Shown: in pieces, positions 1 through 29,163 of the stretch
Layout: each line of letters begins with the position of its first letter
Numbering within the stretch: the first letter of the stretch is position 1
Source: a virus
IMG/VR virus record: IMGVR_UViG_3300027759_000318
Location: 1-29,163 of that record
Length of the DNA: 29,163 nucleotides
Direction: 5' to 3' (one strand)
Position numbers and translations under genes: made by a program
Notes under the pieces: generated by a model
Database searches by the model: none
The model's input: the letters and a program-made list of their open reading frames with translations, nothing else
Told to the model about the DNA's origin: nothing

Positions 1-555
1 ATACACAGCAGTATTATTCATTGACTCTTGTGAGTTGTTGAACTTGGGAGTTGCAGTGAAGAAATAAGCATTATCAGCATACTTGGAAGTGTGAGCAATA
101 CCAACAAAGTTGCTTGGTTTCACACAATGATGTGCTTCATCAAAATAAACAACATCCACACTGATTATAGCATCATTCACACGACCCAAAGAGTTATAGG
201 TGGTGAAAATGAAGTTGTGCTTACCAAATGTAAGTGCAAGTCCATTCTGCTCTACAATTTCATCTGGTTTTGTAGAAGAAACGTGATGAGTTTCACCACT
301 ATGAACGTGCATATAAACAATATCAAAGTCACCGAGATACTCTTCAAACTCGGAGCAGAGTTGATTAGCAAGAAGAATACGAGGAGCAACAACTACAACA
401 GTCATTGGTTGAGTTACATTCAACAACCGTTGTTTGATGTCCTCTTTCATTACTACTGTTTTGCCTCCACCAGTAGGAATATACACGCAACCTTTGTTAT
501 GCTCTTGGATCGCATCCAGAGTGCGTTGTTGATAGTTGAGAAGGGTAAGCATCAT
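1..555 (-). CDS. Superfamily II DNA/RNA helicase, N-terminal part (C-terminus beyond window)
   Basis: ATP-dependent nucleic-acid unwinding or remodelling enzyme. The 185 visible codons read off the minus strand start MMLTLLNYQQRTLDAI and contain a Q-motif-like start, Walker A PTGGGKT (about residue 28), motif Ia-like VVVVAPRILLANQL, the Walker B box DEAH (about residue 145) and motif III FTATP (about 170). RecA-like domain 2 lies off the left edge. Two adjacent ATGs (555 and 552) are possible starts; no strong Shine-Dalgarno is visible. A TGCTACAAT box at 574-579 and TATAAT at 604-609 lie upstream. T4-type cyanophages commonly carry host-like helicases of this class in addition to UvsW; which one this is cannot be told from the N-terminus. 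Confidence 0.9.
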   Translation of the reverse strand, partial: MMLTLLNYQQRTLDAIQEHNKGCVYIPTGGGKTVVMKEDIKQRLLNVTQPMTVVVVAPRILLANQLCSEFEEYLGDFDIVYMHVHSGETHHVSSTKPDEIVEQNGLALTFGKHNFIFTTYNSLGRVNDAIISVDVVYFDEAHHCVKPSNFVGIAHTSKYADNAYFFTATPKFNNSQESMNNTAVY

Positions 556-573
556 AATCAATTCAATACAAGT

Positions 574-609
574 ATTGTAGCACGTTTTAGGTGCCTTTGG
601 TGAATTATA
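574..609 (-). promoter_or_regulatory. Two candidate -10 boxes before the helicase
   Basis: TATAAT at 604-609 and an extended -10-like TGCTACAAT (hexamer 574-579) lie between the tRNA and the helicase start. The same TGCTACAAT occurs before the restriction gene at 3508-3513. No convincing -35 box is seen at either. Confidence 0.5.
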
Positions 610-620
610 GGGACAGTGTT

Positions 621-636
621 ACGATTGGCACATCGT
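621..636 (-). terminator. Short stem-loop after the tRNA
   Basis: Transcribed downstream of the tRNA, TACGAT and ATCGTA pair around a GTGCCA loop. The GTGCCA core resembles the dispersed cassette hairpins. There is no U-tract, so termination is uncertain; it may help to define the tRNA 3' end. Confidence 0.35.
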
Positions 637-640
637 ATAA

Positions 641-712
641 AGCTAGTGACAAGATTTGAACTTGCGACCTATGGTTTACAAAACCATTGCACTACCACTG
701 TGCTACACTAGC
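641..712 (-). tRNA. tRNA-Thr (anticodon UGU)
   Basis: A cloverleaf folds on the minus strand. The acceptor stem pairs GCTAGTG with CACTAGC, the D stem GCAC with GTGC and the anticodon stem ATGGT with ACCAT around the loop TTTGTAA, giving anticodon TGT at 680-678. The T arm pairs GCAAG with CTTGT around TTCAAAT. The discriminator is U at 641 and no CCA is encoded. It would read ACA codons, which are favoured in an AT-rich phage. It sits alone between the small membrane-protein gene and the helicase promoter. Confidence 0.93.
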
Positions 713-728
713 ATAAGATGTAACTTAT

Positions 729-1064
729 TTAGTATGTGTCACGATTAAGATACTTGATAAGCAACCAAATAACGAGAGCAATACTACCAATCAGAAGAAT
801 AAACTTCCAGAAGTAAAAAAGTAAGAACAGAGCACCAAGAACCAAGAAACCAGCCCCATCTCCACCATCAGGACTAGATGATGTATAAGAATAATCATCA
901 TCTACATCATCTTTATATGTCTTTGGGTTGCTTACAACAACGCTTTGAGCACCAGTCATACCTAATGCTTGTGCTTCTGCATCTTGACGAGTGATGCAGT
1001 TATCAACTCTAACTTTTTTAATATAGTTAGAATCAGTGATTACTGTGACTTCCCAATCAGACAT
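729..1064 (-). CDS. Small membrane protein, unknown function
   Basis: 111 residues. The N-terminal ~60 residues are soluble and carry MSDWEVTVITDSNYIKKVRV, then an acidic Ser/Tyr/Gly-rich linker (DDVDDDYSYTSSSPDGGDG). Residues ~73-103 form one long or two short hydrophobic segments, ending in a short basic tail. No signal peptide is seen. The start ATG overlaps the stop of the gene before it (TAATG), which supports the start. It is the last gene before the tRNA. Function is not recognised. Confidence 0.8.
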   Translation of the reverse strand: MSDWEVTVITDSNYIKKVRVDNCITRQDAEAQALGMTGAQSVVVSNPKTYKDDVDDDYSYTSSSPDGGDGAGFLVLGALFLLFYFWKFILLIGSIALVIWLLIKYLNRDTY

Positions 1065-1198
1065 TACATAAACTCCATTAAAAGATAATCCACTGTAATT
1101 TCAAATGCTGCCGCTTTTTCTTCTAGTTCCATCGCAAACTCATCAGCATACTCTGCATCTTCATGTTCGCAGAACAAATCAAGTGTAGAATTAAACAT
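1064..1198 (-). CDS. Small acidic protein, 44 aa
   Basis: Reads MFNSTLDLFCEHEDAEYADE at the start; the whole product is acidic and predicted helical. Its stop TAA shares bases with the ATG of the next gene (TAATG), and its start lies two bases after the stop of the gene before it. This tight packing is the main evidence that it is real. No known family recognised. Confidence 0.65.
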   Translation of the reverse strand: MFNSTLDLFCEHEDAEYADEFAMELEEKAAAFEITVDYLLMEFM

Positions 1199-1200
1199 AA

Positions 1201-1362
1201 TCAATAAACAGGTTTAGAGGATATTTCTTCCCACTCTCGTGGAAAGATTTCATTAGCAATCTTATCGTGCAGTTTGCGAGCATTAAGAGGTTTTATGTTG
1301 CTTTTACGTTGAAACTGCTCAACAGTTCTATCTTTGAACTTAATAGTGATATTGTAAAGCAT
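1201..1362 (-). CDS. Small basic protein, 53 aa
   Basis: Starts MLYNITIKFKDRTVEQFQRK and ends REWEEISSKPVY. The N-terminal strand followed by a Lys/Arg-rich helix suggests a small beta-alpha fold. It lies between two coupled neighbours with gaps of two bases on each side. Function unknown. Confidence 0.65.
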   Translation of the reverse strand: MLYNITIKFKDRTVEQFQRKSNIKPLNARKLHDKIANEIFPREWEEISSKPVY

Positions 1363-1364
1363 AA

Positions 1365-1532
1365 TCAATTAAGAAGTTCTTTTAAGAAATCAAGAGTGAT
1401 TTTTGTTCTTGCTTTTAGTTGATGAATACTATCATCGTTAGAATCTAAAACAACATTTTTGTTTTTTGGTAAAATGTTTTCAAGTGATTCTACCGTTAAT
1501 TGAATGTAATTAAGTTTTTCTTGATTAGTCAT
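1365..1532 (-). CDS. Small helical protein, 55 aa
   Basis: Starts MTNQEKLNYIQLTVESLENI; two predicted helices separated by a Lys/Asn/Asp linker. The start ATG overlaps the stop of the upstream gene (TAATG at 1530-1534). It opens with ATGACTAAT, the start shared by many genes in this window. Function unknown. Confidence 0.7.
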   Translation of the reverse strand: MTNQEKLNYIQLTVESLENILPKNKNVVLDSNDDSIHQLKARTKITLDFLKELLN

Positions 1533-1762
1533 TAGGGAAGAATGGAGAAAGAACCACAGAACTTACGAACCCAATGTAGAGTATCAAAATACCCACGAGG
1601 ATTAGACATCACCATACTCGTATCCTTACGAGGATTATAAGCAACAGCAACGTAACTATAACAATCAGGTGATTCTTCAATCTCTTGAATCCACATTTGA
1701 TTTACATCACCAGACTGCCAATCCCAACGGGAAGTGGTATAGTGAAAAACGTCAGTAATCAT
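1532..1762 (-). CDS. Unknown protein, 76 aa
   Basis: Rich in Trp, Tyr and Cys: begins MITDVFHYTTSRWDWQSGD, contains YVAVAYNPRKDTSMVMSNP in the middle and ends WVRKFCGSFSILP. It is probably a compact beta-rich domain. First gene of the operon that runs towards the tRNA. No family recognised. Confidence 0.75.
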   Translation of the reverse strand: MITDVFHYTTSRWDWQSGDVNQMWIQEIEESPDCYSYVAVAYNPRKDTSMVMSNPRGYFDTLHWVRKFCGSFSILP

Positions 1763-1928
1763 TTGTTTGTTGAATGAACTTTGAAGTGATGAGGTTTACT
1801 AACAGCATACTTGCCAAGATGTCAGTTGACGTTAGCAGGGTGGTCTTATTGCCCCCCTCACCACCTTCTTAATATACCACATTTTGAGGTCTGTGCCCGT
1901 TTACTGTGCCAGTTCCACAAGTGGCACA
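1763..1928 (-). promoter_or_regulatory. Intergenic cassette: stem-loops and TATATT box
   Basis: Immediately after the methyltransferase stop, TGTGCCA (1905-1911) pairs with TGGCACA (1922-1928) around a 10-base loop. Further down, GGTGGT and ACCACC flank a run of G/C near 1840-1867. TATATT near 1871-1876 is a candidate -10 for the next operon. Bases 1891-1915 are one half of a 25-base direct repeat whose partner is at 3528-3552. Confidence 0.55.
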
Positions 1929-2813
1929 TCAGCATAAAGATATAATCCATTTAAGGATATTAAAGTTGATCCTTTTTCTGTATAATCCATTTTTCATTGT
2001 GGACTTAAATGATGTAAGATAAAAATCATTTGTTTCAGTTCTCCACTCATTTATAAATGAATTAACTTTATCAATATCCAATACTCTTGGTGAATGAAAC
2101 AATGAATAATTCCTAGAAGTATGTTTTAGATATTTTTCTTTATCAAAACTATTCAGATCATTGTGAATATGAATATTTCTTCCTTTTGTAGTATCAATAG
2201 CACACAAAACATAATTGCCATGCGAAACATTAAAAGAAAGATTTGATTTCACCGTTTGTGGTGCATTTTCTTTAATTTGTTTTCCATTCACATAAAGAGT
2301 TGTGCCTTTTACTTTTGATACAAAATATGCAACACCTACAGGAACATCAGTATCAGAAAAAACTTCTTTATCTAACTTATCCCAAGCAAGTAATCTGTCT
2401 TGAAATAAGTTTGTATTGTAAAAAGTTGAAGGAATAATTGCTGCAACATATTCACAATTATCCAATATCAATTTCAAACAATCCAAATACAAATCTTGAT
2501 ATTTAATTGACACATTAAGTTTTTGTCTTGATACTGTAGTTTTTGCAAGATATGGTGGATTTGTAATACACACACTATATCCTGTAGGAAAATCTTTAAT
2601 TGTATCTTGTTTGATGATATTATCCAATTTTGGATCAATATCATATCCAACCCAATCTTCATTAAGATAGGAATATAATAGTCCAGCACCTGCAAATGGT
2701 TCAAGAACTTTAGTGTTCTTTAATCTCAAACTATTCCAAAGTAAAAAAGCATCAGATCCCAAGAAAGGATCTGATGTTGTGTAAAATTGACCTAATAATT
2801 GTTTAGTTGCCAA
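1929..2813 (-). CDS. DNA N6-adenine methyltransferase (gamma-type)
   Basis: Transfers a methyl group from SAM to adenine in DNA. 294 residues. The N-terminal GQFYTTSDPF matches the GQ(F/Y)(F/Y)T element of N6-adenine methyltransferases. Motif I is VLEPFAGAGLL (about residue 36) and the catalytic motif IV is NPPY (about residue 86). The C-terminal ~130 residues would hold target recognition and carry no motif I know. The start overlaps the upstream putative nuclease gene by 11 bases, the arrangement of a restriction-modification pair, so it probably protects phage DNA from that partner as well as from host nucleases. Recognition sequence unknown. The C-terminus is Lys/Ile-rich and AT-rich. Confidence 0.9.
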   Translation of the reverse strand: MATKQLLGQFYTTSDPFLGSDAFLLWNSLRLKNTKVLEPFAGAGLLYSYLNEDWVGYDIDPKLDNIIKQDTIKDFPTGYSVCITNPPYLAKTTVSRQKLNVSIKYQDLYLDCLKLILDNCEYVAAIIPSTFYNTNLFQDRLLAWDKLDKEVFSDTDVPVGVAYFVSKVKGTTLYVNGKQIKENAPQTVKSNLSFNVSHGNYVLCAIDTTKGRNIHIHNDLNSFDKEKYLKHTSRNYSLFHSPRVLDIDKVNSFINEWRTETNDFYLTSFKSTMKNGLYRKRINFNILKWIISLC

Positions 2814-3483
2814 TTAACTTCTCCTGAAACTCAATATGATTTACTACCCAGATATTATCTGTTTGTTTTTGTTTTAGAATACCAAATTCTCTCCCATCAA
2901 TCAACATAACATAGATTTTATCAGGTTCTCCATATTGTTTTGCCCAATCAATATATTGATTGATTTCATGAAGAACATTATCTTGGTGTCCACCGTCTCC
3001 AATTACAATTTTTGCAAAGATATATCCACTTTTGGGACCATTAAAAATACCATCAACAGACTTAAGAGCATCAACATCTTTATTTAGATTTTGTTTTTTG
3101 AACTCTTTATTGGACAACATTTGACCATTCTTGCATGGACGATATTCATTCACTCCACAAGAACGGATGTTAAATTTATATTCTTTCATTGCATTTGAAA
3201 TTCCATCAATTACAAATGCTTCATCTTTTTTTCCTTGACGAGTAGCATTTTTTGCAATCGCAACTGCAACAGTTTTGCTATAAATGATACTATTTGAACA
3301 CTCTGTCAAAAAATCATCATAATCAATTTCAAGTTCATTCAGCAATCTATCAACTGCTTTAATGTTTGCATTTTTTTCCAAATTTGAATAAGAAGGTGAA
3401 TTGCAATATAATTCTTGTGCAATCATTAAGTTGTTATATTTCTGACGTTCATTACGAAGGTCAGAAACATTAACGGAAAACAT
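2803..3483 (-). CDS. Putative type II restriction endonuclease
   Basis: 226 residues. I do not recognise it firmly. Visible features: an N-terminal helical region, the segment AIAKNATRQGKKDEAFVIDG (about residues 77-96), which resembles the SRQGTKDE-type segment I recall from some restriction enzymes, and a C-terminal part with FAKIVIGDGGHQDNV followed by an E-rich helix and YVMLIDGREF. The GGHQDNV block also looks restriction-enzyme-like. It directly precedes and overlaps the adenine methyltransferase gene, which is the strongest support. A canonical PD-(D/E)xK triad is not clear by eye. Alternatives are a methyltransferase accessory protein or a phage DNA-binding protein. Confidence 0.55.
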   Translation of the reverse strand: MFSVNVSDLRNERQKYNNLMIAQELYCNSPSYSNLEKNANIKAVDRLLNELEIDYDDFLTECSNSIIYSKTVAVAIAKNATRQGKKDEAFVIDGISNAMKEYKFNIRSCGVNEYRPCKNGQMLSNKEFKKQNLNKDVDALKSVDGIFNGPKSGYIFAKIVIGDGGHQDNVLHEINQYIDWAKQYGEPDKIYVMLIDGREFGILKQKQTDNIWVVNHIEFQEKLIGN

Positions 3484-3507
3484 TTGACTTTTTGCTTGTG
3501 TGTCCTT

Positions 3508-3513
3508 ATTGTA
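3508..3513 (-). promoter_or_regulatory. Extended -10 box of the putative R-M operon
   Basis: TGCTACAAT, with hexamer TACAAT at 3508-3513, lies 25 bases before the ATG of the putative nuclease. The same nonamer occurs before the helicase gene at 574-579. Confidence 0.5.
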
Positions 3514-3550
3514 GCAGAGTTTAGACCCTGTGCCCGTTTAGTGTGCCAGT

Positions 3551-3781
3551 TCAAAAATTGGACTGCCCGAAATAAATCCTATCCATAATGCATAATGAGA
3601 GTTCAAACTTCAAATTCTCATCTACATCACCAAGATAAGATTGAATGGCATCAGGAACAACCTCCTGCATAAAATCCACATAACGTGAATCTTCTTCAAT
3701 GTATTTGATTACATCATCAACAAGTGCTGATGCAATCTCTTGAGTTGATTTAGTGGAGAGCATGAGATTTTTCAAGAACAA
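3551..3781 (-). CDS. Unknown protein, 76 aa
   Basis: Begins MFLKNLMLSTKSTQEIASAL and ends RIYFGQSNF. Acidic, mostly helical by composition. It stands alone between the R-M module and the next operon: a cassette-like sequence follows its stop, and a TATATT box near 3785-3790 precedes its start. Function unknown. Confidence 0.75.
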   Translation of the reverse strand: MFLKNLMLSTKSTQEIASALVDDVIKYIEEDSRYVDFMQEVVPDAIQSYLGDVDENLKFELSLCIMDRIYFGQSNF

Positions 3782-3820
3782 ATGTAATATAGAATGAATT
3801 GAGGATTATATGTGCCAGTA

Positions 3821-4012
3821 TCACTTACCACTCTCTTTTGCCAATGTTATTTCACCATATTGACTTGGATAAACTAAAAGACATACATCTCTTGATTTAT
3901 GGTCCATTCTACAAACACAAACTGTAATGTACTTTTCACAGATGAAATCAACTACACCGTGCATTCCACGATAATAAACTTCAATTCCTTTTGCGAATGT
4001 TATTTTTGGCAT
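3821..4012 (-). CDS. Small beta-rich protein, 63 aa
   Basis: Reads MPKITFAKGIEVYYRGMHGV then several short hydrophobic strands with Cys and Val, and ends ITLAKESGK; an SH3-like or OB-like small barrel is plausible. I chose the ATG at 4012 rather than the in-frame TTG at 4027, because the ATG starts the recognisable strand pattern. It overlaps the 3' end of the 39-residue membrane-protein gene by 13 bases. Function unknown. Confidence 0.75.
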   Translation of the reverse strand: MPKITFAKGIEVYYRGMHGVVDFICEKYITVCVCRMDHKSRDVCLLVYPSQYGEITLAKESGK

Positions 4013-4119
4013 GTAGATAAAGGGCAACTCTCTTGTAATAATTTATCAGCATTATGAGATACTGCAAACCCTATTACAAGAGAAGTTAGACTAAACCAAC
4101 AGATGATGAGACTATTCAT
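4000..4119 (-). CDS. Tiny membrane protein, 39 aa
   Basis: Reads MNSLIICWFSLTSLVIGFAV as one N-terminal transmembrane segment, then a short polar tail ending LSTCQK. The ATG overlaps the stop of the gene before it as ATGA (4116-4119), and its 3' end overlaps the next start, which argues that it is translated by coupling. Function unknown; it would sit in the inner membrane. Confidence 0.6.
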   Translation of the reverse strand: MNSLIICWFSLTSLVIGFAVSHNADKLLQESCPLSTCQK

Positions 4120-4517
4120 CGTGCGTAAAGATACGACCCTGCCCAATCGGCACGTTTGTACATTTCCTCACGGGATGTATCATCCAGAAGATTATACCGA
4201 ATACCTTTGGCAGGTGCTTTCCAGGATGCTGCTTTATAAACATCACCAGTCACTTTATCTACAAAGAGATGAACGTGATTTTGATTATAATCTTTCATTA
4301 TAATCTTATGATACTTGCGAAGAGTATTGATATAAAACTCTGGCACATTTTCACCTTCACAGAGTTTATCAATTTGCTCTTTGTGATACTCTACACTCTC
4401 ACCTTTTTCAATGTATTGACGATGCAATTCAATGCGATACGATTGATAGTTAGTGCGAAGAACCTCACAAAGAGTTTGAGTGTATTGAAGAACTTTGTCA
4501 ACAGTCACAGTAGTCAT
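4116..4517 (-). CDS. Conserved phage protein of unknown function, 133 aa
   Basis: The N-terminal half is helical and charged (residues 1-65). The C-terminal half carries HVHLFVDKVTGDVYKAASWK followed by APAKGIRYNLLDD, a pattern I associate with small conserved proteins of T4-type cyanophages; no activity is known to me. It is ATGA-coupled at both ends. Codon use matches its neighbours. Confidence 0.85.
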   Translation of the reverse strand: MTTVTVDKVLQYTQTLCEVLRTNYQSYRIELHRQYIEKGESVEYHKEQIDKLCEGENVPEFYINTLRKYHKIIMKDYNQNHVHLFVDKVTGDVYKAASWKAPAKGIRYNLLDDTSREEMYKRADWAGSYLYAR

Positions 4518-4639
4518 TTGAAGTTCAGTTTGAGTTTGAGTGATTGAAGTGCTTGTTTTCTTGCTTTGAGTTGCCCCTTACAAGTCCCTTTGGTATTCTT
4601 TTGTTTTCCAGAGTTATGTTGCCAATTTGGGGTAGTCAT
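4514..4639 (-). CDS. Small very basic protein, 41 aa
   Basis: Reads MTTPNWQHNSGKQKNTKGTC followed by a Lys/Gln/Leu-rich tail ending LKLKLNFK; the charge suggests nucleic-acid binding. Its stop overlaps the next start as ATGA (4514-4517). An AAGGAG sequence abuts the ATG with no spacer, which is unusual and lowers confidence. It is the first gene after a TATAAT box at 4665-4670. Confidence 0.5.
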   Translation of the reverse strand: MTTPNWQHNSGKQKNTKGTCKGQLKARKQALQSLKLKLNFK

Positions 4640-4664
4640 CTCCTTTTTGTTTGGTTATGAGACT

Positions 4665-4723
4665 ATTATAGGGCATCTGCTGGGGTTTTGGGGAGTGCTT
4701 GTGCCACTAGAAGAAGTGGCACA
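4665..4723 (-). promoter_or_regulatory. Terminator-promoter cassette, copy with perfect hairpin
   Basis: Right after the stop of the 4724-4918 gene, TGTGCCACT (4700-4708) pairs perfectly with AGTGGCACA (4715-4723) around a 6-base loop. Then come a C/A-rich stretch, GATGCC, and TATAAT at 4665-4670 followed by AGTCTCATA. Confidence 0.75.
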
Positions 4724-4918
4724 TCAGTTATCATTCTCAAATTCTTCTAAAGCAAGAATATAATATCCACCATTAGAATCCGTAATATCATAATTATAAT
4801 CAAGATGCTCATCCAGATTATCAGTAGGAAAAATAGATCCATCCAAACGAACTAAAATTTTAGTTTCTGGATTTACATTTTTCAGAATTTCAAGAAGTTC
4901 TTTTACTTTAATACTCAT
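4724..4918 (-). CDS. Small KEL-type protein, 64 aa
   Basis: Begins MSIKVKELLEILKNVNPETK and continues ILVRLDGSIFP; acidic C-terminus ending EFENDN. The VKEL(L/I)..LK...P.(T/D) start is shared with the genes at 22324-22503 and 27468-27692, so three related small proteins occur in the window. The family is a short helix followed by a beta domain; its function is not known to me. The gene has its own TATAAT at 4963-4968 and a long leader. Confidence 0.8.
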   Translation of the reverse strand: MSIKVKELLEILKNVNPETKILVRLDGSIFPTDNLDEHLDYNYDITDSNGGYYILALEEFENDN

Positions 4919-4962
4919 AAGATGTGCCTGTTGGTAAGAGGTTTCTGTGTGTTTACCTGTGT

Positions 4963-5010
4963 ATTATAAGGCATCCACAGGGGGATTGGTGGGGTTAGTC
5001 ATTGAGGGCC
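4963..5010 (-). promoter_or_regulatory. Partial cassette with TATAAT box
   Basis: The segment CCACCAATCCCCCTGTGG, then GATGCC and TATAAT (4963-4968) repeats the downstream half of the cassette seen complete at 17755-17810. The ACGAACTGGCACA half is missing here; the GC-rich SET island abuts it instead. Confidence 0.65.
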
Positions 5011-5047
5011 TCCAGGGAGCGGAGGGGGAGATCGGTTGGTCAGCCAT
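4964..5047 (-). CDS. Possible 27-aa peptide running into the cassette
   Basis: The ATG (5047-5045) overlaps the SET-gene stop as TAATG and is preceded by GAGGAG at good spacing. The product starts MADQPISPSAPWRPSMT and ends NPTNPPVDAL, with its stop inside the TATAAT box. Pro-rich, no fold expected. It may be the stump of a longer gene cut by the cassette, or not translated usefully. Confidence 0.35.
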   Translation of the reverse strand: MADQPISPSAPWRPSMTNPTNPPVDAL

Positions 5048-5529
5048 TAGATCTCCTCTCTAGTGTTGTTGGCGAGTACGTGCTGCATCGCCCACCCTTG
5101 GTGTATGTACCATTCCTGAGTTTCAACCGGCAGCGTGTCAAAATCGCGGATCGTTCCACGGCACAACGTAGAGCCACATTGACAACCTTTCATCTCCCAA
5201 TGCCGCTCTAACATTGTTGTGCTGTAGTCTATGACCAATTCTTCGTCAGCGAAAATACACCGAGCAGCTACTAGCCATAGATCAGAGTTTATGTAGCAGT
5301 TTGGATCACAGGAGTGATTGGTATAAAGACCTGGGGGTTTGGGATTGATGTATAAGTTTTGTCCAATTTGAAGAGCATTGCCCTCGTGGTCTAACTGGCA
5401 CTGCTCATCAAAGGTCAGACATTCGCCCTCAAACTGCAACAGCAGTTTCCCCCTAGGCACTGTTTCCACGGCAAATATGCCACGGACTAGGCGGCACTCT
5501 CTGACCTTGACACAGGGGAAGCGACTCAT
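5047..5529 (-). CDS. SET-domain protein lysine methyltransferase
   Basis: Predicted to methylate lysine in a protein using SAM. 160 residues, a nearly bare SET domain with post-SET zinc site. RGIFAVETVPRGKLLLQFEG (from about residue 16) is the start of the SET fold. YTNHSCDPNCYINSDLWLVA (about 69-88) holds the NHSCxPN knot motif and EELVIDY (about 96-102) the catalytic Tyr strand. CQCGSTLCRGTI (about 116-127) is the CxCx(4)CxG zinc loop. GC-rich codon use contrasts strongly with its neighbours and suggests recent acquisition. Coupled by ATGA to the upstream 65-residue gene. Substrate unknown; a host or phage protein is equally possible. Confidence 0.92.
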   Translation of the reverse strand: MSRFPCVKVRECRLVRGIFAVETVPRGKLLLQFEGECLTFDEQCQLDHEGNALQIGQNLYINPKPPGLYTNHSCDPNCYINSDLWLVAARCIFADEELVIDYSTTMLERHWEMKGCQCGSTLCRGTIRDFDTLPVETQEWYIHQGWAMQHVLANNTREEI

Positions 5530-5723
5530 AACTGCTCCTCCAGCTCGGCGGCGATGGCATCGTTTACGGCGGTGACAAAATCGTCATCAACCACCGGCTC
5601 GGGCTGGGACAGGGTGGAGCGGGCGCGGTTCAGTAGGGCTCGGCAGTGCATGGGGTGTGCAACCTTGTAGCCCTGTAGTTCGTCAGCAAGCTCAGCGCAC
5701 AGGGAGCGGAAAGTGTCAGTCAT
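5526..5723 (-). CDS. Small protein in GC-rich island, 65 aa
   Basis: Starts MTDTFRSLCAELADELQGYK, a sequence style I associate with small proteins of cyanobacterial viruses, and ends AAELEEQL. Helical, with His/Cys in the middle. The stop overlaps the SET start (ATGA), so the two probably arrived together. Same GC-rich codon use as the SET gene. Function unknown. Confidence 0.75.
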   Translation of the reverse strand: MTDTFRSLCAELADELQGYKVAHPMHCRALLNRARSTLSQPEPVVDDDFVTAVNDAIAAELEEQL

Positions 5724-5724
5724 T

Positions 5725-5892
5725 TTAGTTACCCACGGTTACATCAAACTCATAACTACCTGTTTCATTACTACCAAATCCAGACAGGTATTCATCTTCA
5801 ATATAGTTCTTCACTTCTTCTAATGCAAGTTCAAGATCATTGAATGTTTCACCCGTAATTGTAACCCTAAGATTTTTGCGTGTAGAAGTCAT
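5725..5892 (-). CDS. Small protein, 55 aa
   Basis: Starts MTSTRKNLRVTITGETFNDL and ends SYEFDVTVGN, a beta-alpha-beta pattern. The ATG overlaps the upstream stop as ATGA (5889-5892). Codon use returns to the AT-rich style here, so the GC-rich island boundary lies between this gene and 5723. Function unknown. Confidence 0.7.
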   Translation of the reverse strand: MTSTRKNLRVTITGETFNDLELALEEVKNYIEDEYLSGFGSNETGSYEFDVTVGN

Positions 5893-6095
5893 TTCAGTTT
5901 CAAATAATTGTCCAATTCATACAAATGTTCTTTAAAGAACTTCACGGCATTTGCAAGTAACCATTTGTCATAATCATCTTGAGTTGCTTCGCCATCTTTT
6001 TCATCATCCTCCCACTCAAAATAAAATTCATCAATTAAACCATCAATTTCAAAATATGCAATTTTGGGAACAATATGAGTAATAAATTCAGTCAT
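5889..6095 (-). CDS. Small acidic protein, 68 aa
   Basis: Acidic and aromatic: contains YFEIDGLIDEFYFEWEDDEK in the first half and KWLLANAVKFFKEHLYELDN in the second. ATGA-coupled on both sides. Predicted helical. No family recognised. Confidence 0.75.
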   Translation of the reverse strand: MTEFITHIVPKIAYFEIDGLIDEFYFEWEDDEKDGEATQDDYDKWLLANAVKFFKEHLYELDNYLKLK

Positions 6096-6277
6096 TTCAG
6101 TTGAGAGTTGTGGATAACGTAATTAAATGCTTCATCATAACTGGAGAAAGTTAAATTACCTGCTCCAGAAGAATCAATATCACCACCAAGTTGAAAACCT
6201 TGATAGCAAACAAACCATTCAGGAGATTCTCCTTTGAAAGTAACACCTTCCAAGATTTCGTATGGAAATGGAGTCAT
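6092..6277 (-). CDS. Small protein, 61 aa
   Basis: I place the start at the ATG 6277 (MTPFPYEILEGVTFKGESPE), one base after the upstream stop (TGAAATG), rather than at the in-frame ATG at 6319 inside the previous gene. Contains FVCYQGFQLGGDIDSSGAGN. Downstream it is ATGA-coupled. Function unknown. Confidence 0.7.
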   Translation of the reverse strand: MTPFPYEILEGVTFKGESPEWFVCYQGFQLGGDIDSSGAGNLTFSSYDEAFNYVIHNSQLK

Positions 6278-6278
6278 T

Positions 6279-6491
6279 TCAGTTACCCTCACCGATACGA
6301 TTGAGAATGTTGCGAGCATACTTCATAAAGTCGTATGCAGTTACATTACCATTGTAATTCTCAATACAATGACCATCAAGCATATCAGTTTGATTGTAAG
6401 TGTTCACAATCAGCAGGCAGGCATCATACAGTGCTGCCTTATGTGCTGCTTCGGCATTAAACTGAATTGCACTGTAGGTTGGGAGGGTCAT
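6279..6491 (-). CDS. Unknown protein, 70 aa
   Basis: Starts MTLPTYSAIQFNAEAAHKAA; alpha-helical, ending ARNILNRIGEGN. First gene of the operon driven by the TATAAT at 6518-6523. No family recognised. Confidence 0.75.
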   Translation of the reverse strand: MTLPTYSAIQFNAEAAHKAALYDACLLIVNTYNQTDMLDGHCIENYNGNVTAYDFMKYARNILNRIGEGN

Positions 6492-6517
6492 GGGTGGTTT
6501 CTCTTGATTACCTTGTT

Positions 6518-6574
6518 ATTATAGGGCAAAAGCACCCCGATTGGGGGGTGCTTTTGCCACTAGAAGAAGTGGCA
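6518..6574 (-). promoter_or_regulatory. Cassette with strong 14-bp hairpin, second hairpin and TATAAT
   Basis: After the HNH gene, TGCCACT (6555-6561) can pair with AGTGGCA (6568-6574). Overlapping it, GGCAAAAGCACCCC (6525-6538) pairs perfectly with 6545-6558 around a 6-base loop. TATAAT follows at 6518-6523. The long stem has an internal U-run and is the best candidate terminator in the array. Confidence 0.8.
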
Positions 6575-6576
6575 TA

Positions 6577-7053
6577 TCAGTTATAAGAATACTTTTTCCA
6601 TTCGTCAACATCTGCTCTATCCAAAGAAAACAACATTTTGTTAAATGGTTTCTTTGGAATAGTTTCAAGAATTAAATTGGTTTCTTCCAATAGTTTATCA
6701 CCTTTCCTTGTATTACAAGGCATACAAGCAACTACTAAGTTTTCCCAACTATTATCACCACCTTTGGAAGTGGGAAAGATGTGGTCTATTGTGAGATTTC
6801 TTGTAGAACCACAATACTGGCATTTGTGACCATCACGTTTATAAATCATTGCTCGTGATGGTTTATTTTGCATTATTTTTTTGTATGGTATTTTAATGTA
6901 ATTAACCAAACGGATAACTCTTTTACCAAGTGCCTGTGCTTTATTCTTAATAAGCAACACAACTGCTCTCCTCCAATTTGTGAAATTTAGAGGTTCATAA
7001 GAAGCATTGAGAACAAGTATTGTTTGATTTTGTTCAAGTTTTGAGTAGTTCAT
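6577..7053 (-). CDS. HNH endonuclease, free-standing
   Basis: DNA-cutting enzyme, 158 residues. The N-terminal ILVLNASYEPLNFTNWRRAV is the typical start of cyanobacterial/phage HNH proteins. The core has CQYCGSTRNLTIDHIFPTSK (about residues 93-112) with the first Cys pair and the catalytic His, then NLVVACMPCNTRKGDK with the Asn and second Cys pair that bind structural zinc. It probably spreads by homing or acts in host DNA degradation. It lies between two strong hairpins as a single-gene unit. Confidence 0.9.
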   Translation of the reverse strand: MNYSKLEQNQTILVLNASYEPLNFTNWRRAVVLLIKNKAQALGKRVIRLVNYIKIPYKKIMQNKPSRAMIYKRDGHKCQYCGSTRNLTIDHIFPTSKGGDNSWENLVVACMPCNTRKGDKLLEETNLILETIPKKPFNKMLFSLDRADVDEWKKYSYN

Positions 7054-7071
7054 CGACCTTTGAATAAGTTT

Positions 7072-7100
7072 AAAAGTATGGGAATTGTATTTCCCATACT
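7072..7100 (-). terminator. Intrinsic terminator after the metallophosphoesterase gene
   Basis: AGTATGGGAA (7075-7084) pairs perfectly with TTCCCATACT (7091-7100) around six bases, and on the minus strand the stem runs into TTTT. It ends the metallophosphoesterase transcript just before the HNH gene. Confidence 0.8.
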
Positions 7101-7102
7101 AT

Positions 7103-7903
7103 CTAGATGTGAAATAGCAAATCAGGGTTAAAGTTAATGTTCAGGTCTGCATTATTGTATCCGTTATAATAACCACGAGGATTACATACAACTCTACAAT
7201 CACCAATCATATAATCCAGACTCTCGTGAGTATGACCGTGACTCCAGTATTTGATTTGAGGATTATTCAAAATCAAATCATCAAGGTCACTTACATAAGC
7301 ACCATTTGCAATACCGGCACTTCGGTATTTTGGATGGACCGATTGATAAGAAGGTCCGTGATGTGTGAGCACCCAGGTTTTAGTATCCTTAAACTCTTCC
7401 AACTTTTGTTGAAGGAATAGTTTGGACTTCTTATGAAATCCCAGAGTATCATCAGGAGTTAGTTTGCGATAGTTAGAACCAATACGAATGACCTTATAAT
7501 CATTCATACACTGTGCTGCTTCCATCATCTCCAGAGCATTTTCATTACGAAAATCAGTCCATAGAGTTGCTCCAAGAAATACCCAGTCCTTGATTTTTAC
7601 AAAGTCATTTTCTACAAGATGAATTTCCTTTGGTAGATGCTCGGCAAGAACATCCCAAGTTCCTTCATAGTTGTATCCATATGCTTCGTGATTTCCTGCA
7701 AGATACAGAACCTCATCAAAGTTCTTTACACACTTTTGTAGAAAGTCATTATAAACTTTCTTGAGAGGTCCATCCTTCTTAAAGTGACGGGCACAGAGAA
7801 TGTCCCCACCAAGAATCAGAACCTCACCTTCTCCAAGGTCAGGAACTCCGTGCCCGTGCTCACAACACTCTAAATGTAAATCAGAAATTACACGAATTTT
7901 CAT
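7103..7903 (-). CDS. Calcineurin-like metallophosphoesterase
   Basis: Binuclear metal phosphoesterase, 266 residues. Metal ligands are visible in order: ISDLHLE (about residues 5-11), GGDI (about 32), GNHE (about 70), LTHHGP (about 180) and SHGHTHES (about 222-229). The set is complete, so the enzyme should be active on a phosphomonoester or diester. The family includes cyclic-nucleotide phosphodiesterases and nucleases, so breakdown of a signalling nucleotide is one possibility, but the substrate cannot be read from sequence. It is a single-gene unit with hairpin terminators at 7072-7100 (its own) and 7913-7946 (of the preceding unit). Confidence 0.92.
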   Translation of the reverse strand: MKIRVISDLHLECCEHGHGVPDLGEGEVLILGGDILCARHFKKDGPLKKVYNDFLQKCVKNFDEVLYLAGNHEAYGYNYEGTWDVLAEHLPKEIHLVENDFVKIKDWVFLGATLWTDFRNENALEMMEAAQCMNDYKVIRIGSNYRKLTPDDTLGFHKKSKLFLQQKLEEFKDTKTWVLTHHGPSYQSVHPKYRSAGIANGAYVSDLDDLILNNPQIKYWSHGHTHESLDYMIGDCRVVCNPRGYYNGYNNADLNINFNPDLLFHI

Positions 7904-7912
7904 TTTTAATCA

Positions 7913-7946
7913 AAATAAAGAGACCAAATATATGAAACTTGGTCTC
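7913..7946 (-). terminator. Intrinsic terminator after the 83-aa gene
   Basis: GAGACCAA (7920-7927) pairs with TTGGTCTC (7939-7946) around 11 bases; on the minus strand a TTTATTTT tract follows. It separates the two small acidic-protein genes from the metallophosphoesterase. Confidence 0.75.
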
Positions 7947-7955
7947 ATATACTTA

Positions 7956-8207
7956 TCAAACAGTAGTTACGACACCATCAGTGTCTTCTGGGTCAAGTTT
8001 ATCTAGAACATACTGAATAGGTTTCAGTTGTTCTTGAAGATCACTTTCTAGTTCTTTGAAAGTTTCAACAAGTGCTTCAAAGAGTTCAGAACCAGTCATA
8101 CCTTTGTAATCACAATCATCAAAAATATTGTCACGGAAATACTCTACGAGGGTTTCTTGAAGAGATTCTATCATTTGACGAGAAACAGACTTACAACGAC
8201 GTGCCAT
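7956..8207 (-). CDS. Small helical protein, 83 aa
   Basis: Starts MARRCKSVSRQMIESLQETL; long amphipathic helices with FKELESDLQEQLKPIQYVLD and ends DPEDTDGVVTTV. The acidic Val/Thr tail resembles the tail of its neighbour (8237-8452, DADAVVVTV), a weak hint of common origin. Function unknown. Confidence 0.8.
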   Translation of the reverse strand: MARRCKSVSRQMIESLQETLVEYFRDNIFDDCDYKGMTGSELFEALVETFKELESDLQEQLKPIQYVLDKLDPEDTDGVVTTV

Positions 8208-8236
8208 AATAAAATTAGTTAGTTAAAGAATTAGAA

Positions 8237-8452
8237 TCAAACAGTGACTACAACAGCATCAGCATCAGTTAGGGTTACATCCCCACCATCAACTTCTTGA
8301 GTATAGTTCTCAAGCACAGTGGAATCATAATTGTCAAGTGCTTCAACGAGTTCAGCACCAGTTTCTGCGTTAGTGAGATTGACAATCAGTTGAGCACCAG
8401 CAGGGTTGGTGTCAACGAGTTCAGCAGCAAGAGCAATCAGTTTAGCAGACAT
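8237..8452 (-). CDS. Small acidic protein, 71 aa
   Basis: Starts MSAKLIALAAELVDTNPAGA and ends LTDADAVVVTV. Ala/Leu/Glu-rich helix followed by a beta tail. Preceded by about 150 bases without a convincing gene. No family recognised. Confidence 0.8.
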   Translation of the reverse strand: MSAKLIALAAELVDTNPAGAQLIVNLTNAETGAELVEALDNYDSTVLENYTQEVDGGDVTLTDADAVVVTV

Positions 8453-8603
8453 AATAAAAAAGTGGTAAGTGAATAAAATTGGGAGGGCGTGGTAATTATT
8501 TTTACCCTAACATCATGTCTCTGCTTCTAGTTGTCAGAGTAGTTAGGAACCACTTTATTCTTCCCTCCATGTGTAACTTTAAGGGCAAACACATTCCCAG
8601 AAA
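8453..8603. other. Intergenic stretch, about 150 bases
   Basis: No gene I can support. A minus-strand frame (MCLPLKLHMEGRIKWFLTT...) of about 30 codons exists but lacks a ribosome-binding site. A TAAAAATAAT stretch near 8494-8503 could act as a -10 region for the 8237-8452 gene. Confidence 0.4.
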
Positions 8604-8747
8604 TCAAACACTCAAAGAATATTCAATTTCAATTTCATCTTCATCAGGAAGACCAAGTTGAAGACCAATAAAATCTTCATAATCAACACCGAGAAACTTT
8701 TTAGCAAAGTCCTCGTAATCATCATGAAGCACACATGTGTCAATCAT
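8604..8747 (-). CDS. Small acidic protein, 47 aa
   Basis: Starts MIDTCVLHDDYEDFAKKFLG and ends EIEIEYSLSV. It has one of the best Shine-Dalgarno sequences in the window (AGGAGGT seven bases before the ATG) and a TATGAT -10 at 8776-8781, so it is clearly expressed. Acidic, helical. Function unknown; an acidic decoy or inhibitor is possible but unsupported. Confidence 0.75.
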   Translation of the reverse strand: MIDTCVLHDDYEDFAKKFLGVDYEDFIGLQLGLPDEDEIEIEYSLSV

Positions 8748-8775
8748 CTCATAACCTCCTTGACTTGATGAATAC

Positions 8776-8834
8776 ATCATAGCACGGTCAGGACCGTTTG
8801 GGAAGGGTCATGTGCCACCAGAAGAAGTGTCACA
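8776..8834 (-). promoter_or_regulatory. Cassette copy with TATGAT box
   Basis: TGTGCCAC (8811-8818) pairs with GTGTCACA (8827-8834) with one mismatch; the right arm overlaps the stop of the next gene upstream. TATGAT at 8776-8781 is the -10 for the 47-residue gene. Confidence 0.65.
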
Positions 8835-9069
8835 CGGTATCAGCATCCTCCAACAGTTCTGGGTAGTAATCTGTAACCTCTGTAATCAGTTCTTCATCAG
8901 TATAATCGGTAAGATTTTCTACCATAGTATCATAAACAAAACGTTCCATAGTTTTGTAATCCATACTCTCAATCATTTGCTGGACGTAATCCTCAACCAA
9001 CTGCTCACGGTCAATGTTTTTCATTTTTGTAAATTCAAGGATTTCAGAATAAAGGTCAGTAGTGTTCAT
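8830..9069 (-). CDS. Acidic helical protein, 79 aa
   Basis: Starts MNTTDLYSEILEFTKMKNID and ends YYPELLEDADTV; multiple short helices with many Asp/Glu and Tyr. The ATG overlaps the upstream stop (TAATG at 9067-9071). Function unknown. Confidence 0.8.
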   Translation of the reverse strand: MNTTDLYSEILEFTKMKNIDREQLVEDYVQQMIESMDYKTMERFVYDTMVENLTDYTDEELITEVTDYYPELLEDADTV

Positions 9070-9233
9070 TATTTTTCCAAAGTCGAATATTCAACTCCAA
9101 GTTCATCAAGAACTAGACGAGCAATGTTTCTCTCCCCCATACATTCTATCCAATCTATTGAGTCCATCTCACCATCATCCTCCATTTCAGCAACATCAAT
9201 TAGATGTCGAATCGTTTTATCAGTCAATTCCAT
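9069..9233 (-). CDS. Small acidic protein, about 54 aa
   Basis: MELTDKTIRHLIDVAEMEDD through LGVEYSTLEK. I choose the ATG at 9233, which follows the upstream stop by four bases; in-frame ATGs at 9248 and 9260 would overlap the previous gene. None has a good ribosome-binding site. Function unknown. Confidence 0.65.
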   Translation of the reverse strand: MELTDKTIRHLIDVAEMEDDGEMDSIDWIECMGERNIARLVLDELGVEYSTLEK

Positions 9234-9237
9234 TTCA

Positions 9238-9459
9238 TTAAACAGCATCAATTTCAGCAAGTTTCTTTTGCTTTCGCAAGTCAGTAATCCTCATTTGAAG
9301 ATCAGCAATATCCTCATACAATACCTCTGCCTCATCAGACAGATTGTAGTAATGATATTCGGTCCTTGCTTTCTTCATTTGCTTGATAAGTTTCTCATAC
9401 TTCTTCTTTGCTTCTTTGAGTTCTTTTTCGTAATCTTGAATAGACTTTGAGTAGTTCAT
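9238..9459 (-). CDS. Coiled-coil protein, 73 aa
   Basis: Almost wholly heptad-like, with KELKEAKKKYEKLIKQMKKA (about residues 12-31) and ADLQMRITDLRKQKKLAEID at the C-terminus. Likely a dimeric coiled coil. Coupled by ATGA to the upstream membrane peptide. Function unknown. Confidence 0.75.
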   Translation of the reverse strand: MNYSKSIQDYEKELKEAKKKYEKLIKQMKKARTEYHYYNLSDEAEVLYEDIADLQMRITDLRKQKKLAEIDAV

Positions 9460-9584
9460 TTGTTGAGAGGACTAGACCAATAAGAACGGAAAACAGTAAT
9501 AAGAATAACAGCAGTGCTGATAACACCAACCAAACCAAGATAGGTAGTGGCATCACCAGTAAAATTTAACGTGTTGGGCATCAT
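9456..9584 (-). CDS. Single-span membrane peptide, 42 aa
   Basis: Starts MMPNTLNFTGDATTYLGLVG and continues through VISTAVILITVF to a short cationic tail ending SSPLNK. One transmembrane helix, N-out by the positive-inside rule. ATGA overlap with the next gene supports it. The size and layout recall small photosystem subunits, but I cannot name one. Confidence 0.65.
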   Translation of the reverse strand: MMPNTLNFTGDATTYLGLVGVISTAVILITVFRSYWSSPLNK

Positions 9585-9603
9585 TTGAGTGATTTAGTTC
9601 GTA

Positions 9604-9663
9604 ATCATAGCACCCCAGAGGGGTTTGTGCTTATTTAGTGTGCCAGTGCGACAAGTGGCACAC
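9604..9663 (-). promoter_or_regulatory. Cassette copy with perfect 8-bp hairpin and TATGAT
   Basis: GTGTGCCA (9638-9645) pairs with TGGCACAC (9656-9663) around a 10-base loop. A second GC-rich hairpin follows (CCCC-AGAG-GGGG near 9613-9624). TATGAT at 9604-9609 precedes the membrane-peptide gene. Confidence 0.75.
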
Positions 9664-9667
9664 CGTA

Positions 9668-9934
9668 TCAAGAATGTAACTCTTGATGTTGTTTCCAAGC
9701 ACCAGAGTGTATTTCTGCCGCACTCATTGAAGGTTCCCCTCCATCATTATCATAAAGATATTGTGGTGTTGGGTCATAATCTACAATTTCTTCAATCATA
9801 GAAATAACTTCTTCAAGTACATCTACATCACCAAGATTGAGATTCATATCCATCATATGAAGTTTATTCTCAAACTCTACAATCTCTTTCAATTCCTTAC
9901 AAATCCTTTCAAGTTTTGTATATGGACGTTCCAT
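9668..9934 (-). CDS. Acidic helical protein, 88 aa
   Basis: Starts at ATG 9934 (MERPYTKLERICKELKEIVE), with GAGGAAA upstream and TGATG overlap with the previous stop. The rest is acidic, with DVDVLEEVISMIEEIVDYDP, and ends HQELHS. Function unknown. Confidence 0.75.
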   Translation of the reverse strand: MERPYTKLERICKELKEIVEFENKLHMMDMNLNLGDVDVLEEVISMIEEIVDYDPTPQYLYDNDGGEPSMSAAEIHSGAWKQHQELHS

Positions 9935-10197
9935 CACCAATTTCCTCGTTGAATCATAATCTTTTTGATTTCAGTGTAAATAAACTGTTTCAGTTTCTCA
10001 TCATTTGTATTTTCAAAAGCAGCATACAATCGTTTCAAGTAATCTTCTTGCTTTACGACATTTACGACCTTTGCGTTAGTTACACCAATATCACGCATAG
10101 AAGAGCCTGCTTTTGATTTTGGCCGTCCAAAATTTCCAGATACACGACCTTCTGTACGAAGTTTGGGTTTGATTTTAGAAAGATTTGAAGTAAGCAT
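9934..10197 (-). CDS. Basic protein, 87 aa
   Basis: The N-terminal half is rich in Lys/Arg/Gly (KIKPKLRTEGRVSGNFGRPK) and probably disordered or nucleic-acid binding; the C-terminal half is helical (YLKRLYAAFENTNDEKLKQF). It is the first gene after TATAAT at 10220-10225 with a short leader. Function unknown. Confidence 0.75.
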   Translation of the reverse strand: MLTSNLSKIKPKLRTEGRVSGNFGRPKSKAGSSMRDIGVTNAKVVNVVKQEDYLKRLYAAFENTNDEKLKQFIYTEIKKIMIQRGNW

Positions 10198-10219
10198 TTG
10201 CCTGTGCTTGTATCCTCTT

Positions 10220-10275
10220 ATTATAGGGCATCTGCTGGCATTTTGGTGGGGTCTTGTGCCAGTTCGTCAAGTGTC
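10220..10275 (-). promoter_or_regulatory. Terminator-promoter cassette, complete copy
   Basis: Contains ACTTGACGAACTGGCACA, then CCCCACCAAAATGCCAGCA, GATGCC and TATAAT at 10220-10225. The frame TLDELAQDPTKMPADAL-stop is open across it, although no gene enters it here. Confidence 0.75.
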
Positions 10276-10278
10276 CCA

Positions 10279-10506
10279 TTAGTTTTGCTTGTTACTACAA
10301 TCCAAGAAATACTTATACTCCGCAAGTTGACTGTTAGTCCAACGCACAACATCACAACCCTTATAAGTATCTACCACCTCAAACTTTTGGTCTGGTGGTG
10401 ATGGTTTTACATCCTCTTCCGGAATTATCACCATAAGTAGAGAAAAGGATGCCATACCAACTATAACACCAAGTAGCATTGCTCTGAAATTATCATAGCT
10501 GTTCAT
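10279..10506 (-). CDS. Membrane-anchored small protein, 75 aa
   Basis: Starts MNSYDNFRAMLLGVIVGMAS with the membrane segment at residues ~8-29 (MLLGVIVGMASFSLLMVII), followed by a soluble domain with two Cys (GCDVVRW and FLDCSNKQN). ATGA overlap and GGGAGG upstream fix the start. The topology suggests a periplasmic domain, perhaps disulphide-bonded. Function unknown. Confidence 0.75.
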   Translation of the reverse strand: MNSYDNFRAMLLGVIVGMASFSLLMVIIPEEDVKPSPPDQKFEVVDTYKGCDVVRWTNSQLAEYKYFLDCSNKQN

Positions 10507-10838
10507 TCTTCTACCTCCCAAGGGGATTTGCGGTTCATAAGTTTTTTCAAAGATTCTATTTGTTCTGAGTCAGGATTGTTTATACTTTCAACCAGTGTAT
10601 CATAATCATTTTGGGATACATACATTTTTTGTGGTTTCGCACCATTACCCCAGAACTTCTCAAATTCCCACTTGTATTCAGTATCCACATATCCTTTGTT
10701 AATAGAATACCAAAACTCCGTCCAGATATGATAGTCATCAAATCTGAAACCCTGATGTGAAATTAATCTATACCACCACCAAAATGGAGTGTAATGTAGG
10801 TATCTATTTGAGATTATCCACTTGTTTATTAAGACCAT
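10503..10838 (-). CDS. Trp-rich protein with TacA/DUF1778-like C-terminus, 111 aa
   Basis: The N-terminal two-thirds is very rich in Trp/Tyr/Phe (LHYTPFWWWYRLISHQGFRF). The C-terminal ~40 residues, MYVSQNDYDTLVESINNPD then LKKLMNRKSPWE, resemble the toxin-neutralising C-terminus of TacA/DUF1778 antitoxins (VS...D...L...NP...L..L..RK.PW(D/E)). The usual N-terminal ribbon-helix-helix DNA-binding domain is absent. In that family the C-terminus binds and blocks GNAT-type acetyltransferase toxins; here that role is inference. Confidence 0.75.
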   Translation of the reverse strand: MVLINKWIISNRYLHYTPFWWWYRLISHQGFRFDDYHIWTEFWYSINKGYVDTEYKWEFEKFWGNGAKPQKMYVSQNDYDTLVESINNPDSEQIESLKKLMNRKSPWEVEE

Positions 10839-11059
10839 CTACCCAACCTCAATTTGCGTTCTTCTGATATGTATGGATTGTATGGGTCATCATAAGGATA
10901 GATGTATTCACAACACCAACCCCAACTGAGTGCCTCCCAGAAGTCATCATATCCAAAATGGTTCATAGTAGCACGGCAATCAATGATATACTCAATGTTG
11001 CGGAAACCCTCAATAAACCACTCCCATTTAGTCATTCCCCAGTATTCTTTCCAAGTCAT
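10829..11059 (-). CDS. Trp/Tyr-rich protein, 76 aa
   Basis: MTWKEYWGMTKWEWFIEGFR with WGWCCEYIYPYDDPYNPYIS later. The start is at 11059 by ATGA overlap with the gene before. It resembles its neighbours at 10503 and 11056 in aromatic richness, which suggests that the three are related or work together. Function unknown. Confidence 0.75.
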   Translation of the reverse strand: MTWKEYWGMTKWEWFIEGFRNIEYIIDCRATMNHFGYDDFWEALSWGWCCEYIYPYDDPYNPYISEERKLRLGRWS

Positions 11060-11211
11060 TCCCAATCCTCACTATCATAATACATTTGATACCACCCATA
11101 GTTGATTTCCCAAAAGAAGGCACAACGGTCTATGTTGTCATTATAATCAACAAATCGGGAATGAATACAACATCCCCAAGACCACCAAGCATCTTCAAAC
11201 CACTTTTTCAT
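11056..11211 (-). CDS. Trp/Tyr/Cys-rich protein, 51 aa
   Basis: MKKWFEDAWWSWGCCIHSRF, ending YQMYYDSEDWE. The start at 11211 overlaps the upstream stop (ATGA) and has GGAAGG before it. Aromatic-rich like 10829-11059. Function unknown. Confidence 0.7.
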   Translation of the reverse strand: MKKWFEDAWWSWGCCIHSRFVDYNDNIDRCAFFWEINYGWYQMYYDSEDWE

Positions 11212-11447
11212 TTTCCTTCCAGTTCGTTTGCGAGTTCGTGCAAGAACTGACATCCAAAAGCAATTCCATCACGAAATCCAGTGGCGTAATTTTCACCACC
11301 CCAATTTTCCTTAGGTACGCAACCAGCAGCAGCACGAAGGGCGGCGGCGGCAGCAGCATTTGGTAGGTATCCGGCCTCCCAATCCAGGCTTGATTTAGCG
11401 GCATTTGACACTGCCTGTGCGGCATGAGAGAGTTGTTTGTCAGTCAT
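11208..11447 (-). CDS. Ala-rich protein, 79 aa
   Basis: MTDKQLSHAAQAVSNAAKSS, then an Ala-rich helix (NAAAAAALRAAAGCV) and a C-terminus FGCQFLHELANELEGK. More GC-rich inside the Ala run. The start at 11447 is fixed by ATGA overlap. The last residues are encoded by the GGAAGGAAAATGA junction shared with three neighbours. Function unknown. Confidence 0.75.
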   Translation of the reverse strand: MTDKQLSHAAQAVSNAAKSSLDWEAGYLPNAAAAAALRAAAGCVPKENWGGENYATGFRDGIAFGCQFLHELANELEGK

Positions 11448-11629
11448 TTTCCTTCCAGTTCCTGTTTGATTTGTTTGAGGTTCATTCCTGCCCAAATATC
11501 AAGGGCAATATCTGCTTTTTGAATTGCAGTCCAGAGTTTAGGATAATTCCTCCAATCCACAACATCCTCATCAATTGCTATAAGCAAATCAAGAATACAG
11601 ATTTTATAGAGTTTTTCTGTTTCAATCAT
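11444..11629 (-). CDS. Small helical protein, 61 aa
   Basis: MIETEKLYKICILDLLIAID and ends LKQIKQELEGK. ATGA-coupled at both ends through the GGAAGGAAAATGA junction. Function unknown. Confidence 0.75.
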   Translation of the reverse strand: MIETEKLYKICILDLLIAIDEDVVDWRNYPKLWTAIQKADIALDIWAGMNLKQIKQELEGK

Positions 11630-11910
11630 TTTCCTTCCACCTCTTTCACTCGTTCCATGAAACTATCATCACAAGTGTCACCAGAATACAAGTAATCAAT
11701 ATGACGCATGATTTCTGCCATCTTACGAAGCTTAGGCAGTTGCTCTTTTAGATACTCAATACATTCATCAGAATGGTTTGGATACCAGTTAGAATGGTCA
11801 CCATCTGTGCCTGCTTTACCATTTTGTCGAATTTCTTGTTCCAGTTCATCAGCAAACTGATAAACTTTGTGGTATTCATAACCACAGTCAGTAAAATGCC
11901 CACCACTCAT
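11626..11910 (-). CDS. His/Cys-containing protein, 94 aa
   Basis: MSGGHFTDCGYEYHKVYQFA; contains DHSNWYPNHSDECIEYLKEQ and ends MERVKEVEGK. Several His/Cys might bind metal. MSGGHF starts of this kind are common in small phage proteins of unknown function. Coupled at both ends. Confidence 0.78.
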   Translation of the reverse strand: MSGGHFTDCGYEYHKVYQFADELEQEIRQNGKAGTDGDHSNWYPNHSDECIEYLKEQLPKLRKMAEIMRHIDYLYSGDTCDDSFMERVKEVEGK

Positions 11911-12137
11911 TTTTTACCCTCCAATTCATCTAAAACACCAGCAGCATAAGCACCAAAGTCAATCTCACCTAACTCTGATGTATCATCACAATACTCGGGC
12001 ACATTCTCCATCATAAATTCATCAAGATAAAGAAACACACGAATTGCTCTGCGTTTATCGTGCTCGCAAATTTGTGAATGAGGTTCCGCAATAGTTTTCG
12101 CAACCATATCAAAGAATTGTTTCATAGTAATGTTCAT
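11907..12137 (-). CDS. Acidic protein, 76 aa
   Basis: MNITMKQFFDMVAKTIAEPH, acidic C-terminal half ending AGVLDELEGKK. The alternative start at 12125 cannot be ruled out. First gene of the operon after TATAAT at 12166-12171. Function unknown. Confidence 0.75.
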   Translation of the reverse strand: MNITMKQFFDMVAKTIAEPHSQICEHDKRRAIRVFLYLDEFMMENVPEYCDDTSELGEIDFGAYAAGVLDELEGKK

Positions 12138-12165
12138 TTGCTATTCGGGAATTGCGTATAAGACT

Positions 12166-12221
12166 ATTATAAGGCATCTGGTGGGGTTTTGGGAAGTTCT
12201 TGTGCCAGTTCGTCAGGTGTC
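12166..12221 (-). promoter_or_regulatory. Terminator-promoter cassette overlapping a gene end
   Basis: Complete cassette with TATAAT at 12166-12171. Here the upstream gene (12167-12388) reads straight through it and stops inside the -10 box. Confidence 0.75.
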
Positions 12222-12388
12222 TCATCACTCCAATAATAAGGAGGACGAGGACGAATACCCCAAAGAGTGAAACGACCTTTTTCTCCTGGATTTTTTTCCC
12301 AAAATCCAGTATGCCCCCATAATTCATTCCAAGTGTTTTGCCATTGAATGTTTCCAATCCGACCACCGAAACTATCAAGGTCAATCAT
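12167..12388 (-). CDS. Trp-rich protein whose C-terminus is encoded by the cassette, 73 aa
   Basis: MIDLDSFGGRIGNIQWQNTW, then WGHTGFWEKNPGEKGRFTLW, and a tail ETPDELAQELPKTPPDAL. The start at 12388 overlaps the previous gene by eight bases; the longer frame to 12460 lies inside that gene. The last ~18 codons coincide with the dispersed cassette and the stop lies in TATAAT. Function unknown. Confidence 0.75.
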   Translation of the reverse strand: MIDLDSFGGRIGNIQWQNTWNELWGHTGFWEKNPGEKGRFTLWGIRPRPPYYWSDETPDELAQELPKTPPDAL

Positions 12389-12542
12389 TGAGTTGCTCCA
12401 CATAAACATCACTAATGGTAATGGATTTACACTTATAATAAGTTGTAAGTTGAGAAGCACTCATCTCACTTTCAACTAAAATTTGAATACTCACAGTCGC
12501 ACCATCTACAAGACTTGAAAGAACTACACCATACTTATTCAT
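12381..12542 (-). CDS. Small protein, 53 aa
   Basis: MNKYGVVLSSLVDGATVSIQ then SEMSASQLTTYY, ending VYVEQLND. The ATG overlaps the upstream stop as ATGA (12539-12542). Probably a small alpha-beta domain. Function unknown. Confidence 0.72.
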   Translation of the reverse strand: MNKYGVVLSSLVDGATVSIQILVESEMSASQLTTYYKCKSITISDVYVEQLND

Positions 12543-12736
12543 ACTAGTCCCTCAAGTTTAACAGTCTCATCACTCAAAGAAACCCTGAGATTATCACCCC
12601 CAATATGAAGGTGGAACATCCTTCCATCATTCAAGTATATTCCACACCAATATACATCAGTATCCATATTTTCCCAGTGAACCATCTTCACATCTTCCAA
12701 CACAAACTCATCAGGATTGGTAAGTCTTTCAGTCAT
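12539..12736 (-). CDS. Small beta-rich protein, 65 aa
   Basis: MTERLTNPDEFVLEDVKMVH and then CGIYLNDGRMFHLHIGGDNL. The start at 12736 is by ATGA overlap. Small barrel-like pattern. Function unknown. Confidence 0.75.
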   Translation of the reverse strand: MTERLTNPDEFVLEDVKMVHWENMDTDVYWCGIYLNDGRMFHLHIGGDNLRVSLSDETVKLEGLV

Positions 12737-12954
12737 TTTGCTTCCCAAAACTTACCATCAGGACCACAAGAACAATAAAGTTCTTTCCAATAGTTTGCTC
12801 TCAACGTATCACAAAGCCGTTGATTACGACCAGTTACGAGGTCAGTATTAGTATTTGGACAGGCACACCTATCATAATGGTTAGTTCTAAAAATGATACT
12901 TTCAATCCAATCCTTACGATACCACTTACAATCTTTACAGAGTTTTTTAGTCAT
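12733..12954 (-). CDS. Cys-rich zinc-binding-type protein, 73 aa
   Basis: MTKKLCKDCKWYRKDWIESI has a CxxC, followed by YDRCACPNTNTDL, RLCDTLRAN and YCSCGPDGKFWEAK. The first CKDCKWY and the C-terminal CSCGPDGKFWE pattern are typical of small phage and bacterial proteins thought to bind one zinc. The start at 12954 follows the upstream stop by two bases. Function unknown. Confidence 0.78.
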   Translation of the reverse strand: MTKKLCKDCKWYRKDWIESIIFRTNHYDRCACPNTNTDLVTGRNQRLCDTLRANYWKELYCSCGPDGKFWEAK

Positions 12955-12956
12955 TT

Positions 12957-13112
12957 TCAAATATAAAAGAATCTATCAAAAACAATCCAAAATCCTGTCC
13001 AAAGAAGTGAATTGGTGAAAATTTTAGTTTGGGTCCATTTTTCAGTATTCCAAACTTGTTGCACAGCATAAGTTCCAATAAACATCAAAAAGTAAGTTTC
13101 AAGAAAAGTCAT
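12957..13112 (-). CDS. Small two-span membrane protein, 51 aa
   Basis: MTFLETYFLMFIGTYAVQQV, a polar turn (WNTEKWTQTK) and a second hydrophobic segment LLWTGFWIVFDRFFYI. First gene of the operon after the nadV terminator and TATAAT at 13136-13141. The leader carries CACACAGAAACC, also seen in the leader of the 4724-4918 gene. Function unknown. Confidence 0.7.
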   Translation of the reverse strand: MTFLETYFLMFIGTYAVQQVWNTEKWTQTKIFTNSLLWTGFWIVFDRFFYI

Positions 13113-13135
13113 AAGGTTTCTGTGTGTTCTTATGT

Positions 13136-13192
13136 ATTATACAGCAAAAAAGGGCACCTGTGGGATGCCCTTGTGCCGGTTCTTCAAGTGTC
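13136..13192 (-). promoter_or_regulatory. Cassette joining the nadV terminator to the next promoter
   Basis: GACACTTGAAGAACCGGCACA, a hairpin AAGGGCA (13166-13172 strand) with TGCCCTT (13150-13156 strand), a TTTTTT run, and TATAAT at 13136-13141, all within 57 bases. Confidence 0.85.
13145..13172 (-). terminator. Intrinsic terminator of the NAD operon
   Basis: A seven-pair stem (AAGGGCA with TGCCCTT, 9-base loop) is followed on the minus strand by TTTTTT. It sits 20 bases after the nadV stop. Confidence 0.85.
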
Positions 13193-13193
13193 C

Positions 13194-14036
13194 TCAGATA
13201 ATCACCGAAGCATTATATCGGACTTCATCAAAGGTATACTCTTTGACGATTTCACCATTCTCAAACACAGTCTCAAGAACTTCTTCTGCATCAGTCCTAC
13301 CTTCTAGGTCAGTAAAATAACCTTCATCATTACGATAGAGGGTTACCCGCCCCTTCTTAGATTCCTTACCCATATCGGTAATAGGACTCTTGTAGACATC
13401 ACGTTGCTCTCCGTTAACTTCAATAGAAGAACACTTCATAGCAAACTTTTGAGTATCTCGGTCAATACTTTGAAGTAGTTTACCGCCCTGACCGAAAGCG
13501 ATATTGTCTGCCGAGTATTCAGCAGTCATTGCCCGATAAAGAATACGGTCAATCGTATCTTGAGTAATACCATCACCTTGAATTACACGAACGTGATTAA
13601 GAACTTTAAATCCTTTCTCATTTATCGTGTGTCCGTAGTGACTATCAAGAATCTTAAGGCATTCTACTACAACTTCAGGAGGATATCCACTATCAGGGCG
13701 AACTACAAGAGTTGCACCGGAGTTGATTACATCATCCTTCAGCACAGTGCCCCACATATGGCAGGCATCGTAAATGTTATAACTATCACTTACGCAAGCA
13801 AATAGAGCACCGGGTTTGCCGTAGAGTTTTACCATATTACGGTAAGAATCTTCTTCACCCGTTCTACCCCAAGAAGTCACGGTGCTGTGTTCCATAGCAG
13901 GAATAGAGAATCCTGCCATATCAATATTGTAGTATTCTTTACCATAAAGCAAAGCACTTACCGTATCAGTTCCCTGAAAGTTTACCAGGTGTGCTAGACC
14001 ACCAATACCAGCAGACTCAAAGGAAGAAACTCCTCG
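13194..14036 (-). CDS. nadV: Nicotinamide phosphoribosyltransferase, 3' exon
   Basis: Residues 178-457 of the spliced enzyme, which makes NMN from nicotinamide and PRPP. Exon 2 starts exactly at RGVSSFESAGIGGLAHLVNF. Key residues by analogy with human NAMPT: Arg178 (start of the exon; R196 equivalent), His227 in PAMEHSTVTSWG (H247), Arg290 and Asp292 in VVRPDSG (R311, D313), and the phosphate-binding FGQGGKLLQ. All are present, so the enzyme should be active once spliced. The open frame extends past 14036 into the intron; those residues are not part of the enzyme. Terminator at 13145-13172. Confidence 0.95.
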   Translation of the reverse strand, partial: RGVSSFESAGIGGLAHLVNFQGTDTVSALLYGKEYYNIDMAGFSIPAMEHSTVTSWGRTGEEDSYRNMVKLYGKPGALFACVSDSYNIYDACHMWGTVLKDDVINSGATLVVRPDSGYPPEVVVECLKILDSHYGHTINEKGFKVLNHVRVIQGDGITQDTIDRILYRAMTAEYSADNIAFGQGGKLLQSIDRDTQKFAMKCSSIEVNGEQRDVYKSPITDMGKESKKGRVTLYRNDEGYFTDLEGRTDAEEVLETVFENGEIVKEYTFDEVRYNASVII

Positions 14037-14963
14037 CGGAGAATATTCAGGTATGTTCGCTAAACATACCCCGTTTATATTCTTTATAAACCATAGAAAC
14101 CATAGATTCGGAGCATTTATAAAAGTTAGCAACTTCTTTTAATGATTTTCCTGAATATCTCATCAGTGCCATTTCAAGTCTTAAGTTGTTATCAAATACT
14201 CTTCTTTTTTTGGTATTCTTAACTGTACCTATTTTATTCAGTATATCCCACATAGTGTTTAATGGAGTATTATACTTATTGGCAAAGTCCTTTACCGTGT
14301 AGTTTCCTTCATTAAACACTAATGTGAGTTTATCTGGGTCTCCGACATAACTTTTGTTTGCCTGAGAATATCTAATGTTTTCAGAAACAGACATCCACTC
14401 TAAGTTATCAATATGATTATTTAAAGTGTTTTCGTCTATATGATTTACAGTTAGATTTTTGTGATTAGAATTGTATTTAAAGGTTAAACATACTAATCTA
14501 TGAATAGAAAAGGTTTTTCGATTTTTATTTAAATCTTTTAACCCAACTCTCTCATACTCACAACCGTTTCCTTTTCTTATAGAAGTTTTTAGGAACTTGT
14601 TGGTTTTATGAGAAAATAGTCTACCATCTTCAGAGATTGAATAATCTTTAAATGATTCTAATGTTGGTACAGTTTCTAGTGGTTTTAACATAAATACTTC
14701 ACCATTTTGGTCTGGATGTAAATATTTATGCTGAATATAAACCGCTTTATTTTTCAATAAAGATTGGACCATATCTTACGATACATAGTATCGCCTTTGC
14801 GCTTCCACTCGCTTGAGTGTACTCTACTCAGTGTTATTTGTAAATAACCTTTTCGATGGTCTCTGAACCTTACTACTAAAAATAGTAGTCTTGGATGCTG
14901 ATTTCCATATTGCCTAAGCAACTTAGGGGTTCCAGCAGTTCACAAAGTTAGGTGCCCGAGTTA
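14037..14963 (-). ncRNA. Group I self-splicing intron in nadV (927 nt)
   Basis: Exon 1 ends GGUGCU and the intron guide GGCACC pairs with it, leaving the required U-G pair at the 5' site (U at 14964). Just before the guide, CUCG pairs with the first four exon-2 bases CGAG (P10). The last intron base is G (14037). Core elements: a P-like GAACTGCTGGAA near 14932-14943, Q-like AATCAGCATCC (14893-14903), R GGTTCAGAGACCATC (14855-14869) and S AAGATATGGTCC (14766-14777), with P7 pairing GACCAT to ATGGTC. This is a subgroup IA-like layout. Splicing restores FGA-RGVSS of the NAMPT active site. Confidence 0.95.
14047..14691 (-). CDS. Intron-encoded HNH homing endonuclease (NUMOD4-HNH type)
   Basis: Cuts intronless nadV alleles so that the intron is copied in. 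About 214 residues from the ATG at 14691 (MLKPLETVPTLESFKDYSIS), preceded by GGTGA. The ATG at 14772 lies inside the intron core and is less likely. Domain order: NUMOD4-like (DYSISEDGRLFSHKTNKFLK), HNH (HRLVCLTF, LTVNHIDENTLNNHIDNLEW), then two helical DNA-binding repeats (YTVKDFANKYNTPLNTMWDI and LKEVANFYKCSESMVSMVYK). AT-rich. The stop lies 10 bases before the intron end. Confidence 0.92.
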   Translation of the reverse strand: MLKPLETVPTLESFKDYSISEDGRLFSHKTNKFLKTSIRKGNGCEYERVGLKDLNKNRKTFSIHRLVCLTFKYNSNHKNLTVNHIDENTLNNHIDNLEWMSVSENIRYSQANKSYVGDPDKLTLVFNEGNYTVKDFANKYNTPLNTMWDILNKIGTVKNTKKRRVFDNNLRLEMALMRYSGKSLKEVANFYKCSESMVSMVYKEYKRGMFSEHT

Positions 14964-15494
14964 AGCACCGAAATCGTGAAGTTTGAACTCAATCGTTCTG
15001 GGGTCTCCAGTTTTCACCAAGTAATCGTGAATAATCCTCTTGCTCTCATAGGAGTTGGTAGAAACCGTAGTTCCATACCAAATTGCCCGAAGAAGAGCAG
15101 TCTCAACATAACTTGTTAACCAAGCACATTGAGGGTCAGTGTTCTCAACAGTAGCAAGAACATTCTTCACAGGAATTACAGAACCTTCAGGAACTGCTTT
15201 GATGCGAATAGGCAACTTACCACTATATTCACGAAGAATATATTCCCAACCTTCACGATTGAAAGGTTCTCCGTGTCCCCCAGCAATCAGTTCAGCAAAA
15301 TCAATATCTTCTTGAGTAATAGGATTAGAAAGATACTCCTTTAGGAAGATTTGAAAACCGAAGAAAACAGTTTGTTTCCAACTACCTCCACGACTTTCAA
15401 CATAAGAATATACATTCGTAGTCCCTTCGGGATACTGATTGAATTGAGAAAACTTGTAAGAATCTGTGTTTGTAATAATCGTTTTGTTAATCAT
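14964..15494 (-). CDS. nadV: Nicotinamide phosphoribosyltransferase, 5' exon
   Basis: Residues 1-177 of NadV. Starts MINKTIITNTDSYKFSQFNQ, where NTDSYKFS matches the conserved N-terminus of the NAMPT/NadV family, and ends IEFKLHDFGA just before the intron. The total spliced length of 457 residues is normal for bacterial and phage NadV. Without splicing, translation would stop at the TAA that begins the intron and give an inactive fragment. The start codon lies in a hairpin with the ribosome-binding site in its loop (15492-15512). Last gene of the NAD operon. Confidence 0.96.
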
Positions 15495-15512
15495 TTTAAA
15501 CTCCTTAAAATG
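15492..15512 (-). promoter_or_regulatory. Shine-Dalgarno hairpin over the nadV start
   Basis: CAUUUUAA and UUAAAAUG pair over eight bases around the loop GGAGU; the AUG forms the 3' end of the stem. The loop is the same as in the nadM hairpin at 17301-17319. It would couple nadV translation to stem opening or to a loop-binding protein. Confidence 0.7.
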
Positions 15513-15520
15513 TGGATAAT

Positions 15521-15545
15521 GCCTTCGGTCTATCCAAAGGACTTT
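15521..15545 (-). other. Stem-loop in the nadV leader
   Basis: CCUUUGG pairs with CCGAAGG around AUAGA, about 20 bases upstream of the Shine-Dalgarno hairpin. No U-tract follows, so it is more likely an RNA-processing or stability element than a terminator. A TTGACA at about 15572-15577 lies upstream without a good -10. Confidence 0.45.
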
Positions 15546-15578
15546 TGTGTGTTAAAGTCTTTACACCTGACTGTCAAA

Positions 15579-15761
15579 TCAATCAAAAGATATATTATCT
15601 AAAATAGACCCAATATCTTCTTTGATTCGATAGCAATTACACCCCATTGGAACAAAGAAATGGTCTTCAATAAACCTATGGTCTTCAGGTCTCATTCCAC
15701 ACCAACAGGTATCTGGGTCAATCTCATTTTTACAGAGAGAGCAAGTTTCATATTTTTCCAC
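15579..15761 (-). CDS. Small Cys/His zinc-binding-type protein, 60 aa
   Basis: MEKYETCSLCKNEIDPDTCW then CGMRPEDHRFIEDHFFVPMG and CNCYRIKED. Pattern CxxC...CWCG...H...H...GCNC, able to bind one or two zinc ions. It sits between the macro-domain gene and nadV in the same operon. Proteins of this type are common in cyanophages without a known role. Its place hints at a link to NAD or ADP-ribose metabolism, but this is not shown. Confidence 0.8.
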   Translation of the reverse strand: MEKYETCSLCKNEIDPDTCWCGMRPEDHRFIEDHFFVPMGCNCYRIKEDIGSILDNISFD

Positions 15762-15764
15762 AGT

Positions 15765-16280
15765 TTATTGTTGGTATTCTACCACAGTTACGTCAGCATA
15801 GCAAGCAACATCTTCTGAGAACTTTTCAATCATCTTGGAAATCCTGCTCCAATCACCACCAGCAAGTCCAGCACCGATTTGGGGGAATCCATAGTGAGGA
15901 CGTTTTTTTGGCGTCACAAATCCTTCTTTAGGGGCATAACTTTGAATAATAAGTTCTGTAGTATAATTCAAAAACCTTTGGAATGCATCATACTCAAAAA
16001 CATCCTTTTCGTGACTCCAATAATATTGAGTGTAGGCATTCTTAACTATAAATAAATGATTTGTTGTTGGTGATTTAACAATCACTTGACTGGATGTTCC
16101 CAATTTATTCTTATCACCGAACTCAGTTTGCCTATCAGTTTCTTCTACTATAGGATAACGGTCTGCAAGTTGTTTTGCAATACCACCTCCCATAGCGTGA
16201 AAACAATTACACCCGTGAACGATAACATCAAACTCACCTTGTTCTGCAAGTTTGATTAGGTCTCCTTTAATGATTTTCAT
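15765..16280 (-). CDS. Macro-domain protein (ADP-ribose-1''-phosphatase / Appr-1-p type)
   Basis: 171 residues binding ADP-ribose or its derivatives. FDVIVHGCNCFHAMGGGIAK (about residues 18-37) is the ligand loop with the Asn and GGG of macro domains; YGFPQIGAGLAGGDW (about 129-143) is the second phosphate-binding loop. Related enzymes remove phosphate from ADP-ribose-1''-phosphate or remove ADP-ribose from proteins or nucleic acids. The ATG overlaps the nadM stop (TAATG). Next to nadM and nadV it probably recycles or neutralises products of NAD cleavage; the exact reaction is inference. Confidence 0.9.
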   Translation of the reverse strand: MKIIKGDLIKLAEQGEFDVIVHGCNCFHAMGGGIAKQLADRYPIVEETDRQTEFGDKNKLGTSSQVIVKSPTTNHLFIVKNAYTQYYWSHEKDVFEYDAFQRFLNYTTELIIQSYAPKEGFVTPKKRPHYGFPQIGAGLAGGDWSRISKMIEKFSEDVACYADVTVVEYQQ

Positions 16281-17299
16281 TATACTCCGGTAAAATAGTT
16301 AATGATTTCGTAGTGGTCTTCAAAGCACTCGTTTGGAGTGATTTTGGAAATTGGAATCCACTTTGCAGATGTAGCATCACTTCCACCCTTCACTTTTGGT
16401 AGTTCACCATTCGGAAGTTTGATGTGGAATGCGTGAGTGATTGTTCTGCCTCGTGTGCTACGTTCAATAGCATCAAAGACTTTTGCTTCTACGATACTAC
16501 CACGAAGAATTGGAGCGGGCACCTTGAGTTGAGTTTCCTCCCTCACTTCCCGTATCATAGCATCCTCTAGGGACTTATCGCTTAAGGCGTCTAGAAACCC
16601 TCCAGGAAGGGCAAGAAGACCCTTTCCAGGCTCTGCCCGACGACGTATCATCAGGATGTGTCCCGACTGCACCAATACCGCATCCACCGTTACAAAGGTT
16701 GGTGGGTAAGGGAAAGCAGCATACTGAGATTTATATTTTTCAACAAAATCAATCTCTCGGAGAATTTGGTCGTAATCCTCTGTCTTAGAAAACTTATTGA
16801 GAAACTCCAGAACTTCTACTGGAATGACACTCTTAATAAAGTTTGGGTTGTAGTCCTCTTTGAAGTAGAGTTTTCGGATTTGAGATGCACTCAGTTCTTC
16901 AATCAAAGGGACTTCAATTAGGTCCCACTGAGGGAACATATCAAGATAGAAAGAAGTCTCATCTTTCTTGTATCCAATAATTCCAACTTTAATGTCTTCA
17001 AAGGGATTGATTTTATTCACAATACTTTGAACTCTAGATACCCAAGCATCATTGTTGTAGATGGTATCTTGAATTGGATGAATGCTATAACTAGCATTTA
17101 CCATCATTAAAGTTTCGTTGATTAAATATTCCCGTTCATCATAAGAGAATGGGTTCTTAAAAGTTCTGGGTTGATTTGCAGACCCCACAATAATCGCAGT
17201 GTGTTCTGCAAGTTCTGTTGCCCGTTTGATAATCTCTAGGTGAGCATTATGGAACGGTTGAAACCGACCAATAAAAACTATTACATCGTATTTTTTCAT
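16280..17299 (-). CDS. nadM: Bifunctional NMN adenylyltransferase / Nudix hydrolase
   Basis: 339 residues. Residues 1-~175 are the NadM-type nucleotidyltransferase that makes NAD from NMN and ATP, with FIGRFQPFHNAHLEIIKRA (about 10-28) holding the HxxH, and LSASQIRKLYF (about 140-150) as the ISxxxIR motif. Residues ~200-339 are a Nudix domain: PGGFLDALSDKSLEDAMIRE followed by VREETQ is the Nudix box, with a one-residue-longer loop and Asp where the first Glu is usual, so activity should be tested. Such fusions (as in cyanobacteria) hydrolyse ADP-ribose. First gene of the NAD operon. Confidence 0.95.
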   Translation of the reverse strand: MKKYDVIVFIGRFQPFHNAHLEIIKRATELAEHTAIIVGSANQPRTFKNPFSYDEREYLINETLMMVNASYSIHPIQDTIYNNDAWVSRVQSIVNKINPFEDIKVGIIGYKKDETSFYLDMFPQWDLIEVPLIEELSASQIRKLYFKEDYNPNFIKSVIPVEVLEFLNKFSKTEDYDQILREIDFVEKYKSQYAAFPYPPTFVTVDAVLVQSGHILMIRRRAEPGKGLLALPGGFLDALSDKSLEDAMIREVREETQLKVPAPILRGSIVEAKVFDAIERSTRGRTITHAFHIKLPNGELPKVKGGSDATSAKWIPISKITPNECFEDHYEIINYFTGV

Positions 17300-17300
17300 A

Positions 17301-17319
17301 ATTCTAAACTCCTTAGAAT
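17301..17319 (-). promoter_or_regulatory. Shine-Dalgarno hairpin before nadM
   Basis: AUUCUAA pairs with UUAGAAU around loop GGAGU, one base before the AUG region (AUUAUG). The stem differs by one pair from the nadV hairpin while the loop is identical. Confidence 0.7.
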
Positions 17320-17355
17320 AGTTGTTGTTAGAACGTCTATCGCTCTAATGTATGT

Positions 17356-17361
17356 ATCTTA
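17356..17361 (-). promoter_or_regulatory. Extended -10 box of the NAD operon
   Basis: TGCTAAGAT with hexamer TAAGAT at 17356-17361, about 57 bases before the nadM start. It is not one of the standard cassettes, so the NAD operon may be timed differently. Confidence 0.5.
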
Positions 17362-17380
17362 GCAGAAGGGCAGGCACAAG

Positions 17381-17731
17381 TCAAACCCAAGTTCTAACAT
17401 TTGCCTTTGGGTGCTCTTTACAAGCACCCAACACCTCTTCCACAAAGGGAACAAAGTCTTTGTAAGTTCCCCAACCATTAGAAGCATCAAACTGCTTATA
17501 ATGCTCTGGATGAGATTTGAGTTTTAGAAGTCCTGCCTCAAGATGCGGAATAAGTTTATCAGCAGTTGGATTTTCATAAAGGTCATCAGGATGCCACAGA
17601 CACTTATAGATGCCTGCTTCTTCTGCCATCGTATTCAGGTTGTGAGTGATGTTTCCAGAATACAACTCAACCTTATGCGGTTCAGGTGCTCCCGTATCAA
17701 CTTCAATTTCCAACCAAATATCAAGAGACAT
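17381..17731 (-). CDS. Conserved phage/bacterial protein of unknown function, 116 aa
   Basis: MSLDIWLEIEVDTGAPEPHK, then LYSGNITHNLNTMAEEAGIY and CLWHPDDLYENPTADKLIPH; ends KEHPKANVRTWV. The NITHNLN...AGIY..LW.P pattern is one I have seen in many phage and bacterial genomes, always without a role. Single-gene unit driven by TATAAT at 17755-17760. Confidence 0.88.
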   Translation of the reverse strand: MSLDIWLEIEVDTGAPEPHKVELYSGNITHNLNTMAEEAGIYKCLWHPDDLYENPTADKLIPHLEAGLLKLKSHPEHYKQFDASNGWGTYKDFVPFVEEVLGACKEHPKANVRTWV

Positions 17732-17754
17732 GATGTGTTTGTGCTTATGAGACT

Positions 17755-17810
17755 ATTATAGGGCATCCACAGGGGGATTGGTGGGGTCTTGTGCCAGTTC
17801 GTCAGGTGTC
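17755..17810 (-). promoter_or_regulatory. Terminator-promoter cassette, complete copy
   Basis: CTGACGAACTGGCACA, then CCCCACCAATCCCCCTGTGG where CCAC and GTGG can pair inside GGCA/TGCC, then TATAAT at 17755-17760 and AGTCTCATA. Frame TPDELAQDPTNPPVDAL-stop is open. Confidence 0.8.
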
Positions 17811-18045
17811 AGTCATAAGTCTTGACTACTTCCTCGGTTACTGATTGACTGCCATGGATTTGTGCATCCACCCACCTTTCCACAGTTTCCAACTCAGTGT
17901 CATATGTATCATATGAAGACCCAAAAGGATTATAACGACAATCAATCCACATACCAAACACTTTCATTTGAGCGTAATAATAGGAGTAATCTCTACAAGT
18001 GCCATCCCAAGGGGAACTATTGCGGGAAACGATACGGTATTTCAT
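17809..18045 (-). CDS. Unknown protein, 78 aa
   Basis: MKYRIVSRNSSPWDGTCRDY with two Cys in the first half (GTCRDY and IDCRYNPF), ending TEEVVKTYD. The ATG at 18045 overlaps the SPFH gene stop as TGATG; a GTG three bases earlier is possible. Function unknown. Confidence 0.75.
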   Translation of the reverse strand: MKYRIVSRNSSPWDGTCRDYSYYYAQMKVFGMWIDCRYNPFGSSYDTYDTELETVERWVDAQIHGSQSVTEEVVKTYD

Positions 18046-18863
18046 CACTTCTCACCAAGACTGCCAGGGAAGAAGTCCATTTTCGCACCGTTGATAATCA
18101 CCATCTTTTGAATGCTACCATTCTCAAATGCTGCCTTCATAATTTCGTTGCGTTGATACTCAAGTGATTGAGTAGTCACAGTAGAAGCAAGTGCCTTGTT
18201 CTCATCTGCTTTCAACTGAGCAGTTCGGGTCTTCACCTCTTGCTCTTTGTTTGCAGATTGTGCGGCAACCACACGGTTCACAGAAGCAACCAAAGCATCG
18301 GGAAGGTCTGCTTTCACAACCACCACAGATTCAATATCAATCCTGCCTGCGAGGTTATTCTTCTCCAGAGACAGATTTAGATTCTGTTTGATGGTTTCTT
18401 GGATTTTATCCAGACTACTATTCACTTCCAGAGCAGGATATTCGTCTACCGATTGGTTCACAGCAGATGTAATCAGACGCTTAATGAAACTTGCCATCAG
18501 TTGAATCTGACTGTCACCGCTGATGCCGTGGTTAGTAATATCATAATCAGTGTAGAAACTAAACAGACTGGTAGGAGCAAGACTATAAGTAACCACAACA
18601 TCCATATCTTTCATAATGGTGTTATCTTTGGTCTTAGGAGTCAGGTCGCTAGATTGAACTGTAATCTTACGAGTGTTGAAGACTTTAATAGAACCGAAAC
18701 CATCATATTTGATACCGGGAGTGAGAACTTCATTCTTCACCTGCCCGTCAAATCCAACATAAAGACCATTTTCTCCAGTGTTGATGGTCGTGAATTGACC
18801 TGCGGTGAGAAGGACGGCTAGAAGGACACCGCCAGCACCAAGAGCGATTTTAACAGTAGACAT
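18045..18863 (-). CDS. SPFH/band-7 (prohibitin-like) membrane protein
   Basis: 272 residues. One N-terminal membrane anchor (IALGAGGVLLAVLLTAGQF, about 6-24), then the SPFH fold: TINTGENGLYVGFDGQVKNE and VLTPGIKYDGFGSIKVFNTR are typical of prohibitins, followed by a helical coiled-coil region with Ala/Glu/Lys repeats (VVAAQSANKEQEVKTRTAQL). Such proteins oligomerise into rings or domains in the membrane. A phage copy might protect or reshape the host membrane, or influence FtsH-like proteolysis; both are inference. Confidence 0.9.
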   Translation of the reverse strand: MSTVKIALGAGGVLLAVLLTAGQFTTINTGENGLYVGFDGQVKNEVLTPGIKYDGFGSIKVFNTRKITVQSSDLTPKTKDNTIMKDMDVVVTYSLAPTSLFSFYTDYDITNHGISGDSQIQLMASFIKRLITSAVNQSVDEYPALEVNSSLDKIQETIKQNLNLSLEKNNLAGRIDIESVVVVKADLPDALVASVNRVVAAQSANKEQEVKTRTAQLKADENKALASTVTTQSLEYQRNEIMKAAFENGSIQKMVIINGAKMDFFPGSLGEK

Positions 18864-18865
18864 AA

Positions 18866-18892
18866 TTAGTTAGTTAGTTAGTTAGTTAGTTA
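18866..18892. repeat. TTAG tetranucleotide microsatellite (6 copies plus TTA)
   Basis: Directly abuts the SPFH start codon; on the transcript it is (CUAA)n just 5' of AUUAUG, taking the place where a Shine-Dalgarno should be. A two-copy remnant lies before the 7956-8207 gene (8212-8219). Confidence 0.9.
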
Positions 18893-18917
18893 ATAAAGGG
18901 AATGGACGGAAAGAAAA

Positions 18918-19064
18918 TCAATCTTCGTCGTCACCAATACCTTTAAGTGAGTCGGAATACCATTCCCAATTGTCTACACCACCATCGTAGAGTGCTTGGA
19001 GAATTTTTTGGTCCTCAAGAAGACTTTCATATTCTTTTGTAGTAATCGTAACAGTAGGTTCCAT
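18918..19064 (-). CDS. Small acidic protein, 48 aa
   Basis: MEPTVTITTKEYESLLEDQK then ILQALYDGGVDNWEWYSDSL, ending GIGDDED. The EY..LLEDQ..L.AL...GVDNW pattern is widespread in small phage proteins of unknown role. It is not overlapped by its neighbours. Confidence 0.78.
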   Translation of the reverse strand: MEPTVTITTKEYESLLEDQKILQALYDGGVDNWEWYSDSLKGIGDDED

Positions 19065-19087
19065 ATAAAAATTAAGTAAAGGACAAA

Positions 19088-19250
19088 TCAATCAGAGGTA
19101 AGACCAGCATAGATAAATGCTGCTCCTACGATAATAAGAAGAACGAGAGGCAACATCTTGATAAAGAATAAGACGGGAATGCCTCTCGATAAAAGAACGA
19201 ACAGGATAAGGAATACACCTGCTCCAGTTCCAAGAATACGTGCAATCATT
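19088..19250 (-). pseudogene. Small two-span membrane protein with apparent frameshift
   Basis: Frame 1 from ATG 19250 reads MIARILGTGAGVFLILF and then loses its hydrophobic pattern. In the next frame, after skipping one base near 19200, it continues VLLSRGIPVLFFIKMLPLVL and LIIVGAAFIYAGLTSD to a stop at 19088. Together they make a plausible 53-residue membrane protein. Either one base is extra (mutation or sequencing error) or a +1 frameshift occurs at CTG TTT C GTT. Confidence 0.55.
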
Positions 19251-19265
19251 TTACATCAAATAGGT

Positions 19266-19664
19266 TCAGGTGTCCTCGTCATCAGGAAGGAACATCAAAG
19301 TAGGTTTTTGGTCTTCCTCATACCTTGAATACCCAATAAAATCTCCGGGATATCCATCAACATAAGGCATAATCCACTCAAAGAACTTTTCAATTTCACC
19401 TTCATAGTTTTTAATATCTCCCTTACCAAGAAGAGACCATTTGTTTGAAATTTTATCAAAATTCAAAAATCTGCAAGATGTACAAGGTGTGTAATAACTC
19501 ATATCAGAAAAAAGACAAACCCATCTATCAGGGTAATCTACTAATACTTCACTACATTCTTGGTCGGGTAGCATTCCACACATTGCCTTCAACACCTTAA
19601 TAATATCATCGGGTGTTTCTTCTTTTAGGTCTACATTAATGTAGATTTCAGTATACATTCCCAT
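19266..19664 (-). CDS. Conserved phage protein, 132 aa
   Basis: MGMYTEIYINVDLKEETPDD; contains YYTPCTSCRFLNFDKISNKW in the middle and GDFIGYSRYEEDQKPTLMFL near the end. MGMYTE starts with this layout are frequent among phage hypothetical proteins. The CTSC pair could bind metal. Ends DEDT because its stop comes from a GACACCTGA segment. RBS AAGGA. Function unknown. Confidence 0.85.
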   Translation of the reverse strand: MGMYTEIYINVDLKEETPDDIIKVLKAMCGMLPDQECSEVLVDYPDRWVCLFSDMSYYTPCTSCRFLNFDKISNKWSLLGKGDIKNYEGEIEKFFEWIMPYVDGYPGDFIGYSRYEEDQKPTLMFLPDDEDT

Positions 19665-19696
19665 AGTTATTGGAGTTCCTTTGTGTCTATGAGACT

Positions 19697-19752
19697 ATTA
19701 TAAGGCATCTGGTGCCCCTGTGGGGGGTGTCTGTGCCAGTTCTTCAAGTGTC
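19697..19752 (-). promoter_or_regulatory. Terminator-promoter cassette, complete copy
   Basis: The stop of the coiled-coil gene (ACT TGA) is part of the cassette. CCCC-CACA-GGGG forms a stem within GGCA/TGCC, followed by TATAAT at 19697-19702 and AGTCTCATA. Frame TLEELAQTPPTGAPDAL-stop is open. Confidence 0.8.
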
Positions 19753-19914
19753 TTCCTTTGTAGATTTCTTCACTATTTCTGATAGTTTTTCGGGAGTGAC
19801 GGAACGAAGTGCTTCAATTTCTTTTCTCAATCTTTCATTTTCTTTTTTAAGTTGATTAGTTCGTTCTATAATTTGTTTGGTTTCTTCTCTAAAACTATAC
19901 AACCAATCAATCAT
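19744..19914 (-). CDS. Coiled-coil protein, 56 aa
   Basis: MIDWLYSFREETKQIIERTN followed by a strong heptad region (QLKKENERLRKEIEALRSV) and EKLSEIVKKSTKEDT. It looks like a leucine-zipper dimer. Coupled to the upstream gene by ATGA; its DT-stop is supplied by the cassette. Function unknown. Confidence 0.75.
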   Translation of the reverse strand: MIDWLYSFREETKQIIERTNQLKKENERLRKEIEALRSVTPEKLSEIVKKSTKEDT

Positions 19915-20078
19915 CGTTCAGCAACCACCTCAAAATCATTCATAGAAATACTCCTTTTACTTTTAGCAAGAATGCCTTGATTTGGAAAATAAGGAACTGC
20001 TTGGAGTTCGTAATGGGGCATCTTTTGTTCGTAAAGTTTGTAAAGGTTTCCGTCTTTCTTATATCTAAAAATCGTCAT
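19911..20078 (-). CDS. Small basic protein, 55 aa
   Basis: MTIFRYKKDGNLYKLYEQKM, then HYELQAVPYFPNQGILAKSK, ending FEVVAER. Beta-rich. The KDG.LYKLY.Q pattern is a small-domain style I have seen in other phages. ATGA-coupled downstream. First gene after TATGAT at 20100-20105. Confidence 0.72.
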   Translation of the reverse strand: MTIFRYKKDGNLYKLYEQKMPHYELQAVPYFPNQGILAKSKRSISMNDFEVVAER

Positions 20079-20099
20079 TTGTTTTTTATCTATAAAAGT

Positions 20100-20156
20100 A
20101 TCATAACAGAAAAAGCAACTGTTTTCAAGTGCTCTTGTGCCGGTTCTTCAAGTGTC
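20100..20156 (-). promoter_or_regulatory. Cassette variant with weak U-tract terminator and TATGAT
   Basis: GACACTTGAAGAACCGGCACA, then GCACTTG-AAAA-CAGTTGC with one mismatch and a TTTTT run, then TATGAT at 20100-20105. This belongs to the class without the DAL-stop frame. Confidence 0.7.
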
Positions 20157-20357
20157 CTACCTCGCATCCTTTTCAAGTTTCTCAATACAATCAGACCACC
20201 CACTAAAGTAGTCAAAATCATATTTGTTATTATCTTCTTTATGGTAATTTTTCAACCAGTCCTTTACGACATCCACAATCTCATTCGCAATCACATCACC
20301 AGATTGAACGGCATCGTGAGTATAATACCATTCTGTAAGTCGTTCGTGAAGTTTCAT
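20157..20357 (-). CDS. Small GW-type repeat-family protein, 66 aa
   Basis: MKLHERLTEWYYTHDAVQSG then NEIVDVVKDWLKNYHKEDNN and DYFSGWSDCIEKLEKDAR. It shares the pattern (I/V)VD.(V/I).(D/E)WL...Y..GW.(D/N)C...L with the C-termini of 20354-21160, 21570-21953 and 25918-26235. Function of this domain unknown. ATGA-coupled to the upstream gene. Confidence 0.8.
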   Translation of the reverse strand: MKLHERLTEWYYTHDAVQSGDVIANEIVDVVKDWLKNYHKEDNNKYDFDYFSGWSDCIEKLEKDAR

Positions 20358-21160
20358 TTCTTATTCCTCAACTTGGATTTGATTTTGGTGAGTGCGTCAT
20401 TATATCCATCTACAAGTAATTCAGTATCTACATTTTGAGAACCAGCAGCAGATTGTGGTTTGGGCAACCAGTTGGAAATCATACTCACAAGACCATCAAC
20501 AATTTCTTCGTCACTCTGTTCCATATCAAGATGATTTATCCACCAGTCTTCAATCAATCCCTCCAAAGTTTTCCCCAACTCAAACTTCAAGAACTCTGGT
20601 GGGTTCTTTACCATCTCATCATAATTACTATCAATTTTTCTTTGAGTTTCTTTCCACTCTTCTGTTTGTTGGACTTTCTTGAATGCTTCTCGTAGATTTT
20701 CTTCTATTTTATCTGGTGTTTGTGGTTTTAGATAATCTTCCACACTCTCATCAGGATGCTCCCTATGCCATTTCACACTCTCACGAACAACATCCCATTT
20801 TTGTTCTTTTTCTTTTGGTTGATATTCTTTTGCTGAGATTCTCAAGTGATGAAGAATACCTTTAGAACCGAATAGTTCAAACCATTCATTCCAAGTAGAA
20901 CATCCATTAGGAGGATTTCCTTCTATAATACAATTAATCATAGATGCTGCTGCTGCTTTGATTTTATTTGCATCATCCACTAACGATTGGTGTGCCTCAT
21001 AACCTTTTTTGAAGACAATCCAGAAAGGTTCTCCCATAGGATACTCACCATAAGCATCTTTATATGCCTCTTCTGCTGGTGATTTTGTTTCTTCAAGTTT
21101 TTGTAGTTTCATTTGAAGGAGAGCAATATCTTCTTTGAGTTGTTGAATGGTTTCAGTCAT
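20354..21160 (-). CDS. Helical multi-part protein with C-terminal GW-type domain, 268 aa
   Basis: Starts at ATG 21160 (MTETIQQLKEDIALLQMKLQ), with GGAGGAACGG upstream; the frame to 21175 is the ribosome-site region. N-terminal coiled coil (5-35), a central Trp-rich helical part (EGNPPNGCSTWNEWFELFGS, about 85-105), a charged middle and a C-terminal domain EDWWINHLDMEQSDEEIVDG through LPKP and YNDALTKIKSKLRNKK. The N-terminal FWIVFKKGYEAHQS resembles small phage hypotheticals. Function unknown. Confidence 0.8.
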   Translation of the reverse strand: MTETIQQLKEDIALLQMKLQKLEETKSPAEEAYKDAYGEYPMGEPFWIVFKKGYEAHQSLVDDANKIKAAAASMINCIIEGNPPNGCSTWNEWFELFGSKGILHHLRISAKEYQPKEKEQKWDVVRESVKWHREHPDESVEDYLKPQTPDKIEENLREAFKKVQQTEEWKETQRKIDSNYDEMVKNPPEFLKFELGKTLEGLIEDWWINHLDMEQSDEEIVDGLVSMISNWLPKPQSAAGSQNVDTELLVDGYNDALTKIKSKLRNKK

Positions 21161-21338
21161 TTTCCGTTCCTCCATAATACTTTTGTGCGTTGTAAGTATT
21201 CCACATTATAATCTTCTCAAAACATTCTCCCAGACTATAACAGTATCCAACATATTCATCAATATGTTCGGGACCAGTATAGAGTTCCCACCGATAATCA
21301 CCAGTTCCACTGATGTCTTGTGTGATTTCAATTCTCAT
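21153..21338 (-). CDS. Small protein, 61 aa
   Basis: MRIEITQDISGTGDYRWELY then YVGYCYSLGECFEKIIMWNT, ending YGGTEND. A beta-hairpin followed by a helix. It overlaps the next gene by eight bases (AATGACTGA) and the previous one by eleven. Function unknown. Confidence 0.78.
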   Translation of the reverse strand: MRIEITQDISGTGDYRWELYTGPEHIDEYVGYCYSLGECFEKIIMWNTYNAQKYYGGTEND

Positions 21339-21573
21339 TTACTTCCTTCTCCATTTTAGCACATCGTCCCATCATAAAACCAGAATAAAAACTCGCATAT
21401 ACCCATTTTCTCATTAGGTCTTCACGGGTCTTTGGGTCTTCAACGGCACAATCTCCATAAAAGTATTCGTTTTTGAAAGAATATTCAGTATGATTGGAAT
21501 AAAACCATTCGTTGAAGAATGTTTCAATCTCATCAACAAACTCCCAGTCATTTATTGGGTATTGTTTAGTCAT
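21328..21573 (-). CDS. Aromatic acidic protein, 81 aa
   Basis: MTKQYPINDWEFVDEIETFF then EWFYSNHTEYSFKNEYFYGD, ending MMGRCAKMEKEVNEN. The C-terminal helix with SGFMMGRCAKMEKEV vaguely echoes the GW-type domain of its neighbours (G...C...L/M.....N). Coupled on both sides. Function unknown. Confidence 0.77.
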   Translation of the reverse strand: MTKQYPINDWEFVDEIETFFNEWFYSNHTEYSFKNEYFYGDCAVEDPKTREDLMRKWVYASFYSGFMMGRCAKMEKEVNEN

Positions 21574-21953
21574 TTGAGGTTCTCTTTTAGATGTTGAAGA
21601 CAGTCATTCCAACCAGCATTATACTCGTCGTCTCCAAGGACTAAGTAATCAGGCAACCATTCTTCAATCATATCTACAAGTTTATCACAAGTTGGGTCAT
21701 ATGTATCATACTTCCATTCGTAGATAACATCATGAAGAGTTTCTGGTTTTGGTTCTTCTACTCTCTTATACTTCACACCCATAATGGTTGCGGTGTCTCC
21801 TTCTATGAGAACTTTTGAGATGTCGGTTTCAGTCATTTGTGATTTTAGATAAGGGCAATGTTCAGGTTCAAAACAACCACTTTGAGTGGCATTAGTTTTT
21901 ACATCATTGGGAGCATAACACCAACCGCAGTCCCAGTATTTACAGGAATTCAT
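21570..21953 (-). CDS. Cys-rich N-terminus fused to GW-type domain, 127 aa
   Basis: Starts MNSCKYWDCGWCYAPNDVKT and continues SGCFEPEHCPYLKSQ, a six-Cys/His zinc-binding-type module (residues 4-35). Then MTETDISKVLIEGDTATIMG and VKYKRVEEPKPETLHDVIYE, and finally the GW-type domain DMIEEWLPDY then YNAGWNDCLQHLKENLK. The internal MTETD reads like the start of a separate gene, so this is probably a fusion of two formerly separate genes. ATGA-coupled at 21950-21953. Confidence 0.8.
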   Translation of the reverse strand: MNSCKYWDCGWCYAPNDVKTNATQSGCFEPEHCPYLKSQMTETDISKVLIEGDTATIMGVKYKRVEEPKPETLHDVIYEWKYDTYDPTCDKLVDMIEEWLPDYLVLGDDEYNAGWNDCLQHLKENLK

Positions 21954-22135
21954 AAGTCCCAAGGTTGTTGAGGGTCTTGTTCCCAAAGTTGTTTATATGT
22001 AATCCACCTTTCTACACCAGTTTCCTGTTGTGCCGTCCAGTGATTCCCATACTCATCAACAGAATCCAAATAATGAATACCTGTCTTGGGGCAGATTACT
22101 CGTGATACTTGTGTGAATTTTAGTTTGTTAGTCAT
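21950..22135 (-). CDS. Small Trp-rich protein, 61 aa
   Basis: MTNKLKFTQVSRVICPKTGI then HYLDSVDEYGNHWTAQQETG, ending LWEQDPQQPWDL. Beta-rich small domain. Coupled downstream by ATGA, upstream gap three bases. Function unknown. Confidence 0.77.
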   Translation of the reverse strand: MTNKLKFTQVSRVICPKTGIHYLDSVDEYGNHWTAQQETGVERWITYKQLWEQDPQQPWDL

Positions 22136-22138
22136 AAG

Positions 22139-22327
22139 TCAAGGTCTCATCCAAGTGTAATCAGAATAACTTCCTTCCTTACATCCATCATAAAACCCCT
22201 CTGAATAGATTGCTCGGGCAAACTTCAAGAGTTGTTCTTCCCCACACTCCCAGTAATTTTCTTTCTCACCTGTGAAGTCATCAAATCCACAGGTTTTAGC
22301 AAGTTCAAGGATTTGTTCGTTAGTCAT
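22139..22327 (-). CDS. Small conserved phage protein, 62 aa
   Basis: MTNEQILELAKTCGFDDFTG then YWECGEEQLLKFARAIYSEG, ending SDYTWMRP. This (M)T..QI.ELA...GF...G......E.LL.FAR.I...G arrangement is widely seen in phages as a hypothetical; I know no function. ATGA-coupled to the upstream KEL-type gene. Confidence 0.83.
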   Translation of the reverse strand: MTNEQILELAKTCGFDDFTGEKENYWECGEEQLLKFARAIYSEGFYDGCKEGSYSDYTWMRP

Positions 22328-22503
22328 TCTTTTACCTCAAATCCACCAATACCAATATCTACAAAGATAGAACCATCTACATCCTCAAAGAGTTGGAAGT
22401 AAAAATCACCTTCGTAAAAGTGATACTTATGCCCATCAGTGAGTTTTACTTCTTTATCTTGTGGAAACTCTTTGAGTTTCTCAATCCATTCAGCAACAGT
22501 CAT
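22324..22503 (-). CDS. Small KEL-type protein, 59 aa
   Basis: MTVAEWIEKLKEFPQDKEVK then LTDGHKYHFYEGDFYFQLFE and GFEVKE. The same helix-then-beta layout as 27468-27692 and 4724-4918 (WIEKLKEFP.D.EV versus LIEQLKKFPEDLEV). Coupled on both ends. Function unknown. Confidence 0.8.
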   Translation of the reverse strand: MTVAEWIEKLKEFPQDKEVKLTDGHKYHFYEGDFYFQLFEDVDGSIFVDIGIGGFEVKE

Positions 22504-22628
22504 TAGTAATCACCCTCCTCAACAGGAAATAGTTCATCATACTCTTCATCAGTCAGTGTGAGATACTGAACATCAGCATCTTGGTGTTCTTCGGCATACA
22601 CCAGTTGATAGTGAGCAAAATCACTCAA
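22503..22628 (-). CDS. Small acidic protein with TTG start, 41 aa
   Basis: From the TTG at 22628 the frame reads MSDFAHYQLVYAEEHQDADV and ends YDELFPVEEGDY. The stop overlaps the next ATG (TAATG), and the TTG overlaps the upstream stop as TTGA. No ATG lies in this frame. Tight packing supports it, but the start is not certain. Confidence 0.5.
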   Translation of the reverse strand: MSDFAHYQLVYAEEHQDADVQYLTLTDEEYDELFPVEEGDY

Positions 22629-22948
22629 AGTCCCAAAAGGTCTCGTTGTTCTTTTGTAAATGTAGCAATCAGTTCTTTGCGTTTTTCTTTTTTGATGCGT
22701 TCTTGTTCTTGCTCTTCCAACTTCTTATTAAAGACACTCATCATACTTTCAAAATTATAATCACCTTTATCCCAAGTGCTTTCACCTGATTGAGTAATGA
22801 TTACTTCTTCTGTGTTATAATTACCGGTATATACTTCACTAAAGGAAATTACATAATCACCATCCTCATCTTCACAAACCTTGTAAGACATATCAAGTTT
22901 GGTTGCTGTGGTGAGAAGTTGAAGAAGTTCAGTTGCTTGAATAGTCAT
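22625..22948 (-). CDS. Acidic protein with charged C-terminal helix, 107 aa
   Basis: MTIQATELLQLLTTATKLDM, a beta region YVISFSEVYTGNYNTEEVII, and a long charged helix KKLEEQEQERIKKEKRKEL ending EQRDLLGL. First gene after TATAAT at 22974-22979, with AAAGGAAC leader. Function unknown. Confidence 0.8.
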   Translation of the reverse strand: MTIQATELLQLLTTATKLDMSYKVCEDEDGDYVISFSEVYTGNYNTEEVIITQSGESTWDKGDYNFESMMSVFNKKLEEQEQERIKKEKRKELIATFTKEQRDLLGL

Positions 22949-22973
22949 TTAGAGTTCCTTTGTGTATGAATGT

Positions 22974-23029
22974 ATTATAAGGCATCTGGTGCCTCTGTGG
23001 AGGGGTCTTGTGCCAGTTCATCAGGTGTC
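22974..23029 (-). promoter_or_regulatory. Terminator-promoter cassette, complete copy
   Basis: Begins within the stop of the 23021-23701 gene (GAC ACC TGA). Frame TPDELAQDPSTEAPDAL-stop is open. TATAAT at 22974-22979 is followed by ACATTCATACACAAAGGAAC, the same leader as at 25000. Confidence 0.8.
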
Positions 23030-23701
23030 TTTACCACACTCTAGACCAAGAATGAAGCAGTCCTGTGGATTGTGAATAAACATATTCAACTTCATCTTTC
23101 CAATTCGTCTTTTTTCAGTATATCCAGGTGGGATTTCTCCAAACCAACCATTTTTCCGTGCTTGACCTAAAGAAGGAAACAATCCCATCTCAACAGCAAT
23201 ATTTTCCATCTTCCAATGCGGTTGGATTTCTATACTGTCTTCTGGGTCAAAGTCCCACCAATCCCGTTGAGGCAAGTCAAATACCCCCTTTTTTACGAAC
23301 GAATACTCAAATTTCATAGTTTTTAATGAGGATGCAGAAGAGGAAAAGTAATCACTATCTACAATGTATCTAATATCTTCTGCAGTATTAGAAATCATAT
23401 CCTCTGTGAGAAATTTTGGTATATCTACTACCAAATCAAACTCAGCAAATGTATTATATTCTGAACCGTGTTTATACCAACCACACCCAAAATATTTTTC
23501 TATTTTTGCTACCTTTATTTCACTTATAGTATCAAACCAAGCACCAATAAGATAATGTATAGCATCGTGTTCGCACCAGGATAAAATAGCATCATTAACA
23601 GATATTCTGGAACAAATATTTTCTTTACTCATTTGTAGATGTAGTTGTTCCCTTGTTATTTTATTCGGCAACATACTCACATAATTTTGAAGGTCACTCA
23701 T
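23021..23701 (-). CDS. Unknown protein, 226 aa
   Basis: Starts MSDLQNYVSMLPNKITREQL. The middle has AWFDTISEIKVAKIEKYFGC and GWYKHGSEYNTFAEFDLVVD. The C-terminus has VEMGLFPSLGQARKNGWFGE and IPPGYTEKRRIGKMKLNMFI, in which SLGQARKNGW followed by IP.G...RRIGK looks like a small RNA-binding or S4-like element; I cannot place it in a family. Ends KDT, with the stop supplied by the cassette. Single-gene unit. Confidence 0.8.
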   Translation of the reverse strand: MSDLQNYVSMLPNKITREQLHLQMSKENICSRISVNDAILSWCEHDAIHYLIGAWFDTISEIKVAKIEKYFGCGWYKHGSEYNTFAEFDLVVDIPKFLTEDMISNTAEDIRYIVDSDYFSSSASSLKTMKFEYSFVKKGVFDLPQRDWWDFDPEDSIEIQPHWKMENIAVEMGLFPSLGQARKNGWFGEIPPGYTEKRRIGKMKLNMFIHNPQDCFILGLECGKDT

Positions 23702-23722
23702 AAGTTTATGTGCTAAAAAAAA

Positions 23723-23777
23723 ATTCTATCACAAAAAGGACACTCAAAGGTGCCTCTGTGCCAGTTTCTCAAGTGTC
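23723..23777 (-). promoter_or_regulatory. Cassette variant with TAGAAT box
   Basis: ACTTGAGAAACTGGCACAG, a GC-rich imperfect stem with a TTTTT run, then TGATAGAAT (hexamer 23723-23728) before the 226-residue gene. Confidence 0.6.
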
Positions 23778-23827
23778 CTACAGACCCAAGAGTTTTTTAT
23801 CTGAGGTTCATGTCGGGGTGGGTTACT
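23778..23827. other. Short intergenic stretch
   Basis: Nothing recognisable beyond the cassette edge; the sequence is visibly more GC-rich, as is the gene that follows. Confidence 0.4.
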
Positions 23828-24088
23828 CTACTGGGAAAGGGGTTTGTTGATACGATTTAGGAAAGAATGGACCACAGACCAAAAGGTCCTGATTTGCATA
23901 TCACAGTAGGAAACACCGAGTGTTCGGGATCCTTTCGTAAGCACCATCTCTGTTGCCTCATCCGTACTCCAGTTTAGACCATGGTAGTCCTGTTTGTACC
24001 AGCTATCCATCCACTTCAGGGCTTCCGACTCGGAATCGAAATCGAGATTAGCAACACTGCGGCAGGTAATTTCTAGTTTGTATGTCAT
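23828..24088 (-). CDS. MTY-type small protein, 86 aa
   Basis: MTYKLEITCRSVANLDFDSE, then ALKWMDSWYKQDYHGLNWST and a C-terminal extension ending LNRINKPLSQ. The first ~45 residues match the 53-residue protein at 27225-27386 (MTY..(K/E)I..T....LDF...EA..WM....D..G..WS). The start at 24088 is fixed by ATGA overlap. Function unknown. Confidence 0.78.
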   Translation of the reverse strand: MTYKLEITCRSVANLDFDSESEALKWMDSWYKQDYHGLNWSTDEATEMVLTKGSRTLGVSYCDMQIRTFWSVVHSFLNRINKPLSQ

Positions 24089-24207
24089 TGGAGATGGGGG
24101 GAGGATCCAAATTTTGCGACTACTAGGTAACCTATGATAATGTTCCCCCAGAAGAAGGTTGAGACAACACATAGAGTAATTACTATGTCGCGTAGAGGTT
24201 TCATCAT
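24085..24207 (-). CDS. Single-span membrane peptide, 40 aa
   Basis: MMKPLRDIVITLCVVSTFFW then GNIIIGYLVVAKFGSSPHLQ. One long or two short membrane segments with a positive N-terminus. ATGA-coupled to both neighbours, which makes it very likely real. Function unknown. Confidence 0.7.
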   Translation of the reverse strand: MMKPLRDIVITLCVVSTFFWGNIIIGYLVVAKFGSSPHLQ

Positions 24208-24758
24208 TTTCCTTTCAGAGCATGAAGGACTTTGGCAATCTGTTCCTCAGTGAGGTCTTTAAGTGCTTCGGTTGCTTTCTTTACTACGTCGTCGCTAGGA
24301 GTATCAAAGGTGTCTTTGGTTGTGATTTCATAGGCACCTTCTCCGTAGATTTCTGTGACATGGAGTGTATAACTTGGGTTTGTCCCATCTTTTTGAAAAG
24401 AGCAATGTGCATTTCCTGGAACACCCCAGTATCCTGCTCTTGTTGACACAATATTATGCCCAATTGCCGCCACTCCATCACTCCACTTAACATAACACCT
24501 CTGACCCTCAAAGTCCTCAAGATTGATGTTAGGATGTTGCTGTGCGATTCCGGTCATAGGGTTTTTGAGTTGGATTGATTTGATTTGGGGTTTAGACATT
24601 CCTTTCCCGGTTTTGGTAAACTGCCATCCAGATACCATATAGCAGTAGGTAGCGGAGTGACTCTTAAGAAACTCAAGTTCACCAGAAAGAGTTTCGGTGT
24701 TGTCGAGAGTGAGGATAACCTGTTTCCCAAGATACTTAGCCAGGTTGATTTCAGTCAT
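24204..24758 (-). CDS. Unknown protein with small-barrel N-terminus, 184 aa
   Basis: MTEINLAKYLGKQVILTLDN followed by ETLSGELEFLKSHSATYCYM and WQFTKTGKGMSKPQIKSIQL looks like an SH3/LSm-like small barrel (residues ~5-67). A second beta-rich region follows with RCYVKWSDGVAAIGH and GAYEITTKDTFD, then a C-terminal helix EEQIAKVLHALKGK. LSm-type RNA binding is a guess from strand pattern. GGAAAATGA junction to the next gene. Confidence 0.78.
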   Translation of the reverse strand: MTEINLAKYLGKQVILTLDNTETLSGELEFLKSHSATYCYMVSGWQFTKTGKGMSKPQIKSIQLKNPMTGIAQQHPNINLEDFEGQRCYVKWSDGVAAIGHNIVSTRAGYWGVPGNAHCSFQKDGTNPSYTLHVTEIYGEGAYEITTKDTFDTPSDDVVKKATEALKDLTEEQIAKVLHALKGK

Positions 24759-24973
24759 AATGTCTTTGTGTGTATGAGTGTATTTGTAATTTGGTCTAAA
24801 TTATATCTGTGCTTAAGGAGATTGTGATGTCTTTTGTGTATTTCATCATCAACGGATATCTTCTTAACACCTGATTTACTAACCTCCTCAAGAACTTCAA
24901 CGATAAGTTTGTTAATAGTGTGCTCACAAAACTTAATAGTTTCTATGCAAGATTGCCTATCACTATTTGTCAT
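24755..24973 (-). CDS. His-rich helical protein, 72 aa
   Basis: MTNSDRQSCIETIKFCEHTI then KLIVEVLEEVSKSGVKKISV and KRHHNLLKHRYNLDQITNTL. Two Cys and several His. ATGA-coupled downstream. First gene after TATAAT at 25000-25005, with GGAACCCTCCT before the ATG. Function unknown. Confidence 0.78.
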   Translation of the reverse strand: MTNSDRQSCIETIKFCEHTINKLIVEVLEEVSKSGVKKISVDDEIHKRHHNLLKHRYNLDQITNTLIHTKTL

Positions 24974-24999
24974 AGGAGGGTTCCTTTGTGTATGAATGT

Positions 25000-25055
25000 A
25001 TTATAAGGCATCTGGTGCCCCTGTGGAGTGGTCTTGTGCCAGTTCGTCAAGTGTC
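25000..25055 (-). promoter_or_regulatory. Terminator-promoter cassette overlapping a gene end
   Basis: Complete cassette with TATAAT at 25000-25005. The upstream 51-residue gene reads through the whole cassette and stops within the -10 box. Confidence 0.8.
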
Positions 25056-25156
25056 CTCTGTTCTTCAAGGATTGTTTCAAAAATCATTCTGGTGTAGGTT
25101 TCTGTTGCTCCCGACTGTCTTGCTAATCTTATAATGTCTTTATCTTTATAAGTCAT
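25001..25156 (-). CDS. Small protein ending in the cassette-encoded tail, 51 aa
   Basis: MTYKDKDIIRLARQSGATET, a helical part ETYTRMIFETILEEQ, and the tail TLDELAQDHSTGAPDAL. The last 17 residues correspond to the dispersed cassette. The ATG overlaps the previous gene by eleven bases. The first part resembles the ILELAKTCGF region of the 22139-22327 protein. The tail may be functional or passive. Confidence 0.68.
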   Translation of the reverse strand: MTYKDKDIIRLARQSGATETYTRMIFETILEEQRTLDELAQDHSTGAPDAL

Positions 25157-25502
25157 CCACATAAACCTCAAAGATAATTTTATTACGCATAATACTCATT
25201 ATATCCCTTTCCATACTCATACTCGCAACCTGTGCTTTTCCTTGTTGGATTTTATCTGCTACTTGTTGAAAAGATACTTTCAAGTCATCACGGTCATAAG
25301 TTTTGTGTATTGGAAGTTTTGTAATACCTGTGTTTGATGTTGATACAGGTAGATTTGTGCAATTAGTTGTAATTGAAATATTAGTTGAAGTTAGTTTTTT
25401 TAGTTCCTCAAAAAATTCAGGTGTAAGTTCATACTCCACTTTCTTTAGTTTCTCTTTCTTTCCGTAGATTTCATTATATTTGTCTATAAGAGGATTAGTC
25501 AT
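25146..25502 (-). CDS. MTNPLI-family protein A, 118 aa
   Basis: MTNPLIDKYNEIYGKKEKLK, a Thr/Asn/Ser-rich middle (TSTNISITTNCTNLPVSTSN) and a C-terminal helix QVADKIQQGKAQVASMSMER ending FEVYVDDL. The N-terminus is nearly the same as the upstream gene (MTNNPLIEKYNELY), so the two arose by tandem duplication. Overlap of eight bases. Function unknown. Confidence 0.8.
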   Translation of the reverse strand: MTNPLIDKYNEIYGKKEKLKKVEYELTPEFFEELKKLTSTNISITTNCTNLPVSTSNTGITKLPIHKTYDRDDLKVSFQQVADKIQQGKAQVASMSMERDIMSIMRNKIIFEVYVDDL

Positions 25503-25791
25503 AATGCCTAAACACCTGAATAGTAATCATTTGCCCCTCATCATACTTTACAAATGAATTATAGTCAATCTTGGTAGATGGTTCCATAATTTCCCATATA
25601 GGGATGGGATGTGCTCTTTTATAATTATCTTTCGTCTCATAACTAATATGAGATGCTTTGCCTGTTTTGAGGTCTTCTACCATCCTCTCAAGTGTGCGAA
25701 TAAGACAGACATCTTCATATCGCAGATGACTATATGGATTTTTTGGAGGGTAGAGTTCATTATATTTTTCAATTAGAGGATTATTAGTCAT
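25495..25791 (-). CDS. MTNPLI-family protein B, 98 aa
   Basis: MTNNPLIEKYNELYPPKNPY, then LIRTLERMVEDLKTGKASHI and C-terminal strands ITIQVFRHYD. Parallels protein A in order: conserved N-terminus, helix with L..GKA, and a terminal strand. Function unknown. Confidence 0.8.
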   Translation of the reverse strand: MTNNPLIEKYNELYPPKNPYSHLRYEDVCLIRTLERMVEDLKTGKASHISYETKDNYKRAHPIPIWEIMEPSTKIDYNSFVKYDEGQMITIQVFRHYD

Positions 25792-25921
25792 CGTTCATCA
25801 CTTCCTCACTAACTGGTGTTTCCATAGGTTCAATAAGTAAAACAGTTGCATCGGGGGATGTTTCTGCAGTCAAAAGAGGTTCCCATTTTTTTATAAGTTT
25901 GTGAGTTTCTTCTTCAGTCAT
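25784..25921 (-). CDS. Small acidic protein, 45 aa
   Basis: MTEEETHKLIKKWEPLLTAE then TSPDATVLLIEPMETPVSEE, ending VMNDD. Coupled to both neighbours (ATGA at 25918-25921, eight-base overlap downstream). Function unknown. Confidence 0.7.
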   Translation of the reverse strand: MTEEETHKLIKKWEPLLTAETSPDATVLLIEPMETPVSEEVMNDD

Positions 25922-26235
25922 TTGATATTCTCTCGCAGATATTTCAAACAAGCATTCCAACCCAGTTGGAATTCTTCTCCATCGTGAGAGTCATCATTAG
26001 GCATCCATTTCTCAACAACATTACATATCCACTCTTTTTGTCCGTTATTAAACATATATCCATTAGTGAAATAAGGAAGGTCAAGAGCATCATAAAGTGT
26101 CTGTGGTTTTGGGTCTTCCATTCGTTGATATTTTACTCCACCGATTTCAATAATATCAGTAGGTTGTTGATTAGTCATTCGTTGGTATTTTACTCCACCG
26201 ATTTCAATAATATCAGTAAGTTGTTGATTAGTCAT
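25918..26235 (-). CDS. GW-type protein with tandemly duplicated start, 105 aa (or 86 aa)
   Basis: The first 19 codons, MTNQQLTDIIEIGGVKYQR, are followed at once by a near-copy MTNQQPTDIIEIGGVKYQR, so two equivalent ATGs exist (26235 and 26178). Then MEDPKPQTLYDALDLPYFTN and the GW-type domain VVEKWMPND then FQLGWNACLKYLRENIK. GGVKYQRMEDPKP.TL.D matches VKYKRVEEPKPETLHD in the 21570-21953 protein, which shows they are paralogues. Function unknown. Confidence 0.82.
   Translation of the reverse strand: MTNQQLTDIIEIGGVKYQRMTNQQPTDIIEIGGVKYQRMEDPKPQTLYDALDLPYFTNGYMFNNGQKEWICNVVEKWMPNDDSHDGEEFQLGWNACLKYLRENIK
26122..26235. repeat. 57-base direct tandem duplication across a start codon
   Basis: Units 26179-26235 and 26122-26178 differ at only two bases. 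Each holds an ATG and 18 codons in the same frame. Confidence 0.95.
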
Positions 26236-26519
26236 TAGTAAATACTTCCTTCTTGATTTGGTTCATTACTGGCAGTGCAGTCTAGTCGGTGGTCTGTTGC
26301 TTTGGGACATCTTTTATTGCCACAAGTAGGACACAAAACCATTCTAAACAAATGTTGATATCCTGTCTGTTCCTTACAGCATCGGTGGCACCAGCATTCT
26401 ACACTTAGTTGTTGTTCGTTAGGGGTTTTAGTCAGAATTGATTTCCCAACTCCAGTCCCAGAAGTAATAACATTAAGAGTTCCAACACGCGTTCCACCTT
26501 TTGTTTTTTCAAAAGTCAT
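26235..26519 (-). CDS. P-loop fragment fused to phage zinc-finger module, 94 aa
   Basis: The N-terminal ~30 residues, GGTRVGTLNVITSGTGVGKS, look like the Walker A region of a RecA/DnaB-type helicase without the rest of that fold. The C-terminal part has CWCHRCCKEQTGYQHLF, LCPTCGNKRCPKATDHRLD and CTASNEPNQEGSIY, a zinc-finger module I recognise as a widespread small phage protein of unknown role. The Walker piece could be a recombined fragment. TAATG overlap with the next gene. Confidence 0.8.
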   Translation of the reverse strand: MTFEKTKGGTRVGTLNVITSGTGVGKSILTKTPNEQQLSVECWCHRCCKEQTGYQHLFRMVLCPTCGNKRCPKATDHRLDCTASNEPNQEGSIY

Positions 26520-26683
26520 CGTATTCCACTATCAAAAAGGTTTTTGAGTTCGTGATGGACAAGTATCAGTTCGTGGTCCACAGTCAGATGTCCACTATCT
26601 TTTTCAGTTTTTAGAAGTTGGTAGAGTTCTTTTGCTTGGTCTTCTGTGAGAGCAAGATGGTAAGTTTTACTGATTTTAATCAT
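26516..26683 (-). CDS. Small helical protein, 55 aa
   Basis: MIKISKTYHLALTEDQAKEL then YQLLKTEKDSGHLTVDHELI and HHELKNLFDSGIR. LTEDQA.ELY.LL is a frequent start of small phage proteins. ATGA-coupled on both sides. Function unknown. Confidence 0.77.
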   Translation of the reverse strand: MIKISKTYHLALTEDQAKELYQLLKTEKDSGHLTVDHELILVHHELKNLFDSGIR

Positions 26684-26838
26684 TTTAGTTCACCTTCAAG
26701 TTTATCAATTCGTTCTGTGAGAATAAAAACCTCATCTTTCATTCGGTTCTCAGTATCTATAAGTTTCTCAAAAAGTGCTTGAAGAGTAAGTTCTTTCGTA
26801 TAAACTTCTTCCCATTTTGGGCATTTGTATTCAGTCAT
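26680..26838 (-). CDS. Coiled-coil-like protein, 52 aa
   Basis: MTEYKCPKWEEVYTKELTLQ then ALFEKLIDTENRMKDEVFIL and ERIDKLEGELK. Mostly helical with a heptad tendency. ATGA-coupled at both ends. Function unknown. Confidence 0.75.
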   Translation of the reverse strand: MTEYKCPKWEEVYTKELTLQALFEKLIDTENRMKDEVFILTERIDKLEGELK

Positions 26839-27002
26839 TTTTCATCTCCAAATCTAAAAGGATAAAGTTTTTTCACATCACCAGAAGCATACTTGATTTC
26901 ATCTTCCAATTGACGAATATAAACGAAAATTGAGTATGAAACCTCAAAGTGCTCTAACTCTTTGGTCTCATTATTATAGCACGAAATGTAGGATTTACTC
27001 AT
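26835..27002 (-). CDS. Small protein, 55 aa
   Basis: MSKSYISCYNNETKELEHFE then VSYSIFVYIRQLEDEIKYAS and KKLYPFRFGDEK. The VYIRQLE.EIKYA.G part resembles small phage helices. It contains an internal TATAAT (26974-26979) that could be coincidental. Function unknown. Confidence 0.72.
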   Translation of the reverse strand: MSKSYISCYNNETKELEHFEVSYSIFVYIRQLEDEIKYASGDVKKLYPFRFGDEK

Positions 27003-27228
27003 CATCTAACACTTCATCAAGTTCTTGAATATTACTCTCAAATTTTATAAAGTTCAAGTTATACAACATCTCAAAAAGTTCAGTTTTCTCATCCATTAAT
27101 TCATTACGATGATTATCACTAAAAACTAATTTAAGTTTTTCTTCTGGATGATTTAACTCTTGTTTAATATATTCGTATCTTTTAGATATTATGGTCTCAC
27201 ACCTTTCAATCGTTTCTACGAGTTTCAT
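26995..27228 (-). CDS. Helical acidic protein, 77 aa
   Basis: MKLVETIERCETIISKRYEY then IKQELNHPEEKLKLVFSDNH and NIQELDEVLDDE. Likely a two-helix coiled coil. The stop overlaps the next gene start by eight bases. Function unknown. Confidence 0.78.
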   Translation of the reverse strand: MKLVETIERCETIISKRYEYIKQELNHPEEKLKLVFSDNHRNELMDEKTELFEMLYNLNFIKFESNIQELDEVLDDE

Positions 27229-27386
27229 TTCTGGTTCTCCTGAAGTTCAAGTTCTTCAATCATACTTTCACTCCAAGTAATACCATTAAAATCTTCAGGA
27301 CATTCCATCCAATTCCTTGCTTCTTCTTCGGTTTCAAAATCAAGAAACCCAATATTGGTTTCAACAATTTTTACTGTGTAAGTCAT
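27225..27386 (-). CDS. MTY-type small protein, 53 aa
   Basis: MTYTVKIVETNIGFLDFETE then EEARNWMECPEDFNGITWSE, ending ELELQENQK. Paralogue of the 23828-24088 N-terminus. ATGA-coupled downstream; TATAAT at 27410-27415 upstream. Function unknown. Confidence 0.77.
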   Translation of the reverse strand: MTYTVKIVETNIGFLDFETEEEARNWMECPEDFNGITWSESMIEELELQENQK

Positions 27387-27409
27387 CAGGTCTTTGTGTT
27401 TGTAAGGTT

Positions 27410-27466
27410 ATTATACGACAAAAGGCACCTGATTTCAAGTGCCCTTGTTCCAGTTTCTCAAGTGTC
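27410..27466 (-). promoter_or_regulatory. Cassette variant: terminator hairpin with U-tract and TATAAT
   Basis: ACTTGAGAAACTGGAACA, then GGCAC/GTGCC hairpin and TTTT (27420-27443), then TATAAT at 27410-27415, 24 bases before the next ATG. Confidence 0.82.
27420..27443 (-). terminator. Intrinsic terminator after the 27468-27692 gene
   Basis: GGCAC pairs with GTGCC around a 10-base loop and runs into TTTT on the minus strand. Confidence 0.75.
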
Positions 27467-27467
27467 C

Positions 27468-27692
27468 TCAAACATCAATAATCAAAACTTCCACATCAGT
27501 TGAAGGAAGTTCTTTATCGTATTGGAAAATTGGACCCAGACCATAAATTCCGTTTGTGTTTTTTACAGTTGCCACATAAACACTAATCTCTTGAGTTATA
27601 TCCAAACCATACTCAACATCTCTCCACTGACCTACAACTTCTAGGTCTTCGGGGAACTTCTTAAGTTGCTCAATCAGTTCCTTAACTTTCAT
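27468..27692 (-). CDS. KEL-type small protein, 74 aa
   Basis: MKVKELIEQLKKFPEDLEVV then GQWRDVEYGLDITQEISVYV, ending TDVEVLIIDV. Helix, then beta-rich domain ending in a hydrophobic strand. Best example of the KEL family in the window (see 22324 and 4724). ATGA-coupled to the gene before. Function unknown. Confidence 0.85.
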   Translation of the reverse strand: MKVKELIEQLKKFPEDLEVVGQWRDVEYGLDITQEISVYVATVKNTNGIYGLGPIFQYDKELPSTDVEVLIIDV

Positions 27693-27859
27693 TTCAGTTC
27701 CTCTTTCTGTTTTTGTTTTAGAATTCTAATAATATCGGTAATTGTATTCATTTCCCCATAAATTTGGTGCCATCTACCTACATCACTATAACTTACAGTT
27801 TTATAATAGGTCTTCCTAATCCATTCAGCAACTTCCTCAAATGAAGTATTTTCAGTCAT
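27689..27859 (-). CDS. Small protein, 56 aa
   Basis: MTENTSFEEVAEWIRKTYYK then SYSDVGRWHQIYGEMNTITD, ending KQKQKEELK. Helical. ATGA-coupled at both ends (27689-27692 and 27856-27859). Function unknown. Confidence 0.72.
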   Translation of the reverse strand: MTENTSFEEVAEWIRKTYYKTVSYSDVGRWHQIYGEMNTITDIIRILKQKQKEELK

Positions 27860-27933
27860 AATGCCTCCAAATAATCTGCGATTTCTTTAATACTTTCCAA
27901 TTTTGGTTCAGTCTTTCTGGAAAGGTCAGTCAT
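27856..27933 (-). CDS. Very short coupled peptide, 25 aa
   Basis: MTDLSRKTEPKLESIKEIAD then YLEAL. Its stop and start both overlap neighbours as ATGA. GGAGGCATT at its 3' end serves as Shine-Dalgarno for the next gene, so it may exist mainly to carry ribosomes along. Confidence 0.55.
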   Translation of the reverse strand: MTDLSRKTEPKLESIKEIADYLEAL

Positions 27934-28022
27934 TTCTTTCTATCCATAAAATATTCAAGCACACCCAGACCCATAGAAATAATATAGTATCCTATTAGAA
28001 ATATCATAATAACTTCAGTCAT
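27930..28022 (-). CDS. Single-span membrane peptide, 30 aa
   Basis: MTEVIMIFLIGYYIISMGLG then VLEYFMDRKK. One membrane helix with a positive C-terminus. ATGA overlap downstream and eight-base overlap upstream support it. Function unknown. Confidence 0.6.
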   Translation of the reverse strand: MTEVIMIFLIGYYIISMGLGVLEYFMDRKK

Positions 28023-28197
28023 TTGGTTTCTCCACAGATAGTTCTACTTCCATTTCACTCATAATCTTTTGAAGTTTATTGAGCATACCGTCTCTTGCTT
28101 CTTTTGTAGCAACACCACTCCAACTGCTACCAAATTGTAAAGAGTGGATTATAGTGTCTGTGAGAATATAAAGGTCTAATGCTGTAAGTTTAGTCAT
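28015..28197 (-). CDS. Small protein, 60 aa
   Basis: MTKLTALDLYILTDTIIHSL then QFGSSWSGVATKEARDGMLN and IMSEMEVELSVEKPND. Helical. Opens at a GACTTATGACTAA junction also used at 22135, 28397 and 28633. Function unknown. Confidence 0.78.
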   Translation of the reverse strand: MTKLTALDLYILTDTIIHSLQFGSSWSGVATKEARDGMLNKLQKIMSEMEVELSVEKPND

Positions 28198-28397
28198 AAG
28201 TCCTCATCAACATAATGATACTTTGGTTCATTATAATACTTCATAACTTTAACATAATATTTTGCCGTTTCAAGGTCATCATATGTTGGAGTATTAGTTA
28301 AACCCCATTCACCCATTAAATTTTTTCGTTGAATTACAAAATAAGGTGCTCTTTTTTCATAGTCATAAAATTCTTGAATTCTATATTGTTTAGTCAT
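28194..28397 (-). CDS. Small protein, 67 aa
   Basis: MTKQYRIQEFYDYEKRAPYF then VIQRKNLMGEWGLTNTPTYD and YYNEPKYHYVDEDL. The layout (FYDYE...YFVIQRK...W....TYDDLE.A) suggests a small beta domain with a helix, as seen in small phage proteins. Coupled on both sides. Function unknown. Confidence 0.8.
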   Translation of the reverse strand: MTKQYRIQEFYDYEKRAPYFVIQRKNLMGEWGLTNTPTYDDLETAKYYVKVMKYYNEPKYHYVDEDL

Positions 28398-28633
28398 AAG
28401 GTTTCAAGTTCATTAATAAGAGTCAAAAGTTCATCCTCATAAATCACACTATCTCCTCCATACATTCTAGCATAAAACTCGTCCATATTGGGGTCTGGTG
28501 GAAGAGGAGATGAGTATTGGTTGATGATTTCTTTGATTGTATGAATAAGAAGTTTGGGTTGAGACAAATCTTTTTCCTTATCCATATAGGCATAAAGAAC
28601 TTTTTTTGCTTGTTCGGTTTTGTAATTAGTCAT
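28394..28633 (-). CDS. Helical protein, 79 aa
   Basis: MTNYKTEQAKKVLYAYMDKE then KDLSQPKLLIHTIKEIINQY and EFYARMYGGDSVIYEDELLT. Function unknown. Starts seven bases after the EF-Ts-like gene stop. Confidence 0.78.
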   Translation of the reverse strand: MTNYKTEQAKKVLYAYMDKEKDLSQPKLLIHTIKEIINQYSSPLPPDPNMDEFYARMYGGDSVIYEDELLTLINELETL

Positions 28634-28639
28634 AAGTCT

Positions 28640-28801
28640 TTAAATAGTATGATACTGACTTGGGTGCTCATTAATATAAGCAATCGCTTTCTTAATATCC
28701 CCATTTGTTGAGTATAGTGCTTTCTTACAATCCATAACCCCAGCACCAGTTATCTCACGCAACTCTTTAATTAACTTCTGGTCTTTATGAGGTTCGGTCA
28801 T
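28640..28801 (-). CDS. EF-Ts N-terminal (UBA-like) domain mini-protein, 53 aa
   Basis: [20 protein letters not shown] followed by [20 protein letters not shown] and [13 protein letters not shown]. This matches the first ~45 residues of bacterial elongation factor Ts, including the signature LRE.TGAG.MDCKKAL and NGDI..AI. In EF-Ts this three-helix UBA domain touches the G domain of EF-Tu; the core and dimerisation domains that drive nucleotide exchange are missing here, with no sign of them nearby. It might bind host EF-Tu and alter translation; this is inference. It overlaps the upstream gene by 17 bases. Confidence 0.88.
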
Positions 28802-29093
28802 AATAAAATTCGTGCAACATTACATCATCATTAATAACTTGTCCAGGTTCCACCCAGTTCTCATCATTTGAAATATTATACTCCTTATCAGTTGGGTGTG
28901 GTTCCATCACCAGATTGATTGCTGCTGGAAATCCTCCAGACGTACCATCGAAAATATTGAGCATAGAAAACACTACACCATCACACATCTCTTGTGGGGT
29001 TCTATTTTCTACTTTTGACCAATATCTTGCAGTGCCTCTGCACAGGTCAAGGAACATTCCCCGCATTTCTTCTTTTGTATAAGGTCTAGTCAT
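28785..29093 (-). CDS. Conserved phage protein of unknown function, 102 aa
   Basis: [20 protein letters not shown], a Trp-containing helix ([20 protein letters not shown]), then [20 protein letters not shown] and [20 protein letters not shown], ending [13 protein letters not shown]...DG.S...P......PHP.DK.......EN followed by LHE is a layout shared by a hypothetical protein found in many phages of different hosts. Start at 29093 by ATGA overlap. Confidence 0.85.
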
Positions 29094-29163
29094 TTTTCTA
29101 CCCAATCAGGATTTTGTTGAAACACACCAGAACCATAATGATTTTTACATAGAATATTACCAC
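29090..29163 (-). CDS. C-terminal end of an unknown gene (start beyond window)
   Basis: Only 23 residues visible: ILCKNHYGSGVFQQNPDWVE then K-stop. The stop overlaps the next ATG (ATGA). Too short to assign. Confidence 0.6.
   Translation of the reverse strand, partial: GNILCKNHYGSGVFQQNPDWVEK

Follow-up and report, generated by a model that had tools for sequence, protein, structure and literature searches.

The stretch of DNA analysed here (the window; 29,163 nt) comes from a cyanophage-like virus; among named records, those closest to it at the DNA level are from Synechococcus phages, and these matches span only short stretches. Its nadV gene lies on the minus strand from 15494 to 13194 and is divided into two pieces, which were delimited by the joined reading frame, Pfam domains and alignment to empty sites. 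Exon 1 (14964-15494, minus strand) comprises codons 1-177 and ends in GGTGCT at 14964, and exon 2 (13194-14036, minus strand) comprises codons 178-457 and the stop. Joining 15494-14964 to 14036-13194 yields an uninterrupted NadV of 457 amino acids that contains Pfam NAMPT_N and NAPRTase, i.e., both NAMPT domains. The exons are separated by a group I intron of 927 nt (14037-14963, minus strand), which ends in a G (14037) and begins with UAA as its first codon in the nadV frame, so that unspliced nadV mRNA stops after Ala177.

Related phages encode intronless NadV proteins that are 96% (L002, L003 and L004) or 88% (L006) identical to that of the window. In nucleotide alignments, the two exon matches are adjacent in all four alleles, with the break at 14964/14036 (for L006, exact to within one base of alignment slack), a result that locates both splice sites without reference to the fold. 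A preliminary description of this DNA had placed the intron at 14037-14963 between Ala177 and Arg178, equated Arg178 with human NAMPT R196 and proposed a search for intronless nadV in related phages. The joined frame and the empty sites agree exactly with those boundaries and that insertion point, the four empty alleles join the exons at precisely this position, and Arg178 is matched in alignment to residue 196 of NAMPT chains of known structure. The R196 equivalent has a role in nicotinamide binding, and the intron sits in the part of nadV that encodes the active site. From the structure and the empty sites, we infer that splicing would restore full-length NadV.

An Rfam covariance search detected a single group I intron in the window (RF00028, 60.9 bits, E = 2.4e-13; gathering cut-off, 50 bits). 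The preliminary description had rested on P1, P10, a terminal G and R and S elements forming P7, and had named the lack of a group I core as grounds for rejection; every one of these elements is present in the sequence, and the core scores above the cut-off. P1 (14951-14969, minus strand, as for all elements here) pairs exon GGUGCU (14969-14964) with GGCACC (14956-14951), has U.G at the 5' splice site and is invariant in all three intron lineages described below. The intron strand of P10, CUCG (14957-14960), pairs with exon CGAG (14036-14033), and in L089/L334 it reads UUCG with one G.U. Both RF00028 and the lineage alignment support P3 (14947-14943 with 14799-14795), P4 (14937-14932 with 14901-14896), P5 (14927-14919 with 14912-14905) and P7 (GACCAU, 14861-14856, with AUGGUC, 14772-14767), in which one pair is C-G where the Rfam consensus has U-A. 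The lineage alignment supports P6 (14894-14893 with 14869-14868), P6a (14889-14883 with 14878-14872), P8 (14779-14793) and P9 (14745-14762), which has a GAAA loop, and layout on the lineages places P7.1 (14848-14842 with 14839-14833) and P7.2 (14819-14815 with 14810-14806). P2 is absent, and a further hairpin lies shortly 5' of the 3' splice site (14050-14070). The presence of P7.1 and P7.2 points to class IA, and the subgroup is probably IA2, in which these hairpins lie between P7 and P3 and are linked by GUA; here GUA is directly 5' of P7.2 and a longer linker parts the hairpins.

P1, P3-P9, P7.1 and P7.2 were laid out on the three distinct intron lineages, and P10 was inspected visually in these sequences. 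In the resulting structure test, 99% of cells were paired, compared with 30-47% when the partner was slid. Two-sided compensatory changes were found at four pairs, two in P8 and two in P9, a number limited by there being just three distinct lineages, and the slid controls showed none. A chance RNA fold is ruled out by the Rfam E-value together with these controls. Separately, the 3' end of the intron, CUCCG, can pair with exon CGAGGAG (CTCCGCGAGGAG; 14030-14041, minus strand) in all intron-bearing alleles, and this pairing could be either a competitor of P10 or part of the endonuclease target.

In a scan of IMG/VR, 11 contigs had HDFGA with TAA directly after it, and in four of these nadV is interrupted at the same site. 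These four (L088/L336, L090/L335, L097/L337 and L089/L334) come from other metagenomes and carry the same intron and HNH gene with the same junctions. A search with the HNH alignment recovered the same four contigs and two distant HNH genes, and an intron-core pattern matched those four loci and nowhere else in the scanned collections. A loose 3'-junction pattern gave, among the matches listed, no loci beyond those already known apart from L106, which is the missing half of L097. The introns of the relatives score 61-76 bits with RF00028, with L088 and L090 missed at the gathering setting and reaching 75.9 bits with laxer filters. Exon protein identity to the window is approximately 65% for L336, L335 and L337 and approximately 89-91% for L334. 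Because L335 and L336 hardly differ from each other, the five copies amount to four different phage sequences, and their introns fall into three distinct lineages. Every intron-bearing relative has a joined nadV frame without stops, and P1, P7 and P10 are kept in all of them. The intron pattern had no matches in bacterial genome contigs, none of the DFGA-TAA matches in those contigs was NadV by tblastn, a DFGS-TAA pattern gave no NadV matches in viral contigs, and the distant HNH relatives L082, L083, L338 and L339 had no group I core above the cut-off. In a survey of annotated phage records, for which the joining rule could hide introns shorter than approximately 570-700 bases, 1,869 of the 1,895 records matched keep at least 80% of the 140 residues around the site in one place, and the total number of places exceeds the number of records by only one.

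The preliminary description had also assigned an HNH endonuclease to the intron interior, and the ORF found there (14047-14691, minus strand; 214 amino acids from a conserved ATG) bears it out, with NUMOD4 and HNH_3 domains that both exceed Pfam cut-offs and matches to I-HmuI (PDB 1u3e, E = 1.2e-8) and phrog_59. The gene shows dN/dS values of 0.12-0.20, which indicate purifying selection. The mechanical ORF reaches 14772, inside P7; in the relatives, the region upstream of the ATG at 14691 contains a stop and is frame-shifted, which makes this ATG the more likely start, and a main start at 14772 is ruled out because the frame there is not open in the relatives. The product is predicted to be an I-HmuI-like homing endonuclease that would cut DNA.

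The HNH start codon is covered by a hairpin (14687-14732, minus strand; -15.2 kcal/mol, z = -4.7) that is also found in L334 and L336/L337 and thus in every lineage. Within its 5' arm is CATAAATA (14723-14730, minus strand), a candidate phage late promoter that matches the S-PM2 late promoter NATAAATA, which is of the T4-like cyanophage type (PMC2984593). The motif lies 34-38 bases upstream of the HNH start in all lineages, and the coding strand of the 29 kb has a single ATAAATA, compared with approximately five copies expected, although the motif is partly dictated by its pairing with the TATTTATG arm of the hairpin. A transcript starting at 14712 is predicted not to form the hairpin. At the level of sequence anatomy, the placement of a late-promoter motif within a conserved hairpin that covers the start corresponds to the I-TevI type, which suggests that CATAAATA may act as a promoter. 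We consider it somewhat probable that the hairpin and late promoter control the timing of HNH expression, which is the weakest step of the explanation developed below.

We also compared the introns with their flanking exons. L336 and L337 differ by 8.9% in exon 1 (91.1% identical) and by only 3 of 918 nt in the intron (99.67% identical), and they show no difference over the first 50 nt of exon 2. Intron identity that exceeds exon identity is, as sequences go, a signature of homing, and the contrast could partly reflect ordinary phage recombination. Between the window and L090, third positions of exon 1 are 47% identical and the ribozyme is 89.6% identical. A tree of 85 NadV proteins places the window together with the empty alleles L002-L004 and shows patchy intron presence; supported branches force three changes, and a single intron clade has an AU p value of 0.034. 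All intron-bearing alleles have CGAGGAGT directly 3' of the intron, a CGAG start is found in only 7 of 79 empty alleles, with CGTGGTGT in the nearest of the empty alleles, a pattern that fits either co-conversion or adaptation to P10. A site shared by diverged genes, patchy presence and introns more alike than their exons are the marks of a mobile intron, and this intron appears to move between phages. Among the empty alleles, L006 has an altered site (~3517-3540; QDFGLRG, GGGCTT/CGC) that would break P1, and this allele is possibly homing-resistant.

Taken together, these results make it highly probable that a single explanation, a mobile group I intron in nadV with splicing, HNH-driven homing and control by a hairpin and late promoter, accounts for the locus, and the intron itself is almost certainly functional and mobile. 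The RNA would fold into the P1-P10 core, external guanosine would attack just 3' of the U in codon 177, and ligation would then join the exons to encode full-length NadV. The HNH protein would nick or cut nadV alleles that lack the intron, at the site of the conserved nicotinamide-binding motif, and through recombination the recipient nadV would acquire the intron along with short stretches of the flanking exons, a step we infer because the introns are more alike than the exons. In the long nadV transcript, the endonuclease start codon would be hidden by the hairpin, and the late promoter within the hairpin would give rise to short late transcripts with the start freed, which would confine the nuclease to late infection.

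Other readings of the locus are each unlikely to differing degrees. Splicing might serve as a timing or metabolic switch, such that NAD rebuilding, a proposed counter-defence, depends on excision and the element is kept for a role beyond homing, which we consider unlikely. Slightly less likely still is that the intron splices and no longer moves, with an inactive HNH protein and a distribution that reflects vertical descent with losses. Such an element would be expected to have the intact core and exons observed here, and the three changes on the tree can equal one gain and two losses, but the low dN/dS of the HNH gene, the L336/L337 introns (99.67% identical, as opposed to 91% in exon 1) and the retention of the start-codon hairpin in every lineage all argue for continued mobility.

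That a non-splicing insertion has inactivated nadV in the intron-bearing phages would agree with the stop of unspliced mRNA at UAA. This scenario is very improbable given that both exons are intact, with 96% amino acid identity to empty alleles, that no intron-bearing relative has a stop in the joined frame and that all copies keep P1, P7 and P10. The window is a single metagenomic contig, which raises the prospect of a chimera in which assembly fused nadV to a foreign intron. The probability of this artifact is negligible, and it is already refuted by the four independent contigs, all from other metagenomes, that share the junctions; furthermore, no other locus in the scanned collections matches the intron-core pattern. 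We therefore retain the mobile, splicing intron as the preferred explanation.

The genes upstream of nadV provide context for the interrupted gene. A macro-domain protein (15765-16280, minus strand) matches the ADP-ribose 1''-phosphate phosphatase of PDB 6lfu (E = 5.5e-10) and phrog_335, and Pfam identifies an NMN adenylyltransferase-Nudix protein at 16280-17299. The position of the macro-domain gene between nadV and the adenylyltransferase-Nudix gene suggests an NAD/ADP-ribose island. In Synechococcus phage B23 (Kyanoviridae), the gene order is adenylyltransferase, two hypothetical genes and nadV. Phage NadV/NadM have been proposed to counter NAD-depleting immunity (PMC9503650; NARP2 in PMC12028318). 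Elsewhere in the window are a tRNA-Thr (TGT; 641-712, minus strand) and two overlapping genes (1929-2813 and 2803-3483, minus strand) with matches to a phage DNA methyltransferase family and a type II restriction endonuclease family, which are a candidate phage-borne restriction-modification pair.

The usual hosts of phage group I introns include DNA polymerase, ribonucleotide reductase and terminase genes (PMC3984707). The preliminary description knew of no such intron in an NAD-salvage gene, and likewise our full-text literature search, which had most subscription papers outside its reach, found no published report of a group I intron in nadV. As far as these searches reach, what is new is the host gene and site, and the kind of element is already known. 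With this finding, the known targets of phage group I introns come to include an NAD-salvage gene, one associated with evasion of NAD-depleting immunity, and the five intron-bearing contigs and the near-identical empty alleles offer a ready system to measure homing into a counter-defence gene.

The nearest group I-like DNA (approximately 70-73% identity over 120-170 nt) is found in Bacillus phage vB_BpuM-BpSp beside RNA polymerase beta, in DNA polymerase of Flavobacterium phage FpV21 and in ribonucleotide reductase of a Listeria phage, and none of these stretches is in nadV. In vB_BpuM-BpSp, the intron-core match (L084, ~3001-3167) adjoins the RNA polymerase beta gene and has no annotated intron. 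The I-PfoP3I intron of cyanophage Pf-WMP3 (PMC3428280) likewise belongs to group I and interrupts a gene of a freshwater cyanophage, and it has an HNH gene inside, a UAA start, a 4-bp P10, P7.1/P7.2 and no P2. In contrast to the nadV intron, it resides in the DNA polymerase gene of a T7-like phage, and its ORF starts in P6a and spans P7, whereas the nadV intron ORF comes after P9. I-HmuI of Bacillus phage SPO1 (PDB 1u3e) is the sole solved structure matched by the HNH protein, but it belongs to a DNA polymerase gene and the match covers only residues 43-136 of the mechanical ORF. In the T4 td intron, which encodes I-TevI (PMC2988022), the ribosome-binding site or start is similarly hidden in a hairpin on long transcripts, and a late promoter lets late transcripts escape. 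I-TevI is a GIY-YIG enzyme in the thymidylate synthase gene, whereas here an HNH enzyme lies in nadV. The late-promoter hairpin suggests that T4-style timing control may also serve an HNH intron in cyanophage-like phages.
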